Positions 1 to 59,861 of a stretch of DNA of 59,861 nucleotides are shown in pieces. Numbering within the stretch: position 1 is the stretch's first letter; every line of letters begins with the position of its first letter. The translations under genes and the position numbers were made by a program. The notes below the pieces were generated by a model. The model did not search any database. It saw nothing but the letters and a program-made list of their open reading frames with translations, and had not been told where the DNA came from. This stretch comes from Desulfuromonadaceae bacterium (lineage in GTDB: Bacteria > Desulfobacterota > Desulfuromonadia > Desulfuromonadales > Syntrophotaleaceae), in assembly GCA_007134025.1 (NCBI GenBank), contig SLLR01000034.1:1-59861 (forward strand), in the 5' to 3' direction.

Positions 1-48
1 CCGCTGGAGGAACCGCTGGAGGAACCGCTGGAGGAACCGCTGGAGGAA
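1..48 (+). repeat. 12-bp tandem repeat, four copies
   Basis: The unit CCGCTGGAGGAA occurs four times in a row from base 1, and a fifth partial copy (CCGCT) follows. It lies in frame in the gene below and encodes Pro-Leu-Glu-Glu four times. The array may extend beyond the left edge. The copies are identical, which suggests recent slippage and possible length variation between strains. Confidence 0.95.
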
Positions 49-792
49 CCGCTTTTCGGCGGGCCGCCTGTGGAGGCGGAACCGTCTGTGGCCGATTCGG
101 CGCAGCAGCAAGGATCGGAAATAACCTTGTTGCTGGCCCCGGAAGAGCCGTCGGATAAGGAAAATGAAAAGCAGGGCATTGAGCAGGATGCCATCTGTTT
201 TGACGACGATTTTGGTGCTCTGCCGACACCGGGCCCGCCGTCGGAAGGGCGGCGGCGCTCTTCCCGACTGCGGACAGGGCTGTTGGTGGGATTATTGCTC
301 CTGGCGACCGGTCTTTACATCTACCCTCGGCGCGAGCAACTGTCGGCTTACTGGCAGGAACGGCTGATAGGCTGGCAGTTGATTCCGGAGCCGCCTGCAG
401 AAGGCCGGGAGCTCCGGCCTTCAGGGCTTTCCGGCTTCTATGTAGAGAATCGGTACGCCGGAAGATTGTTTGTAGTGCAGGGGCGGGTTGTGAACGAGTC
501 AACCGAGGCCCGGGCAATCCTTGTTGTCCAGGGTACGCTCTATGGTGGAGACGGTACTGTTCTGGCTCGGCAAAAGGCTTTTTGTGGGAACCCCATGAGC
601 CGGGAGCAGCTGAGTGACTGGTCCCTGATGCGTATCAACGAAAGAATGCAGAACCAGTTTGGTGAAATGCTGGCCAACCTGAGTCTGGCGCCGCGGCGGA
701 GCATTCCTTTTACCCTGGTGTTTTCTGAACCGGCTGCCGAGGTGGCGGAATTTGAGGTGATTGTTCTGTCCAGTGAACCGGTCATTCAATGA
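1..792 (+). CDS. DUF3426-type membrane protein, 5' end missing
   Basis: The reading frame is open to the left edge, so the N-terminus is missing. In proteins of this kind that part usually carries an MJ0042-type zinc ribbon. The visible part has an acidic, proline-rich region with PLEE repeats, a basic stretch (RRRSSRLR), one transmembrane segment at about visible residues 92-108, and a roughly 130-residue C-terminal domain. That domain resembles DUF3426, with 'GRVVNES', 'ILVVQGTLY' and 'CGNPMS', and is probably periplasmic or extracytoplasmic. The role of the family is not established. The frame stops at 792. A candidate non-coding RNA and a terminator follow on the same strand. The DUF3426 assignment rests on overall resemblance only. 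Confidence 0.75.
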   Translation, partial: PLEEPLEEPLEEPLEEPLFGGPPVEAEPSVADSAQQQGSEITLLLAPEEPSDKENEKQGIEQDAICFDDDFGALPTPGPPSEGRRRSSRLRTGLLVGLLLLATGLYIYPRREQLSAYWQERLIGWQLIPEPPAEGRELRPSGLSGFYVENRYAGRLFVVQGRVVNESTEARAILVVQGTLYGGDGTVLARQKAFCGNPMSREQLSDWSLMRINERMQNQFGEMLANLSLAPRRSIPFTLVFSEPAAEVAEFEVIVLSSEPVIQ

Positions 793-850
793 GGATGGCG
801 GCTCAAGACGTTTCCGCTGCGGCACAGGGGTCGAGGTGCAGCGTTTTTTG

Positions 851-1016
851 GACAGGATTGGTGCGCCTCACGACTCGGCACGGGCAGTTTTTTTAACTTC
901 TAAGCTTACGCCTGGGGAGAGCCGGCGCTGTCAGGCCACTCGACGAACCAGGAAGCCACGTTGCTTGCGGCGTGGTAGTTCACCGACTGTTAGGCACATG
1001 AGAGGCAGGCCCGCCA
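851..1016 (+). ncRNA. Candidate structured small RNA, possibly 6S-like
   Basis: The stretch between the DUF3426-type gene and a strong terminator has no plausible ORF but folds well. A nested hairpin spans 940-986. Its arms are TCG (940-942) with CGA (984-986), GAAC (945-948) with GTTC (978-981) and CCACG (956-960) with CGTGG (971-975), separated by matched small internal loops. Short pairings such as GCCTC (865-869) with GAGGC (1002-1006) could close a longer rod. Total length, internal bulges and the terminator would suit a 6S-type RNA, but I could not verify the 6S consensus. No clear promoter was seen. The 5' end is a guess. Confidence 0.35.
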
Positions 1017-1017
1017 T

Positions 1018-1047
1018 AAAAAAACCGCCCGAAAGGCGGTTTTTTTA
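1018..1047. terminator. Intrinsic terminator, bidirectional
   Basis: The stem CCGCC (1025-1029) pairs with GGCGG (1035-1039) around a CGAAA loop, extended by flanking A and T runs, with a T-run on the plus strand from 1040. It ends the plus-strand transcript, and the A-run on the other side lets it also serve tatA coming from the opposite direction. Confidence 0.85.
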
Positions 1048-1076
1048 TTTTCGCAAAAACGCGGCAGATTTTCTAT

Positions 1077-1268
1077 TCAGGGATCGGTGTTTTTGTCTTC
1101 CGAGTCCTTCGGGGTCACGTCAATGGCGTCTTTGCCGTGAAGGCTTTTTCGAAAATTGGTGATGGCCTTACCCATGGCCGCGCCGATTTCCGGAAGTTTG
1201 CGGCCACCGAATATCAGCACCAGGACACACAGGATCAAGATCATTTCGAATGTGCCGGGAAATCCCAT
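1077..1268 (-). CDS. tatA: Sec-independent translocase subunit TatA
   Basis: This is a 63-residue TatA/E protein of the twin-arginine export machinery, which moves folded proteins across the inner membrane. It has one N-terminal transmembrane helix (about residues 4-20), the Phe-Gly hinge in 'LIFGGRKLPEIG', an amphipathic helix (residues 20-40, 'AAMGKAITNFRKSLHG') and a short charged tail. The start is the ATG at 1268, preceded by AGGAAG; the longer ORF reading upstream would run through a terminator. No tatB or tatC is nearby. It lies downstream of the ferredoxin gene, with a terminator between them, so it may be read only at low level from that promoter. The length is typical of small TatA forms in this group. 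Confidence 0.9.
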   Translation of the reverse strand: MGFPGTFEMILILCVLVLIFGGRKLPEIGAAMGKAITNFRKSLHGKDAIDVTPKDSEDKNTDP

Positions 1269-1292
1269 ATCTTCCTCATTAATTTCCGATCC

Positions 1293-1335
1293 AAAAAAGA
1301 AGAGCGGAGTACCGTCGCCGACACCCCGCTCCGCT
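1293..1335 (-). terminator. Intrinsic terminator after the ferredoxin gene
   Basis: On the minus strand AGCGGAG pairs with CTCCGCT (plus positions 1303-1309 and 1329-1335), followed by a T-rich tract (the A-run at 1293-1298 on the plus strand). It sits between the ferredoxin gene and tatA. Confidence 0.7.
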
Positions 1336-1342
1336 TTGTTTG

Positions 1343-1513
1343 TTAGGGAGCCTTGATGGCGTCCACGGGGCAACAGTCGACACAAGCGCCGCAGTCGGTA
1401 CAGGCATCGGCGTCGATGACACGAATGTCGCCCTCTTCGGCGATCGCGCCGAGAGGACAGGAATCATCACAGGCGCCACAGTTAATGCAGTCTTCAGTAA
1501 TGGTATAGGCCAA
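1343..1513 (-). CDS. 2[4Fe-4S] ferredoxin, TTG start
   Basis: This is a 56-residue bacterial-type ferredoxin with two CxxCxxCxxxCP clusters ('CINCGACDDSCP' and 'CTDCGACVDCCP'), each binding one [4Fe-4S]. It is a soluble low-potential electron carrier, probably used by pyruvate or 2-oxoacid oxidoreductases or hydrogenases. The start is taken as the TTG at 1513, giving 'MAYTITEDC', the N-terminus usual for this family. An ideal AAGGAGGTGA site stands five bases upstream. A longer frame with a GTG inside the Shine-Dalgarno sequence is less likely. It has its own strong promoter at 1569-1597 and a terminator behind it, so it is probably monocistronic and well expressed. Confidence 0.92.
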   Translation of the reverse strand: MAYTITEDCINCGACDDSCPLGAIAEEGDIRVIDADACTDCGACVDCCPVDAIKAP

Positions 1514-1568
1514 GGGATTCACCTCCTTTTCGTTAAGATAGGATCCATGGCTCGAAGCCACCCCCTTG

Positions 1569-1597
1569 CTTATACAGTAGGTCGGTTATTCTGTCCA
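1569..1597 (-). promoter_or_regulatory. Sigma-70-type promoter of the ferredoxin gene
   Basis: Read on the minus strand: TGGACA (-35, 1592-1597), a 17-base spacer, then TATAAG (-10, 1569-1574). Both hexamers match the consensus at 5 of 6 positions. The start site would be about 1562, giving a leader of roughly 50 bases. Confidence 0.7.
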
Positions 1598-1692
1598 CTG
1601 ATAAAGCTGAAAAAAAGGTTTGAGATCTTTCGCAAATAGCCTAAAAGAGCTTGTAATTCAGTTTCTACTGCTTTAGTATTCGAGGGTTTGTA

Positions 1693-1721
1693 TTGATCAG
1701 CAAGGCGCTTTTTTATAGAAA
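1693..1721 (+). promoter_or_regulatory. Possible promoter of ackA
   Basis: TTGATC (1693-1698) and TAGAAA (1716-1721) are separated by 17 bases, about 70 bases upstream of the ackA start. Each hexamer matches the consensus only 4 of 6 times. The region is AT-rich compared with its surroundings. Confidence 0.35.
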
Positions 1722-1791
1722 AGTGTTTTATTGTCTAAAGGTTATGCCGTTTGGCACAGGTTTGCTAACAAAAAAGCGAGGGAGAGGATCC

Positions 1792-3057
1792 ATGGATATT
1801 CTTGCGTTAAATTGTGGCAGTTCGTCCGTTAAGTACCAGCTCTACAACTGGGACAAAAAAGAGGTCATCGCCAAGGGAGTGGTGGAAAGGGTCGGCATTG
1901 GCGAGTCGTTTATCGCTCACGAAGTACCGAATCGCCAGGGCTACAAGAACGCCCACGACTGCCCCGACCATACTGTCGCTATCGGCCTGATCATCAAGAC
2001 CCTTCTCGACCCGGAAGTCGGTGTGGTCAAGACCATGAATGAAATTTCCGCTGTCGGTCACCGGGTGGTCCACGGCGGTGAAAAATTCGCCAGCTCGGTT
2101 TTGATCGACGATGCGGTCCTGGATGCCATCAAGGAAGTGCAGCATCTGGCACCCCTGCACAACCCGCCCAACATCATGGGCATCGAAGCAGCTCAGAAGG
2201 TTTTGCCCGAAGTTCCCCATGTGGCGATTTTCGATACCGCTTTTCATCAGACCATGCCCGAGGCGGCCTATATTTATCCACTGCCTTACGAGTGGTACGA
2301 AAAGCACAGCGTGCGCCGCTACGGTTTTCATGGCACCTCGCACCTGTACGTTTCCAAGCGGGCCGCTGTACTTCTTGACAAGGACCCCAAGGACTGCAAC
2401 GTCATTACCCTGCACATCGGCAACGGCGCCTCCCACGCGGCGATTCGCGGCGGTGTCTGCGTCGATACCAGCATGGGAATGACGCCTCTGGAAGGGGCGG
2501 TGATGGGAACCCGCTGTGGCGATATCGATCCTGCCATTCCTACCTTTATGATGGAGGTTGAAGGTCACACCGCCAAGGAGATGGACAGTATTCTGAACAA
2601 GAAATCCGGTTTGCTCGGTATCACCGGTCAGTACACCGACCGTCGCGATATCGGGAACGGGATCGAGGCCGGCGACAAGCGCTGCAAGTTGGCCCATGAC
2701 ATCGAATGCTATCGCATCAAAAAATATATCGGTTCCTACATGGCGGTGCTGGGCAAGGTCGACGCCATTGTCTTCACCGCCGGTGTCGGCGAAATGGGTT
2801 CCGAAATTCGCCAGCAGGCTCTCGAAGGACTTGAGGCCCTGGGTATCAAGATTGACAAGGAAAAGAACCTCAAGACCCGTACCAAAAAGGCTGAAGTGGA
2901 AATCTCTACCCCCGACTCGCCGGTCAAGGTGTTTGTTATCCCCACCGACGAAGAGTTGGTCTTTACCGAAGACGTGGTCGGCATTCTGGAAAACACCTAC
3001 TGCGATCACATGGACTTCGCCTACAGCTTCAAGTCGAAGGACTACGAACGCAAATAG
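1792..3057 (+). CDS. ackA: Acetate kinase
   Basis: A 421-residue AckA, cytoplasmic, interconverting acetate plus ATP with acetyl phosphate plus ADP. Family motifs are present in order: 'LNCGSSSVKYQLY' at the N-terminus (phosphate binding), 'VGHRVVHGG', 'FDTAFHQTMP' (catalytic Asp), 'RRYGFHGTSH' (catalytic His/Arg region), 'HIGNGAS' (adenosine loop) and 'FTAGVGE' near the end. The ATG at 1792 follows GGGAGAGG; an upstream in-frame extension to 1693 lacks family features. It converges with pta, the partner enzyme, instead of forming the more usual ackA-pta operon. Together they can activate acetate or make ATP from acetyl-CoA. Confidence 0.97.
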   Translation: MDILALNCGSSSVKYQLYNWDKKEVIAKGVVERVGIGESFIAHEVPNRQGYKNAHDCPDHTVAIGLIIKTLLDPEVGVVKTMNEISAVGHRVVHGGEKFASSVLIDDAVLDAIKEVQHLAPLHNPPNIMGIEAAQKVLPEVPHVAIFDTAFHQTMPEAAYIYPLPYEWYEKHSVRRYGFHGTSHLYVSKRAAVLLDKDPKDCNVITLHIGNGASHAAIRGGVCVDTSMGMTPLEGAVMGTRCGDIDPAIPTFMMEVEGHTAKEMDSILNKKSGLLGITGQYTDRRDIGNGIEAGDKRCKLAHDIECYRIKKYIGSYMAVLGKVDAIVFTAGVGEMGSEIRQQALEGLEALGIKIDKEKNLKTRTKKAEVEISTPDSPVKVFVIPTDEELVFTEDVVGILENTYCDHMDFAYSFKSKDYERK

Positions 3058-3084
3058 TCCCTTTTGGCGGGTAATCGCGGCAAT

Positions 3085-3118
3085 AAAAAAGGCCGGTGGA
3101 GCGTTCCACCGGCCTTTT
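3085..3118. terminator. Bidirectional terminator between ackA and pta
   Basis: A 12-bp perfect stem, AAGGCCGGTGGA (3089-3100) with TCCACCGGCCTT (3105-3116), has a GCGT loop, with A-rich sequence before and TTTT after it. It serves both convergent genes. Confidence 0.9.
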
Positions 3119-3146
3119 GCGTTGCCTGTCCCAGGGGATCCGTCGA

Positions 3147-4148
3147 TCAGCCCTGGGCTTGAACGGCGGTGATCGCAGTGACGCTGATGATGTCCTCTAC
3201 CGAGCAGCCCCGGGAGAGGTCGTTGACCGGTTTGCCCAGACCCTGAATGATGGGACCCACCGCTTCCGCTCCCGCCAGACGCTGCACCAGCTTGTAACCG
3301 ATGTTGCCGGCATCCAGGTCGGGGAAGACCAGGGTGTTGGCTTTGCCGGCAACTTTGGAGTCGGGGGCTTTGCTGGCACCGACTTTGGGAACCAGGGCGG
3401 CATCGGCCTGCAGTTCACCGTCGATCTGCAGTTCGGGGGCCATTTCCCTGGCGAAGGCCAGAGCTTCAAGAACCTTGTCGGCATCCTCGTGCTTGGCGCT
3501 CCCCTTGGTGGAAAAAGAAAGCATGGCCACCCGCGCCTCAACGCCGAGAAAGCTCTTGCAGCTGCGGGCCGTTGCCACCGCGATTTCTGCCAGCGCGCGG
3601 GCGTCGGGGTTGGGATTGACGGCGCAGTCGGCAAACAGCATGGAGCCGTTTTCGCCGTATTCCGGCGTGTTGGTCACCATGATAAAGCAGGACGAGACGG
3701 TTTTCATGCCCGGCGCCGGGCCGATGACCTGAAACGCGGCTCGCAGAACGTTGCCGGTGGTGTTGTAGGCTCCGGCCACGCAGCCACCCGCATCGCCCTT
3801 GCGAACCATCATGGCACCGAAAAACAGATTGTCGTCGGCGGTCAGCAACTTCAGCGCGTCTTCCCGGGAAAGACCTTTTTTCTTGCGGATCTCCACCAGT
3901 TCGTCCACATAGCTGTCGAGCTGGGGGGCGTTCTTTGGGTCTAGCAGGGTGACGCCGTCGAGAGAGACGTCGAGTTCCGCAGCCCTGGCTTGCAGAGCCT
4001 GGGGGTCGCCCAGCAGCACAACCCGGGCGAGGTTCTCCTTGGCGATGGGGCCGGCGGCCTGAATCATACGGTCGTCGTAGCCTTCCGGCAGTACGACGAC
4101 TTGCGGATTCTGGCGAGCTTTTTCCTTGATCTGATCTACCAAATGCAT
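3147..4148 (-). CDS. pta: Phosphate acetyltransferase
   Basis: A 333-residue Pta of the short, single-domain PTA_PTB type, which lacks the long N-terminal regulatory domains of the E. coli enzyme. It transfers acetyl between CoA and phosphate and so links AckA to central metabolism. The N-terminus '[16 protein letters not shown]' and the C-terminal '[29 protein letters not shown]' region (read in parts) are characteristic. The ATG follows an AAGGAGGAAG site. A well-formed promoter lies 50-80 bases upstream. It converges on ackA. Confidence 0.96.
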
Positions 4149-4198
4149 TGCTTCCTCCTTGGTGGCAGCAGGGAATGAGTATTGTGCAGGCGGTACTT

Positions 4199-4227
4199 TT
4201 TATACGTCAAGGGGTACCGGGGGTCAA
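4199..4227 (-). promoter_or_regulatory. Sigma-70-type promoter of pta
   Basis: Minus strand TTGACC (4222-4227), a 17-base spacer, and TATAAA (4199-4204). Each hexamer matches the consensus 5 of 6 times. The leader to the pta start would be about 45 bases. Confidence 0.7.
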
Positions 4228-4502
4228 CCTATTTTGACTTCTCTAATCAGGCTGCTTAATAACAATCCAGTGGCGTTTGACAACGGGTCAGCAAGAGAGT
4301 CGGGTTTTGAATTCTGCCTGTCAAAGCCTTGAAGAAGCTGTTGCCGCAACCTGCTCATGTGGTCGGTGGAAAATTGTTGCGTTTTTCGGAACGGAATGGC
4401 CCCCGGGGCAAAAAAACACAGGCAATGATTGCTGGAACCTCCGGCGCAAAGCCAGTATAATGCGGTGGTGATAAAGGCTGACTACTGGAGTTTTCCCCCC
4501 CG
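4228..4502 (+). promoter_or_regulatory. Intergenic stretch with a possible tonB promoter
   Basis: No credible gene is seen here; a 64-codon frame at 4277-4471 has no ribosome site and atypical composition. A perfect TATAAT lies at 4456-4461, about 40 bases upstream of the TonB start, but its -35 region is poor. A TTGACA at 4276-4281 has no good -10 partner. Confidence 0.35.
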
Positions 4503-5318
4503 ATGAAGAGTCAATGCCGGCACGATGCCGTTCTCGCAGGGTTTATCCTCTGCTCGCTGCTGTTTCATTTACTGCTGCTGTCCTTTTTGTCTGGTCGAAG
4601 CGTGACTGACGGCCCGCGGCAGGAGCCGATTGTGGTCGAAGTCCGCTCTTCGCAGACTCGGGACCGGGAACTCGATCTGCCGGTTCTTCCCGAGCCGCCG
4701 GCCCCGCGGGAGACGCCGGCAGAACGACTAGGTCCCAGTGACCAGTTGGTTCCGAAGGAGGTGGCGCCGCCGGGGGAGGCCCCCGAAGACCGTCAGCCGG
4801 TGGCTCCGGCACCGCCTCCTGTTCCAGCACCGCCGGCCGCAACGCCGGTTCCCGAACCGTCGCCTGCCCCCGAAGCCATTGACCTCGGACTGCCGCAGGA
4901 TACCCTGGCCCGCCTGCAGGACGAGACAAGACGCCGGCAGCGGGACGACGTTGCCCCCGGTGACCAGGTCTGGCTCGATACGGAAAGGGATTTTCTGATT
5001 TCCTTTTTCGACCGTTTTCGGCGCAACATCTACAATGTCTGGAACTATCCGCCCCAGGCGATCACGGCCCGCGAGCAGGGAGTCGCTATGCTGAAAATCG
5101 TGATCAATCGCGACGGCAGCGTCGACGGGGTAGAGATTCTGAGAAGTTCCGGCTTCCCGACACTGGATCGGGAAGCGGTGGCAGCGGTCTATCGGGGAGC
5201 TTCTTACGGCGCGCTGCCAGCGGCCTATACCGAAGAAAATCTGGTGATCACGGCGTATTTTCAATACCGCTTGTCTCTCAGCGGCTTGCGCGGCGGGGAC
5301 ATCTTTGAGGCTCGGTAG
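4503..5318 (+). CDS. TonB family energy transducer
   Basis: A 271-residue protein with the TonB plan: a short cytoplasmic N-terminus, one membrane anchor (residues 10-29), a long proline-rich spacer (residues 60-125, many Pro-Ala-Pro and Pro-Glu pairs) that spans the periplasm, and a C-terminal TonB domain (about residues 175-260). That domain carries 'GVAMLKIVINRDGSVDGVEI' and 'SSGFPTLDREAV'. It would couple the proton gradient to an outer-membrane receptor. No ExbB, ExbD or receptor gene is adjacent, so the partner is unknown. The ATG at 4503 has only a weak purine stretch upstream. The 'YPPQAITAREQG' segment replaces the usual 'YP..A...G.EG' motif. Confidence 0.85.
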   Translation: MKSQCRHDAVLAGFILCSLLFHLLLLSFLSGRSVTDGPRQEPIVVEVRSSQTRDRELDLPVLPEPPAPRETPAERLGPSDQLVPKEVAPPGEAPEDRQPVAPAPPPVPAPPAATPVPEPSPAPEAIDLGLPQDTLARLQDETRRRQRDDVAPGDQVWLDTERDFLISFFDRFRRNIYNVWNYPPQAITAREQGVAMLKIVINRDGSVDGVEILRSSGFPTLDREAVAAVYRGASYGALPAAYTEENLVITAYFQYRLSLSGLRGGDIFEAR

Positions 5319-5354
5319 GCCTTTTTCCAACCGGCCCGATAGGGCGCTGTCAGT

Positions 5355-5738
5355 TCAAAAACCTTCGATAAAGTCCTGGTAGTCTTCGTGACTCATGAGA
5401 TCTTCCAACTCCGCAGGGACGGTTATCTTCAGACGCAGCAGCCAGCCGTCTTCGTAGGGAGACTGACAGAGCCAGTCGGGCGAGTCCTGCAAAGCATCAT
5501 TGACCTCTAGGACTTCTCCGGACAAGGGTGCGTAGATCTCGAGCAACATCCTCAGTGACCGGGCTGTCGCCATGGTGTCGCCCAGTTCCAGCATGTCACC
5601 CTCCTCGGGAAGTTCGATTACGGTGATTTCTTCCAGGTCCTCCTGGAGATATTCCGTCACACCGACCGTGGCCGAGTCTCCCTCCACCTGCAGCCAGAGG
5701 TGGTCTTCCGTGTAAAGCAGGTCTTCCGCTACTTCCAT
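5355..5738 (-). CDS. GcvH-like protein without the lipoyl lysine
   Basis: A 127-residue protein aligning along its full length with glycine cleavage H protein: 'LYTEDHLWL', 'VGVTEYLQEDLEEI', 'IYAPLSGEVLEVNDAL', 'SPYEDGWLLRLK'. H protein normally carries lipoate on the lysine of an ESVKA-type motif just before the 'YAP.SGE' segment. Here that motif reads RSLRM, with Arg at residue 63 (codon AGG, plus-strand 5550-5552). AAG would need only one base change. It probably cannot shuttle aminomethyl groups. It could be a non-lipoylated paralogue, a scaffold or a decaying gene. No gcvT or gcvP is in the window. The ATG at 5738 follows GGAGG; an in-frame TTG at 5750 is an alternative. Confidence 0.85.
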   Translation of the reverse strand: MEVAEDLLYTEDHLWLQVEGDSATVGVTEYLQEDLEEITVIELPEEGDMLELGDTMATARSLRMLLEIYAPLSGEVLEVNDALQDSPDWLCQSPYEDGWLLRLKITVPAELEDLMSHEDYQDFIEGF

Positions 5739-5857
5739 TCCTTCCTCCAAGCCTCGTCATCAATTCAAAAAAAATTGCACCCGTTCAGAACGGCCGAAAT
5801 GCCAGAATTGCCACCGATTGTCGGGCCGGGTCCGAGAGAGCGCCGCAAACAAAAAAA

Positions 5858-5886
5858 ACTATACGAAAAGGTTCAAAGCCTGTAAA
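5858..5886 (-). promoter_or_regulatory. Sigma-70-type promoter of the gcvH-like gene
   Basis: Minus strand TTTACA (5881-5886), a 17-base spacer, and TATAGT (5858-5863), each 5 of 6 to consensus. The leader would be about 110 bases. The rest of the 370-base gap between this gene and fmdB holds nothing else recognisable apart from the hairpin at 6072-6103. Confidence 0.65.
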
Positions 5887-6071
5887 GCCGTAAAACCGTC
5901 TTCCGTCGATGCCCCGGAAAATTTTGAAAATGGTGTTGAAGGGGACTTTATGGGCCGCGGCGGTCCATAGAATCACTGATGCGGATTGAAAATGAGCAGG
6001 GCAGGATGGAAGCTGTTTGTCGAGGATCTGCGGAGACTGAGATTGGTGAGAAACAGGTTGGGGAAAGGGGC

Positions 6072-6103
6072 GACAGAACCCCCGGTGAGCCGAGGGTTCT
6101 GTC
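6072..6103 (-). terminator. Hairpin behind fmdB
   Basis: A perfect 10-bp stem, GACAGAACCC (6072-6081) with GGGTTCTGTC (6094-6103), lies just after the fmdB stop. On the minus strand it is followed by GCCCCTTTCCCC and not by a T-run, so termination is likely but not textbook. Confidence 0.5.
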
Positions 6104-6109
6104 GAAAGG

Positions 6110-6364
6110 TTAGGGGTTGGCGGCTTTCGGGCAACCGCTGCAGGCCGAACTCTTTGTCGCGGAAGGGCAGGCAGGCTTTTCTGCCGCCTTGGAATAGCCC
6201 TGCTGGTACCATCCGTTACCCTTGAGTGCAAAAGCAGTCTGCGAAATCATTTTTTTGACCGGGCCGTCACAGGCCTCGCAGCGGGTGAGAGGGCTGTCGG
6301 AAAACTTTTGTCTGGCTTCAAACACCAGACCACAGGCCTCACATTGGTATTCGTACATCGGCAT
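6110..6364 (-). CDS. FmdB family zinc-ribbon protein
   Basis: An 84-residue small protein starting 'MPMYEYQCEACG', the hallmark of the FmdB/CxxC_CxxC_SSSS family. Two CxxC pairs (CEAC at residues 8-11 and CEAC at 29-32) form a zinc ribbon, followed by 'GPVKKMIS'. The C-terminal tail ends with another Cys-rich stretch ('SACSGCPKA') of unknown role. Members are called putative regulators because of FmdB, but a general function is not established. The ATG follows AGGAGG. It is transcribed alone from its own promoter, divergent from the diguanylate cyclase gene. Confidence 0.9.
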   Translation of the reverse strand: MPMYEYQCEACGLVFEARQKFSDSPLTRCEACDGPVKKMISQTAFALKGNGWYQQGYSKAAEKPACPSATKSSACSGCPKAANP

Positions 6365-6394
6365 GGGATTACCTCCTGATTTATTATCGGCGAC

Positions 6395-6423
6395 AATCTA
6401 GTGACTTAGACCCTGTTTGTCAA
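6395..6423 (-). promoter_or_regulatory. Sigma-70-type promoter of fmdB
   Basis: Minus strand TTGACA (6418-6423, perfect), a 17-base spacer, and TAGATT (6395-6400, 4 of 6). It lies 30 bases upstream of the fmdB start. Confidence 0.65.
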
Positions 6424-6470
6424 GGGCGTAAAACCGGTTTCCGAATGCAGTCCGGTCAAACGCTTTTTTA

Positions 6471-6501
6471 TTGTCAAGTCAGGGGCTGTTTATGCTATAA
6501 G
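6471..6501 (+). promoter_or_regulatory. Extended -10 promoter of the diguanylate cyclase gene
   Basis: TTGTCA (6471-6476), a long 19-base spacer, and TATAAG (6496-6501) preceded by TGC, which makes an extended -10 element. The leader to the ATG at 6612 is about 105 bases. Confidence 0.5.
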
Positions 6502-6611
6502 TCCAGGTTAATGGTTAAAGTTGTCGGATTTTTCCTTCCTCATGATCCGCGCCGCCGCCGGATCGCCCGCCTGCCGACACCCCCGAATCCCAATGGCTTC
6601 CAGAGAGTGCC

Positions 6612-8480
6612 ATGGCTCTTAACGCTGAAAGACGACAAGGAGATTACAGTGTATGGCTGTTTTTGCCCATAGTTGTCCTCTGCGTCTGGCTGCTTGGAGG
6701 CATTCCGAAAGCGTGGGGCGAAGAACCGGTTCTGCGGCTTGCCGGCGATACCGAAAGCTACTCCTTAGGCCCTTTCCTGCAAATTCTTGAAGACCAAAGC
6801 GGAAAGTGGAGCATTGATGAGGTGATGGAACCGGGTTTTAGCGCGGCTTTTTCCGACATCGATGCCCTGACCATCAATTTTGGTGTCAGCTCTTCCACCT
6901 ACTGGCTGCGATTTTCCATTGTACCCCTTCAGCAAGACGATCCCGTCGCTCTTCGAGACTCTGCCTGGCTGCTGGACCTCGGTTGGCCCTTTTTTGATCG
7001 TACCGAGGCCTATCGGGTGGTCGATAAAGCCGGGGCGTTGGAGAAGCAGATCCAGCCGATCCCCTTCAGCGACATCTTTCGGTCCACTGGCCACCCTTCC
7101 TCGGAGAAGCGCGGTATGCTGGCCTTTCTGCCGGCGTTTTCCGAGTCCGGCCAGACTTTTTATCTGCGCCTGCGTTCCGACGGGGTGTTTTTTCTTCATC
7201 CCCGCATTCGCACGGCCGGCAACTATCTGGAAACCTCGGTTGTGCGCATGCTCTGGTTCGGGCTTTATCTCGGCCTGCTGGCAGGGCTGCTGCTGTACAA
7301 CCTGTTTCTGTTCTTCTGTCTGCGGGACCGCAGCTATCTCTGGTACGTAGCCTCTGTGGGGGCAATGGGGCTCTATTGCCTGGGGGTCAATCGCCTGACC
7401 TTTGAATTTTTCTTCCATTTTCCGCCGACCATGACCTTGCGTCTGAGCCTTGCGGCGCTGGCGGTCAGCCTGCTGGCCAGGGTGCTCTTTGTACGCTGTT
7501 TTCTACAGACCGAAGTGCGCGTGCCCCGCTTCGACCGGGCCGCCCAGGGGCTGATGCTGCTGTTGGTGGCGGTGTTGCTCCAGGTGCCCTTTGTCCCGAT
7601 CAGTTATCTCAACCGTTCTTTTCTGCTGGTCGGCGGCCTGGTGCCCTTTATGCTGGTGACGGCGGCTGTGCTCTGCCGTTTGCGGGGGTATCGGCCGGCA
7701 CGATTTCTGGTTTTCTCCTGGACTCTCTATGGCACCGCTGGCCTGGTTTATGCGGGCACTTTTCAGGGCTGGCTGCCATTCCATTATCTGACCTTTCACA
7801 GCCTGATGATCGGCTCCGCCCTGGAGGTGATCCTGCTCTCCTTGGCGCTGGCGGATCGCATCGATCTGCTGCGTCGAGAGCGGGAACGGCTCAGTTTCAG
7901 CGAGCAGCGCCACAAGGAACTGGCGGTTACGGACGCTCTGACCAGTCTGTATAACCGGCGTTATTTTGAATCCCAGATCGGCATGGAAATCGAAAAGGCA
8001 GACCGGTTTGGTCAGCGGCTGACCCTGATGATGCTGGATGTGGACAACTTCAAGCAGTTCAACGACCGGCACGGACATCAGGAGGGCGATCGGGTGTTGA
8101 CGGCCCTGGGACGGGTGATGATGGCCTGTGTGCGGGACAAGGACGTGCCCTGCCGCTACGGCGGTGAGGAGTTCGCCATCATTCTTCCCGGTGGACACAA
8201 TTCGACGGCCGTCGAGATATACGAGCGCATCAATGGTGAGCTTGAAGCCCACCATTTCGGCTCCGCGGGTTCGGGCATCAGCCGCATCACCATGAGTATC
8301 GGGGTGGCCGAGCATCTGCCGGGGGAACCAGCCGAAAACCTTGTGCGGCGGGCCGATCAGGCTTTGTACGAGGCCAAAAACCGCGGCCGGAACCAGATTG
8401 TCATTGCCAGCCGGGACCCGGAAGCGATGTTTTTCTCCTGCTTCGGCTCACCGTCGTCCGGCAACCATCCCTCTGTCTGA
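6612..8480 (+). CDS. 7TM-DISM diguanylate cyclase (GGDEF)
   Basis: A 622-residue membrane receptor that should make cyclic di-GMP. It has a signal peptide (hydrophobic residues about 17-33, 'AWGEE' cleavage region), an extracytoplasmic 7TMR-DISMED2-like domain (about 40-195), seven membrane helices (about 210-415), a short coiled coil and a GGDEF domain (about 440-605). The active site reads GGEEF. An RDKD motif five residues before it fits the RxxD inhibitory site, so product feedback is likely. 'DALTSLYNRRYF' and 'LDVDNFKQFND' mark an intact cyclase core. There is no EAL domain. The extracellular ligand, possibly a carbohydrate, is unknown. The start at 6612 has a weak ribosome site. Confidence 0.92.
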   Translation: MALNAERRQGDYSVWLFLPIVVLCVWLLGGIPKAWGEEPVLRLAGDTESYSLGPFLQILEDQSGKWSIDEVMEPGFSAAFSDIDALTINFGVSSSTYWLRFSIVPLQQDDPVALRDSAWLLDLGWPFFDRTEAYRVVDKAGALEKQIQPIPFSDIFRSTGHPSSEKRGMLAFLPAFSESGQTFYLRLRSDGVFFLHPRIRTAGNYLETSVVRMLWFGLYLGLLAGLLLYNLFLFFCLRDRSYLWYVASVGAMGLYCLGVNRLTFEFFFHFPPTMTLRLSLAALAVSLLARVLFVRCFLQTEVRVPRFDRAAQGLMLLLVAVLLQVPFVPISYLNRSFLLVGGLVPFMLVTAAVLCRLRGYRPARFLVFSWTLYGTAGLVYAGTFQGWLPFHYLTFHSLMIGSALEVILLSLALADRIDLLRRERERLSFSEQRHKELAVTDALTSLYNRRYFESQIGMEIEKADRFGQRLTLMMLDVDNFKQFNDRHGHQEGDRVLTALGRVMMACVRDKDVPCRYGGEEFAIILPGGHNSTAVEIYERINGELEAHHFGSAGSGISRITMSIGVAEHLPGEPAENLVRRADQALYEAKNRGRNQIVIASRDPEAMFFSCFGSPSSGNHPSV

Positions 8481-8523
8481 AACTTCCTTCGACGCACGTT
8501 CCGCCTTCGGCGTTCGCGGTCTT

Positions 8524-9333
8524 TCAGTGATCGGTTTTATCTGGTTCGCCGGGTGGTTGCCGTGAGGCTGCGGCAACCGCCACTCGAATGGCTGCCTCGA
8601 TTGCCTGCTCCTTGCGGTTTTCGTCCACCGCTTCGCCGCGTCGGCGATCGGCCAGCACGGCACAGATGCAGGCGGCGGCAAAGCCGTAAACGCCGGCCAT
8701 CTTGAACAGAGTGCCCGCCTCCATTTCGTAATTAAGAATGTTGAGGCGCCGGTATTCTTCGGTGATGCCCTGCAACCAGCGCAGCAGGTGAGGGTTGGCC
8801 GAGGAGTCGCTGCGCTCCTGACCTTCGTAAAAGGTGTCCACCGAGGCGGTAAGGCCGAGATGCCAGGTAACACCGAGCCGGCGCGCCGCCTCGACCAGGG
8901 CAATGGTCAGAAAGGGGTCGGCGGCAGCCGGATATTCGGGGGGAGCAATGTCGTCGGCAGCGCCCTGACGACAGAGGGCGCCGCGGCTGATGACCAGACT
9001 GCCGGTCTCCACGCCGGCGGCAATGCTGCCACAGGTGCCGATGCGAATGATCTGGCGAATCCCGACCTGGATCAGCTCGTTGACCACGATACTCAGCGAC
9101 GGAGCGCCCATGCCGCTGGTGGCGACCAGCAGCGGGCGGCCGTCAGCCAACCGCACCACAAAACTGTCGAGACCACGGCGTTGCGAAAGCGCTCTTGCCA
9201 GGGTCAGGCCGGGAGTGGCTTCGGCGATCTGGCGACTACGCCCCGGATCGCCGCAGAGCAGAGCCAGGCTCGGTGCCGGGCTGCCCAGTTGCCGACGACT
9301 GAAACCGAGATGGTAGAGAGGACTGTCGTTCAT
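8524..9333 (-). CDS. udp: Uridine phosphorylase-type nucleoside phosphorylase
   Basis: A 269-residue member of the PNP/UDP family, which splits a nucleoside with phosphate into base and ribose 1-phosphate in the cytoplasm. Signs are 'ALLCGDPGRSRQIA' near the N-terminus (phosphate contact), 'VATSGMGAPSLSIVVNELI', 'IRIGTCGSIAAGV', and 'ILNYEMEAGTLFKMAGVYG', the ribose-binding Glu-Met-Glu motif. The last is typical of uridine phosphorylase. It overlaps cdd by four bases (ATGA), so the two should be translated together: cytidine is deaminated to uridine and then cleaved. This is a compact pyrimidine salvage pair. It is the last gene of the minus-strand run. Confidence 0.9.
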   Translation of the reverse strand: MNDSPLYHLGFSRRQLGSPAPSLALLCGDPGRSRQIAEATPGLTLARALSQRRGLDSFVVRLADGRPLLVATSGMGAPSLSIVVNELIQVGIRQIIRIGTCGSIAAGVETGSLVISRGALCRQGAADDIAPPEYPAAADPFLTIALVEAARRLGVTWHLGLTASVDTFYEGQERSDSSANPHLLRWLQGITEEYRRLNILNYEMEAGTLFKMAGVYGFAAACICAVLADRRRGEAVDENRKEQAIEAAIRVAVAAASRQPPGEPDKTDH

Positions 9334-9752
9334 GCTCCGGGCTCCTGGGGCTTCTGCGCACAGAAGGGTTCGGGCAACAAAAACTCAAGGAATTTTTCCA
9401 GAGGCTGTTCACCGTCGCACAGGCTGATGACAAGGCAGTCGGCGGCGAATTCCCGCAGCACCTGGCGGCAGGCGCCGCATGGCAGGGTGGGGGTGGCGGT
9501 CGGAGTATATATCGCCAGCGCGGCAATCCTTCGCAGACCTTGAGAGACGGCACTGAACAGGGCCGTCCGCTCGGCGCAGCAGCTGAGTCCCAAAGAGGCA
9601 TTCTCGACGTTGCAGCCCGTCACTATCCGGCCTCCTTCGGTGAGTACGGCGGCACCGACCGGAAACCGGCTGTAGGGAGCGTAGGCGTGGGCACATGCCT
9701 GTCGAGCGGCGTCTTCAAGGGCCTGTCGCTGGTTCGGTTGCAGGTGGTTCAT
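9330..9752 (-). CDS. cdd: Cytidine deaminase
   Basis: A 140-residue homotetramer-type cytidine deaminase. The zinc site is complete: Cys and catalytic Glu in 'CCAERTALFSA' and the two cysteines of 'PCGACRQVLREF'. 'YSRFPVGAAVL' and 'GCNVENAS' form the nucleoside pocket. It deaminates (deoxy)cytidine to (deoxy)uridine for salvage. The ATG at 9752 is chosen over a GTG at 9770 because GAGGAG stands 10-15 bases before it and the product then has the usual length. The 3' end overlaps udp by four bases, and def ends 14 bases upstream. Confidence 0.94.
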   Translation of the reverse strand: MNHLQPNQRQALEDAARQACAHAYAPYSRFPVGAAVLTEGGRIVTGCNVENASLGLSCCAERTALFSAVSQGLRRIAALAIYTPTATPTLPCGACRQVLREFAADCLVISLCDGEQPLEKFLEFLLPEPFCAQKPQEPGA

Positions 9753-9766
9753 GACGCAGCATCTCC

Positions 9767-10270
9767 TCACGGTCTTTTACGGCGGAACAGGTCGGTTTTC
9801 AGGCTCGTTATGCGGTCGAGAAACAGCCGCCCGTCCAGGTGATCCAGCTCATGCTGAACGGCCACCGCTTCAAAGCCTCTGCAACGGATGGCGCGGGGTC
9901 GGCCATTGCGGTCCAGAAATTGAACCAGAATCTCTTCGGCCCGAGCCACGTTGCCCGTATAGTCGGGAACACTCATGCAGCCTTCCCGCAGAGTCATGGT
10001 GCCCGAGCGCTGCAGAATGGTCGGGTTGATCATGGTCAGCAGGCCGTGATGATTGTGCCGGCCCTGTCTGCTTGCGGAAACGTCAACCACCGCCACCCGC
10101 TGCAAAACCCCGATCTGGGGGGCAGCCACCCCCACCGAATGGCCCGCCCCGTACATGGTGTCGACCAGATCCTGAATCAGGGCGTCGCAGGCCCCATCCG
10201 CCTCGGCGACAATATGGCAGGGGCTTTTCAGCCGGGGATCGGGATAAAGAAGGACCTCGCGAACCGCCAT
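9767..10270 (-). CDS. def: Peptide deformylase
   Basis: A 167-residue metalloenzyme that removes the N-formyl group from new proteins. All three motifs are visible: motif I 'SVGVAAPQIG' (the first glycine of the usual GxGxAAxQ is Ser here), motif II 'EGCMSVP' with the metal-binding Cys, and motif III 'QHELDHLDG' with the two metal-binding His and the catalytic Glu. It lies three bases after the ACT-domain gene and just before cdd. No fmt gene, its frequent neighbour, is present. It is probably expressed as part of the run from 10813 down to 8524. Confidence 0.94.
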   Translation of the reverse strand: MAVREVLLYPDPRLKSPCHIVAEADGACDALIQDLVDTMYGAGHSVGVAAPQIGVLQRVAVVDVSASRQGRHNHHGLLTMINPTILQRSGTMTLREGCMSVPDYTGNVARAEEILVQFLDRNGRPRAIRCRGFEAVAVQHELDHLDGRLFLDRITSLKTDLFRRKRP

Positions 10271-10273
10271 GCT

Positions 10274-10813
10274 TCAAAACTCCACCGGCGTAATATCCCG
10301 CACTGAAATGTCGACCTGTAGCGACGCCCGAAGGGCGGTCATCCAGCCCGCAAGATCTTCAAGAGAAACCTGCGGCGGCAAAACCACCTCGATCATCATC
10401 ACATAAACCGGATTCTTCGCGGTGCCCACCAGTTTGGTGTTGAGGTCGGTGATGTTGATCTGATGGTCGCCCAGTTCCCTGACAACCGGATAGACAATGC
10501 CCGGTTTGTCGCAGCCGTACACGGAGATAAGGCAGAGCGTGCCCGGCAGGGAAGGGGGTTGCTCGCCACCGGGTGGCAACGGGCGAAGGGAGACGGCCAG
10601 ACCTTCCGCTTCCAGGGGCTCAAAGGCGTTGCCGAAACCGGCCATGCTGTCGATGTCGGGATGGGAGATGATCAGGATCATGGCAAACTGGCCGCCGAGC
10701 AGGGTGCAGCTGGAATCGGCGATGTTGCAGCCGCGCCGAAAGAGGATCTCGGTCACTTGCGCGACAATGCCGATCCGGTCCTGACCGATGAGAGTCAAAG
10801 AAAAGTAATGCAT
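10274..10813 (-). CDS. GcvR-like protein with two ACT domains
   Basis: A 179-residue protein with two consecutive ACT domains: 'LTLIGQDRIGIVAQVTEIL' at residues 6-24 and 'ISVYGCDKPGIVYPVVRELGD' (in parts) at about 96-116. The layout matches the GcvR family, named after the E. coli repressor of glycine cleavage, which binds GcvA and does not bind DNA itself. No GcvA-type regulator is in the window. A role as a glycine- or other amino-acid-sensing adaptor is inferred from the family. The ATG follows AAAGGAG. It heads the tight def-cdd-udp group and follows the antiporter gene by 64 bases. Confidence 0.8.
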   Translation of the reverse strand: MHYFSLTLIGQDRIGIVAQVTEILFRRGCNIADSSCTLLGGQFAMILIISHPDIDSMAGFGNAFEPLEAEGLAVSLRPLPPGGEQPPSLPGTLCLISVYGCDKPGIVYPVVRELGDHQINITDLNTKLVGTAKNPVYVMMIEVVLPPQVSLEDLAGWMTALRASLQVDISVRDITPVEF

Positions 10814-10877
10814 AAAAGCTCCTTTGGAAGCAATGGCGGGTCAGCACTTTGAGGGACGTTCCGAGTGTTTGGCAGAG

Positions 10878-13034
10878 TTAAAGCGGCTCCTGTTGTTTCA
10901 GTTTTTGCACGATGCCGGCCTTGCCGATCAGTATCAGGCAATCCCCGCCCCGCAGAACAAGCTCCGGGGTGATGGAAGTGATCTGCTGCTCGCCGCGGCG
11001 GATGCCGATCAGGGTGGCGCCGTACTGCTGCCGAAAACGCAACTCGATAAGGCTTTTTCCGGCCAGGGCAGAATCCGCGTCGAGGCGCACTTCCTCAATT
11101 TTAAAGGGGTCTTCGTCTTCCGGCCAGTCCCGGGCTTCAAAATGGTTGAGCATCTTCTGGGCATCGTTGAGAACCTCCGGCGGTCCCATGATCAGCAGAC
11201 GGTCTTTGGGAAAGACCCGAAAGTCCGGGGTGGGGTCGTAGAAAATCTGTCCGCCCCGGGTGATGGCCAGAATCGAAACGCCGGCAATGGTGCGTAAGGG
11301 GATTTCACTGATGGTGCTGCCGGCGACCGCCGCGTCCGTGCGCAGCTGGACTTCGACAAAAGCAATGGGCCAGCTGACGTCCTGCGGCACAAAGTGGAGG
11401 GTGTCGGTGAGGGCGTCGACAGCCTGTTCCGCAGCGTCGGCAAAGGGACGGAAGACCAGGGTGGCCCCGGCTTCCCTGAACTCCCGGGCTTCCGCTTCGT
11501 TGGTTGCGGTAAGGGCGACCTTGCAGCAGCAGTGGCGCTTGCGAATATTGTTTACAAAGGCCAGGTTGACTTCCTTGGACCGCACCGTGCTCACCAGCCA
11601 GCGGGCATGATCCAGGGGCAACTGTTCGGTGAGTTCCGGGTCCGCCATGTCGCCGTAGAGCACCGACAAGCCTTTTTTCCGCCATCGATCCAGGACTGCC
11701 GGGTCAAAGTCCACACCCAGCAGGTTACGATTACGGCGCAACAGGTGGCGGGCCAGTCCGCCACCGTAATTGCCCAGGCCCACCAGAACCACGTCGAGAC
11801 GGGTTGTCGGGCCGGAACTTTCCGCCGCGTCTTCTCGATAGGGATTGCGTCGTTCAAAGAGCTTCAGCGGCTCGGACAAAAAGGCGTAGAGTTGACTGGA
11901 ATAGAGGATCATGTAGGTGGAAGTAAAAATCGTCACCACCCCCACCAGGGTGACCAGGCCGACGGTTTCATTGTCGATGTGGCCAAGGCTCAGACCCAGA
12001 GCTACGACGATCAGGGAAAATTCGCTGATCTGGGCGACGGTCAGTCCCGCCAGCAGCGAAGTGCGCCGCCGGTAGCCCATGAATCCCATGATGGCCAGTA
12101 CGATCAGCGGGTTGCCGATCAGCACGAACAACGAGAAGACCAGAGAGGGACCGAGTTGGGCGCCGACCGTGGACCAGTCCAGCCGTGCGCCGAGATCGAT
12201 AAAGAAAAACAGCAACAAAAAATCCCTGAGTCCGGTGAGGCGGGCGCCGATGGAGTCACGGTACTCGGTGGAGGCCAGGGAGATTCCCGCCAGAAAGGCG
12301 CCGACTTCCTTGCTGAAGCCGAGAACTTCGCCGCCCGCTCCGAGAAAAACCGCCCAGGTCACGGCAAACAAGGTCAGCAGTTCAAGGGAATGCGCCAGGC
12401 GTCGGGTCAGTGAAGGCAGGACATATTTCATCAGCAGGCCGATGGCCAGTAGAAATCCGATGCCCTTGGCAGCAAAAAACAGTGCGTCCCCGTAGGCCGA
12501 ACCCGGGTCGGCGATGGACGCACCGAGGGTGGTCAGGGCGACCAGGGCGAGGACCGCGGCGATGTCCTGAATAATCAGAAAACCGATGGCGATCTGCCCG
12601 TGCAGCGAATCGATTTCCTTCTTGTCCGAGAGCAGCTTGACGATAATGATGGTGCTGGAAAAGGTCAGGGCGACGGCGACGTAGGCCGCATTGATAAAGG
12701 ACAAGCCCAGGGCCATGGCGATCCCGAAGCCGAACACCGAAGTGAAGATGATCTGTCCCATGCCTGTTGCCAGGGCGACGGGGCCGATTGTGCGGATCAG
12801 GTGCAGGTCGAGTTTCAGGCCGACCACGAACAGCAGCAGGGCGATACCGATGTGGGCCAGTAGGTCGATCTGCTCATAACTGTGAATAATACCCAGCACC
12901 GAAGGCCCGGCGAGGATGCCGGCCGCCAGGAACATGATGATCAGCGGTTGGCGCAGTTTCTGGCCGAGTATGCCCACCAGGGTGGCCAGGCTCAGCAGAG
13001 CGGCGATTTCAGTAAAGGTGTTTCCAGTTGTCAT
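10878..13034 (-). CDS. Kef-type monovalent cation/proton antiporter (CPA2) with RCK domains
   Basis: A 718-residue membrane transporter. The first roughly 390 residues form a Na_H_Exchanger domain with about 12 helices. A TrkA_N (RCK) nucleotide-binding domain follows ('VVLVGLGNYGGGLARHLL', about 420-540), then two TrkA_C domains (about 565-640 and 655-718). It probably exchanges K+ or Na+ for H+ under ligand control. The start was moved from 13112 to the ATG at 13034 ('MTTGNTFTEIAALLS'), where the membrane domain begins and AAGGA precedes; the upstream extension is proline/arginine-rich and unlike the family. Two RCK C-terminal domains in one chain are less common than one. Confidence 0.88.
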   Translation of the reverse strand: MTTGNTFTEIAALLSLATLVGILGQKLRQPLIIMFLAAGILAGPSVLGIIHSYEQIDLLAHIGIALLLFVVGLKLDLHLIRTIGPVALATGMGQIIFTSVFGFGIAMALGLSFINAAYVAVALTFSSTIIIVKLLSDKKEIDSLHGQIAIGFLIIQDIAAVLALVALTTLGASIADPGSAYGDALFFAAKGIGFLLAIGLLMKYVLPSLTRRLAHSLELLTLFAVTWAVFLGAGGEVLGFSKEVGAFLAGISLASTEYRDSIGARLTGLRDFLLLFFFIDLGARLDWSTVGAQLGPSLVFSLFVLIGNPLIVLAIMGFMGYRRRTSLLAGLTVAQISEFSLIVVALGLSLGHIDNETVGLVTLVGVVTIFTSTYMILYSSQLYAFLSEPLKLFERRNPYREDAAESSGPTTRLDVVLVGLGNYGGGLARHLLRRNRNLLGVDFDPAVLDRWRKKGLSVLYGDMADPELTEQLPLDHARWLVSTVRSKEVNLAFVNNIRKRHCCCKVALTATNEAEAREFREAGATLVFRPFADAAEQAVDALTDTLHFVPQDVSWPIAFVEVQLRTDAAVAGSTISEIPLRTIAGVSILAITRGGQIFYDPTPDFRVFPKDRLLIMGPPEVLNDAQKMLNHFEARDWPEDEDPFKIEEVRLDADSALAGKSLIELRFRQQYGATLIGIRRGEQQITSITPELVLRGGDCLILIGKAGIVQKLKQQEPL

Positions 13035-13257
13035 TGCAGGCTTCCTTGGGGGCACCGGAAGGTTCGGGCGAGGGCCGAATGGGGCCCTCACGGGGGTATG
13101 GACGGTCTGCATCCCGCCTTCCGGGGCGGGTCGAAGGCTGAAGGGTTTTGGCCTGTGAGCGCAACACGTCTCTTGTATGGATGCGGAACTTTGGCGACAA
13201 AGATATCACAAATTTACTGATTTATGCATCAGAGATGGCATCCAGTCAATCCGTATA

Positions 13258-13291
13258 GCGTTCCCGGCGATGGCAACGTTGCCGGGAACGC
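13258..13291. repeat. Perfect 11-bp inverted repeat at the slyX promoter
   Basis: GCGTTCCCGGC (13258-13268) and GCCGGGAACGC (13281-13291) are separated by 12 bases. The right arm overlaps the proposed -35 element of slyX, so it could be an operator. No T-run follows, so it does not look like a terminator. Confidence 0.6.
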
Positions 13292-13307
13292 CGCAATCTG
13301 CTAGCAT
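13279..13307 (+). promoter_or_regulatory. Possible promoter of slyX
   Basis: TTGCCG (13279-13284), a 17-base spacer, and TAGCAT (13302-13307) preceded by TGC (extended -10). Each hexamer matches 4 of 6. It lies about 30 bases upstream of the ATG at 13339. Confidence 0.45.
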
Positions 13308-13338
13308 CCGGACAACGAACCCCCGAACAGGAGAGAAA

Positions 13339-13530
13339 ATGTCCCGCGACGAAGAGCGCGTAACAGAACTGGAAATACGTTACACCCATCTGCTGCATCA
13401 CATCGACGAACTCAACGAGGTGGTGACCCAATGCAACCGGCGCATTGCCCGGCTGGAAAAAGACAACCGCCGGCTGTTGGAGATGGTAGGCTCTTTTTCG
13501 CCTGACCTGGCTGAGTCTCCCGATGAATAA
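13339..13530 (+). CDS. slyX: SlyX family protein
   Basis: A 63-residue protein that is almost entirely one coiled-coil helix, with the family pattern 'VTELEIRYTHLLHHIDELNEVV' (read in parts) followed by 'IARLEKDNRRLLEMVG'. SlyX is widespread and of unknown function; the acidic C-terminal tail ('DLAESPDE') replaces the usual 'PPPHY' ending. The ATG at 13339 follows CAGGAGAG; a longer ORF from 13177 has no family features. The radical SAM gene downstream begins about 100 bases later on the same strand and may share the transcript. Confidence 0.85.
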   Translation: MSRDEERVTELEIRYTHLLHHIDELNEVVTQCNRRIARLEKDNRRLLEMVGSFSPDLAESPDE

Positions 13531-13628
13531 GGCAGGGCGGTGGTCTCTTCAGCGGGGGTTGTCTCGGTTTGTCGAAGCGGCTTCGTTGGGACTTCTTTGC
13601 GGCTCCCGCAAGACGGGACGCTAAGCCC

Positions 13629-15212
13629 GTGTCGGTTCTGTTGCTGCAGCCGCCGGCACTCAAGCCGGCTGCTCCGCCGCTGGGACTGGCGGTGCTGTGC
13701 GGTTATCTTCGTCACCGAAAGGTGGCAGTTCGGGCATTCGATGCCAATCTCGCCGCTTACCGTTATCTGCTGCGGGCAGAGACCCTGGCGGCCGGGGCGC
13801 CGCTTGAGCCGGGAGTTCGAGTGAAGCGGGCTTTGCGCCACGCTGAAAGCGCCTGGCAACAGTTGTCGTCGTCTGCCATCCTGGCTTCTTTCCCCCGTTA
13901 CCAGAGCGCCGTGGAGCACCTCAACGTCGCTCTGGGAATCTACCGGGGACCGTCGGGCCAGGAGCGCCTGACTCTTGGCGATTATCGGCACGGAGTCTTG
14001 ACAGAGTTTGTCCTGGCCGATCTGAAGCGGGCCGCCACGGGCGACAGCCCGACCCTGTTTCGGGAATTTTTCGAGGGGGAACTGCTGCCGAAGAGGGTTG
14101 TTCGGCAGGCTCGGCTGATCGCCTTGTCCATCAACTACCGTCACCAGTTGTTGCCGGCTTTCGAGCTTGCCGGCTTGCTGCGCCGGGAACTGCCGGGCCT
14201 TCGGCTGGTGGCCGGTGGTGGCATGCTGACCTCCTGGCGAAGCGTTCTGGAAAGCCAACCGGAGGCTCTGGCGCCTTTTGATCACGTGATTTTCGGGCCG
14301 GGAGAAGAGCCCCTGGCCGAGCTTGCCCGGGGAACCATCCCGGCGGAATTTTTTCTGCGGGGTGGGGCGGAGTTGGCTTTTGAGGCGGATTTCAGTGACC
14401 TGCCCGCCTGCGACTACCTGAGCCCCGAGCCGGTGCTGCCGTTGACCGGCTCCCGAGGCTGCTATTGGCAGCGCTGCCTGTTCTGCCCCGAGGCGGTAAC
14501 GCCGACCCACCCCTATCGCTGCTGTTCACCGGCAGAGGTTGCCGACCGGCTACTGATTCTGGCCCGACGCTGGGGGGTGCGTTTTTTCCATTTTACCGAC
14601 AACGCCCTGCCGCTGCCGGTGCTGCGCTCTCTGGCGGCTCGGCGGCAATCTCTTGGAGGGCTTTACTGGTACGGCTTTGTGCGTTTTGAGCCGGCCCTGG
14701 CCGACCAGCAGCTGCTCAGCGATCTGGCTGCCGCCGGCTGCCGAATGCTGCAACTGGGCCTCGAGAGCGGTTCCCAGGCGGTGCTTGACCGGCTTGCCAA
14801 AGGCACCCGGGTCGAGGCGGCTTCGGCGGTGTTGCGGGCCCTGCAACGGGCAGGCATCGCCAGCTACGTTTATGTGATGTTCGGCACCCCCGGTGAAACT
14901 GAGCAGGAGCGGCTGGCCACCCTGGATTTTCTTGAACAACACGCCGACGCGATCGGTTTTCTGAACGTGGCGATCATGAATCTGCCTCATCAGTCGCAGC
15001 TGGCCGACGGACGACCGGGGGCGGAGACGCCGCCTGCGGAAAGGGGTTTGTACCTGACCGGGCCGGCGGAGCGCGATCGTCGGGGGCAGGCACGGCGCTT
15101 CATTCAACAACGACTGCTGGCATCGCCGCCGCTGCGGACCATTATCGGGCGCACCCCGCCGCTTTTTACTTCCGACCATGCGGTTTTTTTTGCCGCTTCC
15201 GATGGTTCCTGA
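13629..15212 (+). CDS. B12-binding-type radical SAM protein
   Basis: A roughly 527-residue enzyme with an N-terminal cobalamin-binding-like fold ('VLLLQPPALKPAAPPLGLAVL', in parts; 'VAGGGMLTSW'; 'FGPGEEPLAELA') and a radical SAM domain from about residue 285. The iron-sulfur motif is CYWQRCLFC, that is Cx4Cx2C, one residue longer than the standard first gap, as in the 'GCYWG.C.FC' subgroup. 'QLGLESGSQAVLDRL' is the later SAM-contact strand. The classical DxHxxG B12 motif is not evident, so cobalamin may not be bound. The substrate is unknown. A GTG at 13629 is preferred because the product then starts 'MSVLLLQPP'; a TTG at 13569 is possible. The epmB gene follows after 60 bases. Confidence 0.8.
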   Translation: MSVLLLQPPALKPAAPPLGLAVLCGYLRHRKVAVRAFDANLAAYRYLLRAETLAAGAPLEPGVRVKRALRHAESAWQQLSSSAILASFPRYQSAVEHLNVALGIYRGPSGQERLTLGDYRHGVLTEFVLADLKRAATGDSPTLFREFFEGELLPKRVVRQARLIALSINYRHQLLPAFELAGLLRRELPGLRLVAGGGMLTSWRSVLESQPEALAPFDHVIFGPGEEPLAELARGTIPAEFFLRGGAELAFEADFSDLPACDYLSPEPVLPLTGSRGCYWQRCLFCPEAVTPTHPYRCCSPAEVADRLLILARRWGVRFFHFTDNALPLPVLRSLAARRQSLGGLYWYGFVRFEPALADQQLLSDLAAAGCRMLQLGLESGSQAVLDRLAKGTRVEAASAVLRALQRAGIASYVYVMFGTPGETEQERLATLDFLEQHADAIGFLNVAIMNLPHQSQLADGRPGAETPPAERGLYLTGPAERDRRGQARRFIQQRLLASPPLRTIIGRTPPLFTSDHAVFFAASDGS

Positions 15213-15272
15213 GGGAGGCCTTGCAGGGCTTTTCAGCCAACCGGGCAGTTTTTTTTAAGACGGGATTTTTCT

Positions 15273-16316
15273 ATGCAGGTCTGGCAGGAGAAGATGGAGC
15301 AGGTTGTGACGGATCCGCGGCGCCTGGCCCAGCGCTTCGGCATTGATCCGTCACCGCTGCAGCGGGTGGCCGAACGCTACCCCCTGCGCATCAGCCCCTC
15401 CTATTGGGAACTGCTAGAGGCTCCCGGGGACCCCCTCTGGCGGCAGTGCGTCCCCGATCTCCGGGAGCTGTCCGACCCGACCCCCTGCGCCGACCCGCTG
15501 GACGAAGGCCGACTTTCGCCGGTTCCGGCCATCGTGCATCGTTATCCCGATCGGGTTCTGTTTCTGGTCGGCGGTGACTGTGCCACCTACTGCCGGTTCT
15601 GCACCCGCAAGCGCCTGCTCGGCGATCCGGCGCTGCGGGTTGGCGAACAGGCCCTCGAACAGGGACTGGACTACATCGCCGCCCATGCCGAAGTTAAGGA
15701 CGTGCTTCTCTCCGGCGGCGACCCCCTGCTGCTGGAAAACCAGGAACTGGAGGGTCTGCTGAGCCGCCTGCGGGCCATCTCCCACGTGGAGATCCTGCGC
15801 ATCGGCAGTCGGCTGCCGGTGACCTTGCCGGAACGCATTGACGACGCCTTGTGCGCCCTGTTGCGACGTTTTGCGCCCCTTTACCTCAATACCCATTTCA
15901 ATCATCCCCGCGAGTTGACCGCTCGGGCCGCCGGGGCCTGCGCCCGTCTTGCCGATGCCGGGGTGGTGCTGGGCAACCAGACCGTGCTGCTGCGCGGCGT
16001 CAACGACTCGGCGCCGGTTCTGGCGGCGCTGTGGAGGGGACTGTTGCGGCTGCGGGTGCGCCCCTATTACCTGCATCATATGGATCTGGTGCGGGGCACC
16101 GGACATTTCCGGACCCGTATCGAAACCGGTCTGGAGATTCTGCAACAACTGCGGGGCAACCTTTCCGGTCTGGCCCTTCCCCAGTATGTCATCGACAGCC
16201 CGGGGGGCCGAGGGAAAATCCCCCTGCTTCCCGAATCCCTGCTGGAACTCGGCGATAGCGCCCGGTTACGAACCAGCAGCGGCGCAATCATCGATTTTCC
16301 CAACCGCGAAACCTGA
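15273..16316 (+). CDS. epmB: EF-P (R)-beta-lysine aminomutase EpmB / KamA-type radical SAM
   Basis: A 347-residue lysine 2,3-aminomutase-type enzyme, the length of EpmB and shorter than the catabolic KamA (about 415-470). It carries the radical SAM cluster motif CATYCRFC (Cx3Cx2C) in 'YCRFCTRKR', 'LLSGGDPLLL', 'NTHFNHPRELT' and 'DSPGGRGKIPL', whose Lys should hold pyridoxal phosphate. EpmB turns (S)-alpha-lysine into (R)-beta-lysine, which EpmA attaches to EF-P. Both epmA and efp lie 3-5 kb downstream on the other strand, which supports this role. It follows the B12-type radical SAM gene on the same strand. The short gap to the convergent ilvY has no evident terminator. Confidence 0.88.
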   Translation: MQVWQEKMEQVVTDPRRLAQRFGIDPSPLQRVAERYPLRISPSYWELLEAPGDPLWRQCVPDLRELSDPTPCADPLDEGRLSPVPAIVHRYPDRVLFLVGGDCATYCRFCTRKRLLGDPALRVGEQALEQGLDYIAAHAEVKDVLLSGGDPLLLENQELEGLLSRLRAISHVEILRIGSRLPVTLPERIDDALCALLRRFAPLYLNTHFNHPRELTARAAGACARLADAGVVLGNQTVLLRGVNDSAPVLAALWRGLLRLRVRPYYLHHMDLVRGTGHFRTRIETGLEILQQLRGNLSGLALPQYVIDSPGGRGKIPLLPESLLELGDSARLRTSSGAIIDFPNRET

Positions 16317-16382
16317 ACTGCAACTGCCCGCCGGCCCGAAGCGGGGGCGTTGCGAAGCCACCGCCGGTCTCGGCACAAAAAC

Positions 16383-17282
16383 TCACAGCCCGCTCCTCTC
16401 CCCGGCCTGTTCGACGGCCAGTTGCCAGAAGGCCTGCGCCACCGGACGTTGCAGATTGCTTTTGCTGGAGCAGAGTCCGACCACGTAGGGATCGAGGTGC
16501 GGGGCTTTTTCCAGAATTCGTACTTCGTCCCGAAAAGGGCTGCGGGAAAGCACCAGTTCCGGCACGATGCCGATGCCGCAACCAAGCCGGACCATGGCGA
16601 TGAGAGCTTCGTTGCCGGAAACTTCGGAGCTGATATTGGGAAGGATGCGCCGCTCTTTCAGCCACTGATCGAGACGCCGCCTGGACAGTCCCTGCTGCGG
16701 CACCACCATCGGCACTCGGGACAGATCGATAAGGCCGTCTCGCAGAGGCAGGCCGCTGCCGGCGCCGAAGGGCGGAGCGATGAATAGCAGGGGAGTGTGA
16801 AGCAGAGGAAGGAATTGCAGCGACGCCCGATGGCGGTCAGGCAGAGCGGCCACCGCCAGGTCAATCTCGCCGTTCTGGACCAGGCCGACCGCCTGTTCGG
16901 CCACCCCCGTGCGCAGCTCCAGCTGCACCTCCCGATAGGCTTGGCGAAAGGACTCCAAAAGCCGCGGCAGCAGGCTGTAGACGGCGGTCACCGAGGCATA
17001 GATGGAGAGGCTGCCGGTCAAATCATCGGTCTTGCGCAGGGCACTGCGCACGGCCCTCCACTCCTGCACCGCACGACGGGCATAGGAGCGAAACTGTTCG
17101 CCCACCGGGGTCAGCGACACTCGGCGGTTGTCCCTCAGAAACAGGGGCTGCCCCAGTTCCTCCTCAAGGCGCTGAATGGTCCGGGTCAGAGCCGAGGGGC
17201 TGAGATGGCAGGCCTGGCTGGCGCGACCAAAATGGCGCAACTCGGCAAGGGTCAGAAAGATCTGCAGATGGCGGGTGTCCAT
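16383..17282 (-). CDS. ilvY: LysR family regulator IlvY
   Basis: A 299-residue LysR-type regulator: winged helix-turn-helix at residues 3-60 ('FGRASQACHLSPSALTRTIQRLE', in parts) and a periplasmic-binding-fold effector domain at 90-295. It is divergently transcribed from ilvC with 126 bases between them, the same arrangement as E. coli ilvY-ilvC. There IlvY activates ilvC when acetolactate or acetohydroxybutyrate is present. The motifs 'LRHFGRASQACHLS' and 'GCGIGIVPELVL' agree with IlvY. A perfect palindrome in the shared region is the likely operator. This identity is supported strongly by context and moderately by sequence. Confidence 0.88.
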   Translation of the reverse strand: MDTRHLQIFLTLAELRHFGRASQACHLSPSALTRTIQRLEEELGQPLFLRDNRRVSLTPVGEQFRSYARRAVQEWRAVRSALRKTDDLTGSLSIYASVTAVYSLLPRLLESFRQAYREVQLELRTGVAEQAVGLVQNGEIDLAVAALPDRHRASLQFLPLLHTPLLFIAPPFGAGSGLPLRDGLIDLSRVPMVVPQQGLSRRRLDQWLKERRILPNISSEVSGNEALIAMVRLGCGIGIVPELVLSRSPFRDEVRILEKAPHLDPYVVGLCSSKSNLQRPVAQAFWQLAVEQAGERSGL

Positions 17283-17292
17283 CGAAACGCTC

Positions 17293-17315
17293 CATGTTGC
17301 TTATTTTGCAACATG
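17293..17315. promoter_or_regulatory. Palindromic operator between ilvY and ilvC
   Basis: CATGTTGC (17293-17300) and GCAACATG (17308-17315) form a perfect 8-bp inverted repeat with an AT-only 7-base centre. It lies 10 bases upstream of the ilvY start and about 20 bases upstream of the ilvC -35. The half-site TTGC...GCAA suits a LysR dimer. A further GCAATAA half-site lies at about 17339-17345. Confidence 0.65.
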
Positions 17316-17333
17316 ATATTCACAACAAATCAA

Positions 17334-17362
17334 TTTACGCAATAATTTTTTTGTCGTATCCT
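17334..17362 (+). promoter_or_regulatory. Probable activated promoter of ilvC
   Basis: TTTACG (17334-17339), a 17-base spacer, and TATCCT (17357-17362). Both hexamers are 4 of 6, as expected for a promoter that needs an activator such as IlvY. The leader to the ilvC ATG is about 40 bases. Confidence 0.45.
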
Positions 17363-17408
17363 GTGGGAGTATTGCCAAAACCATTCACCCCTGAGAAGGA
17401 GATTACCG

Positions 17409-18884
17409 ATGGGACAGAATTACTTCAATTCCCTGCCGCTGCGCCGCCAGTTGCAGGAACTCGGCACCTGCCGCTTCATGGAAGCGGAGGAATTCGCCAA
17501 CGGCTGCGATTACGTCAAGGGCAAGAAAATTGTCATCGTCGGTTGCGGCGCCCAAGGCCTCAATCAGGGCCTAAACATGCGAGACAGCGGCCTCGACGTC
17601 TCCTATACCCTGCGCAAGACGGCCATTACCGACAAACGCCAGTCTTACCTCAACGCGACGGAAAACGGTTTTGCCGTGGGCACCTACGAAGAGATGCTGC
17701 CCACTGCCGACATCGTCATGAACCTGGCTCCGGACAAGCAGCACACGGATGTGGTCAATACCGTGGTGCCGCTCATGAAGAAGGGCGCGACCTTCTCCTA
17801 CGCTCACGGCTTCAACATCGTCGAGGAAGGTGTCCGGATTCGTGAAGACCTCACCGTCATCATGGTGGCCCCCAAGTGCCCCGGTTCGGAAGTTCGGGAA
17901 GAATACAAGCGGGGCTTCGGCGTGCCGACCCTGATTGCCGTGCACGGTGAAAACGATCCCAAGGGCGATGGTCTGGAGATCGCCAAGGCTTTGTGCTCCG
18001 CTCAGGGCGGCGATCGAGCCGGGGTCCTTGAGTCCTCTTTTGTCGCCGAAGTCAAGTCCGACCTTATGGGCGAGCAGACCATCCTCTGCGGCATGTTGCA
18101 GGCCGGCTCGCTGCTCTGCTTTGACAAGATGACCCAGAACGGTATGGATGCACCCTACGCCGTCAAGCTGATTCAGTACGGCTGGGAAACCATCACCGAA
18201 GCCCTCAAGCACGGTGGCATCACCAACATGATGGATCGCCTCTCCAATCCGGCCAAGCTGGTGGCTTTTGAGCTGGCCACCGAACTCAAGATGATTCTCC
18301 GGCCCTTGTTTGAAAAACACATGGACGACATTCTTTCCGGCGAATTCTCCCGAAGCATGATGGAAGACTGGGCCAGCGATGACGAGAAACTGCTGGGTTG
18401 GCGGACGGCAACCGGCAAAACCGTTTTTGAGCAGACCGAGGCCGCAGGCGAGATCTCCGAGCAGGATTATTTCGACAAGGCAATCCTGATGGTGGCCATG
18501 GTCAAGGCCGGTGTCGAACTGGCCTTTGAAACCATGGTTTGTTCCGGTATTGAGCCCGAATCGGCCTACTACGAGTCCCTGCACGAAACACCTCTGATCG
18601 CCAACACCATCGCCCGCAAAAAACTCTACGAAATGAACCGCGTCATTTCCGATACCGCCGAGTATGGCTGCTACCTGTTTGCTCATGCCTGCGTTCCCCT
18701 GCTGCAGGATTTCATGGCCGCCGTGCAGACCGACGTCATCGGCAAGGGACTTGATTCAGCAGATAGCAGCGTGGACAACAGCATCCTGGTGGCGGTCAAT
18801 GCCGAGATCCGCTATCACCTCATCGAGGAGGTGGGGCAGCAGCTTCGGGCGGCCATGCAGGGTATGAAAGCGATCGCCTCATAA
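17409..18884 (+). CDS. ilvC: Ketol-acid reductoisomerase, class II (long form)
   Basis: A 491-residue enzyme of valine, leucine and isoleucine synthesis. It isomerises and reduces 2-acetolactate with NADPH and Mg2+. The nucleotide-binding loop is '[20 protein letters not shown]' (starting near residue 39), with '[20 protein letters not shown]' following. The length and the duplicated C-terminal helical domain define class II, the E. coli and plant type, and not the roughly 335-residue class I enzyme usual in Geobacter-like bacteria. The divergent ilvY is also an enterobacterial-style feature. Acquisition by transfer from Gammaproteobacteria or a shared ancestor is possible. The ATG follows AAGGAGA. 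A strong hairpin terminator lies about 110 bases downstream. Confidence 0.97.
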
Positions 18885-18994
18885 GGAATCGGAATAACAT
18901 TTAAAAACTGCCGACAGCGCCGTGGTCCAGCACTTTCCTGAGCTTTGGACACGTTTCCCCGGCAACCGGCCAACCCAGGTCGGCAAAATGAAAA

Positions 18995-19038
18995 GAGTGG
19001 AGGGGCGGACCGGATTCAGTGGTCCGCCCCTCTGTTTT
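18995..19038 (+). terminator. Intrinsic terminator downstream of ilvC
   Basis: The stem AGGGGCGGACC (19001-19011) pairs with GGTCCGCCCCT (19021-19031), has a 9-base loop, and is followed by GTTTTGT. It lies about 110 bases after the ilvC stop codon. Confidence 0.75.
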
Positions 19039-19039
19039 G

Positions 19040-19493
19040 TCGGCTTCACAGCACTTCCCGTTGTATTGACGGGCAGTTGCAGGTCAATATCAGCGTTCCT
19101 GACAAAGGCCGCGCGGTTTCCTGTCCCCTGTCGATGTACCAGGAGTGTCCATGCGCTGACTGCAAATTCGGCTCTTTGGCCCATATTTCAGCTCCTTTTC
19201 GGCCCATAGCTACGGCTATGAAAATTCAAACGAGCTAAAATCTGTGCTCAAACATGCAAATTTTTGCTTCAACCCGGATGGTCCGACAGACCCCTAGTAA
19301 ACCGCCGTAACGTACCGGTCAACGTATTGTGACGCCATAAATCCGCAAAACCGTCTTTACCCAACAGGATCAGGCGGTTATTTTTATGCTTGTCTGGTCT
19401 CTGAAGGGCCGTGAGTTTTTTGAGTCGGGCAAGGGAGCACGGCTCAGGGAGGGCTTTTAATTGTCCTGCTGACGGCAGGACGGTTTCGGCGCT
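19040..19493. other. Intergenic stretch without a recognisable gene
   Basis: No ORF here has a ribosome site or family resemblance. The middle (about 19190-19280) is more AT-rich than its neighbours and contains a small perfect hairpin, CATAGC-TACG-GCTATG, at 19205-19220. Close to the epmA end, GTCCTGC (19463-19469) pairs with GCAGGAC (19475-19481), a possible weak terminator for the minus strand. The stretch could be a degenerated or dispersed repeat; a genome search would be needed to tell. Confidence 0.4.
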
Positions 19494-20405
19494 CTACAAC
19501 AACTCCGGCGGGAAGGCAACCACCTGGTCGATGGCTTCGGCATCGGTGAGCAGCATCACCAGTCGATCGAGTCCCAGGGCGATGCCGGCGGCCTCCGGCA
19601 TGGCGGCCAGTTCGGCGAGAAATTTTTCCGGGACCGGGTAGGGGGGTTTTCCCGCTTCCCGGCGAAGGGCTTCTTCGACGCCGAAGCGACGGCCCTGTTC
19701 CCCGGCATCGGTGAGTTCGGAAAAGGCGTTGGCCAGTTCCATCCCTCCCAGATAAAGCTCGAAACGTTCAGCGACGCCGGGGCGGGCCGGATGGCTGCGG
19801 GCCAGGGCGGCCAACTCGAGGGGATATTCCATGAGAAAGGTCGGCCGCTGCTGCCCCAGGTGGGGCTCGACATGCAAGGCCAGCTGTTCGTCGAAGCGTC
19901 CGGCGGCGAGGGCCTGGCGCAGATCCAGCCGCGCATGGCGCTGAAAGGCTTCGGCTACGGTGAGACGTTCAAAGGGTTGCGAAAGGTCGATGTTACGGGA
20001 TCGGTAGGTGAGGCGTCCGGAGGGCACCAGGGTGCGCAGCAGTTCTTCGCATTCCGCCATCAGGTGATGGTAGTCGCATTGGGCAGCGTACCATTCGAGC
20101 ATGGCGAACTCCGGCAGGTGCCGCGCGCCCCGCTCCTCCGCCCGCCAGCAGCGGCAGATCTGAAAAAGCCGCTGGTAACCCGCCGCCAGCAGTCGCTTCA
20201 TGCACAGTTCGGGACTGGTGTGCAGAAACCAGTCGTCGCTGCCGATGGCATCGATGCAGGCCTCGGGGGCGTTGCCCGGTATTCGGTGGGGGGTTTCCAC
20301 CTCCAGGTACTGTCGTTGAACAAAAAAGGACCGGATCGTCTGGACGATCCGGGCCCTTTGCTCCAGCCTGGGGCGCTTGCGGGTCAACGCCCAGTTGCCT
20401 TCCAT
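19494..20405 (-). CDS. epmA: EF-P lysine lysyltransferase EpmA (GenX/PoxA)
   Basis: A 303-residue class II lysyl-tRNA synthetase catalytic core without an anticodon-binding domain, the definition of EpmA. Motif 2 is 'QICRCWRAEERG', with 'EFAMLEWY' next to it, and motif 3 is 'AGIALGLDRLVMLL'. It activates (R)-beta-lysine, made by EpmB, and joins it to the conserved lysine of EF-P. The efp gene lies directly upstream, ending five bases before this start, so the enzyme and its substrate are co-expressed. The ATG at 20405 follows AAGGAG inside the end of efp; a TTG one codon earlier could also be used. Confidence 0.95.
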   Translation of the reverse strand: MEGNWALTRKRPRLEQRARIVQTIRSFFVQRQYLEVETPHRIPGNAPEACIDAIGSDDWFLHTSPELCMKRLLAAGYQRLFQICRCWRAEERGARHLPEFAMLEWYAAQCDYHHLMAECEELLRTLVPSGRLTYRSRNIDLSQPFERLTVAEAFQRHARLDLRQALAAGRFDEQLALHVEPHLGQQRPTFLMEYPLELAALARSHPARPGVAERFELYLGGMELANAFSELTDAGEQGRRFGVEEALRREAGKPPYPVPEKFLAELAAMPEAAGIALGLDRLVMLLTDAEAIDQVVAFPPELL

Positions 20406-20410
20406 CAAGG

Positions 20411-20974
20411 CTACTCCTTGACCCGGGTGACATACTCGCCGGTGCGGGTATCGATCTGAATCAAGGTGCCTTCCTCGACAAAGGATGGAACCTGCAGGGT
20501 GTAACCGCTCTCCACGGTGGCCGGTTTGTTGTTGCCGGCGGCGGTGTCGCCCTTGACCCAGGGCTCGGACTGGGTGACCCGCAGGTTGACGAAGTTGGGC
20601 AGGGTGATGCCGATGCCCCGTTCGCCGAACATCAGAATCTTGACTTCCATGTTGTCCACCAGAAAATACTTCTGCTCACCGAGGGCCTCTTCCGGCAGCG
20701 TCACCTGCTCGTAGCTTTTCTGATCCATGAACACATAACCGGATTCGTCCCGGTAAAGAAACTGCATGTCGCATTCCTGCAGGGACGCCGGTTCAAAGTT
20801 CTCGCCCGAGCGGTAAGTTCGATCAAAGAGGGCGCCGCTGATCATGTTGCGCAGTTTGCATTTGTAAAGGGCTTGTCCCTTGCCGGGTTTGGTAAAGTCG
20901 AACTGGACGATGACGTGGGGTTCGCCTTCGATCATCAGTTTGGTTCCCTTGCGCAGGTCGGAAGTGCTCAGCAT
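20411..20974 (-). CDS. efp: Elongation factor P
   Basis: A 187-residue, three-domain OB-fold protein that enters the ribosomal E site and speeds peptide bonds at polyproline stretches. The loop of domain I reads 'FTKPGKGQALYK' and contains Lys32, which matches the E. coli Lys34 modified by EpmA. The C-terminal signature 'IQIDTRTGEYVTRV' is present. With EpmA directly downstream and EpmB about 4 kb away, beta-lysylation of Lys32 is expected. The ATG follows GAGGAG. A promoter is proposed at 21041-21070. The neighbourhood also holds a second family member, efpL, at 27234. Confidence 0.97.
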   Translation of the reverse strand: MLSTSDLRKGTKLMIEGEPHVIVQFDFTKPGKGQALYKCKLRNMISGALFDRTYRSGENFEPASLQECDMQFLYRDESGYVFMDQKSYEQVTLPEEALGEQKYFLVDNMEVKILMFGERGIGITLPNFVNLRVTQSEPWVKGDTAAGNNKPATVESGYTLQVPSFVEEGTLIQIDTRTGEYVTRVKE

Positions 20975-21040
20975 GGAGGTTCTCCTCTATGAAATGAAAA
21001 GGGCGCAGCGATTTCTTAAAAAGGGTCGCGGAAACGGATT

Positions 21041-21070
21041 ATTAAATCACAGCAGGGCCCGCATTGTCAT
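21041..21070 (-). promoter_or_regulatory. Probable promoter of efp-epmA
   Basis: Minus strand ATGACA (21065-21070), an 18-base spacer, and TTTAAT (21041-21046). Each hexamer is 5 of 6. The leader to the efp start would be about 60 bases. Confidence 0.5.
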
Positions 21071-21188
21071 GGAAAAAGTCCACCCTTGCCGGCTTGCCGG
21101 AAGCTGCTGGCCGTGTTATCAATAGTCCGGAGAGGACTTCGAAGAACTTGTCCGACGCCCGGTATATCCCGGAGAAAGGAAAGCTTCC

Positions 21189-21542
21189 ATGAAGGCCTGT
21201 CGCCGTCGAGGGCCCGATCTGTGGATTCGCTCCCTGAGATACCTGGCCCTGGCCGGCTGGGGGGCCTTGCTCTGTGCCTTCTTTGTCCTGGTCAAGGCCC
21301 GACCTCAGATGGAAACCTTCTTTGATCGGGTTTACGATATTCAACTGCAGCAGCAGTGGAATATGGAGTTGGCCCGCTACATCCTGTGGCTGATGATTCT
21401 TGGTCTGACATTGAGCCTGAGCGGTCTGGTCATCAACGGCTTCCGCCTGCGGCGTCGAAGCGACGAGTGGCGCTTTTCGCTGATCTTTCTGGGTATCATC
21501 TGCCTGAGCGGAATTCTTCTGTACCGGATCAACTTCTCGTGA
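21189..21542 (+). CDS. Small membrane protein, unknown function
   Basis: A 117-residue protein with three predicted membrane helices (about residues 17-36, 60-82 and 95-112), a basic N-terminus and basic loops ('RLRRRSDEWR'). I do not recognise the family. Codon use is like that of neighbouring genes, and the ATG is preceded by GGAGAAAGGAAG, so it is very likely a real gene. It lies between the divergent efp and the convergent phosphoesterase gene and has no obvious partner. Confidence 0.75.
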   Translation: MKACRRRGPDLWIRSLRYLALAGWGALLCAFFVLVKARPQMETFFDRVYDIQLQQQWNMELARYILWLMILGLTLSLSGLVINGFRLRRRSDEWRFSLIFLGIICLSGILLYRINFS

Positions 21543-21573
21543 TTTCAGGCGCAGCCCCGGCCACGCTTCTCGG

Positions 21574-22734
21574 TCAATCCTGTCGCTCTTCACTCTGCCG
21601 GCCTGTTACGGCCTCCTGCCCGCGCCGGATCACAAACAGGCTGATTTCCGGCGGCGCCAGAATGCGCATGGGGGGTCCCCAGCTTCCGGTCCCTCGGTTG
21701 GTGTACAGCCAGCCGCCGCCGGAGAGCGGGTACAGCCCGTCCTGTAAAGGGTAGGGAATCGCCGTGAGCAGATTGAAGGGAAAAATCTGCCCGCGATGAG
21801 CGTGTCCGGACAGTTGCAGGTCGAAAAGACCGATCGAGGTCTCTTCAACGACGGGACGGTGTTTGAGCAGCAGGGTGAACAGGCCCTGAGTGTTATCAGC
21901 CAGGATCTGCGCTTCGTCGGGCAGGGGGCCTCCTTCCGGATCGTCCATGCCGACCAGGGTCAGCTGGCCCGCCGGTGAAACGCCTTCGTTGCGCAGCAGG
22001 ATAAAGCCGCACTGCTCGAGAAAGTCGAGAGCGTGGTCGAGCCCGGCATAATATTCGTGATTTCCGGTGACGGCGTATTTTCCCAGGGGCGGTTCAAAGC
22101 GGCGCAAAGCTTCGCTGAGCGGTGCGAGGTGATCCATCTGGCCGTCGACGATATCGCCGGTGGCCACCAGCAGGTCCGGTTGCAACCGTTGCAGTTCGTT
22201 TAACACCGGCGCCAGGACTTCGCCCCGATGGAGCAGACCCAGATGCAGGTCGGAAATCTGCGCAATGCGCAATTGGTCCCGGCCGGGGGGCAGTTTGTCC
22301 GTGACCAGGCGGATTTCTTCGACGCGCAAATCCGTCGCTTCATAGACCCCGTAAAGACCGGCCGCCAGGGTCAGCAGCAGCACCAGGCCGGAGACGGCGG
22401 GACGATGCAGGGTCAGCAGGGGCAGGTTTGGCAGCAACCGATGCGTTGCCAAGGCCAGCAGATGGACGACGGCCACGAGCAGAAACAGGCTGAAAGCCAG
22501 GAACAGCAGCCCCATCCAGCAGTAGCTGACCCAGGCCAGGGAGCGGGCCGCTGTCGGGTAGCCGTTGCGATCGAGCAGCCGGATCAGCAGGGGCGACAGG
22601 ATCATCAGCCCCATCCAGCCCCAGATCAGGCCCGGCAGGGCGCGATGAGAAGACAGCAGAGGATGCATCCCCCAGAAAACCAGGGCGTGCATCAGGCAGT
22701 AAACGGCGACAAAAGTCAGAATGAAAAGGATCAT
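21574..22734 (-). CDS. Membrane-anchored metallophosphoesterase
   Basis: A 386-residue protein with about four N-terminal membrane helices (residues 1-130) followed by a calcineurin-like phosphoesterase domain. The two-metal site is complete: 'ISDLHLG' (DxH), 'ATGDIVDG' (GD), 'VTGNHEYY' (GNH), 'LLKHRP' and 'LSGHAHRGQ' (GHxH). The family resembles YaeI/UDP-diacylglucosamine pyrophosphatase-like proteins, but the substrate cannot be told. The start at 22734 ('MILFILTFVAVYCLMH') is where the first helix begins; the longer ORF upstream lacks family features. The ribosome site is weak. Confidence 0.88.
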   Translation of the reverse strand: MILFILTFVAVYCLMHALVFWGMHPLLSSHRALPGLIWGWMGLMILSPLLIRLLDRNGYPTAARSLAWVSYCWMGLLFLAFSLFLLVAVVHLLALATHRLLPNLPLLTLHRPAVSGLVLLLTLAAGLYGVYEATDLRVEEIRLVTDKLPPGRDQLRIAQISDLHLGLLHRGEVLAPVLNELQRLQPDLLVATGDIVDGQMDHLAPLSEALRRFEPPLGKYAVTGNHEYYAGLDHALDFLEQCGFILLRNEGVSPAGQLTLVGMDDPEGGPLPDEAQILADNTQGLFTLLLKHRPVVEETSIGLFDLQLSGHAHRGQIFPFNLLTAIPYPLQDGLYPLSGGGWLYTNRGTGSWGPPMRILAPPEISLFVIRRGQEAVTGRQSEERQD

Positions 22735-22866
22735 GGCGTTGTCTCGATATGAGTCAGAACGTGTTTGAAAAAGCGCGTTTCGCCGGTTAACACATGCAAC
22801 ATTTCTGGGCAATGGAGCTCTGCAGCTGCAGGCGTCGGCACTCGACCCGTCGGCAGGCGAACCGGA

Positions 22867-23691
22867 TCAGTTCCTTTTGCGAATGCCCCCTTTGACCATT
22901 TCGATGCGCCGCTCCTTGTAGAGTCCGCCCACTGCTTTTTTGAAAAGCTTCTTGCTCATGCCCAGGGCCTGTTTGATCTGCAACGGCGAACTGTGGTCGT
23001 CAAGGGCAAGAAATCCCTTTTGATCCAGGGCTGCGAGGAGGGTTTGTGCGGCCTCTTCCACGTCCCGGGCACCGCCGCGGCGCAGGGTCACGTCAATTTT
23101 GTGGTCTTCACGGATCCGTTTGACATAGCCCTTGAGTCGGTGCCCCCGGCGCTGGCCGGGCATCAGTTCGTCCTGGTAGAGCAGTCCGCCGTAACGATGA
23201 TTGATGATCACCTTGGCGCCGAGTTCGGTAAACTCCCAGAGCAGCATGTCCACTTCCTGGCCTTCCTGCAGGTCCACGGGCTCTTTTTGCAGATGCCGCT
23301 CAATCCGGGCCGAGGCCACCGTTCGCCACTGGGAATCGAGGTCGAGCTTAACCAGATAGCTACGGCCGACCCGCATCGGTTCCGGCTGTTCGCGATAGGG
23401 GACCAGCACGTCCTTGTCCAGACCCCAGTCGAGAAATGCCCCGTGGCGGGTGACGGCGGTGACCTTCAGGAGGGCGAATTCACCGACCTGGGCCTTGGGG
23501 CGTTGCAGGGTGGCCGCCAGTTCGCCCTGACTGTTGCGGTACAGGAAAACCTCCAGACGATCGCCCTGTGTCACGGCGGGCAGGGGTTCCGAAGCCGGCA
23601 GCAGAACCTGATGGGGCCCGGCCTTGAGCCAGGCGCCTTTTTCGTCGATGCGGTGAAGGGGAAGGCTGTTCATGCGGCCGACATGGAACAT
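22867..23691 (-). CDS. cvfB: S1 domain RNA-binding protein, CvfB family
   Basis: A 274-residue protein resembling CvfB/YitL: several S1-like OB domains, with a clear one at about residues 70-135 ('GEFALLKVTAVTRHGAFLDWG', in parts) and others on both sides, and a C-terminal winged-helix domain ending 'LFKKAVGGLYKERRIEMVKGG' (in parts). CvfB of Gram-positive bacteria binds RNA and affects gene expression; the job here is unknown. The ATG at 23691 follows GGAG with 6-7 bases spacing, and the upstream extension of the frame has no family similarity. It lies 130 bases from the phosphoesterase gene on the same strand. Confidence 0.88.
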   Translation of the reverse strand: MFHVGRMNSLPLHRIDEKGAWLKAGPHQVLLPASEPLPAVTQGDRLEVFLYRNSQGELAATLQRPKAQVGEFALLKVTAVTRHGAFLDWGLDKDVLVPYREQPEPMRVGRSYLVKLDLDSQWRTVASARIERHLQKEPVDLQEGQEVDMLLWEFTELGAKVIINHRYGGLLYQDELMPGQRRGHRLKGYVKRIREDHKIDVTLRRGGARDVEEAAQTLLAALDQKGFLALDDHSSPLQIKQALGMSKKLFKKAVGGLYKERRIEMVKGGIRKRN

Positions 23692-24070
23692 GTTAGGCTC
23701 CGAAGGTCGTTGAAGGATGCGGTACGAGTTATTTGCTGCAGGAAGAACAATCGGCCACTTTCCTTGGTTTCCCGCCCAAACCGGAAAAAATAATGACCTG
23801 AGGCCGGCAAAACCGGGAAACGGAAAACTCGTCCCCGCTCCGGGTCGCAATCGTCTGCCCAAAGGGACAGCCCGCGCTTGGCGGGAAATAGCGCTGAAGA
23901 CATTATCACAGAAGCCGGGTATGCGGTCAAAAGTTTGCCCGCCCCGTGACCGGTTTTGCGATCAGAAAGGCAGGGCATGTGCCCACAGGAAGTGCATCGA
24001 GAGCGGCGCGGCGATGTTGAACAGGGGCCGATTCAGCCGCCCCGCGAAGCGGGCCCCTTTTCGGGCCGCA

Positions 24071-24328
24071 GTGCACTGGCTTCAGAACGGGCAGGACGCA
24101 GGGTGTCTGCAGGATGCCGATGGCCTGGCGGGAGGCTACAAGGAACTGCTGGCGATTGTGCGTCATCGGCGTCGGTGTTTTCCGCGGATTCGACGGGTCA
24201 CCTGTTACAGCCGCTCGACGACGGTGATCGGTTATTCCGAGTCTCAGTTGCGGTCCCTGGCCGAAGCGGGGCTGAATCGACTGCGTCTGGGTCTGGCCCG
24301 GTTCGGCGAAGACGCTCAGGTGTGCTGA
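24071..24328 (+). pseudogene. Relict fragment of a radical SAM protein
   Basis: About 85 codons read 'LQDADGLAGGYKELLAIV', then 'FPRIRRVTCYSRSTTV', then 'LRSLAEAGLNRLRLGLARFG'. This is the order found after the iron-sulfur motif in a common family of radical SAM proteins (usually 'LQDAD...', 'FP.V.RVT.YARS.T', 'L..L..AGL.R...GLE.G'). No CxxxCxxC motif or proper start lies upstream, and the frame stops right after the 'GLxxG' position, running into the lemA gene on the opposite strand. It is best read as the leftover of a once complete gene. The rest of the 620-base gap (23692-24070) holds nothing else recognised. Confidence 0.6.
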
Positions 24329-24885
24329 AAGTTTACCGTGACGTCCTGGCGGTGGGCGGCGTCAATTCGCCACAGAGGCCGGTCGGTAAAATTGAACAAA
24401 CGGGCCACCAGCACGTCGGGGATCTGTTCGATGCGAATGTTGTAGATGGTCACACTGTCGTTGTAGTACTCCCGGCGGTCGGCAATCATGTCTTCCAGTT
24501 CGCTGATCCGTCGGCTCAACCCCAGAAAGGCGCTGTCGGCCTTGAGATCGGGGTAGCGCTCCACAACCATGAACAGGGAGCGCAGGGTGTCGGTCAGAAG
24601 ATTCTGGGCCTGCAGGGAATCCTGTTCGCCTTGAGCGTTCTGCACCATGGAGCGGGCCTTGATAACGGCTTCGAGGGTCTTCTGTTCGTGCTGCATGTAG
24701 CCTTCGCAGACCTTGATCAGTTTGGGCAGCTCGTCAAAGCGTTGTTTGAGCAGCACGTCGATATTGCTCCAGGATTTTTCAATGTTGTTTCTGAGATTGA
24801 CCAGCCCGTTGTAGATGGTGGTGGCGTAGATGACCACAACCAGCAGAACAAAAAGAAAAATTCCCAGCAGAATCCATAGGGCCAT
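24316..24885 (-). CDS. lemA: LemA family protein
   Basis: A 189-residue membrane protein: a single N-terminal helix (residues 2-22) and a long helical bundle outside the membrane. Family marks are 'YNGLVNLRNNIEKSWSNIDV' (starting near residue 25), 'LLKQRFDELPKLI', 'YPDLKAD' and 'NDSVTIYN'. LemA proteins are widespread with unclear function; they often stand next to TPM- or GIDE-domain membrane proteins, as here. The ATG at 24885 follows TTGGAGG. The 3' end overlaps the radical SAM relict on the other strand. It is probably co-transcribed with the GIDE-type gene 25 bases upstream. Confidence 0.93.
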   Translation of the reverse strand: MALWILLGIFLFVLLVVVIYATTIYNGLVNLRNNIEKSWSNIDVLLKQRFDELPKLIKVCEGYMQHEQKTLEAVIKARSMVQNAQGEQDSLQAQNLLTDTLRSLFMVVERYPDLKADSAFLGLSRRISELEDMIADRREYYNDSVTIYNIRIEQIPDVLVARLFNFTDRPLWRIDAAHRQDVTVNFQHT

Positions 24886-24910
24886 GGGCGCCTCCAAAAA
24901 ACAAGAAAAG

Positions 24911-26857
24911 TTAATTCAGTCCGAGATACTCTACCAGTATCAACAGGGCCCAGGCAACGGCAAACAGGGCCACAGCAAAAAAAGGCAGGCTGTAGAGTCC
25001 GTAGCTGCGGGTCAAGTGGGCTTCCGAAGCGGTTTCGGCAATGATAAAGGGCAGGGATCGGTGTTTCGGGTGGACGATGACCACCCGGTCCCGGGAGGTT
25101 CCGGGGCGGCTTTCTTGTCGCAGGCTCTGGTGCAGCAACTGTTCTTCCACGTGCTTGCGGGCCGCGCTCCATTCCTGTTCGCAGATCTGCCCGTCACCGT
25201 TCAGGTCGTACTGCTGCATCGCCACGGGGTCTGTTTTCAATTCTCGCAGGGCTTCCACCACCCGTTCCCGCAAGGAAATACGCGGCGCTCTGTTTTCGGT
25301 GGCGTGGCCGAGTATATACAAAAACCGTCCCTCGGCAATAATCTCCTCGATCCATTTCTGGTCCCGATCGACGGGGCTCGAACGCTCCAGCATCAGGATC
25401 TGTTGGCCGCTGAACCCTTCCTGGCGGCTGCGGGGACGCACCGAGGCCCTTGCCGGGTCGACCAGCACCCGGCCGGTGTTGTCTTCGAGGTAGAAGGGCA
25501 CATGGCCGCTGTCGCTGGAACTGCTCAGCTTCCAGCGGTTGTTGCGGTCTCGGCGGAAACGGCGCAGCCGGTAGTAAACGCAGGGCTGCTGGCTCATGGG
25601 CGAGACCAGAGCATATTTGCGCCGTGCCCGGCCGTGCACTTCCACCAGGCCCAGAGCCAGAGAGCGGGTTTTGCTGGTGGGGGTGTTTTCGACCCGGCGC
25701 TTCAGACGCAGAAAGTGAAACCCCCACCACAGGCAGACCGCGCCCAGGGTCGCCTGCAGCAGGCCGGTGCGGAGGGCATATCCCGCCACAGGTCGGAGCG
25801 GGCCGGGATTGACCAGCAGCAGGAACACTCCAAGTCCCAGCAGGGCACTGCCCATGGACCACCACTGGGGCCGGGAGAGGCCCTGGGTCCGAGGGCAGGC
25901 CGGGGGCTGGGGAAGGCCGCTGCGGTGCTCGGGCAACGGATCCTTCGGTGGCGACTCGCCCCGAATCTCGCCCAGCAGATCCTGAACCGCGGCCGGTTGC
26001 AGCGGCAACGACGGCGGTTGCGGCCGTACCGTTTCTGCGGTGTCGGCTTGCTTATGCGGGCCGCAAGCCTGCATTCTACAAAGCAGCCAGCCGAAGCGGC
26101 TCAGGCTGTTCAGGTTCGGTCTTTCCCAGGGAATCTCCTCGGCGGCCTTTTCCACCTGGCAGCCGGGAAGAACGGCCAGGCCAAAATCCAGGGACAGGAT
26201 GCGGGGTTCGACGATCTGGCGCACCTGGTCCAGGACAACCTGCAGGTTGCGGGCGGCGCTCAAGCTCATGGACTCTCCCAGTCCTCGAGGGTCGAAGCGT
26301 CCGGGCAGAAGGCGCACCGCGTCGCCAGGTTCGCCCTCTTCGTCGAGCAGGTAAAGATCCAGCACCGGCCGGGCTCGCAGAATGGCCTGCTGCAGCTCGT
26401 CGTCACCGATGGGGCGCGCCCGGTCAACGCCGCTATAAACATTCTGAGCCATCAGATGCTTGAGGGCCTTGCCGATGACACTGCCCGACAGATCCCCCAG
26501 CACCGCCACCAAACGGCTGTCCCGCTGAATGCGAATCTGTTTTTCGGCGGTGAACAGAGTCAGGCCGGCGTCATCGAGATGCAGGCTGCGCAGACGGGTG
26601 GGAACCAGACGCGGTGCTTCGACGGGCAGCACCCAGCAGCGCCAGCCTCGGCGGACCAGAATGTTGGCAGAGGGTCGCAGTAGCTCTTTGGAACCTTCGG
26701 CCAGCAGATTGGGGCCGCGACCGATGAGGCGCTGCCGGGCCAGGTAGGGATCGAAGCCCGGCTGTCCCGCCAGTTCGGCGATCAACGTATCCAGTTCGCG
26801 GCTACCGGCGGCAACGCTCTCAACGATCAACAGGTGGGGATGCTTGGATGAGGTCAT
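24911..26857 (-). CDS. GIDE-domain membrane protein with EF-hand-like loop
   Basis: A 648-residue protein in an operon with lemA. The N-terminal half (1-300) is soluble and not recognised. Two membrane helices follow (about 350-400), then a GIDE/E3-ligase-like extramembrane domain (about 410-600; 'GLVEVHGRARRK', 'SPMSQQPCVYYRL', 'LVDPARA', 'YILGHA'), and a last helix before the C-terminus. Inside the domain, 'DLNGDGQICEQEW' matches a calcium-binding EF-hand loop (DxNxDGxxxxxE). In bacteria GIDE domains lack the RING finger, so ubiquitin ligase activity is not implied. The start at 26857 ('MTSSKHPHLLIVES') has a poor ribosome site, so the true start is uncertain. Confidence 0.75.
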   Translation of the reverse strand: MTSSKHPHLLIVESVAAGSRELDTLIAELAGQPGFDPYLARQRLIGRGPNLLAEGSKELLRPSANILVRRGWRCWVLPVEAPRLVPTRLRSLHLDDAGLTLFTAEKQIRIQRDSRLVAVLGDLSGSVIGKALKHLMAQNVYSGVDRARPIGDDELQQAILRARPVLDLYLLDEEGEPGDAVRLLPGRFDPRGLGESMSLSAARNLQVVLDQVRQIVEPRILSLDFGLAVLPGCQVEKAAEEIPWERPNLNSLSRFGWLLCRMQACGPHKQADTAETVRPQPPSLPLQPAAVQDLLGEIRGESPPKDPLPEHRSGLPQPPACPRTQGLSRPQWWSMGSALLGLGVFLLLVNPGPLRPVAGYALRTGLLQATLGAVCLWWGFHFLRLKRRVENTPTSKTRSLALGLVEVHGRARRKYALVSPMSQQPCVYYRLRRFRRDRNNRWKLSSSSDSGHVPFYLEDNTGRVLVDPARASVRPRSRQEGFSGQQILMLERSSPVDRDQKWIEEIIAEGRFLYILGHATENRAPRISLRERVVEALRELKTDPVAMQQYDLNGDGQICEQEWSAARKHVEEQLLHQSLRQESRPGTSRDRVVIVHPKHRSLPFIIAETASEAHLTRSYGLYSLPFFAVALFAVAWALLILVEYLGLN

Positions 26858-27129
26858 GGGCAGTCGATCCCTGCGGGCACCGTTAAGGTGCCGGTTTAAC
26901 GGAGCGGCCCGGCTCTGGCAGGGCAACACAGTCTGCTGGTCACGATCCGGCGAGTTACTGTCCGGCAGCGAAATTCGCTCACCGGGCGCCACAACAAAAG
27001 CGCCGGCAGTCGGGGGGATGCCGTCGCAGGCGAGGGGATTATCGCATGCTCGCTGAACAGGGACAACCGCAGCTCTCAGTTTTTTTTTGCCAGCAAAGAA
27101 AAATAACCGTTTTTTTCTGGCGATCGGTC

Positions 27130-27159
27130 AATCCGGCACGGCACAATCCGGCACGGCAC
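27130..27159 (+). repeat. Two tandem copies of a 15-bp unit
   Basis: AATCCGGCACGGCAC occurs twice without interruption, at 27130-27144 and 27145-27159, immediately upstream of the proposed efpL -35. The rest of the gap between the GIDE gene and efpL (26858-27129) shows nothing recognisable. Confidence 0.9.
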
Positions 27160-27161
27160 GA

Positions 27162-27191
27162 TTGTCTCACAGGGAATTTTTATGCTAGATT
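27162..27191 (+). promoter_or_regulatory. Possible promoter of efpL
   Basis: TTGTCT (27162-27167), an 18-base spacer, and TAGATT (27186-27191) with a TGC extension. Hexamers match 4 of 6. It lies about 40 bases upstream of the efpL start and abuts the tandem repeat. Confidence 0.45.
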
Positions 27192-27233
27192 CCATGGGTT
27201 TGACAACCCAAAACCCGACACAGGAGAATAACG

Positions 27234-27797
27234 ATGCCCACCACGGCAGATCTCAAGCGTGGCCTGGTGATAGAGATCGAGCAGGCTCCCTGCCTGGTTC
27301 TCGACGTCACCTCCCAATCCCCTTCCGCCCGGGGCGGCAGTACACTGTACAAGACCCGATACCGCAATCTTCTGACCGGACAGGTGCTGGAAAAGTCCTT
27401 CAAGGGGGGAGATCGCGTTGATGAAGCTGACTTTGAACGGCGTAAGGGTCAGTATCTTTACCCTGCCGGTGACGGTGGCGTGTTCATGGATCTGGACAAT
27501 TACGAGCAGTACGAACTGGCCGGCGAGATGTTCAAGAGCGCCTGTGACTATCTGCTCGAGGGTATGGAGCTGCAGCTGGGAGTGTTTCAGGGGCAGGTGG
27601 TGAGTATCGACCTGCCTTTGACCGTTGAACTGCAGGTGGTTGAAACCGCTCCTGCGATCAAAAAAGCCACGGCAACCGCCCAGACCAAAGAGGCGGTACT
27701 CGAGACCGGTCTGCGGTTGCAGGTTCCCGGTTATCTTGAATCCGGCGAAAAGATCAAAGTCGATACCCGTGATTGCCGCTTCATCTCCCGGGCCTGA
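27234..27797 (+). CDS. efpL: Elongation factor P-like protein EfpL (YeiP)
   Basis: A 187-residue EF-P paralogue. The loop of domain I reads 'QSPSARGGSTLYKTRY', so the modified lysine of EF-P is replaced by Arg33 in a longer loop, the signature of EfpL/YeiP ('SPTARGA' in E. coli). 'VVETAPAIKKATA' and 'GEKIKVDTRDCRFISRA' also match. EfpL is reported to relieve ribosome stalling at a range of proline motifs without EpmA/EpmB modification. The codon start is the ATG after CAGGAG. The genome thus has both EF-P and EfpL, encoded 6.3 kb apart. A 9-bp stem hairpin follows at 27847-27883. Confidence 0.95.
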   Translation: MPTTADLKRGLVIEIEQAPCLVLDVTSQSPSARGGSTLYKTRYRNLLTGQVLEKSFKGGDRVDEADFERRKGQYLYPAGDGGVFMDLDNYEQYELAGEMFKSACDYLLEGMELQLGVFQGQVVSIDLPLTVELQVVETAPAIKKATATAQTKEAVLETGLRLQVPGYLESGEKIKVDTRDCRFISRA

Positions 27798-27846
27798 AAT
27801 AGCTCCGTTTCTGAGCCCGGCAGACTATTGCAACCACCGAGGCCCC

Positions 27847-27883
27847 CCGGTGATTATCCGGCGATTTCCAGCGGAATCACCGG
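27847..27883 (+). repeat. Hairpin after efpL
   Basis: CCGGTGATT (27847-27855) and AATCACCGG (27875-27883) form a perfect 9-bp inverted repeat with a 19-base loop. It lacks a T-run, so it may protect the mRNA end or slow polymerase instead of terminating. Confidence 0.5.
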
Positions 27884-27905
27884 CGCCAACCGAAAGGAGC
27901 AGAAC

Positions 27906-28205
27906 ATGCCCTCCGGAACCGGAAGACTCATCAGCGATATTCAATCCTTCGTTTCCCGTCACGACCAGAATTACAACGGCTGGTACATCGGCGTCACCAT
28001 AGATCCCCTCACCCGGCTGCTGTAAGAGCATCAGCTGAATGTGAATGTGGACCTGTGGCTCTGCGGCGAAGCCTTCAGCGATAAGGAAACCAACTTTGTC
28101 CTGCGCCGTTTTGTCGAGGAACTGGGGATGCAGGGTCACTATGACGACAGCGACAAAGGCCGCTTTGTCTATGCCTACCGCATCAGTGACCATACCAGAC
28201 CCTGA
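27906..28205 (+). pseudogene. GIY-YIG-like small protein gene with an in-frame stop
   Basis: The frame starts with an ATG behind a perfect AAAGGAG site and would encode 99 residues, but codon 40 (28023-28025) is TAA. Before the stop: 'DQNYNGWYIGVTIDPLTRLL'; after it: 'VDLWLCGEAFSDKETN', 'RFVEELGMQGHYDD', 'GRFVYAYRIS'. The 'WYIG.T.DP..RL' opening, the 'W.c..A' strand and the 'YAY' end resemble small GIY-YIG-like proteins of unknown function. Similarity on both sides of the TAA shows a single nonsense mutation and not two genes. TAA is not used for selenocysteine or pyrrolysine, so recoding is unlikely. A sequencing error cannot be ruled out. Confidence 0.6.
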
Positions 28206-28233
28206 AACCTGGTCCGATTCCAGGAGGAGCAAC

Positions 28234-28308
28234 ATGGCGGTAGCGGTTACGGCCAGGCGTTTGAACAGGTTTCAGGGAGCAGGAAAGGCTGGCAGATGGT
28301 TTGGTTGA
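28234..28308 (+). CDS. Possible 24-residue leader ORF overlapping hpnB
   Basis: An ATG behind a strong GGAGGAGCAAC site opens a 24-codon basic ORF whose TGA falls 11 bases inside hpnB in another frame. hpnB itself has only a weaker AGGAAAGG upstream, so translation of this ORF could couple to hpnB. It may equally be chance. Confidence 0.25.
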   Translation: MAVAVTARRLNRFQGAGKAGRWFG

Positions 28309-29468
28309 TTTTGGTTGTCCTGTCGCTGACGGCCTGGCTGTTTCTGTGGTTGGGTCATGGCGGCTTCTGGAAAATAGATCCTCGGCTGCCCGGGTCCAAG
28401 CGCTGTACCGGATCGGGTCTGTGGCCCGCGGTGGATGTGGTGGTGCCGGCCCGCAATGAAGCCGATGTGCTGCCGGAGACCCTGCCGACTCTGCTGAGTC
28501 AGGACTATCCCGGCCGCCTGCGGGTGTTTCTGGTCGATGATCACAGCACCGACGGCACGGGCAAGGTAGCCCGTAGCATCGATGCGCCGATTCTGCAGGT
28601 TCTGCACGCTCCCCATCGGCCTTCGCAATGGACCGGCAAGCTGTGGGCCCTGCAGCAGGGGGTTGCCGCCAGCCAGGCAGAAGCCGCGCCGCTGCTTTTG
28701 TTTACCGATGCGGACATCGGCCATCCCGCCGACAGCATTCGGCGACTGGTGGCCCAATCGGTAACCGGCGATCAGGATCTGGTGTCGGTGATGGCCTGGC
28801 TGCGTTATGAAGGTTTCTGGGCCCGCTTGCTGGTGCCGGCGTTTGTCTATTTTTTCGCCATGCTTTACCCTTTTCAACGGGTCGGAGACAGCCGCCGCCG
28901 TATCGCGGGAGCCGCTGGTGGCTGCGTGCTGGTGCGTCGGGCCGCTCTGCAACGGGCCGGCGGCCTGGAGCGCATTGCCGGTGCGCTGATTGACGACTGT
29001 TCCCTGGGTCGGCTGATCAAAGCTCACGGGCGTGTAGGCGGCGGTCGAATCTGGCTCGGTTTTACCCGGGACGTGATCAGCCGCAGGCCCTGCCAGGGGC
29101 TTGCGCCGGTCTGGCGCATGGTGGTGCGTACCGCCTTCGTGCAGTTGCATCAGTCCTGGTGGCTGCTGGCCGGAACGGTCGTTGGTATGGCCCTGCTGTT
29201 TCTCGTGCCGCCTCTGGCTGTGGTTTTCGGGATCGGCCGGGGCGTCGTCGGCCGGGGCTGGTTCGGTCTTTGGCCCGGCCTGATCGGGGGGACGAGCTGG
29301 TTGATCATGGCCCGCACCTTCGTGCCCATGATTCGCTGGTATCATCTGCCACCAATGCTCAGCGCGCTACTGCCGTTGGCCGGGGTGGTCTATACTCTGA
29401 TGACCATCGATTCCGCCCGCAGGTTTTTGTTGGGCCGTGGGGGATCCTGGAAGGGCAGAAACTACTGA
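28296..29468 (+). CDS. hpnB: Hopanoid-associated glycosyltransferase HpnB
   Basis: A 390-residue membrane family 2 glycosyltransferase. It has an N-terminal helix (1-20), a GT-A domain (about 45-270) with 'VVVPARNEADVLPETLPTLL' (starting near residue 48), 'LVDDHSTDGTG' and 'FTDADIGHP' (DxD metal site), and three C-terminal helices. 'WTGKLWALQQGV' is typical of the HpnB group, which is linked to hopanoid gene clusters. Neither squalene-hopene cyclase nor other hpn genes are in the window, so the link is by family only. The 3' end stops 20 bases before the convergent transglycosylase gene. Confidence 0.88.
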   Translation: MVWLILVVLSLTAWLFLWLGHGGFWKIDPRLPGSKRCTGSGLWPAVDVVVPARNEADVLPETLPTLLSQDYPGRLRVFLVDDHSTDGTGKVARSIDAPILQVLHAPHRPSQWTGKLWALQQGVAASQAEAAPLLLFTDADIGHPADSIRRLVAQSVTGDQDLVSVMAWLRYEGFWARLLVPAFVYFFAMLYPFQRVGDSRRRIAGAAGGCVLVRRAALQRAGGLERIAGALIDDCSLGRLIKAHGRVGGGRIWLGFTRDVISRRPCQGLAPVWRMVVRTAFVQLHQSWWLLAGTVVGMALLFLVPPLAVVFGIGRGVVGRGWFGLWPGLIGGTSWLIMARTFVPMIRWYHLPPMLSALLPLAGVVYTLMTIDSARRFLLGRGGSWKGRNY

Positions 29469-29487
29469 AGCCGCCCCCTGACTTTTC

Positions 29488-30297
29488 TCAAGACAGTCTC
29501 ACCGCCTCTTTCACCTTGACCAGATAGTCCCGCGTCTCCCGGGGCATGCGATCCATGCCGCGGCGCTCCACGTTTCCCATGCCCCAGTTGTAGGCGGCCA
29601 GAGCCCGATCGAGGTCGCCGTCGAAGCGATCCAGCAGTTGCCGAAGGTAGCGGGTGCCGCCCATCACATTCTGTTCGGGGTCAAAAGGATTAGCTACTCC
29701 CAGGTCCCGGGCCGTGGCCGGCATGAGTTGCATCAGTCCCTGCGCTCCAACCGGGGATACGACGTTGGGTCGAAAACTGCTTTCCGTCTGAATCACCGCT
29801 CGAATCAGCTGCGGTTCCACCCCAAAACGTTCGCTGGCTCGGTTGATTATGTCCTCAAGGGGGGTGGCGGACGGGGGACACTGTGAAGGACTTGGAGCCT
29901 GGACAGCGGCTGTTTCAAAGCCCTTGTCGCTCTCGATCAAAGAAGGGGCCTTGCCGGTCCGATCGTAGGTCCGAAAGCCGTTGCCGCCATGGGAGTTGCG
30001 GCTTCGGGGAGGTGGCCCGCCCGGAGCAGGAAGGCTTGGCCGCACCTGGCGTAGCAGGCTGGGAAAATAGTCCCGGCCGGAGTCGGAATATTCATCCAGC
30101 AGGCCCCGGTTCAGGGTCAGGGCCAGCAGGCGCGCTTCAAGATCCGCCTGCGAAGGACCGGAGCCGGAACCTTGTGGAGCAGGTAAGATTTGATCCAGTC
30201 GGGCGGCGAAGATGCCTTTGTTTTCAGCCGTTTTCGCCGCAGGCCGGAGGTCGGTTGAAGGCAGGCCGGAACGGACGGGAAAGGTTTGAAGGCTCAT
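29488..30297 (-). CDS. Lytic transglycosylase, SLT family
   Basis: A 269-residue protein with a roughly 140-residue low-complexity N-terminal part and a C-terminal SLT (goose lysozyme-like) domain. The catalytic glutamate is in 'AVIQTESSFRPNVVSP', followed by 'GAQGLMQLMPATARDLGV' and 'ALAAYNWGMGNVE'. It cleaves peptidoglycan with formation of 1,6-anhydromuramic acid ends. No signal peptide is visible at the N-terminus, which is odd for this family; it might be exported by another route (flagellar-type enzymes are like this) or the start may be elsewhere. The ATG at 30297 follows AAGGAG. Confidence 0.88.
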   Translation of the reverse strand: MSLQTFPVRSGLPSTDLRPAAKTAENKGIFAARLDQILPAPQGSGSGPSQADLEARLLALTLNRGLLDEYSDSGRDYFPSLLRQVRPSLPAPGGPPPRSRNSHGGNGFRTYDRTGKAPSLIESDKGFETAAVQAPSPSQCPPSATPLEDIINRASERFGVEPQLIRAVIQTESSFRPNVVSPVGAQGLMQLMPATARDLGVANPFDPEQNVMGGTRYLRQLLDRFDGDLDRALAAYNWGMGNVERRGMDRMPRETRDYLVKVKEAVRLS

Positions 30298-30348
30298 GGT
30301 GCGCTCCTTGGGCTGGTCGGGGTCGGCCGGATCGAAGGCCATTGCATC

Positions 30349-30386
30349 AACAGGCTGCCGGGCAGAGGTCAGCCTGTTGTTTTTTA
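30349..30386 (+). terminator. Terminator-like hairpin in the zupT upstream region
   Basis: AACAGGCT (30349-30356) pairs with AGCCTGTT (30371-30378), followed by GTTTTTTAT on the plus strand. No plus-strand gene ends here, so it may stop read-through or be part of an unknown short transcript. The rest of the 370-base gap (30298-30669) shows no recognised gene; the minus-strand frame at 30415-30888 runs antisense into zupT and is not convincing. Confidence 0.4.
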
Positions 30387-30669
30387 TCGGCCCGCAGCAC
30401 TTGTTCCTTTAGGGTCATGCCGCTGCCTGCGGTTTTTTTGACTTCGGTGGTCCTCCGGTCGCTGTCACCATGTCCGAACATAAGGTCTTAATATTGATCA
30501 GTTGTTTTCGCCGCATCAGCAGTTGTCGCAGCTTGTCAAGCCGCCGAATGGGAAGGAATGTCTGTAACAGGATTTTTTCGAACAGTTGACAGTCCGTCCC
30601 GGGAAGGGTAGAAATTTCTCTGTCACTGTCGGAAAGTACCAGATCATTACTGTTCACCTGGAGTTTGGC

Positions 30670-31536
30670 ATGGGTTCTGTCGGGTTGGCATTTGGATTGA
30701 CCCTGATAGCGGGTCTGAGTACGGGCATCGGCAGCCTGATTGCCTTTGTCGCGCAACGCACCAACTACCGGTTTTTGTCCATAGCGACGGGATTTTCCGC
30801 CGGGGTCATGCTCTATATTTCCTTCGTGGAGATTTTTTTTGAAGCCGGCGAAACCCTCACCGGGATCTACGGCGAGGTTCCGGGCCACTGGATCAACACC
30901 GGAGCCTTATTTGCTGGCATGCTGGTGATCGGCCTGATCGATGCTCTGGTCCCGGCGGCGGTCAACCCCCACGAAGTGCACTCCGAGGCGGAAATCCGGC
31001 CGCTGAAAAGCGAGGATTTCCCGGCGCCAAAGGCGTACATGAGGGCGCATGGGCTGGAGAATAAAAAGCTGATGCGCACCGGGCTTTTTACTGCTCTGGC
31101 CATAACCCTGCATAATTTTCCCGAAGGTCTTGTGGTTTTTCTGACAGCACTGGAGAACCCCACTACCGGCATCGCCATTGCCCTGGCCATTGCCCTGCAC
31201 AACATCCCGGAGGGGATCAGTGTTTCAGTGCCTATCTACTATGCAACGGGCAGTCGCTGGAAGGCTTTCAGCTACTCCCTGCTGAGCGGGCTTGCTGAAC
31301 CCTTGGGCGCGGTGATCGGTTATCTCGGCCTGTTGTTTTTTTTCAGCGGTCCGGAAGGAGGGATTCCGCCCCAGGTGACGGCCGTGCTGCTCAGCGGTGT
31401 GGCTGGCGTGATGGTGTACATCAGCCTGGACGAGTTGCTGCCCACCAGCCGGGCCTACGGCAAGGGGCACGACAGCCTGCTGGGTCTTTTGGCCGGGATG
31501 CTGGTGATGGCTCTGAGCCTGCTGTTGCTCCTGTGA
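30670..31536 (+). CDS. zupT: ZIP family divalent metal transporter
   Basis: A 288-residue membrane protein with eight helices, of the ZIP/ZupT family that imports Zn2+, Fe2+ and related metals. Both metal-path motifs are intact: 'HNFPEG' in helix IV (around residue 150) and 'HNIPEG' in helix V (around residue 177). A hydrophilic loop with '[10 protein letters not shown]' (about residues 97-106) carries extra His and Glu residues. The ATG at 30670 ('[15 protein letters not shown]') starts just before the first helix; a TGGAG stretch lies upstream. The UMF1 transporter gene follows after about 45 bases on the same strand. Confidence 0.93.
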
Positions 31537-31579
31537 TTTTTGGCTCGTGATCGGCCGGTTTTTTTGGGTGAGGGCTGGC

Positions 31580-32935
31580 ATGTTTTATGAGGATGGCCGA
31601 AGGGGACCGGAAAGCAAGGTCGAGCCTGCAAAGCGGGCTCCCCGGCGAGAGATTTTTGGCTGGGCCATGTTCGATTTTGCCAACCAGGCCTATACCCTGC
31701 TGATTATTACCGTGGTTTTCGGCGATCTCTTTACCAGGGTGATTGTCGGCGACGGGCCGGATTATCGAATCGGCAACCTGCTTTGGAGTCTGTCGCTGGC
31801 CATCGGTTATCTGCTGGTGGTGGTCTGTTCGCCGGTGGCAGGAGCGATCATGGACTACACCGGCAGCAAGAAGCGGTTTTTGTTTGCCAGCTATCTGCTC
31901 ACCGTGGCGGCGACGGCCGCTCTGTATTTTGTCGCGCCCGGCTACGCCCTGCTCGGGGTCCTGTTGCTGGTTTTCTCCAACTTCGGTTATTCTATCGGCG
32001 AGGCCTTTGTCGCCAGCTTTCTCCCGGAGTTGGGGCCGCCCCAGGATTTGGGCAAGATTTCCGGTTTTGGCTGGGCCATGGGGTATGTCGGCGGCATGTG
32101 CTCGGCGATTTTCGTTTTGCTGTTTCTCGGCGAGGTTAGCGCCGAGAATTTTCAGCGCATCCGCTGGGTAGGACCCTGGGCCGCCTTTTTCTTCATGACC
32201 GCGGCGATTCCGACCTTTGTCTGGCTGCGGGAACGGGGTACGCCCCAGGAACTGCCGGCCGGACGCAGCTATTTCGGCATTGGTTGTGATCGCGTGCGTG
32301 TCACCTTGGGGCAAATTGGTCGCCGGCGGGACCTGGCTGTGCTGCTCGGTTCGGTTTTCTTTGCCATGAGCGGTATTTACATTATCATTACCTACGCCTT
32401 TATTTACGGAGCGCAGGTCATCGGCTGGGAAGCCCACGTGCGTACCTGGATGTTTGTGCTGGTCCAGATTACCGCCGCCGCCGGAGCCTTGGGCTTTGGT
32501 TTTGTCCAGGACCACCTCGGCGCCTTGCGCACCTATCGCATCACCCTGCTGCTGTGGATCACGGCCATTGCCCTGATTTATCTGACGCCGTTGCTGACCA
32601 CCTTTCTGGGAAGGGTTTTCGGAGTGGAATGGCAGGCCCAGTACGTCTTTCTGGTGGTGGGTTGTGTCGCCGGACTAAGCCTGGGCTCCTGCCAGTCTTC
32701 GACCCGAACCCTGGTCGGGTTGTTTTCACCCCGTCATCGTGCGGCGGAGTTTTTCGGTTTCTGGGGGATGGCGATGAAGCTGGCGGGAGTCTTTGGAGTT
32801 CTGGCCCTCGGTGTTCTGCAGGCTTTGGTAGGTCTGCACACGGCTATTCTGTTTTGCATTCTGCTGTTCGGCCTGGCGATGCTGGTCGTGCGCGGCGTGG
32901 ATGAAGGGCGGGGCCGGGCGGGAGCGGCAGACTAG
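31580..32935 (+). CDS. UMF1 family (Atg22-like) MFS transporter
   Basis: A 451-residue transporter with about 12 membrane helices. The N-terminus 'REIFGWAMFDFANQAYTLLI' (starting near residue 23) is the family signature of UMF1, related to yeast Atg22. Other marks are 'FSNFGYSIGEAFVASFLPEL' (starting near residue 135) and the MFS-type loop 'DYTGSKKRF'. The substrate is unknown; the yeast relative exports amino acids from the vacuole. The ATG at 31580 follows GTGAGGG; a GTG at 31547 is an upstream alternative. Probably co-transcribed with zupT. Confidence 0.88.
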   Translation: MFYEDGRRGPESKVEPAKRAPRREIFGWAMFDFANQAYTLLIITVVFGDLFTRVIVGDGPDYRIGNLLWSLSLAIGYLLVVVCSPVAGAIMDYTGSKKRFLFASYLLTVAATAALYFVAPGYALLGVLLLVFSNFGYSIGEAFVASFLPELGPPQDLGKISGFGWAMGYVGGMCSAIFVLLFLGEVSAENFQRIRWVGPWAAFFFMTAAIPTFVWLRERGTPQELPAGRSYFGIGCDRVRVTLGQIGRRRDLAVLLGSVFFAMSGIYIIITYAFIYGAQVIGWEAHVRTWMFVLVQITAAAGALGFGFVQDHLGALRTYRITLLLWITAIALIYLTPLLTTFLGRVFGVEWQAQYVFLVVGCVAGLSLGSCQSSTRTLVGLFSPRHRAAEFFGFWGMAMKLAGVFGVLALGVLQALVGLHTAILFCILLFGLAMLVVRGVDEGRGRAGAAD

Positions 32936-33162
32936 CCGGGCCGCCGCAGACAAACTGAACAACCCTTTGGGACGAGCCCTGCTCCCTCTGCCCACCGAGT
33001 GAAAGGATTCCCCGGTAAAAGGCTACCGGAGGTTTTGCTCCGCAGAGGACGGCCAAAAAACATTTCAGCCGCCTATGAGTGCTCGATTTTTTCTGAAGAA
33101 TCCGGGCAATTTTTTGCGACCTAGAAACATGGTCGGTGATTTTTTTCGGCCGGGTGCTGCCT
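32936..33162 (+). other. Possible structured leader of the SLC13 gene
   Basis: The gap between the UMF1 and SLC13 genes contains nested complementarity: CTCTGC (32986-32991) with GCAGAG (33042-33047), enclosing the hairpin CCGGTA-AAAGGC-TACCGG (33012-33029). It matches no riboswitch class I could recognise. It may be a folded leader or a weak terminator of the upstream gene. Confidence 0.3.
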
Positions 33163-34998
33163 ATGAGCTACGAACAACTGGCGATTCTCGTGATTCTGTC
33201 CGTCACCGTGATCCTGTTTGTCTGGGGTCGCTGGCGGCACGATATCGTGGCTCTGGTGGCCCTGCTGGCCAGCGTTTTTGCCGGACTGGTTGCCGTGGAA
33301 GAAGCCTTCTACGGCCTGGGCCATCCGGCGGTGATCACCGTGGCCTGCGTTCTGGTGTTGAGTACCGGCCTTCAATCCTCCGGGGCCGTCGATGTGTTGA
33401 CCCAGCGCCTGCTGCCCAAGTCGGCAGGGTTCTTCACCAGTCTTGCGGCGCTTGTCGGCCTCGGCGCGCTGCTTTCATCTTTCATGAACAATGTCGGTGC
33501 CATGGCTCTGCTGATGCCGGTGGCGGTGCAGATGGCGGCAAAACACAAGATCCTGCCCGGCAAGGTGCTGATGCCCCTGTCTTTCGGCACGATTCTCGGC
33601 GGCATGACCACCCTCATCGGCACCCCCCCCAACCTCATCGTTTCAGGTTTTCGCAACGAGCTTGTCGGTAGTGGTTACGGAATGTTCGCCTTTGCTCCCG
33701 TGGGCGCCTCGGTGGCTGTCGTCGGCATTTTGTTTCTGATTGTTATCGGCTGGCGGCTGGTGCCCTTCCGCAAGGAGGCGGCGGGGCTTTCCTTTGATAC
33801 CGGAACCTATTTGACCGAAGCTCGGATTCAGCCCAAAAGCAAGGCCATTGGCCGAACCCTGCGCGAGGTGGAAAAGGATCTGGGGGAAGCCGACGCCCAG
33901 ATCGTCGGCATGGTGCGTAACGACTTTCGGATTGTCGCCCCGTACCCCAGCCGGGTGCTGCGGGAAGGTGATATTCTGGTCATCGAGGCGGACCCGGAAG
34001 CCCTGGCCAAGGTACTTTCCGCGCTGGGCCTGAAGCTGGAGGAAGCAGTACCGGTGGACGGCGGTGAGAAGTCGGAGGAAAACGGCAACGCCAAAAAAGT
34101 CGAAAAGCCCGAGGAAGAGGAAAAAAAGCCGGTCTCTTCGGAAGAGATCGAGTTGCAGGAGCTGGCCGTGATGCCTTCCTCGGCCCTGATCGGTCGCTCC
34201 GCCGGGGACATGCAGCTGCGCAGCCGCTACAGCCTGAACTTGCTGGCCATTTCACGCCGGGGACGACGTACCATCAAGCGCCTTCGAACGACTGCCTTTC
34301 AGGCCGGCGATGTGATTCTGATGCAGGGCGGCAAAGACGCCCTGAACGGTTTTATGAGCCTTTTCGGCTGCGTACCGCTGGCCAGCCGTTCCCTGGTGAT
34401 TCCCGACACCCGCCACGCGCTGCTCGCCATGATGGTCATGCTGCTGGCCATTGTCTTCGTAACGCTCGGCTTGCTGCCGGCGGCCCTGGCTTTTGCCGCG
34501 GCGGTGCTGCTGTTTGTGGTGTTGAAAATCGTCTCGCCCGGCAAGATGTACGAATCCATCGACTGGTCGATCATTTTGCTGCTGGGGGCCCTGATCCCGG
34601 TGGCGGGGGCCATGGGATCAACAGGAGCTGCCGATCTTGTCGCCAAAGCGTTGCTGGAGCAACTCGCTCAGGGGAATCCGGTGGCCGCGATGGCTATCCT
34701 GCTGGTGGTGACCATGACCCTGTCTGATTTCATGAACAACGCGGCGACCGCCGCGGTCATGTGCCCCATCGCCATCAGTAGCGCGGCCCAGCTTGGTGTC
34801 AATCCCGACAGTTTTCTGATGGCGGTGGCTGTCGGCGCCTCCTGCGCTTTTCTGACGCCCATCGGCCACCAGAACAATACCCTGATTCTGGGCCCCGGCG
34901 GTTTTCGCTTCGGCGACTACTGGCGGATGGGATTGCCTATGGAAATCCTGGTGGTTTTGGTCGGTATCCCGATGCTGTTGTGGGTCTGGCCTTTGTGA
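33163..34998 (+). CDS. SLC13/DASS-type permease with two TrkA_C domains
   Basis: A 611-residue transporter in two membrane halves (about 1-210 and 405-611, 11-12 helices) with a soluble insert. The insert has two TrkA_C (RCK_C) domains, 'IGRTLREVEKDLGEADAQIV' (from about 227) and 'LIGRSAGDMQLRSRYSLNLL' (from about 344), joined by a very charged linker rich in Glu and Lys. Substrate motifs 'SFMNNVGAMAL' and 'DFMNNAATAAVM' are the paired SNT-like hairpins of the family; 'IGTPPNLI' also fits. The substrate may be a dicarboxylate, sulfate or another anion. The ATG at 33163 has a poor ribosome site; a GTG at 33136 is possible. Confidence 0.88.
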   Translation: MSYEQLAILVILSVTVILFVWGRWRHDIVALVALLASVFAGLVAVEEAFYGLGHPAVITVACVLVLSTGLQSSGAVDVLTQRLLPKSAGFFTSLAALVGLGALLSSFMNNVGAMALLMPVAVQMAAKHKILPGKVLMPLSFGTILGGMTTLIGTPPNLIVSGFRNELVGSGYGMFAFAPVGASVAVVGILFLIVIGWRLVPFRKEAAGLSFDTGTYLTEARIQPKSKAIGRTLREVEKDLGEADAQIVGMVRNDFRIVAPYPSRVLREGDILVIEADPEALAKVLSALGLKLEEAVPVDGGEKSEENGNAKKVEKPEEEEKKPVSSEEIELQELAVMPSSALIGRSAGDMQLRSRYSLNLLAISRRGRRTIKRLRTTAFQAGDVILMQGGKDALNGFMSLFGCVPLASRSLVIPDTRHALLAMMVMLLAIVFVTLGLLPAALAFAAAVLLFVVLKIVSPGKMYESIDWSIILLLGALIPVAGAMGSTGAADLVAKALLEQLAQGNPVAAMAILLVVTMTLSDFMNNAATAAVMCPIAISSAAQLGVNPDSFLMAVAVGASCAFLTPIGHQNNTLILGPGGFRFGDYWRMGLPMEILVVLVGIPMLLWVWPL

Positions 34999-35020
34999 TT
35001 TCGGGGGAATAAAAGAACCT

Positions 35021-36001
35021 TCAGGGTGCCATTTCAGTCGCGTGTTTTCCGTTCATCGCTCCCAGCACTGACAGGGCATAGGCGACCCGGTCTTCGGCGC
35101 AGGCGTGCTTTTTGCGCAGCGATTCGACCCGGCGCAGACGGGGCAGCAGGCCAAAACCGCAGGCGACCTGAATGGAGAGCCCGGGCCGGGCGTTGAGTTC
35201 CAGCAACAGAGGACCCCGTTGCCGGTCGAGAATGATGTCGGTTCCCAGATAGCCCAGTCCGGTCATTTCATAACAGCGGGAGGTGAGCACCAGCAGTTCC
35301 CGCCAGTTGGGGACTTCAATGTCGGTGAACGCTTTGCCGGTATCGGGGTGGCGCTGCAGTGGCAGGGTGCGCTGCACCGCATTCAGGCACTGGCCAGTGG
35401 CCAGATCCAGGCCGACCCCCACCGCTCCCTGATGCAGATTGGCCTTGCCGTCCGAGTCCCGGGTCGCCAGCCGCAGCATGGCCATCACCGGGTATCCCTG
35501 AAACACAATCACCCGCAGGTCGGGAATCCCCTGGTAGGAATAGCCTTCAAAGCGGCCGTCCAGTTCGATCCGTTCCTCGATCATGACAGTGTCCGGCGTG
35601 CCCGCCAGGGAATGGAGTCCGGCGAGGATGTTGGACATGTGCCGCTGAATGTCCTGGAGGGTCAGTTTCGCTCCGGAGGATTTGACGAAAAACTCCCCCT
35701 CACGCCCTCCAATGACCAGAATGCCCTTGCCTCCGGACCCTTTGCACGGCTTGATGACGAATTCGGACATGGACTCGAGCAGGTTGCCGATGTGTTTGAC
35801 CCGGTGTTGTTCCTTGAGGGTAAAGAGCAGCCGGGGCATGGGAATGCCGTGCCGTTTTGCCAGTTCTTTGGTCCTGAGCTTGTCGTCCACCAACTGGTAG
35901 AGACTGCGTCGGTTGTAGCGACCGATGAAATCGATGTTCCGGCAATTCATGCCGAGGATGCCCAGCTCCTGCAGCTGTTTGAGGCCGACCAGCCATCTCA
36001 T
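35021..36001 (-). CDS. RimK-like ATP-grasp ligase (alpha-L-glutamate ligase type)
   Basis: A 326-residue ATP-grasp enzyme that should form an amide bond between an amino acid and a carboxylate. ATP-grasp features are 'FVIKPCKGSGGKGILVI' (lysine plus glycine-rich loop, from about residue 86), 'VMIEERIE' and the Mg2+ site 'LLLELNARPGLSIQ' near residue 285. The N-terminus 'MNCRNIDFIGRYNRRSLYQL' (from about residue 18) is typical of the group named alpha-L-glutamate ligase-like. It is the last gene of a three-gene unit; its ATG overlaps the stop of the upstream gene (ATGA). The substrate is not known. Confidence 0.9.
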   Translation of the reverse strand: MRWLVGLKQLQELGILGMNCRNIDFIGRYNRRSLYQLVDDKLRTKELAKRHGIPMPRLLFTLKEQHRVKHIGNLLESMSEFVIKPCKGSGGKGILVIGGREGEFFVKSSGAKLTLQDIQRHMSNILAGLHSLAGTPDTVMIEERIELDGRFEGYSYQGIPDLRVIVFQGYPVMAMLRLATRDSDGKANLHQGAVGVGLDLATGQCLNAVQRTLPLQRHPDTGKAFTDIEVPNWRELLVLTSRCYEMTGLGYLGTDIILDRQRGPLLLELNARPGLSIQVACGFGLLPRLRRVESLRKKHACAEDRVAYALSVLGAMNGKHATEMAP

Positions 36002-37515
36002 GGGCCGAGTCTCGGAAACAGGGCGCGAAAGCGGCGCAGCTCGGAGAGCTTGTAACCCGTGTAGTTGCCCATCATCAAAATCAGGGCGACGGTGATCAGG
36101 TTGATTTCCGGAAAGTGAAAGCTTAGATGGACCATGAGCGGCCAGCGCATCAGCAGGTAGGCCAGAACCGCCACCAGCAGGCTGCCGCCTCCCTGAACCA
36201 GAACTTCCCGAGAGCCTTCGTCTTCCCATAGGATGGACATGCGTTCAATGGTCCAGGCGATAATGATGATGGGAAAGAACGCCACGGTCATGCCGGTGTT
36301 GAAGCCGAGCTGGTAGCCGAGCAGGCTGGAAAAAAGGATGATGAAAATAACGATGATGACGATGGTGGCGATACGGGCCACCAGCAGCAGGTTGAGGCGG
36401 GAAAGGTAGCCGCGCAGCAGCAGACCGAGGGCGACGATGGCGACAAAGCTCGGCAATCCCGGAAGCAGTGTGGTCTGCAGAAAGGAAAGGGCGATCAGGA
36501 TCGGCATGAAGGTGCCGGAAGAGCGGACCCCAACCATAATCCGCATGAACACCACCACCAGGGCGCCGAGGGGCAGAATCAGCAGCATCCGCAGCATGTT
36601 CTGTTCCTCCACCGGCAGGCTTTGCGGCCCCAGAAAGGCCAGCGGCGACCGGTCGCCCACGGCATAAGGCAGCTGAGTGGCGGCAATGCTCTGGCGCATC
36701 ATGGCAAAGCGGATGGTCGAATGGCTGGCGCCGCGCACTTCCAGCAGCGACTGGCCGTCCTGGTGCCACAACAGGAAGTCGTCCGGGACACCCTCAACAC
36801 CTGTCAGGGGATCAAACTGCCGCCAGTGGCGACCATCGTGGATTTCGATCAGGGGGCTGAGCTGCTGGTTGCGGCGGCCGTCCTCAAGACGCAGACCCAG
36901 AACGATGCGGGTTGGAATCCGGGCGTAGTTGAGCAACTTGGCGAGCAGCGGCGCCAGCGGGGTTTCCCCCAGCAGCAGGGCGGCGTTCTGACCCGGCTCC
37001 GGCTTGTTGAGCAGCTTGATCAACTCCCGGGTCATGCTTTCCGGCGAGCTGGACATGGCATAGGCCTTCTCCAGCAGTTGGCCGGCGGCCAGGGCTTCAG
37101 GGGCGTTCCAATAGATCGGTTCGATTTCCGCGGGCGGGCCGCCTTCGTCAGTCTTTCCCCGGGGTATGGGAATCACCTGCAGCTTGTAGTAGAGGGTCTG
37201 TGGCCCGCTGGCGTAGCGGATCGACCATTCTCCCCGGCGCAGCCCCTTGTTGTCGAGGATGGAAAAACCGTAGCCCGGCGATGCGGCCTGCTCCGAGAAG
37301 ATGGAAAAACCCGGCGGATTATCGGGGAGATCCAAACTGACGGTTACCGGCTCCCCCTGGGCGATGAAGTCGATGCGGGCCTCGGCCAGCCAAACGGGGC
37401 GATGGGTTCCGGGCAGGAACGGAATGCCCATGCGGCTGTGGCGCAGCCAGCCCAGGCCGATGCCGGCCAGGATCAGCAGCGCGACGATGCAGTGAAAAAG
37501 CTTGCGAGAGGTCAT
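35998..37515 (-). CDS. Inactive transglutaminase fused to seven membrane helices
   Basis: A 505-residue membrane protein. One N-terminal helix (6-26) is followed by an extracytoplasmic part of about 290 residues that resembles a transglutaminase-like fold ('LLNYARIPTRIVLGLRLEDG', from about 196; 'EIHDGRHWRQFDPLTG', from about 219), then a run of about seven helices (320-490). The usual Cys of active transglutaminases is absent at the 'LLNYARIPTR' position, so the fold is probably used for binding. Its ATG overlaps the stop of the retropepsin-like gene and its own stop overlaps the ATP-grasp gene, so the three are translated together. The start at 37515 fits the anchor helix. Confidence 0.87.
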   Translation of the reverse strand: MTSRKLFHCIVALLILAGIGLGWLRHSRMGIPFLPGTHRPVWLAEARIDFIAQGEPVTVSLDLPDNPPGFSIFSEQAASPGYGFSILDNKGLRRGEWSIRYASGPQTLYYKLQVIPIPRGKTDEGGPPAEIEPIYWNAPEALAAGQLLEKAYAMSSSPESMTRELIKLLNKPEPGQNAALLLGETPLAPLLAKLLNYARIPTRIVLGLRLEDGRRNQQLSPLIEIHDGRHWRQFDPLTGVEGVPDDFLLWHQDGQSLLEVRGASHSTIRFAMMRQSIAATQLPYAVGDRSPLAFLGPQSLPVEEQNMLRMLLILPLGALVVVFMRIMVGVRSSGTFMPILIALSFLQTTLLPGLPSFVAIVALGLLLRGYLSRLNLLLVARIATIVIIVIFIILFSSLLGYQLGFNTGMTVAFFPIIIIAWTIERMSILWEDEGSREVLVQGGGSLLVAVLAYLLMRWPLMVHLSFHFPEINLITVALILMMGNYTGYKLSELRRFRALFPRLGP

Positions 37516-38378
37516 GGGGCCTTGTTGTTGGTAGAAGGTTCCTTGGGCAGCAGGGGCGGAGCGATATGGGATCGGCTGACATCGACCACGAACAGGTCGA
37601 GGAGAATGTTGCGGCCGATCAGCACCGGGTGCTCGAGATGGCGTCGGTCGGAGAGGGTAAACTGAGCTATCTGGGTGGTGTTGCCCACGGTGACCCCCAT
37701 TGCCACCACCGGACGCCGCTCCCACTCCGGGCTGGTGGCCTGGATGATTCGCACGATGCGCACGATCTTGCGTTCCAGAACCGTGCCCTGGCCGTTTTCA
37801 GGTTGCTCCAGGGTGAATCGTACCCATTCTTCCCCGTTGCGTTCGAAAAACTCCACAGAGCCGGCGTTGAGGGACGAGGTGGTCGCCCCGGTATCGATGC
37901 GGGCCGGAAACTGAATGCCCGGTGGTGACAAAAACACCTTTTCCACCGCTCCCACCAGCTGTTTGCCGTCATGAGCAGTGGCCTGGTAATCAGGCCCTTG
38001 AAGACCCAGTTCCCGGCTTTCACGTAGCCGGTTCTGCAACGGCGCACCGCCCAGTTGCTTCTCTATTCGCGCCGCGCTCTGCAAAACCCGCTCGTGTTGC
38101 TCTTCCAGCGCCTGAAGACGCCCTTCTAAAGCACGGCAGGCATCGTCAGTCTGTTGCAGCAGCCGCTGCTGGCCGGCAGCCACTGTGTCCCGCTGCTCGG
38201 CCAGTTGTCGAGCGACAAACAGTTCCTGGCGGGCGTGGTGTTCATCCATGTGCAGAAACAGTTCGGCCAGGTCGGTCTGTTTCACCAGCAGGTGGTCGGG
38301 AGCGCAGCCGCCGGCGAAAAGCATCAGAGCGGCAAGAAGGCAGCCTCTGCGGAGGATTGTGAGCACAGAGTTGATCAT
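37512..38378 (-). CDS. Retropepsin-like (DUF785) lipoprotein protease
   Basis: A 288-residue protein with a signal sequence and a possible lipobox ending 'FAGGC' (the -3 residue is Ala instead of the common Leu), a roughly 90-residue coiled coil (about 30-120), and a C-terminal retropepsin-like domain of the family often called ATP-dependent zinc protease or RimB-type. The catalytic motif is 'RIDTGATTSSLNA', with 'HPVLIGRNIL' as the later flap strand. It would act in the periplasm, bound to a membrane. It is the first gene of the three-gene unit. The ATG at 38378 is chosen; a TTG at 38387, better spaced from AGGA, is an alternative. Confidence 0.87.
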   Translation of the reverse strand: MINSVLTILRRGCLLAALMLFAGGCAPDHLLVKQTDLAELFLHMDEHHARQELFVARQLAEQRDTVAAGQQRLLQQTDDACRALEGRLQALEEQHERVLQSAARIEKQLGGAPLQNRLRESRELGLQGPDYQATAHDGKQLVGAVEKVFLSPPGIQFPARIDTGATTSSLNAGSVEFFERNGEEWVRFTLEQPENGQGTVLERKIVRIVRIIQATSPEWERRPVVAMGVTVGNTTQIAQFTLSDRRHLEHPVLIGRNILLDLFVVDVSRSHIAPPLLPKEPSTNNKAP

Positions 38379-38514
38379 AAGGGGCAAAATTCCTGGACTG
38401 TGTAAAATCCGCCGGGGCGGCGGATGGGATTCCGGAGAGCCTCAAAAGGCTCGAATCAAAAAAGCAATTATCGTGCCCTAATAAGACAGCATTTCCTTGT
38501 TTGGCAGCGCTCAA

Positions 38515-38549
38515 AGAAAAAAGCTCCCTCGCTTCAGGGGAGCTTTGAA
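38515..38549 (-). terminator. Intrinsic terminator of the ABM gene
   Basis: Minus strand AAAGCTCCCC pairs with GGGAGCTTT around an 8-base loop, followed by TTTTTTC (plus positions 38515-38549). It lies about 20 bases after the monooxygenase stop. Confidence 0.85.
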
Positions 38550-38567
38550 ACGGCTCTGGGGAGCGGA

Positions 38568-38888
38568 TCAACTCTGCTTGCGCCAGACCGAATCGGCGGG
38601 AAACAGGTGGTTTCCCGTGGCTATTTCCAGCGGAGCGGCGAGCCAGTCACGGGTGGTTTCCAGCCAGGTCTGGAAATGGGGAGTCTCCTTGTGAGCATCG
38701 AAAGCCTGTTCGCTGGTGTAGACCTCGTAGAGATGCAGTCGATTGGGATCGGCGTGGTCTTCGACGATGTTGAACAGCAGACAGTCCGGTTCGTTGTTAA
38801 CGGACCCCCTGCCGTCCTGCAGCATGGCCTCGATAAAGTCTTCGCGGTGTTCCGGTTTGATCTGCACTTTGACGATGACGGCAAACAT
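38568..38888 (-). CDS. ABM-domain monooxygenase (YgiN-like)
   Basis: A 106-residue single-domain ferredoxin-like fold protein of the antibiotic biosynthesis monooxygenase family. Marks are 'VIVKVQIKPEHREDFIEAML' at the N-terminus (from residue 4), 'EPDCLLFNIVED' and 'LYEVYTSEQAFDAHKETPHF' (from about 53). Relatives oxidise quinols or similar aromatics without a cofactor or take part in stress responses. The function cannot be fixed from sequence. The ATG follows AGGAGGA. It stands alone, with its own terminator. Confidence 0.9.
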   Translation of the reverse strand: MFAVIVKVQIKPEHREDFIEAMLQDGRGSVNNEPDCLLFNIVEDHADPNRLHLYEVYTSEQAFDAHKETPHFQTWLETTRDWLAAPLEIATGNHLFPADSVWRKQS

Positions 38889-39107
38889 GGGTTCCTCCTG
38901 AGCAAAAGAGAAGAGAGAAGAATCCGATCACAACTCCGGGGTTGTGCAAAAATCATTAGAACAGCGACGTCCCCTCTGTCAAGGCCTTTGTGGTGCCCGA
39001 ACCAGAGCTTTAAACGCTTGTAGCTGATAGACTTGCACGAAGTCGCAGGGAGGGCCACAGAGGGTTCTGGCAGCGGTACTTTGGAACAGAATTTTTTGCC
39101 CGGAAGG

Positions 39108-39686
39108 CTATTGCTTTTGTTCGTTTACAAAAGCCGCGGCGTCGTCGAGGAACAGACGGCAGTCGCTCGCAAGTTGCCGGTAATCACTTTCAATCTGGCT
39201 CAGGCCGGTACTCAGAGGAATGCGTTGACCAAGACGTTTCTCCAGGCGCTCCAGCACCCTGGCGATCGTCTCCTTTTTTCGACAGGCAACCAGCCAGTCA
39301 GCTTCCACCATCTTTGGCGCCGCCTGTTGCAGGGCCGAAGGCAGAAGCTTGTGATACCGCTCCAGCAGGCGATAAATGGTGGCGGCAAAGTTTTCCAGGG
39401 GGATCGGGAAGAAGTCCGACCAGTGAAGAGCCAGAAGGTGATCGTAGGCAACATCCACCAGAATGCCACGGGCGTGGCGCAGGGCCGGGTCGAAGCGGCG
39501 TTTGCTGCGCAGAAAGTGGCGATTGGTCTCGGCGAAACGGTCGATTTTACGGTGCAGCAGTAGTCCGCGGCGAAGGGCTTCCGGAAAGTGCCCGTCGAGT
39601 CGGCCCTTGACATAGTCGCCCATGAGCGCGCCAAGGTAGCCGCTATCGGTGGGTTCGGCGAGAAACAGGTGGGCCAGATGGTTCAT
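39108..39686 (-). CDS. acpH: Acyl carrier protein phosphodiesterase
   Basis: A 192-residue HD-type hydrolase of the AcpH family, which removes the 4'-phosphopantetheine arm from acyl carrier protein. The N-terminus 'MNHLAHLFLAEPTDSGYLGA' with 'MGDYVKGRL', 'GLLLHRKIDRFAE' and 'DVAYDHLLALHW' matches the family, including the His and Asp residues that bind metal. The start at 39686 is chosen because the protein then opens with this signature; GGGAAG lies upstream. It is a lone gene, diverging from the peptidase gene after a 170-base gap. Confidence 0.93.
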   Translation of the reverse strand: MNHLAHLFLAEPTDSGYLGALMGDYVKGRLDGHFPEALRRGLLLHRKIDRFAETNRHFLRSKRRFDPALRHARGILVDVAYDHLLALHWSDFFPIPLENFAATIYRLLERYHKLLPSALQQAAPKMVEADWLVACRKKETIARVLERLEKRLGQRIPLSTGLSQIESDYRQLASDCRLFLDDAAAFVNEQKQ

Positions 39687-39853
39687 GAAGATCTTCCCGA
39701 TCTGTAGTACAAGATCTTGCCGGGCAGTCGAAAAAGGGCCGGCGTCGCAACGGGCCCGCATTGCCTAATCGCTACAAATCAACTATGTTGTTGGCCGCAG
39801 GCGACAGCAGGGACAGACAACGTGACCTCTTACCATAGACAGGATCAGCGACC

Positions 39854-40990
39854 ATGGTCAATCGACAACGGATAGCCGAGGAGTTCCGCCACCTGGCCGG
39901 CCTTTCCAGTCCGGCTTTCGGTGAAGGGGAGATCTCCCTCTATCTGCAGCAGCGTCTGCGGGGATTGGGCGCCACGGTAACAATGGATGACGCCGGAGTA
40001 CAGATCGGCGGCCAGAGCGGCAACCTGATCGCCAGCTTTGCCGCCAGCGACGGGAACCGTGATCCGCTGTTGTTGGCGGTGCACATGGATACTGTCGGTC
40101 CGGCCGAAGGGGTGCAGCCGCTGTTTCGCGAGGGGGTTTTCACCAGTGTCGGCGATACCGTGCTGGGCGCCGACGACAAGGCCGGCATTGCAGAAATTAT
40201 CGAAGCTCTCGAGATCTTGCGGGAACAGGGGATTCCCCACGGCCCCATCGAGTTGCTGGTGACCGTGTGCGAAGAGGTGGGGCTGCTTGGTGTCAAGCAC
40301 CTGGATCCGGCCCGGCTTCGGTCCCGCCGGGGGCTGGCCTTGGACACCACCGGTGTGGATCGGTTGATCACCGCCGCCCCGGCAGCCAACAAAATGCGTT
40401 TCACCCTGGTCGGGCGGGAAGCCCACGCCGGGATCGCCCCGGAACAGGGACTCTCCGCCATCGCCGTGGCGGCCCGGGGCGTGGCGGCCATGCGTCTGGG
40501 ACGGATTGATTTCGAAACCACCGCCAATATCGGCACTTTTCACGGCGGCGAGGCCACCAATATCGTGCCCGGCCGGGTGATCCTGGAAGGGGAGGTGCGC
40601 AGTCACGACGAGGCCAAACTGGCGGCTCAGACCGAGCACATGGTCACCTGCCTGGAACAGGCGGCGCGGGAGTCGACTTGCTTCATCGACGGACAACGGG
40701 TGGAGGTTTCTGTCCATCGGCAGGTGTTCAGCGATTATCCACGTCTGGCGGTGGATGCCGATGCTGCTCTTGTTCGGCTGGTTCGACTGGCTTCAGAAAA
40801 CCTCGGTCGGCCTCTGCAGGTCTGCGCCGGTGGCGGCGGCAGCGACGCGAATATCCTCGGCAGCTTCGGCATCGAGATGGCGATTCTCGGCACCGGCATG
40901 ACCAGGGTGCACACGTCGGAGGAATCGGTGAGCCTGGAGGACATGGTGCGGGTGACGGAGTTGTTGGTGGAAGTTCTGCGTCTGGCCTGA
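39854..40990 (+). CDS. M20 family peptidase, PepT-like
   Basis: A 378-residue metallopeptidase of the M20/M42 type, close to the PepT-like subgroup that removes an N-terminal residue from short peptides. The two-zinc site is visible: His and Asp in 'LAVHMDTVGP' (about residue 77), Asp in 'VLGADDKAGIAEI', the catalytic and binding Glu pair in 'TVCEEVGLLG', Asp in 'ALDTTG' and His in 'VHTSEES' near the end. The dimerisation domain lies between, at about 180-290. The ATG follows CAGGAT. It is cytoplasmic, for it has no signal peptide. It stands alone on this strand. Confidence 0.9.
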   Translation: MVNRQRIAEEFRHLAGLSSPAFGEGEISLYLQQRLRGLGATVTMDDAGVQIGGQSGNLIASFAASDGNRDPLLLAVHMDTVGPAEGVQPLFREGVFTSVGDTVLGADDKAGIAEIIEALEILREQGIPHGPIELLVTVCEEVGLLGVKHLDPARLRSRRGLALDTTGVDRLITAAPAANKMRFTLVGREAHAGIAPEQGLSAIAVAARGVAAMRLGRIDFETTANIGTFHGGEATNIVPGRVILEGEVRSHDEAKLAAQTEHMVTCLEQAARESTCFIDGQRVEVSVHRQVFSDYPRLAVDADAALVRLVRLASENLGRPLQVCAGGGGSDANILGSFGIEMAILGTGMTRVHTSEESVSLEDMVRVTELLVEVLRLA

Positions 40991-41107
40991 GCCGGTTGCG
41001 ACAGTGGACGTTACCCGGGAAAGTCGGAAGCTCCACCATGAAACCAACCCTGGCCGCAGAATCGCCGGGCGGTGCCAGCGACCCGCGCCACGGGAAAACG
41101 CAACAAA

Positions 41108-41131
41108 CCCTGAGAAACGGTTTTCCCAGGG
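41108..41131 (-). terminator. Intrinsic terminator of mscS
   Basis: CCCTG-A-GAAA pairs with TTTC-C-CAGGG around a short loop (41108-41131), and on the minus strand GTTTGTTGCGTTTT follows. It lies about 40 bases after the mscS stop codon. Confidence 0.6.
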
Positions 41132-41168
41132 CTTGGCGGGGCGAATCTGGATTTTTGCGATGCGCCGG

Positions 41169-41987
41169 TCAGGCGGCCGGTTTGTCCGCGGCTTGAATGA
41201 GATGTACGTCATGTTGCGGGAACGGAATGGAGATGCCTTCCTGGTCGAAACGGGTTTTGATGGTCTCCAGGGTATCAAAATAGGTCGGCCAGTAATCACT
41301 GCCATTGACCCAGGGGCGGAAGGCGAAATTCAGGCTGCTGTCGGCCATTTCCAGCAGCGCCACGACTGGTGCGGGATCTTTGAGGAAACGCTCCTCGGCG
41401 CCGATGATGTCGAGCAGAACCTGTTTTACCTTGCGAATGTCGTCACCGTAGCTGACGCCGATCACCAGGTCCATGCGCCGGGTTCCCTTGGTGCTGTAAT
41501 TGACGATGTTGCCGCCGAGCAGGGCGCCGTTGGGGATGATCACGGTTTTATTGTCGGGAGTCTTCATCTGGGTGCTGAAGATCTTGATTTCCTCGACGGT
41601 TCCGGCAGTGCCGGCACCCTCGATGAAATCTCCGGCCTTGAAGGGTTTGAACAGAACCATCAGGACCCCGGCGGCGAAGTTGGCCAGAGAGCCCTGCAGG
41701 GCGAAACCGACGGCCAGGCCGGCGGCGCCGATGACCGCGATCATCGAAGTGGTTTGAAAGCCGATCTGGTTGAGGGTGGCGATCACCACGAAAACCACTA
41801 GCGCGCCGTATGCCAGGTTGGCGCAGAAGCCGACCAGGGTCGGGTCGACCTGGCGGGCGTTGAGGACTTTGCGCAGCAAACCGGTAAGCAGTTTGCTGAG
41901 CCAGACCCCGATGACCAGGATGAGAATGGCGCCGAGCAGGCGCAGTCCGTACAAGGTTAACCAGGCGTTGATTGTCGACAGATTCAT
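41169..41987 (-). CDS. mscS: Small-conductance mechanosensitive channel MscS
   Basis: A 272-residue channel that opens when the membrane is stretched, releasing solutes after osmotic downshift. Three N-terminal helices (about 12-35, 58-80 and 85-115) lead into the pore-lining TM3, with its Gly/Ala pattern in 'GAAGLAVGFALQGSLANFAAG' (in parts). The beta domain follows ('FKAGDFIEGAGTAGTVEEI', 'VIIPNGALLGG'), then an alpha-beta domain. The length is near that of E. coli MscS (286). The ATG at 41987 follows AAGGAGGA. The upstream frame to 42122 is spurious. Divergent from an MFS transporter gene. Confidence 0.95.
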   Translation of the reverse strand: MNLSTINAWLTLYGLRLLGAILILVIGVWLSKLLTGLLRKVLNARQVDPTLVGFCANLAYGALVVFVVIATLNQIGFQTTSMIAVIGAAGLAVGFALQGSLANFAAGVLMVLFKPFKAGDFIEGAGTAGTVEEIKIFSTQMKTPDNKTVIIPNGALLGGNIVNYSTKGTRRMDLVIGVSYGDDIRKVKQVLLDIIGAEERFLKDPAPVVALLEMADSSLNFAFRPWVNGSDYWPTYFDTLETIKTRFDQEGISIPFPQHDVHLIQAADKPAA

Positions 41988-42151
41988 GTGTCCTCCTTGA
42001 GAGAAAAAGAGCGTGCAGGGGTGACGGGCAGGGGGAAAAGCGCTGTTGCTTTCAAAAAACCTGCTGTGGAAATTAAACAATAAGAACCTCTTTATTGCAA
42101 TGCCTGATGAAGTGAATTGCAACGGTTTTCGGGCTGAAGCGAAAGGACTGT

Positions 42152-43339
42152 ATGAACTCCGTCCCTGCTCCTCGTCTGTACAGCGCCGCGTTTCTGGCCA
42201 TGGCGGCGGCCAACTTCTCCGCCGCGGCCAGTTTTGGGGTGTTTTTTCTGTTTCCCCTGCTGATCGAACAGTACGGCGGATCGAAGTTTGATATCGGCCT
42301 GATCATGGGCGTCTTTGCCCTGGCGGCGACTTTGTGCCGCCCCTGGGTGGCGCAAATCATCGACCGTCTTGGTCGCAAACACAGCTACACTCTGGGCTCT
42401 CTGTTGTTGACCCTGCTTCCCTGGGTCTACCTGCTGCCGGTGCGGGATCTTGCCACGGTCTATCCATTCCTGCTGGTTCTGCGCATTGTGCATGGCATCG
42501 GCCTGGCCTTTTGCTTTACCGCCTGTTTCACTTATGTGGCGGATATCGTACCGGCTCAGCGCCTCAACGAGGGCATCGGCATGTTTGGAATCTCCGGGCT
42601 GATCGGTCTGGCGGTGGGACCCCTGGTGGGTGAACTGGCCCTGCAGCGCTGGTCCGAACCGGCCTTTTTTCTTTCTGCCAGCGCCCTGGCGGCCATCGGT
42701 CTGGTCTGCCACCTGCCCCTGCGGGAAACCCTGGTCCGAACTGATAAAGGATCCCTGACACCTTTTCTGGCGGTGTTGAAACGGCCCAAGATGATCCGGA
42801 TCGGACTGCTTTCGATGCTCTTCGGTTTCGGTCTGGCGGGCTCGGGAAACTTTGTCGCCCCCCTCGCCGCCGAGCGCCTGATCGCTTTGGCTTCCCTCTA
42901 TTTTTTCTGCTACTCCAGCGCCGCGATTCTGATTCGCGTGCTGGGCGGCCGTCTCACCGATCGCTTTGGTGAGCGCCGCGTGCTGCCCTACGCCCTGCTC
43001 CTGACCGGCGCCGGTCTGCTGTTGCTGCCGCTGGTGCGGGGACAATGGGATCTGGCCCTGGTCGGCTTTATGGGCGGCTGCGGCCACGGCATTCTTTATC
43101 CGGCGCTCAATTCCTGGGCGGTCCGCGACGAGCCGCCGCTGATTCGGGGCAAGGTGACGGCCATCTATACCGGCGCTCTGGATGCAGGCAATTTTAGCGG
43201 TTCGCTACTGCTTGGAATGATCGGGCAATGGCTGGGGCTGTCGGTGCTGTTTCTGGCCGCCGGCGGCTCCCTGTGGCTCGGTCTGCTGCTGCTCGGTCGG
43301 AACGCTGACAAGCTGCCGAAGCCGGCACAGGGCCGGTAA
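42152..43339 (+). CDS. Major facilitator superfamily transporter
   Basis: A 395-residue transporter with 12 predicted helices. The MFS motif A in loop 2-3 reads 'QIIDRLGRKHSYTLG', and its repeat in loop 8-9 reads 'RLTDRFGERRVLPYA'. The sequence is most like drug or sugar efflux families, but the substrate is unknown. The ATG has GAAAGGA about 8 bases upstream. The small conserved gene and folD follow on the same strand, with gaps of 170 and 100 bases. Confidence 0.88.
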   Translation: MNSVPAPRLYSAAFLAMAAANFSAAASFGVFFLFPLLIEQYGGSKFDIGLIMGVFALAATLCRPWVAQIIDRLGRKHSYTLGSLLLTLLPWVYLLPVRDLATVYPFLLVLRIVHGIGLAFCFTACFTYVADIVPAQRLNEGIGMFGISGLIGLAVGPLVGELALQRWSEPAFFLSASALAAIGLVCHLPLRETLVRTDKGSLTPFLAVLKRPKMIRIGLLSMLFGFGLAGSGNFVAPLAAERLIALASLYFFCYSSAAILIRVLGGRLTDRFGERRVLPYALLLTGAGLLLLPLVRGQWDLALVGFMGGCGHGILYPALNSWAVRDEPPLIRGKVTAIYTGALDAGNFSGSLLLGMIGQWLGLSVLFLAAGGSLWLGLLLLGRNADKLPKPAQGR

Positions 43340-43513
43340 GATCCGCGGCGGTCACGGGGCGAGCCGTTACTGGACATTGCGGGGCAATCTGGTCCATACT
43401 CCTGCCCAAAAACCATCGCATTTTCGATGCCGGTCGGGGTTGTCGGTTTTGGTAGACGGTTTGTCAACAGCCTGCGCCGGCAAAAATTCTTGTGTTGCCA
43501 ACATAAACGAGCC

Positions 43514-43795
43514 ATGAAGGTCTATTACCTCGAATTTTTTGCTTCGAAAACCCCCGTTGATCAGATGGATTCTCCCAGGGAGGATAAGAGAGCCCGGTTC
43601 TGGGTCCTTGACCGGGATCCGGACGGGGCCTTGCGTCGCGCTCATCACTATCTGGTGGAACATGGCTGGCAGCCGGTGGAACTGACGCTGCCGCCGGTCA
43701 GGACCAAGGAACCGGAAGATGATAATGTGGAACAGCACGCCGGCTACGAGGAGGCCTGCCGACACGGAATCGCCATGGTGATCAAAGAGTGCTGA
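43514..43795 (+). CDS. Small conserved protein of unknown function
   Basis: A 93-residue soluble protein beginning 'MKVYYLEFFASKTP'. It has a short strand-rich N-terminus, 'FWVLDRDPDGALRRAHHYL' (from about residue 29), and an acidic middle ending in 'GIAMVIKEC'. I do not recognise the family; codon use is like that of its neighbours, and the ORF is free of stops. The ATG at 43514 has only GAGCC upstream. It lies just before folD, but no shared function is evident. Confidence 0.6.
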   Translation: MKVYYLEFFASKTPVDQMDSPREDKRARFWVLDRDPDGALRRAHHYLVEHGWQPVELTLPPVRTKEPEDDNVEQHAGYEEACRHGIAMVIKEC

Positions 43796-43896
43796 TCTGG
43801 ATTTGGCTGGTCCGAGTCCTGTTTTTTTCGCGATCCCGCGGACCTTGGAATGAAGGTCCGCTGAAACCTGTTTTAACCATTGCATGAGGAGTTGTC

Positions 43897-44754
43897 ATGG
43901 CGGCAAAATTGCTGGAAGGAAAGGTGGTGGCCGAAGCGGTGCTGGCGGATGTGGCCGGCCGCGTCGCGGCACTGAAAACAAAGGGCATAACCCCCGGACT
44001 TGGCACTATACTGGTCGGGGACGACGGTCCCAGCGTCAGTTACGTCAACAAAAAGCGGGAGACCTGCCGCTCGGTGGGCATCGCGTCTTTTCACATCGAG
44101 ATTCCCGCCAGTGCGACCCAGGGGGATCTGCTGGCGGCGATTCGAGACTTTAACGACAGCCCGGATGTGGACGCTTATATCGTCCAGTATCCGTTGCCGA
44201 AAGGGTTTGATTTTAACGCGGCCCTGATGTTGATGGATCCCGACAAGGACGCCGACGGACTGCATCCGGTCAATCTCGGCCGCCTGGTGCTGCAGGAACC
44301 CGGACCGGTGCCTTGCACGCCAGCCGGTATACGGGAGATGCTCAAACATTACGGGATTGCGGTGGAGGGCAAGGAGGTGGTGATTGTCGGCCGCGGACCG
44401 ACCCTCGGTCGGCCGCTTTCGTTGCTGATGACCCTCAAACAACCCTTCGCCAATGCGGCGGTGACCGTGGTCCATTCGGGCATCTCCGACCTCGCCCATT
44501 ACACGCGGCGGGCTGACATTGTCATCGCTGCCGCCGGTTGCCCGGGCATCCTCCAGCCGGATATGGTCCGGTCCGGGGCGGTGGTAGTCAGCGGCGGCAT
44601 TAGTTGGGAGGGGCGCAAGCTGCTTCCTGACGTCGCCGAAGAGGTGAGCGAGGTGGCCGGCTGGATCACTCCTCGTCTCGGCGGTGTCGGTCCCACCACC
44701 GTCGCCATGTTGTTGCGCAATACCGTACTCGCCGCCGAGAAGCGACAAGGGTAG
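43897..44754 (+). CDS. folD: Bifunctional methylenetetrahydrofolate dehydrogenase/cyclohydrolase
   Basis: A 285-residue enzyme that makes 10-formyl-THF from 5,10-methylene-THF with NADP+ in two steps. The catalytic Lys lies in 'SVSYVNKKRETC' and 'IVQYPLPKGFD' is the substrate strand. The cofactor loop reads 'VGRGPTLGRPLSLLM' where 'GRSxxVGxP' is usual, and 'LGGVGPTTVAMLL' closes the protein. The ATG follows GAGG. A very strong terminator comes right after the gene. Confidence 0.96.
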   Translation: MAAKLLEGKVVAEAVLADVAGRVAALKTKGITPGLGTILVGDDGPSVSYVNKKRETCRSVGIASFHIEIPASATQGDLLAAIRDFNDSPDVDAYIVQYPLPKGFDFNAALMLMDPDKDADGLHPVNLGRLVLQEPGPVPCTPAGIREMLKHYGIAVEGKEVVIVGRGPTLGRPLSLLMTLKQPFANAAVTVVHSGISDLAHYTRRADIVIAAAGCPGILQPDMVRSGAVVVSGGISWEGRKLLPDVAEEVSEVAGWITPRLGGVGPTTVAMLLRNTVLAAEKRQG

Positions 44755-44775
44755 TCCGCGCCGCCTGCCAGGGCA

Positions 44776-44820
44776 GCGCAAAAAGCGCCTGTTTCCTCCC
44801 GGGGCAGGCGCTTTTTGCGC
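44776..44820. terminator. Strong terminator of folD
   Basis: A perfect 16-bp stem, GCGCAAAAAGCGCCTG (44776-44791) with CAGGCGCTTTTTGCGC (44805-44820), has a 13-base loop. The T-run inside the 3' arm also suits termination. The rest of the 420-base gap up to 45173 shows no gene. Confidence 0.8.
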
Positions 44821-45173
44821 TTCGGCACGGCCACCAGGGGTGGGGCCAATTGTGACGCTCCGGAGCGGATTGTGTCCGATTGTCCCGTTGTCGAAGTTTC
44901 AGCGATTTTTGTATGCATTCCTGAGGCACCGGGCTAACCCTCTGAAAATGAAGTTGTTTTGTGCCGGCCCAGGCGGAAAATGAGCCCGTGGCAAACCCCT
45001 TGCATTGTCAGGGTCGGTGCGGTCGGGACCGAACGACCGGAACCGTGCAGATTCAAAAACCCAGGCGCCGGATGCTCTGAAAGATAGGCGCCCAGAGACC
45101 CTTGACTGATCTGTTTCATATTCAGATACAGCCGAACTCTTTTGTTGCGACAGTTTTCCGGAGGGTATTTATC

Positions 45174-45332
45174 ATGGGGCGTTCCGTTGAAAAGCCGAAG
45201 AAATTTATCGTATCCTGCCGCATTGACGACCAGGAAATGGAATTGCTGAAAAAGGCGGCCAAACAGTCGGGAACCAACATCTCCAGCCTGCTGCGTCGCA
45301 GCCTCCTCGGTCTGACCAAGGCCCGGAACTGA
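45174..45332 (+). CDS. Small ribbon-helix-helix-like protein
   Basis: A 52-residue protein with the pattern of a ribbon-helix-helix DNA-binding fold: strand 'FIVSCRIDDQEMELL' with a following helix 'KKAAKQSGTNISSLLRRSLLGL'. It could be a small repressor or an antitoxin-like protein, but no toxin gene is next to it. The ATG at 45174 follows CCGGAGG. It has its own short transcript: a TTGACT (45102-45107) upstream without a clear -10, and a very good terminator at 45385-45409. Confidence 0.65.
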   Translation: MGRSVEKPKKFIVSCRIDDQEMELLKKAAKQSGTNISSLLRRSLLGLTKARN

Positions 45333-45384
45333 TCCGCGGAATTCGATCCGGATCGGACCTTGCCTTGCACCTTTCCGCTTTGCC

Positions 45385-45409
45385 GGCCTCCCCTCGGGAG
45401 GCCTTTTTT
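45385..45409 (+). terminator. Intrinsic terminator of the small RHH gene
   Basis: GGCCTCCC (45385-45392) pairs perfectly with GGGAGGCC (45396-45403) around CTC, followed by TTTTTT. It also separates this gene from ileS. Confidence 0.9.
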
Positions 45410-45483
45410 CTTGTACTTGCAGGGCTGTTTTGCTAACTTGTTTGACTTGATTTTTACCCATGCAGGCAACCCGGGAGCACGAC

Positions 45484-48267
45484 ATGGATTACAAGACAAC
45501 CCTCAATCTGCCGGCGACGGATTTTCCCATGCGCGGCAACCTGCCGCAGCGGGAACCGCAGATGCTCGATCACTGGCGCAAGCAGGATCTTTACGGCAAG
45601 CTGGAAGAGGCGGGCCGCTCACTGCCCAACTTCACCCTTCATGACGGTCCTCCCTACGCCAACGGTCATATCCATATCGGCCACGCCCTGAACAAAATCC
45701 TCAAGGATCTGGTTCTGAAAAGTCGTCGCATGCAGGGGTATTATGCGCCTTACGTGCCCGGCTGGGATTGTCACGGCCTGCCTATCGAGCTGATGGTGGA
45801 TAAAAAGCTCGGCAAGAAAAAGCGCGAGATGAGCAAGGTCGCGATTCGCAAGGCCTGCCGGGATTACGCCGATGAATGGGTCGCCATTCAGCGCCGGGAG
45901 TTTGAACGTCTCGGCGTGCTGGGCGAATGGGACCGGCCCTATCTCACCATGACCGAGCACTACGAGGCGGCCACCGCCCGTGAACTGGCCCGCTTCGCCG
46001 AGCGCGGCGGCCTGTACAAGGGCAAGAAGCCGATTCATTGGTGCGCTTCCTGCGTCACCGCCCTGGCCGAGGCAGAGGTGGAGTACGCCGACCATGCCTC
46101 GCCCTCCATTTTCGTCAAGTTTCCTTTTGCCGACACTCTGCCTGCGGAACTTGAGGAGCTGTCCGGCCGTCCACTTTCTTTCGTTATCTGGACCACCACT
46201 CCCTGGACCATTCCGGCCAACCTGGCCATCTGTCTCAATCCGGCGCTTGCCTACGCGGTGGTAGAAGCCGGTGGCGAGCTGCTGGTGCTGGCCGAAGGGC
46301 TGGTGGAGAGCGTTATGGCGCAGTTGGAGACGTCCTCCTACCGGGTTGTGACCACCTTTGAGGCCCGGCTTTTTGAAGGCAAGGTCTGCCGTCATCCTTT
46401 TTATGCGAGGGATTCGCTGCTGATTCTCGGTGAGCATGTCACCCTTGAAGCTGGAACCGGCTGCGTGCATACCGCGCCGGGCCACGGTCAGGAAGACTAT
46501 CAGGCCGGACTGGCCTACGGGCTGGAGATTTTCAATCCGGTGGACGACTACGGCCGCTACGTGGCCGATCTGGAGTTTTTCGGCGGCATGAAGCTGGATG
46601 CGGCCAACGAAGCGGTCAACGCCAAGCTGGCGGAGGTCGGTGCCCTGCTCCAGGTCACTACCGTGTCGCACAGCTACCCCCATTGCTGGCGCTGCAAGAA
46701 GCCGGTGATTTTTCGGGCTACCGAACAGTGGTTCGTGTCCATGGCCGCCAACGATCTGCGGGATCGGGCCCTGCAGCACATCAACGACGTGCAGTGGATT
46801 CCCCGCTGGGGGCGGGAACGTATTTACGGCATGATCGAGAAGCGGCCCGACTGGTGTATCAGCCGGCAGCGCAGCTGGGGGGTGCCGATCACCATCTTCT
46901 ATTGTGCCGGCTGCCGCGAGGCGCTCACCGACGGTCCCATCATGCACCACGTGGCGGATCTTTTCGAAACCGCCGGCAGCGACATCTGGTTCGAAAAAGA
47001 GGCGTCCGAACTGGTGCCGGAGGGCACCCGCTGCCCCGCCTGCGGCGGATCCGAACTGGTCAAGGAGACGGATATTCTGGATGTCTGGTTCGACTCGGGT
47101 GTTTCCCATGCGGCGGTTCTGGAACATCGGCCCTACCTGAACACCCCGGCAGAACTCTATCTGGAGGGCAGCGATCAGCATCGTGGATGGTTTCATTCCA
47201 GTCTGCTCGCTTCCGTCGGCACCCGCGGCGTGGCCCCCTACCGGGCGGTGCTGACCCACGGCTTTGTGGTGGATGGACAGGGCAAAAAGATGTCCAAGTC
47301 CATGGGCAACGTGATAGCGCCTGAGGAAGTGATCAAAAAATACGGCGCTGAAATTCTGCGCCTGTGGGTGGCGGCCCAGGACTATCGGGACGATATTCGC
47401 ATCAGCGAGATGATTCTGCAGCGGCTCTCCGACGCCTACCGGCGCATTCGCAACACCGCCCGCTATATCCTCGGCAACCTCTACGATTTCGACCCGGCTC
47501 GAGACAGCGTGGCGGATGACGAACTGCTGGAGATCGACCGGTGGGCTCTGGGGCAACTGGAAGTGCTCGGCCGCAAGGTTGAGCAGGCCTACGGCGATTA
47601 CGAATTCCATGGTATCTATCATGCGGTGCACAACTTCTGCAGCATCGAGATGAGCGCCTTCTATCTCGACGTGCTTAAAGACCGGCTGTACGCTTCAGCT
47701 CCCCGCAGCCAGGAGCGGCGCAGCGCCCAGACCGCCATGTACCGGATTCTGGATGGCCTGACCCGGCTGATTGCCCCGGTACTGTCCTTTACCGCCGAGG
47801 AGGTCTGGCAATGTCTGCCCGGAGAGCGTGAAGAGAGCGTCCACCTGGCCCGCTTTCCCCGTTTTGGGAGCAGTTTCGAGGACAGCGCCCTGAACGAGCG
47901 CTACCGGTTGCTGCTGGCGGTCCGCTCCGATGTCAGCAAGGCCCTGGAACGGGCCCGCAACGACAAGCTCATCGGCCACTCACTGGACGCCCGAGTGCTT
48001 CTGCAGGCCCCCCCGGGACCGGTAGCCGAGCTGCTGACGGCCTATGCGGGACAATTGGCGACGCTGTTCATCGTCTCTCAGGCGGAATTGGCCGGCGGAC
48101 TGGAGGAGAGCCAGAGCGGCGAGGCGGTGCCCGGTCTGAAAATCCGCATTGAAAAGGCCCTTGGCGACAAGTGCGAGCGGTGCTGGAATTATTCGCCGAC
48201 GGTCGGCGAGGACTCGACCCACCCCGGCGCCTGCCAGCGTTGCCGGGAGGCCATGGCCGCCTCATGA
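45484..48267 (+). CDS. ileS: Isoleucyl-tRNA synthetase
   Basis: A 927-residue class I synthetase. The HIGH signature is in '[15 protein letters not shown]' (about residue 60) and KMSKS in '[10 protein letters not shown]' (about 600). The editing domain carries '[16 protein letters not shown]' (about 225). The C-terminal zinc finger, CERC at about 900 and CQRC at about 918, marks the bacterial (MupS-type) form. The ATG at 45484 follows GGGAG; an upstream ATG at 45460 would add eight residues. The stop overlaps the lspA start (ATGA), the common ileS-lspA operon. Confidence 0.97.
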
Positions 48268-48752
48268 TGGGCCGTCGCCTGTGGCAGGTGCTGCCTGTTG
48301 CCGGGCTGGTGGTGCTTCTCGACCAGCTCAGCAAGATTTATATTGACCGGACCTTTCAACTCTATGAATCGCGGCCGGTGATAGAGAACTTTTTTCACCT
48401 GACCTATGTTCGCAACCAGGGGGCGGCCTTCGGGCTGTTTGCCGACAAGGCCTTTCGAGTGCCCCTTCTGGTTACCGTGGCGCTGCTGGCGGTGCTGGGG
48501 ATTTTCTGGTATTTAAAGCAGTTGGAAGGGCATCAGGGGGATCAGCAGGTCGGTCTCAGCCTGGTTCTCGGCGGAGCAGTGGGCAACCTCATCGACCGGC
48601 TGCGTCTCGGTGCAGTGATCGACTTTCTCGACCTGCACTGGCGGAGCTACCACTGGCCGGCTTTCAACGTCGCCGACATGGCCATCTGTGTCGGGGTCGG
48701 TCTGTTGCTGATCGGCATCTGGCGCAGTGAAAGAAGGTCCGCCAGGCCCTGA
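48264..48752 (+). CDS. lspA: Lipoprotein signal peptidase
   Basis: A 162-residue membrane aspartic protease with four helices that cleaves the signal peptide of prolipoproteins after diacylglyceryl modification. The catalytic aspartates lie in '[17 protein letters not shown]' and '[12 protein letters not shown]'; 'NQGAAFGLF' is the conserved loop. It overlaps ileS by four bases (ATG at 48264), so translation is coupled. A bidirectional terminator follows. At least one lipoprotein candidate, the retropepsin-like gene at 37512-38378, is present in this window. Confidence 0.96.
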
Positions 48753-48776
48753 AGCCGACGCTCCGCACCGCACAGG

Positions 48777-48809
48777 CCGCTTCGGAAAGATCTCCGAGGC
48801 GGTTTTTTT
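48777..48809. terminator. Bidirectional terminator after lspA
   Basis: CCGCTTCGGA (48777-48786) pairs with TCCGAGGCGG (48793-48802, one mismatch), followed by TTTTTTT. It also ends near the stop of the convergent rhomboid gene. Confidence 0.85.
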
Positions 48810-49792
48810 CAGCTTCCGGTCAGGGCCAGCAGCCAGGCACCCAGAATCAGTGCTGCGGCTCCCAGCCCGGCGGCCAGGTTCCGGCGCTCGGCGGGTCCCG
48901 TCTCGCCGGGCCAGACTTTGCTGCTCAGCCAGCCCACCGCGAGCCCGGCGGCGAATCCCCACAGATGACCGCCGAGATCGGTGCGTTCTCCGCCGCTGCC
49001 GAGCAGTCCGAGCAGCGCCAGGGCGGCGATCAGCGGCAGGGGCCAGCGGTGCCTGAGGCTGACCTGGTAATGTCGGGCGCTGCGCACGGCCAGCACCGCT
49101 ACGGCGCCAAATACGGCGGTGGACAGTCCTACCGCCCGGTGTCCGTCCGGCTGCATCAGGGCATTGACCAGATTGCCCAGAAACCCGCTCAACAGCACCA
49201 GCAGCCAGCCTCGTCCGATGCCGAGTTCCCGGTTCAGTCGATCGATAAAAAAGCCGCCGATCAGCAGATTGCCGAGCAGGTGGATGCCGCCGGTGTGCAG
49301 GGTCAGGGCGGTTACCGCCCGCCACCATTGACCGGCCCGGATCGCCGCCGCGTCGGCGCTGCCCCTTGCCAGCCAATCGACAGAGTGAAAAAAATAACCG
49401 GCGGCGTCGAGTTCGGTCAGGTTGTGAAAGATCCCGAGGAGCAGCAGCAGGCACCAGGTACCCAAACTGTTGCTGCGAAGGGCTACGGGAGTTGCCGGCG
49501 GGGGAGGCCAGTTGCGATTTTCTTTTTCATAGCGGCGCAGTTCGTTGCCAGCGGCGTTAATTTCCGTTTCCGGTACCAGAATCCGCCAACGGCCCTGTTG
49601 CTGTTCGAGGCGGCAGGTGATGTCCCGCGATTCGAGAACCAGCGCCCAGACACGGGCCCGACTGCGACTCAGAATCGGGTCTGAGCAGCAGTTCAGCCGG
49701 GATGGATCAAGAGGTGTCCAGGTGACCTGGTCTGGTCCTTCCGCCGAAGGCTTTGCGGGGGGCGGAGGATTGTTTTCGCTAGAGTTTGCCAC
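48809..49792 (-). CDS. Rhomboid intramembrane serine protease
   Basis: A roughly 327-residue membrane protease: an N-terminal soluble region of about 100 residues, then seven predicted helices. The catalytic serine is in 'VGLSTAVFGAVAVL' (GxSxxFG) and the catalytic histidine in 'GGHLWGFAAGLAVGW'; the L1-loop 'AGQWWRAVTALTLHTGGIHL' is also present. It cuts membrane proteins within the bilayer. The frame is open much further upstream (to 50068) but runs antisense to a DUF4911 gene, so a GTG at 49792 is taken as the start. It has no strong ribosome site, so the start is unsure. Confidence 0.85.
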   Translation of the reverse strand: MANSSENNPPPPAKPSAEGPDQVTWTPLDPSRLNCCSDPILSRSRARVWALVLESRDITCRLEQQQGRWRILVPETEINAAGNELRRYEKENRNWPPPPATPVALRSNSLGTWCLLLLLGIFHNLTELDAAGYFFHSVDWLARGSADAAAIRAGQWWRAVTALTLHTGGIHLLGNLLIGGFFIDRLNRELGIGRGWLLVLLSGFLGNLVNALMQPDGHRAVGLSTAVFGAVAVLAVRSARHYQVSLRHRWPLPLIAALALLGLLGSGGERTDLGGHLWGFAAGLAVGWLSSKVWPGETGPAERRNLAAGLGAAALILGAWLLALTGS

Positions 49793-49804
49793 GGGAGAAT
49801 TCCA

Positions 49805-50041
49805 TTGTTGAAAAAGCACTATCAGCTGCCGCGCCGACAGATCGGTTATTTGCGTTTTATTCTGGAAAGTTACGATGGCCTGGCGTTCGTCCGGACTCTC
49901 GACCCCCACCAGGCGCTGGTGGAAATCGCTTATCCCGAGTCCCGTCGGGAGGACGCCGAAAGCCTGCTGGCGGCTCTCGGCGGCGAATGCGCGATGACGG
50001 TTTTCGTGGCGCCGAAGGCCGTCGAGTTTCCCTCCCTCTGA
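49805..50041 (+). CDS. DUF4911 domain protein, TTG start
   Basis: A 78-residue protein matching the DUF4911 pattern: 'RRQIGYLRFILESYDGLAFV', 'TLDPHQALVEIAYP' and a C-terminal 'ALGGECAMTVF'. The function is unknown; the family is known mainly from Desulfuromonadales and related groups. The start is the TTG at 49805, seven bases after GGGAG. The divergent rhomboid start (49792) is only 12 bases away, so the two genes compete for the same leader. It ends about 130 bases upstream of ppsA on the same strand. Confidence 0.75.
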   Translation: MLKKHYQLPRRQIGYLRFILESYDGLAFVRTLDPHQALVEIAYPESRREDAESLLAALGGECAMTVFVAPKAVEFPSL

Positions 50042-50109
50042 ACTCCACCCCTGAAACGACAGGGCCATTTCCTTTCTCTTCCCCGGTAATGGCCATCCCC
50101 CGGTTCTCT

Positions 50110-50158
50110 GTTAGATTTGAAGAAAGGGTCCGCAGTTTACGAACCGTTCCAATCTAAC
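50110..50158 (+). promoter_or_regulatory. Inverted repeat in the ppsA leader
   Basis: GTTAGATT (50110-50117) and AATCTAAC (50151-50158) are perfect 8-bp complements; the right arm ends directly in front of the ppsA Shine-Dalgarno sequence GGAGG. It could be an operator or an mRNA hairpin that affects translation. Confidence 0.45.
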
Positions 50159-50170
50159 GGAGGTGCGATA

Positions 50171-52567
50171 ATGACGCAAGCCGACTATATCCGCTGGTTT
50201 GAGGATATCCGCCTGCGGGATCTGCCCCTGGTAGGGGGCAAGAACGCTTCTTTGGGAGAAATGATCGCCGCTCTGGACGGCACGGGGGTTCGGGTGCCGG
50301 GAGGTTTTGCCGTCACTGCGGCCGGTTATCGCTTGTTTCTGCAGGAAACCGGCCTCGAGCGGCGCATTGCCGCGCTGCTTGAAGAATGGCAACGGGATTC
50401 CCTGGAGAGCCTGGCCGAAGCGGGGCGGCAGATTCGGCGCGACATTCGCGAAGCCGAACTGCCCGCCGTGCTGGTCGACCAGATTGGTGCCGCCTACGCC
50501 CGCATGGAGAAGGAATACGGTGCAGATTGCGCGGTTGCGGTGCGCTCCAGTGCCACCGCCGAGGATCTTCCCGATGCCTCTTTTGCCGGCCAGCAGGACA
50601 CCTTTCTTCATGTTGAGGGGACCGCCGAGCTTCTCAACGCCTGTCGCAACTGCTTCGCTTCGCTGTTTACCGACCGGGCCATGAACTACCGTGAAGACAA
50701 GGGGTTCGAGCATCTTCAGGTGGCTTTGTCCATCGGTGTGCAGAAGATGATCCGCGCCGACCTGGCCTGTGCCGGAGTGATGTTTAGCATCGATACCGAA
50801 TCGGGCTTTCCCCATGTGGTGCTCATCAATGGCGCCTGGGGGCTGGGTGAAAACGTGGTGCGGGGCGCGGTCAACCCCGATGAGTTTCTGGTCTTCAAGC
50901 CGACCCTCAAAGACGGCTCGCGACCGATACTTTCCCGCCGTCTGGGGGGCAAGGACAAGAAGATCGTCTACGCTGCCGACGGCGCTCAGGGGACACGTGA
51001 AACAGCGGTCGCCGAGGAGGACCGCCGCCGGTTTTGCCTGAGCGATGACGAGGTGCTGGAACTGGCCCGCATGGCCTGTGTCATTGAGGAGCATTACGAC
51101 CGGCCCATGGACATCGAGTGGGGCAAGGACGGCGAGAGTGGCGAACTGTTCATTCTGCAGGCGCGCCCGGAAACGGTGCAGTCAGCCGCCGCCGCTCACG
51201 TCATGGAGACCTATCAGCTGCAGGAAACCGGGGAGGTTCTGGCCCGGGGTCGGGCGGTGGGCGGCAAAGTCGGCTCCGGTTCGGCCAAAGTGATCGACAG
51301 TGCCGGCGACATTGCCCGTTTCGATGCCGGCAGCGTGCTGGTGACGGAGATGACCGACCCCGACTGGGAGCCGATCATGAAACAGGCGGCGGCCATTGTC
51401 ACCAACCGGGGAGGACGCACCTGCCACGCGGCCATTGTCAGCCGCGAACTGGGGATTCCCTGCGTGATAGGTACCGGCAACGCCACCCACGTGGTGGACG
51501 ACGGCCGGACCGTGACCGTGGCCTGTTGCGAAGGGGAAACGGGGAAGGTTTATGCGGGAGAACTGGCTTTCGAGGTTCAACGCACCGACCTCAAGGAAAT
51601 GCGACGGCCCCGCACCCGGATCATGCTCAATCTGGGCGATCCCAGCCAGGCTTTTGGCCTTTCCCGAATACCCAACGACGGGGTCGGTCTGGCTCGCCTC
51701 GAATTTATCATCAATAACGCCATCAAGGCGCATCCCATCGCCCTGCTTCACCCGGAGCGGGTCGCTGATCCCGAGCAGCGCCGGCAGATCGCCGAGCTGA
51801 TTCGCGGTTACCGCGACGGCGGCGAGTATTTTGTCGACAAGCTGGCCCAGGGGGTGGCGACCATTGCCGCGGCTTTTTATCCCAAGGACGTGATCGTTCG
51901 CCTGAGCGACTTCAAAAGCAACGAGTACGCCAATCTGCTGGGCGGCAGCGGTTTCGAACCCGATGAGGCCAATCCGATGCTCGGTTTTCGCGGAGCCAGC
52001 CGCTATTACGACGACCGCTACCGGGAAGGTTTTCTGCTGGAGTGCCGGGCCATGCAGCGAGCCCGTCAGACCATGGGGCTGAAAAACATCAAACTGATGG
52101 TTCCCTTCTGTCGCACCCTGGAGGAGGGGCGGCGGGTGATCGAGGTCATGGCCGAAGAGGGTCTGCGGCGTGGAGAAGAGGGGCTCGAACTGTATGTGAT
52201 GTGTGAAATCCCGTCCAATGTGATTCTGGCTGAAGAGTTCGCCGAACTGTTTGACGGTTTTTCCATCGGCTCCAACGACCTGACCCAACTGATTCTCGGT
52301 CTGGACCGGGACTCGGAGATTGTTGCCCATCTCTATGACGAACGGAACGAGGCAGTGACCCGGGCCCTCGCCGACGTCATCGCCCGGGTGAAAAAAGCCG
52401 GTCGTAAAATCGGCATTTGCGGCCAGGCACCCAGCGACTATCCCGAATTCGCCGAATTTCTGGTGCGTTGCGGGATCGACAGCCTGTCACTGACGGCCGA
52501 TACGGTGCTGGCAACCACGGTTCGGGTACTGGAATTGGAAGGACAGCAGGAGGTTGACCGGAGTTAA
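50171..52567 (+). CDS. ppsA: Phosphoenolpyruvate synthase
   Basis: A 798-residue enzyme that makes PEP from pyruvate, ATP and water for gluconeogenesis. The ATP-grasp domain (about 10-340; 'VGGKNASLGEMIAAL', 'VAVRSSATAEDLPDASFAGQ') is followed by the phosphohistidine domain with 'NRGGRTCHAAIVSRELGIPC' (His about 422) and the PEP-utiliser barrel, ending in 'GICGQAPSDYPEFAEFLV' with the catalytic Cys. The ATG at 50171 follows GGAGGTG. In acetate-using bacteria this is the step from pyruvate to sugars, which fits AckA/Pta elsewhere in the window. Confidence 0.97.
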   Translation: MTQADYIRWFEDIRLRDLPLVGGKNASLGEMIAALDGTGVRVPGGFAVTAAGYRLFLQETGLERRIAALLEEWQRDSLESLAEAGRQIRRDIREAELPAVLVDQIGAAYARMEKEYGADCAVAVRSSATAEDLPDASFAGQQDTFLHVEGTAELLNACRNCFASLFTDRAMNYREDKGFEHLQVALSIGVQKMIRADLACAGVMFSIDTESGFPHVVLINGAWGLGENVVRGAVNPDEFLVFKPTLKDGSRPILSRRLGGKDKKIVYAADGAQGTRETAVAEEDRRRFCLSDDEVLELARMACVIEEHYDRPMDIEWGKDGESGELFILQARPETVQSAAAAHVMETYQLQETGEVLARGRAVGGKVGSGSAKVIDSAGDIARFDAGSVLVTEMTDPDWEPIMKQAAAIVTNRGGRTCHAAIVSRELGIPCVIGTGNATHVVDDGRTVTVACCEGETGKVYAGELAFEVQRTDLKEMRRPRTRIMLNLGDPSQAFGLSRIPNDGVGLARLEFIINNAIKAHPIALLHPERVADPEQRRQIAELIRGYRDGGEYFVDKLAQGVATIAAAFYPKDVIVRLSDFKSNEYANLLGGSGFEPDEANPMLGFRGASRYYDDRYREGFLLECRAMQRARQTMGLKNIKLMVPFCRTLEEGRRVIEVMAEEGLRRGEEGLELYVMCEIPSNVILAEEFAELFDGFSIGSNDLTQLILGLDRDSEIVAHLYDERNEAVTRALADVIARVKKAGRKIGICGQAPSDYPEFAEFLVRCGIDSLSLTADTVLATTVRVLELEGQQEVDRS

Positions 52568-52606
52568 CGGCGCTGCGGCATTGAAAGCGGATCCGGGGGC
52601 TTTGGA

Positions 52607-52915
52607 TTGGCAACTCGGGGGTGTATCAAGCTCTATGCTTTTTTTCATCGCTGTTTATTTGTCCTTATTCCCTATTTCATCGATATCGGCCGGGCTCGGG
52701 TCGGCATCAAGGTGCTCGACGGCCATCAGCGGATACTGGATCTGATGCGGATCTGCTACAAAGTGGACTGGCCGGATCGTGAGCTGTTCATTGCCTGTTA
52801 TTGCAGCCATTGGAACAAGAAGTTTTTCCCTTTGCGGCGTTGGGCGGTAGGCTATTACGATGTCAAGCAGGGCGGGAAAAAATCTCTGAAGGCCCGGCTG
52901 TCGAAAAAGCACTGA
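52607..52915 (+). CDS. Orphan ORF, possible gene remnant
   Basis: A 102-codon frame opening with TTG and ending 'KSLKARLSKKH'. From about residue 27 codon use is like that of real genes here, with 'VGIKVLDGHQRILDLMRIC' and 'WPDRELFIACYCSHW'. The first 20 residues look random and no ribosome site is seen. I do not recognise it. It may be the 3' end of a decayed gene or a small gene with an unseen start. Confidence 0.35.
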   Translation: MATRGCIKLYAFFHRCLFVLIPYFIDIGRARVGIKVLDGHQRILDLMRICYKVDWPDRELFIACYCSHWNKKFFPLRRWAVGYYDVKQGGKKSLKARLSKKH

Positions 52916-52980
52916 AGCGGCTGGGCAAGACGTATACAACGGCAGTCGAAATGCCTCCCTGTTAGCGACCGTCTCCAAAA

Positions 52981-53353
52981 CTATCCACGGCGACTGTGTA
53001 AAACTCCCGGCATAGCCGGAAACTGTGAACTCCTCTCCCTTGATTTTCCTAGAGAATCACCGTTTTGCCTAAAAAAAAAGCAGGCCAGCCAAAGCCCCCC
53101 AAACAGGCCGCAAACAAAACCCTAACGTTTCTTCTTGGGGGCACAAGCCCCAGCAGACCGGTCGAAGACAGAAGCGATTTTCGTTGTTTTTTTGCCGGCC
53201 TGTAGCCGCCGGTCGCTGGGGTAGCGATTCAGGCACGACAAAATATGGCAATGCCCAGGGGGGCCGGGGCGGGCACCGGGCCCAAGGGACAGCTGGGGAT
53301 AAGCGCACCGGTCAGGGCGGGTTATCCACAGGGATTGCCGTGCCTGTGGAGAA
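52981..53353. promoter_or_regulatory. Non-coding stretch with DnaA-box-like sites
   Basis: The gap 52916-53392 contains no credible gene. It holds a perfect DnaA box TTATCCACA (53322-53330), a consensus-fitting TTTTACACA on the minus strand (52995-53003), a one-mismatch TTCTCCACA on the minus strand (53345-53353) and a two-mismatch CTATCCACG (52981-52989). Between them are a run of A (about 53073-53081) and imperfect 20-30 base repeats. No dnaA, dnaN or gidA is nearby. It could bind DnaA without being the origin, or be chance. Confidence 0.3.
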
Positions 53354-53392
53354 GGAATCGGAGTCTCAGGTGAAGGCAGGCCTCCCTGTGGT

Positions 53393-54529
53393 TCAGGTGG
53401 ATTGGCCCTGGTCCCGGCGGCAAGGCGTCCCGATGATCAGTTTGGCGTACAGTGCGTCCATCTGACGGGCCATCCGCTTGCGATCCAGATGTTGTTCGGC
53501 CCAGTCGCGGGCCTGTCGTCCCAGCCGCTGTCGCCGTTTTGGATCGGTGAGCAGCCCGTCCATGGCCGCGTAGAGTTCAGCAGGTTCTTGAGAGTCCAGC
53601 AGCACTCCCGTTTCACCATCCCGCAGGTGGACGGCCTGCTCCCTTTTGGTGAAGCCTGCCGACAGGACGCAGGTACCGCAGGCCATGCCTTCAAACATGA
53701 CCGAACCGCCTGAGAGGCTGACCAGCAGATCCAGGGAATGCAGAACATCGGGCATGTCCGGGCGGTTGCCGGTAAAAACGACCCTTTGGTGCAGACGGTG
53801 TTCGCGAACAAACCGCTGCAGTCGGTCAAGATAGGCCGGGTCGTGGCAGAAGCCGATGAGAAAAAAGGTCGCCTTGGTGCTGCTAACCCGGTCGAAGTGA
53901 TGTATTGCCTGCAGAAATTCCAGTTGTTTTTTCGCCGGTCGAATATGAGCGGCCAGACCGACCAGAAAGGGGCCGCTGTCGGGATAATCCCGGCGCAGGA
54001 CGTTGGTCTTGGGCGGACGGCCAAAGAGCTCAGTATCGATGGCGTCGTCAATCCGGGTGATTTGCCTGGACTCGATTCCGGCCGAGAGCAGATTCTCCCG
54101 AACCCGCCGCGAGATGGCAACGATGGCGGTGGCTGCGGCAAATCGATTCTTGCGAACCTGGGCGACGGACACCGGGGTTCGCACATGTAGCACCGAAGGA
54201 ACGCCGAGTGCCTCGGCGACCTGAAACAGATAACCGCTCAGCCACAGATCGGCGCAGTGGACCAGATCAATTTTCTGTTCTCGGGCAAAATGCGTCAGTT
54301 GGCGGGCATCCCGGTAACGGAAAAAAAAATGGCGCCGCTTACGCCAGGGGCGTAACTTCATAACCTGGGTGGCCCCGTTATGGGCCCGGCAATAGTCGAC
54401 AAAGGGTCCGGGGCTGATGCAGACAATAACATGGGAGTGTTTCGGCGACAGGTCTTCCGTCACATAGGCGAGCTGCCGCTGGCTGCCGCCGAAGGCGCCC
54501 CCACGGGAAAGATGTAGTATGCGGGCCAT
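53393..54529 (-). CDS. Family 4 glycosyltransferase
   Basis: A 378-residue GT-B enzyme that transfers a sugar, probably to a cell-surface glycan or a lipid. The N-terminal domain opens 'ILHLSRGGAFGGSQRQLA', with a glycine-rich acceptor loop. The C-terminal donor domain has 'FLVGLAAHIRPAKKQLEFLQ' (about 189) and the EX7E-type segment 'GGSVMFEGMACGTCVLS'. No other polysaccharide gene is nearby. The start at 54529 is used because it begins with the loop signature. Confidence 0.88.
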   Translation of the reverse strand: MARILHLSRGGAFGGSQRQLAYVTEDLSPKHSHVIVCISPGPFVDYCRAHNGATQVMKLRPWRKRRHFFFRYRDARQLTHFAREQKIDLVHCADLWLSGYLFQVAEALGVPSVLHVRTPVSVAQVRKNRFAAATAIVAISRRVRENLLSAGIESRQITRIDDAIDTELFGRPPKTNVLRRDYPDSGPFLVGLAAHIRPAKKQLEFLQAIHHFDRVSSTKATFFLIGFCHDPAYLDRLQRFVREHRLHQRVVFTGNRPDMPDVLHSLDLLVSLSGGSVMFEGMACGTCVLSAGFTKREQAVHLRDGETGVLLDSQEPAELYAAMDGLLTDPKRRQRLGRQARDWAEQHLDRKRMARQMDALYAKLIIGTPCRRDQGQST

Positions 54530-54777
54530 GGCTGCCTGAGAGATCCGGCGGAAAACGCCCGAATCACGAGTTTTTAAGAGGGTTTTTTGCCCGAAGAGAA
54601 AAAACCGGATAGGTTTGAAAAGACGCTGTTTGCGATCAATGCAGTTTCCGGCAACGGGCCCTTGAAGTCAAGGTGGCCGGGTGGTCGTCGGCATCACATT
54701 GTCTGTTTTTGGGTTGGGTTGCCGCGTCAACCCGGGGTGTCGAGACCCAGAACAAACCCTTCATTGCGGTTGAGTTT

Positions 54778-57072
54778 TCAGGGTTTTTTGTCGGACTTCA
54801 GGTGTAAACCCGATTTTTGCAGCGCTGCGGCGAGCGTGCCGCCGCCGGCAACGGGCTTTGCGGCCGCCGATTTTTTGGGGGACGCCGGTTTGCTTTTTTG
54901 TGGCTGACCCCTCTCGCCGCTGCGCATGCTGAGGCCGATGCGTTGCCGTTGGCGGTCCACGGCCAGCACCCGCACTTGCACCTGCTGCCCGACTTTGACC
55001 ACCTGGTTGGGGTCTTTAACAAACCGGTCGGCCAACTGACTGACATGCACCAGGCCGTCCTGATGGACGCCGATGTCGACAAAGGCGCCGAAGGCGGCGA
55101 CGTTGGTGACGATACCGTTGAGGGACATCCCTTCCTGCAGATCATTCATCTCCATGACATCTTCACGAAAGCTGGCGCTAACGAAACTCTCGCGGGGGTC
55201 GCGGCCCGGTTTCTTCAATTCGGCGATAATATCCCGCAGGGTCGGCAGGCCGATATCTCCGTCTACGTACTGCTCAAGCGTGATCTTTTCGAGCAGTTCC
55301 GGTTGGGTGATCAGCGCCGGAAGGGTAATGCCGAGATCGTCTGCCATCTGCTCCACCAGGGGGTAGCGTTCCGGATGCACCGCGCTATTGTCCAGGGGCT
55401 GTTCGGCCTGTCGGATGCGTAAAAAACCGGCGGCCTGCTCATAGGCCTTCTTGCCGAAGCGGGCGACCTTGAGCAGTTGCTTGCGTTGGACAAAGGCTCC
55501 CTCGCTGTTCCGGCGGCGGACGATGGCCTTGGCCAGCGATTCGCCGATGCCCGAGACGAAGCTGAGCAAAGCCCAGCTGGCGGTGTTGAGATCGACACCG
55601 ACAAAGTTGACGCAGGATTCCACGACCTCGTCGAGGGCTTTTTTCAGCGCGGCCTGGCTGACGTCGTGCTGATACTGACCGACCCCGATACTCTTGGGAT
55701 CGACCTTGACCAGCTCGGCCAGCGGGTCCTGCAGGCGACGGGCGATGGAGATAGCACCGCGCACGGTCAGGTCCAGATCGGGGAATTCTTCCCGGGCAAT
55801 GTCCGAGGCCGAGTAAACGCTGGCCCCGGCTTCACTGACCATGACCACCGGCAGCTTGAGCCCCGCCTGTTTCAGAGACTGGCGGACGAACTGATCCATC
55901 TCCCGGCCGGCGGTGCCGTTGCCGATGGCGACCATCTCAATCGCGTGGTCCTTGATCAGGCGCAGCAGTTCGTGACGGGCGCTCTCGATTTTGCCGCCGC
56001 TTCCGGAATGGGGATAGATGGTGACATGTGCCACAAACTGACCGGTGGCATCGACGGCCGCCAGTTTGGATCCGGTGCGCAGTCCGGGGTCGACGCCCAG
56101 CACCCGACGGCTGCCGGCCGGAGCGGCGAGGAGCAGGTTGCGCAGATTCTCGGCGAAGACCCGAATCGCCTCATTATCGGCGGCGGTTTTCGCCTGCAGG
56201 CGCAACTCCACCTCGATAGATGGGGCCAGAAGGCGCTGATAGGCATCGGCAACGATCTCCCGCAACAGGGCGGCGAAGGGGTTGTCCCGAGGGATAAACA
56301 GGGTCTGCAGGCGGCCGAGGATCTCCTCTTCGGGGGCCTTGATGCGCAGACGCAACAGATCTTCCTTTTCACCCCGGCGCATGGCCAGCATCCGGTGAGA
56401 CGGGATCTGCCGCAGCGGTTCGCTGAAATCGTAGTACATTTCGAACTTGCTGACAGTGCTTTCCTTGCCCCGCGCCGCCTGGGAACAGAACACGCCCTGT
56501 TGCCAGGTCAGCTCCCGGACCAGGGCCCGGGCTTTGGCCTCTTCGGCAAACTTTTCGGCCAGGATATACCCGGCCCCTTGCAATGCCTCCTCCGCCGTGG
56601 TCACCTTCAAAGCCGGATTGACAAAAGCATCGGCCCGCTCCAGGGCCGATGCGCCCCCGGCACGAGCGGTCAGCAGCTCTACCGCCAAAGGTTCCAGCCC
56701 TCGCTCCCGGGCGATGGAGGCCTTGGTCCGACGTTTAGGCTTGAAGGGCAGATACAAATCTTCCAGTTCGGTTTTCTGCTGTGTAGCCTCGATCTTCTGG
56801 CGCAGGGCCGGTGTCAGCTTGCCCTGCGCCTCGATAGAGCCAAGGACGGTCTGCCGTCGCTCGTTCAACTCTGAATGATAGGCCAGGCGTTCCTGCAGCA
56901 GACGGATCTGCACCTCGTCCAGCTCACCGGTGGCTTCTTTGCGGTAGCGGGCAATAAAGGGTACCGTCGCTCCTTCTTTAAGCAGGGTCGCGGTCTGCTC
57001 GATCTGGCTCTTGCGGAACCCGGTCTCCTCCAGCAGTATCGCCAGCAGGCTGTCTTGATTCAGGTCAGTCAT
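54778..57072 (-). CDS. tex: RNA-binding transcription accessory protein Tex
   Basis: A 764-residue Tex protein. Domains in order: N-terminal helical Tex_N ('SLLAILLEETGFRKSQIEQT', from about 8; 'YRKEATGELDEVQIRLL'), YqgF-like nuclease fold ('VLGVDPGLRTGSKLAAVD', about 327), helix-hairpin-helix region (about 490-560) and a C-terminal S1 domain ('GMSLNGIVTNVAAFGAFVDI', about 645). The tail is rich in Lys, Pro and Ala. Tex binds nucleic acid and affects transcription; a precise role is not settled. The ABC-F gene ends 29 bases upstream, so the two are likely co-transcribed. Confidence 0.97.
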   Translation of the reverse strand: MTDLNQDSLLAILLEETGFRKSQIEQTATLLKEGATVPFIARYRKEATGELDEVQIRLLQERLAYHSELNERRQTVLGSIEAQGKLTPALRQKIEATQQKTELEDLYLPFKPKRRTKASIARERGLEPLAVELLTARAGGASALERADAFVNPALKVTTAEEALQGAGYILAEKFAEEAKARALVRELTWQQGVFCSQAARGKESTVSKFEMYYDFSEPLRQIPSHRMLAMRRGEKEDLLRLRIKAPEEEILGRLQTLFIPRDNPFAALLREIVADAYQRLLAPSIEVELRLQAKTAADNEAIRVFAENLRNLLLAAPAGSRRVLGVDPGLRTGSKLAAVDATGQFVAHVTIYPHSGSGGKIESARHELLRLIKDHAIEMVAIGNGTAGREMDQFVRQSLKQAGLKLPVVMVSEAGASVYSASDIAREEFPDLDLTVRGAISIARRLQDPLAELVKVDPKSIGVGQYQHDVSQAALKKALDEVVESCVNFVGVDLNTASWALLSFVSGIGESLAKAIVRRRNSEGAFVQRKQLLKVARFGKKAYEQAAGFLRIRQAEQPLDNSAVHPERYPLVEQMADDLGITLPALITQPELLEKITLEQYVDGDIGLPTLRDIIAELKKPGRDPRESFVSASFREDVMEMNDLQEGMSLNGIVTNVAAFGAFVDIGVHQDGLVHVSQLADRFVKDPNQVVKVGQQVQVRVLAVDRQRQRIGLSMRSGERGQPQKSKPASPKKSAAAKPVAGGGTLAAALQKSGLHLKSDKKP

Positions 57073-57101
57073 GATCGTTCCTTTTTGTTCGTCTGTTTCG
57101 G

Positions 57102-58751
57102 TCAGCCTCTGGCCGCTGCGGCCGGGAAAAGCTCGCGTCCCGACTTGTGCAGATAGTAGTCGTAATCACCGTCGTAGGTCAGCAGCCGGCCGTGATCGAT
57201 CTCAAAGACCCGGCTGACCAGGCTACGCAGGAAATGCCGGTCATGGCTGACCAGTACCACCGTGCCGGCAAACTTCTGCAGAGCCTCGAGGAGCACTTCC
57301 CGGGAGAGAATGTCCAGATGGTTGGTCGGTTCATCGAGAATCAGCAGGTTCAGCGGTTGGGCCAGCAGGGTGGCCAGCACCAGGCGGCTCTTTTCACCTC
57401 CTGAGAGAATAGCCACCGGCTTGTCCACATCGTCACCCTGAAACAGAAAGGCCGCGCAGAGATTGCGGACGCTGCCCACAGACGCCATGGGCAAGGCTTC
57501 GCTGACGGTTTCCAGTACGGTTTTTGCTGAATCCAGAATTTCCATGGAGTGCTGGCTGAAGTAGCCGCTGCGGACGCAGGCGCCGATGGTCGCGGTTCCC
57601 GCGCTGGGACTGGTCCGGCCGGCCAGCACTTTCAGGAAGGTTGATTTGCCGGCCCCGTTGACCCCGGTCACGGCGATCTTCTCGCCCCGCCGAATCAGCC
57701 CCGAAATTCCGCTGAAGACCGGAAGCTGTGTGCCGTCCGGAAGGAACCAGGTTTTTGCCAGGTTCTGCAGCAGCACCACGTCGTCACCGCTGCGCGGCAC
57801 TTCACTGAACTCAAAGCGGATGGTTTTCAGCTCCGGCGGCAGTTGAATACGTTCGATCTTCTCGATTTTTTTTACCCGTGACTGGACCTGGGCGGCGTGA
57901 GAGGCCCGGGCGGCGAAGCGGGAGATGAACTCTTCCTCTTTGGCCAGCATCTCCTGCTGGCGGCGATGGCTGGCCAGGAGTTGTTCGCGGCGGATTTCCC
58001 GCTCCTGCAGGTAATAGTCGTAATTACCGCCATAGGTGGTGATGGTCTGGTTGCCGACTTCGATGATCCGGGTCACCAGCCGGTTCAGGAAATCCCGGTC
58101 ATGGCTGGTCATCAGCACCGCTCCCTGATATTCTTCGGAAAGCCAGTTTTCCAGCCAGACAATGGATTCCACATCCAGGTGGTTGGTGGGCTCGTCCAGC
58201 AGCAGCACATCGGGGTTCAGGGTGAGGATCTTGGCCAGGGCGATGCGCATTTTCCAGCCGCCGCTGAACTCCTCTACCGGACGACGGCAGATTTCCTCTC
58301 CGATGCCGAGTCCGTCAAGTACCGCCCGGGCGCGGCTCTCGAGGTTGTAGCCGTCGCGATGTTCAAACTCTTGCTGGGCGTCACCATAGCGCTCCAGCAG
58401 GGCCGCCAGGGCGTCGTCGGCCATGGGTTCGCACATGGCCGCTTCCATCTCGCTGATCTGCCGACCCAGCTCCATGGTGCGGGCCGAGGCGGCCATCACC
58501 TCCGCTAAAGCCGAACGGCCGGCCATATCGCCCACGTCCTGGGAAAAATAACCGATGACCGTTTTCTTGCCGCAGGTGATCTCGCCGGCATCGATGCTTT
58601 CTTCGCCGACGATCAGGCGAAAGATCGATGATTTTCCGGCCCCGTTGGGCCCGACCAGCCCGCTGCGGGTGCCGGCGGGAATCTGAAAACTGGCTTGTTG
58701 AAAAAGGATCTGCGAGCCATACTGTTTGGAAATATTGGTCAGGTGGATCAT
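57102..58751 (-). CDS. ABC-F family ATPase
   Basis: A 549-residue soluble protein with two ATP-binding cassettes and no membrane part. Walker A motifs are 'GPNGAGKSS' and 'GVNGAGKST', signatures 'FSGGWKMR' and 'LSGGEKSRL', Walker B 'LLLDEPTNHLD' and 'LILDEPTNHLD', joined by a charged linker (about 245-300) that acts as the P-site tRNA interaction motif in family members. ABC-F proteins work on the ribosome in translation control or antibiotic protection; the subgroup could not be decided. The ATG at 58751 ('MIHLTNISKQYG') is preferred; the ORF extends antisense through the Nudix gene, which is spurious. Confidence 0.93.
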   Translation of the reverse strand: MIHLTNISKQYGSQILFQQASFQIPAGTRSGLVGPNGAGKSSIFRLIVGEESIDAGEITCGKKTVIGYFSQDVGDMAGRSALAEVMAASARTMELGRQISEMEAAMCEPMADDALAALLERYGDAQQEFEHRDGYNLESRARAVLDGLGIGEEICRRPVEEFSGGWKMRIALAKILTLNPDVLLLDEPTNHLDVESIVWLENWLSEEYQGAVLMTSHDRDFLNRLVTRIIEVGNQTITTYGGNYDYYLQEREIRREQLLASHRRQQEMLAKEEEFISRFAARASHAAQVQSRVKKIEKIERIQLPPELKTIRFEFSEVPRSGDDVVLLQNLAKTWFLPDGTQLPVFSGISGLIRRGEKIAVTGVNGAGKSTFLKVLAGRTSPSAGTATIGACVRSGYFSQHSMEILDSAKTVLETVSEALPMASVGSVRNLCAAFLFQGDDVDKPVAILSGGEKSRLVLATLLAQPLNLLILDEPTNHLDILSREVLLEALQKFAGTVVLVSHDRHFLRSLVSRVFEIDHGRLLTYDGDYDYYLHKSGRELFPAAAARG

Positions 58752-58874
58752 GGCGCCTCTCTTGAAAAAAAGTTGCGCATTGGTACCATAACCCGGCTTT
58801 GGCGGCAAGGCTGTTGGTGGCTGTTTTTCAGTAAACGCCGATCCCCTGGAAACCGAAGACATAAGGAGTTTTGA

Positions 58875-59498
58875 GTGGCTGACCACGAGAGACAGAAACC
58901 CTGGAAACTGCTGCGCTCGGAAGCGGGTGCGGAACTGCCGATCTTTACCGTGCGTTACGACTGGATGGAGAACCCCCGCAACGGAGCCTGTCTCAAAGCA
59001 GTGGTTCTCGAAGTACCGGACTGGGTGACCATAGCCGCGGTGACCGAAGACCAGCGGCTGGTGCTGGTGCGCCAATACCGGTTCGGCGCCGCCGAATTCA
59101 CCACCGAGTTGCCGGCCGGACTGGTCAACCCCGACGAAGACCACGAGCAGGCGGCCCGTCGGGAACTCCGGGAAGAGACGGGTTATGCCGACGGCGACTG
59201 GGTCTACTTGGGCTGGGTGCAGCCCAATCCCGCTTATCAGAACAACCGCCTGCACCAGTGGCTGGCGCGGAATGTGCGCCTGTGTGAGCCCCGCCAGCTT
59301 GACGACGGGGAAGACATCGCGGTGAGCCTGGCGACCCTGGAGGAGGCCCGTGGAGACATTGCCGAGGGGCGCATGCGCAACTCGCTGGCCCTGTTGACCC
59401 TGTCCAGAGTCAGCAACCTGTGGTCGGCGGATCCTCAGCAGAGCGGGCTGCTGGACGCCTGCCTGACCCTGGATGGCCCCTCGCCAGAACGATCCTGA
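58875..59498 (+). CDS. Nudix hydrolase, ADP-ribose pyrophosphatase type
   Basis: A 207-residue Nudix protein. The full Nudix box (GX5EX7REUXEEXGU) is present from 'GLVNPDE' to 'RRELREETGY' around residues 82-104. 'ELPAGLV' before it and 'VRQYRFGA' are typical of ADP-sugar pyrophosphatases of the NudF/YjhB kind. The likely reaction is ADP-ribose to AMP and ribose 5-phosphate. The start is the GTG at 58875 after AAGGAG. Divergent from the ABC-F gene. No terminator was seen behind it. Confidence 0.9.
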   Translation: MADHERQKPWKLLRSEAGAELPIFTVRYDWMENPRNGACLKAVVLEVPDWVTIAAVTEDQRLVLVRQYRFGAAEFTTELPAGLVNPDEDHEQAARRELREETGYADGDWVYLGWVQPNPAYQNNRLHQWLARNVRLCEPRQLDDGEDIAVSLATLEEARGDIAEGRMRNSLALLTLSRVSNLWSADPQQSGLLDACLTLDGPSPERS

Positions 59499-59544
59499 AC
59501 AGAGCGCCGCGCTGATGTTATGGGCAAACCAAAAAGCTAAACAT

Positions 59545-59573
59545 TTGACTTTGTCGGGCTGACTGGGCATATT
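59545..59573 (+). promoter_or_regulatory. Possible promoter of the PAS protein gene
   Basis: TTGACT (59545-59550), a 17-base spacer, and CATATT (59568-59573). The -35 matches 5 of 6, the -10 4 of 6. It lies about 165 bases upstream of the gene start. Confidence 0.4.
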
Positions 59574-59743
59574 AGAACGGCGTTTGGATCAACTTTTCGG
59601 AAAGCTGTTCGCGGCGGGAAAGTTGCGTCTGCCAAATCCCGCAACAGGGCCGCAGCGGATTTTCCGCCTCGAATGTTTCACCGCCCGTTGTCGGGGGATG
59701 GAATAAATTGACCTAATCTTTTGCCGACAAGGAGCTCATGGTT

Positions 59744-59861
59744 ATGACCGACACCTGCCAGGTATGGGAAAACCTGAATACCGCCCTGATCGTTTCCGAT
59801 CCCCAATTCAATGTGACCTACGCCAATCAAAGGGCCCATGAACTTTTTGCCGAGCTGAAGA
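59744..59861 (+). CDS. PAS domain protein, 3' end missing
   Basis: Only the first 39 codons are in the window: 'MTDTCQVWENLNTALIVSDP', then 'FNVTYANQRAHELFAEL'. The 'ALIVSDP.FNVTYAN..A..LF' pattern is the opening of a PAS sensor domain, often found before histidine kinase, GGDEF or methyl-accepting domains. AAGGAG stands nine bases before the ATG at 59744; another ATG at 59738 is in frame but too close to the ribosome site. What the rest of the protein does cannot be seen. Confidence 0.7.
   Translation, partial: MTDTCQVWENLNTALIVSDPQFNVTYANQRAHELFAELK

Follow-up and report, generated by a model that had tools for sequence, protein, structure and literature searches.

RloABC is a three-gene envelope-stress operon described in 2025 from work on Pseudomonas aeruginosa (PMC12239564). 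P. aeruginosa RloA cleaves polyglutamate in vitro, acting on runs of 8-10 Glu, and the RloA mutants D48A, R114A, and R137A gave no rescue. The failure of a triple rloA mutant to grow at low salt was cured by deletion of rloB or rloC. In this species the operon influences survival of osmotic stress, biofilm, and sensitivity to beta-lactams, and rlo mutants have cell-shape and cell-wall-antibiotic phenotypes. In the cytosol, RimBK modifies and trims the protein RpsF (ribosomal protein S6 polyglutamylation; PMC11957791).

The DNA analysed here, referred to as the window, is a stretch of 59,861 nucleotides from a Desulfuromonadaceae bacterium. It carries three exactly bounded genes in the order A-B-C, all in one direction, which encode a retropepsin, an inactive transglutaminase-7TM protein, and an ATP-grasp ligase; the trio is an RloABC-type operon (Table 1). 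The trio itself was thus already known and named, and what is new is a variant in which RloA is a lipoprotein on a stalk. The gene identities and the predicted topology of all three proteins in the initial annotation hold, as does its observation that the genes overlap twice by ATGA, a motif found at both junctions. It had also proposed that the overlaps fix the ratio of the products. This was rejected because the 4-base overlap is rare in the window's own clade, where it is kept at 7/26 A/B and 7/26 B/C junctions, counted with start codons chosen mechanically. The candidate terminator in Table 1 could possibly separate the upstream gene from rloABC; its MFE of -12.6 kcal/mol is no better than that of shuffled sequences, and it is absent from the terminator scan because its loop exceeds the 8-nt limit of the scan by one nucleotide. 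Promoter and terminator scans gave no signal above chance. The possibility that the rlo genes are a foreign island by composition was also rejected, as their GC content is 61.4% and that of the window is 60.0%.

Table 1. Coordinates of the rlo features in the window.
Feature	Position	Strand	Basis
rloA-type gene, 288 aa: aspartic peptidase of the retropepsin type, carrying a lipoprotein signal and a stalk	37512..38378	-	PF05618 1.8e-35
Signal peptide ending in lipobox FAGGC, Cys25	38304..38378	-	read from sequence
Predicted stalk helix, residues 34-108	38055..38279	-	AlphaFold2 single helix; stalk length and periodicity
Retropepsin domain from residue 137; DTGA at 162-165 (37884-37895)	37512..37970	-	Pfam and sequence reading
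rloB-type gene, 505 aa: TM helix at the N terminus, inactive transglutaminase domain in the periplasm, then 7TM domain	35998..37515	-	PF14400 and PF14402
Domain with a transglutaminase fold (residues 38-280), lacking the catalytic Cys and His	36676..37404	-	3isr_A fold match; triad columns
Seven-helix membrane domain	36019..36612	-	PF14402 to residue 499; helices in model, low pLDDT
rloC-type gene: RimK-like ATP-grasp ligase, 326 aa	35021..36001	-	PF14397, TIGR02291
Possible intrinsic terminator of gene upstream of rloABC (GC stem, 9-nt loop, T run)	38506..38545	-	read from sequence; weak

The window RloA matches the Pfam family Zn_protease and, unlike the cytosolic RimB type, combines an export signal (read by eye) with DTG. 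The residue at +2 after the lipobox Cys is Ala, not Asp. R222 and R245 match the substrate-binding arginines of RloA and the Asp is also kept, a mapping based on the motif and on the 23-residue spacing rather than on alignment to the P. aeruginosa protein. The retropepsin domain contains no Cys and so has no stapling Cys pair. In the AlphaFold2 model, of which only the helix was used as the catalytic domain is poor, the stalk helix has block-mean pLDDT values of 83-87 over residues 41-100 and of 59 and 67 at its two ends. The best NCBIfam match is RloA3 (114 bits, cut-off 210), and the protein also falls below the cut-offs for RloA2 (85/250), RloA1 (67/280), and the RimB model (56/200 bits). 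The window RloB similarly reaches 299.6 bits on the NCBIfam RloB model, for which the cut-off is 900, and the window proteins are therefore not filed under these Pseudomonas-type names.

RloB matches 7TM_transglut (PF14402, 1.6e-95) and Transglut_i_TM (PF14400, 2.9e-51). Its transglutaminase domain aligns with 3isr_A (Z 14.5, 218 residues, rmsd 4.2), and in the triad columns Asp is kept, His is replaced by Ser, and the domain has no Cys. RloB has a single Cys in its 505 residues, C9, which lies in the membrane helix at the N terminus, and the site is therefore dead. This confirms the initial annotation, which had recognised a transglutaminase-like fold lacking the usual Cys. The fold matches span residues 40-268 only, as the 7TM half of the model was too poor to search: 15 of the 21 ten-residue blocks from residue 301 have pLDDT < 60, and a transporter fold thus gains no support from the model. 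A sequence search of solved structures with RloB gave no match. RloC matches ATPgrasp_ST (PF14397, 1.6e-89) and scores 415 bits on TIGR02291 against a cut-off of 314. K84, D255, E268, and N270 are its conserved ATP-grasp residues, and these residues are at least 98% conserved among 71 RloC sequences.

We examined 85 loci, a set without G615, which fell short of the family cut-off, and without L103, a G530 locus that looks archaeal; in this set L091 and L092 are possibly two ends of one operon, and 74 of the 85 were canonical RloB loci. RloA lies directly upstream on the same strand in 71 of these 74, an adjacent RloA being absent in the other three, and RloC lies directly downstream in all 70 whose contig continues. 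The RloC genes of L088 and L173 were counted by hand, as their open frames start far upstream and were missed by the script. The association is far beyond chance. The initial annotation had mentioned associations of this kind; of the two outcomes it had held against its own reading, a trio dispersed in relatives and an active transglutaminase site in the window, neither was found. A plasmid collection held two RloB records, from Aeromonas and Legionella. A mechanosensitive channel gene lies near the rlo genes at 41169-42122. Conserved flanking genes, this one included, were considered and rejected since a comparison of 44 loci, which did not take in a further set of Gammaproteobacterial loci, gave no recurrent neighbour; only ABC ATPases, whose identity was read from one example, occur in more than four of the loci, at scattered positions. 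This lack of recurrent neighbours bears on the possibility that RloC adds or exchanges an acidic residue of the peptidoglycan stem peptide, that RloB flips this altered precursor across the membrane or inserts it, and that RloA removes it. The cell-shape and cell-wall-antibiotic phenotypes would fit such a role, and the ATP-grasp ligases include D-Ala-D-Ala ligase, which is also a weak NCBIfam match of the window RloC. The absence of recurrent neighbours of any kind in the 44 loci and the long Glu runs that RloA requires in vitro (PMC12239564) both argue against it, and we consider a precursor role very unlikely.

A tree of RloB was built from 69 sequences. It omits L103, L073, L091, L074, L090, L072, L065, and L064 as divergent, truncated, or long-branched, and RloB frames below 450 bits or 480 aa (including L203 and L205-L210). 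Stalked lipoprotein RloA occurs in 26 rows inside one RloB clade (support 100/99), which spans two phyla, and in 0 of the 43 rows outside it, two of which, L186 and L202, lack an RloA gene next to rloB. Stalks were labelled by pattern matching and by reading of the RloA sequences; L180, in which DPG replaces DTG, was added by reading, and L177 and L201 fit the lipobox pattern but read as ordinary signal peptides. As RloA and RloB are inherited together, the pattern amounts to a single origin without loss and not to an independent correlation. The 26 stalks measure 102 +/- 9.8 residues, and their median identity is 22.5% versus 46.7% in the domain. Their mean periodicity peaks at 3.5-3.6 residues; the 3.5-residue periodicity is individually significant (p<0.05) in 10 of the 26 and is lacking in L051 and L055. 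The domain has no Cys or one Cys in 24 of the 26, and two in L195 and in the interrupted L089. Judged by these sequences and by the modelled helix, the window RloA appears to represent a subtype of its own, in which a lipoprotein carries a predicted helical stalk of near-constant length. The operon might instead be an ordinary one in which the stalk is a mere spacer with no functional meaning. P. aeruginosa RloA has an ordinary signal peptide, is short, and has no stalk, so a stalk is unnecessary for the basic function (PMC12239564). Five other loci encode lipoprotein RloA on short linkers of 17-59 residues broken by P/G, and anchoring is therefore evolutionarily flexible. A spacer would nevertheless leave unexplained why the stalk stays near 102 residues at so low an identity and is kept in 26/26 rows of the clade, and we regard this explanation as unlikely.

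A sister lineage of RloB keeps the Cys-His-Asp site. All nine of its loci have an ATP-grasp protein, fused in one, and a TPR protein (9/9), and 8/9 have a barrel-like protein, probably an outer-membrane barrel, assigned on weak matches. These operons share with the window a homologous 7TM protein and an ATP-grasp protein in the same order; they differ in the intact Cys-His-Asp site and in the TPR and barrel-like proteins that take the place of an adjacent RloA. The only sister locus with RloA is L090, where it is divergently oriented. The transglutaminase-7TM and ATP-grasp proteins are naturally fused in one chain of 838 aa (L208/L237), which, as predicted from the sequence, ties RloB-like to RloC-like proteins physically. 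Other authors reportedly cite Iyer et al. 2009 for these amidoligases. By analogy, the set of ATP-grasp, TPR, and barrel-like proteins resembles systems for polymer synthesis and export, and it may handle a product other than that of RloABC. In the literature covered, which excluded preprints and most subscription journals, no description of the stalked RloA subtype or of the TPR/barrel operon was found.

We propose, and consider about as probable as its negation, that the window encodes a stalked-lipoprotein subtype of the RloABC-type envelope-stress operon in which RloC synthesises an acidic peptide polymer that RloB exports and tethered RloA trims. RloC would join glutamate or another acidic amino acid, at the expense of ATP, into a peptide or onto a carrier in the cytoplasm. 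RloB would pick up the product on the cytoplasmic side and send it out via its 7TM domain, and its dead transglutaminase domain would offer a platform for binding in the periplasm. The lipid of RloA would anchor it in the outer membrane, and a rigid helical stalk of ~11 nm, probably a parallel coiled coil that would also pre-form the retropepsin dimer, would hold the protease inward. Unchecked, the product would accumulate and be toxic at low osmolarity. A polyglutamate substrate, the epistasis, and a hypoosmotic role are inferred for the window system by analogy with P. aeruginosa; four further points are pure inference, namely polyglutamate synthesis by RloC, transport by RloB, an outer-membrane location of the lipid, and a role of the stalk as a ruler across the envelope. 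The flow from ligase through 7TM protein to protease suggested in the initial annotation fits the fused 7TM-ATP-grasp chain and the epistasis published for P. aeruginosa (PMC12239564), and it is still a proposal.

The same genes could serve in signalling or quality control: RloC would glutamylate a carrier, lipid, or protein, RloB would sense or present it, RloA would remove the tag, and the phenotype would come from a mis-tagged cell-wall enzyme or lipoprotein. Catalytically dead enzyme domains frequently act as binding modules. The cytosolic paralogue pair RimBK, with RpsF as its target, offers a precedent (PMC11957791), and the authors of PMC12239564 leave both options open and propose peptidoglycan enzymes. 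As the ATP-grasp protein is cytoplasmic and the protease periplasmic, something must cross the membrane, which counts against this alternative, as do the TPR and barrel-like parts of the sister operon; we view it as possible and rather doubtful. Returning to the export of a trimmed polymer, a broader and more tentative form of it, which we doubt somewhat further, is that the transglutaminase-7TM and ATP-grasp proteins are the core of envelope machines. An amide-linked acidic polymer would be cross-linked or attached by the active transglutaminase and exported via TPR and barrel proteins in the sister operons; in Rlo operons it would be a periplasmic osmotic polyanion, like the osmoregulated periplasmic glucans, with its length set by RloA, and in the window subtype the stalked lipoprotein would do the trimming at a constant distance from that outer membrane to which it is anchored. 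A stalk-tethered subtype with a single RloA would confine the protease to one membrane and predict where the substrate appears, and the active sister operons and the fused chain make the product of RloBC a testable peptide-polymer question.

The closest described system, RloABC of P. aeruginosa PA14 (PA14_41690/41710/41730), has the same families, order, and predicted compartments as the window, and both have the DTGA motif, the substrate-binding arginines, and a dead transglutaminase domain (PMC12239564). The two solved Pseudomonas RloA proteins in that source are disulfide-stapled, whereas the window catalytic domain has no Cys. In the window RloA, a lipoprotein, 112 residues separate the lipid-bearing Cys from the domain; the Pseudomonas proteins are secreted without such a stalk and their chains are short. 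P. aeruginosa has three RloA proteins, and the window genome encodes a single RloA and a single RimB (G000:C66:28823-29221), for which RimB is the best NCBIfam match at 120 of 200 bits; its RimK runs past the contig end. RimB-RimK (PMC11957791) is like RloA/RloC in pairing a retropepsin with an ATP-grasp glutamate ligase and unlike Rlo in being cytosolic and having no 7TM partner.

The three genes form an already known system, the rlo operon of Pseudomonas, and the overlapping cassette described in the initial annotation was confirmed in its coordinates, its families and both of the ATGA overlaps that link the genes. All NCBIfam matches of the window proteins to the RloA family and RloB were below their cut-offs, and the window RloC exceeds the cut-off of TIGR02291 (alpha-L-glutamate ligase-like). 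The genome containing the window (2.25 Mb, 149 contigs) also has a separate RimB-RimK pair on a different contig and three consecutive ATPgrasp_ST genes. The closest of the seven named loci retrieved with RloB belongs to the Desulfuromonadales MAG PWVL01000106.1 (RloB identity 93%). An osmotic-stress gene encoding an MscS-type mechanosensitive channel lies 2.8 kb upstream of rloA and is not a recurrent neighbor.

Coordinates of the rlo genes of the window and of other genes discussed in the text
Feature	Location	Strand	Description
RloA-type gene	window 37512-38378	minus	288 aa; Pfam Zn_protease
RloB-type gene	window 35998-37515	minus	505 aa; Pfam Transglut_i_TM + 7TM_transglut
RloC-type gene	window 35021-36001	minus	326 aa; Pfam ATPgrasp_ST
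MscS-type channel gene	window 41169-42122	minus	
ATPgrasp_ST genes	G000:C67:4563-7608 (window's own genome)		three consecutive genes
Fused TG-7TM-ATP-grasp gene	L237 (G719) 6475-8991 = L208 3076-5592		838 aa
Stalked RloA with DPG	L180 5547-6335	minus	beside rloBC
Long alternative frame	L088 3060-5267	minus	

The 7TM family PF14402, divergent members included, is patchy across the genomes searched. Positive genomes number 22 of 297 for the phylum, 17 of 244 for the class, 9 of 58 among close relatives and 39 of 185 among the Gammaproteobacteria (38 above cut-off). The peptidase family PF05618 occurs in all 17 PF14402-positive genomes of the class and in 56 of the 227 others (compared by eye). 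The initial annotation had proposed a search for the trio in other genomes, and the association is kept. Of 85 RloB-like loci examined, 74 were classed as canonical; RloA is directly upstream in 71 (the exceptions are L072, L186 and L202) and RloC directly downstream in 70, including L088 and L173 counted by hand; the remaining four loci are truncated at the edge of a contig. No other recurrent neighbor was found among 44 loci compared. Six loci (L057, L060, L061, L062, L066, L076) have two tandem RloA-type retropepsins before rloB, with a lipobox pattern on just one of the pair in four. A frame change interrupts rloB in L070 and rloA in L089, through gene decay or assembly error. Legionella adelaidensis carries a complete rloABC on a 54-kb plasmid (L102); the Aeromonas caviae record with a stalked operon (L101, NZ_AP026896.1) is labelled a plasmid, yet at 4.94 Mb is probably a mislabelled chromosome. 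On an archaeal-looking contig (L103, G530:C132) of a MAG with 8% contamination, an ATP-grasp gene adjoins one for a 7TM protein with an extreme abundance of D, E, S and T in its N-terminal part. In L088, L084 and L081, very long alternative open frames (592-735 aa) extend from rloC deep into rloB, which they cross in a different reading frame, probably a high-GC effect.

The periplasmic domain of the window RloB is modeled with a transglutaminase-type fold (3isr_A, Z 14.5, 218 residues, rmsd 4.2); its match to the TgpA periplasmic domain (Z 6.8) could alone reflect a common arrangement. The domain is free of cysteine, the single Cys of RloB being C9, so the transglutaminase-like fold lacking the usual Cys was borne out. 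In the 46-row triad alignment, Cys, His and Asp are all present in L090 alone.

The window RloA has a signal ending in the lipobox F-A-G-G-C, followed by 112 residues up to the catalytic domain. In the AlphaFold2 model residues 34-108 form a single helix (block-mean pLDDT 83-87 for residues 41-100), ~11 nm long as calculated at 1.5 A per residue. This plan is common to 26 RloA proteins, with stalks of 102 +/- 9.8 residues (range 80-123) and a median pairwise identity of 22.5% in the stalk versus 46.7% in the domain. Averaged over the stalks, hydrophobic periodicity peaks at 3.5-3.6 residues; the 3.5-residue periodicity is individually significant (p<0.05) in 10 stalks, and two show none. Retropepsins form dimers whose active site lies at the subunit interface (PMC12239564), and the stalks may pair as a coiled coil. 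None of the 26 has Asp at +2 after the lipobox Cys, and the lipid presumably sits in the outer membrane. The domain has no or one Cys in 24 of 26; non-stalked RloA are short secreted proteins, mostly with at least two domain Cys, or lipoproteins with short linkers. The stalked RloA of L180, beside rloBC, has DPG replacing DTG and is probably inactive. In a 69-row RloB tree all 26 stalked loci fall on one side of a branch (support 100/99), with none among the other 43 rows. Members of this clade come from Desulfobacterota and from Gammaproteobacteria (Aeromonas, Cellvibrionaceae, Thiomicrospira), and other RloA types are carried by L075, L076, L078, L079 and L080, which belong to the window's own order. 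This distribution suggests that the operon was transferred as a unit.

Related operons retain an active transglutaminase site, with Cys-His-Asp intact in L090 and L205-L208. When four active-TG queries were searched against 369 Gammaproteobacteria, eight exceeded 400 bits and all other matches listed were at or below 248 bits. Together with L090 this gives nine loci (L090 and L233-L240, of which L237, L238, L239 and L240 are longer stretches around L208, L207, L205 and L206), and the triad is present in all nine; L235 reads THQWVE, and L236 has its gene broken into two frames, by decay or assembly error, with the triad within one piece. An ATP-grasp gene adjoins the TG-7TM gene in eight (read by frame in L236, its frame split in L240) and is fused to it in one, giving Transglut_core, 7TM_transglut and ATPgrasp_ST in one protein with an active TG site. 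A TPR protein is next in all nine, an upstream TPR protein, lipoprotein-like by reading, occurs in four, and RloA is nearby only in L090, divergently oriented. Eight encode a barrel-like protein for which family evidence is weak (L205 EpsL 5.9e-6, with no Pfam match; below cut-off, L207 OMP_b-brl 5.9e-5 and L090 Autotransporter 0.0074). A TPR protein paired with a barrel typically forms the outer portion of polymer exporters (for example PgaA, AlgK/AlgE), and the sister operon has the look of a system that synthesizes and exports a polymer.

Both the natural fusion and the common operon suggest that the site of action of the ATP-grasp enzyme is the cytoplasmic end of the 7TM protein. RloC residues K84, D255, E268 and N270, which we take to be catalytic from the ATP-grasp fold, are at least 98% conserved across 71 sequences, and in the window RloA, Asp162 is retained together with the arginines equivalent to R114 and R137 of the Pseudomonas RloA. 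In P. aeruginosa, genetics indicates that RloA has to remove something produced by RloB and RloC (PMC12239564). These findings point to an order in which RloC would make a product in an ATP-grasp step, RloB would pass it outward and the stalked RloA would trim it. The interpretation in the initial annotation is partly supported: its make, move and process scheme agrees with the published genetics, and its fixed product ratio found no support. What deserves specialist attention is the stalked subtype, along with the active-TG operons.

RimBK, the cytosolic counterpart, makes and trims polyglutamate on RpsF (PMC11957791), and Shewanella vesiculosa shows altered vesicle production when an inactive-transglutaminase-7TM gene is disrupted (PMC12096838). 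Growth of Pseudomonas without salt requires RloA, RloA2 and RloA3, which are redundant in this role; RloA cleaves stretches of 8-10 glutamates in vitro, and the triple protease mutant is rescued by loss of rloB or rloC (PMC12239564). A term search of the main text of that paper returned neither "lipoprotein" nor "coiled"; the Pseudomonas proteins are described there as secreted retropepsins, whereas the window RloA is a predicted lipoprotein with a stalk.
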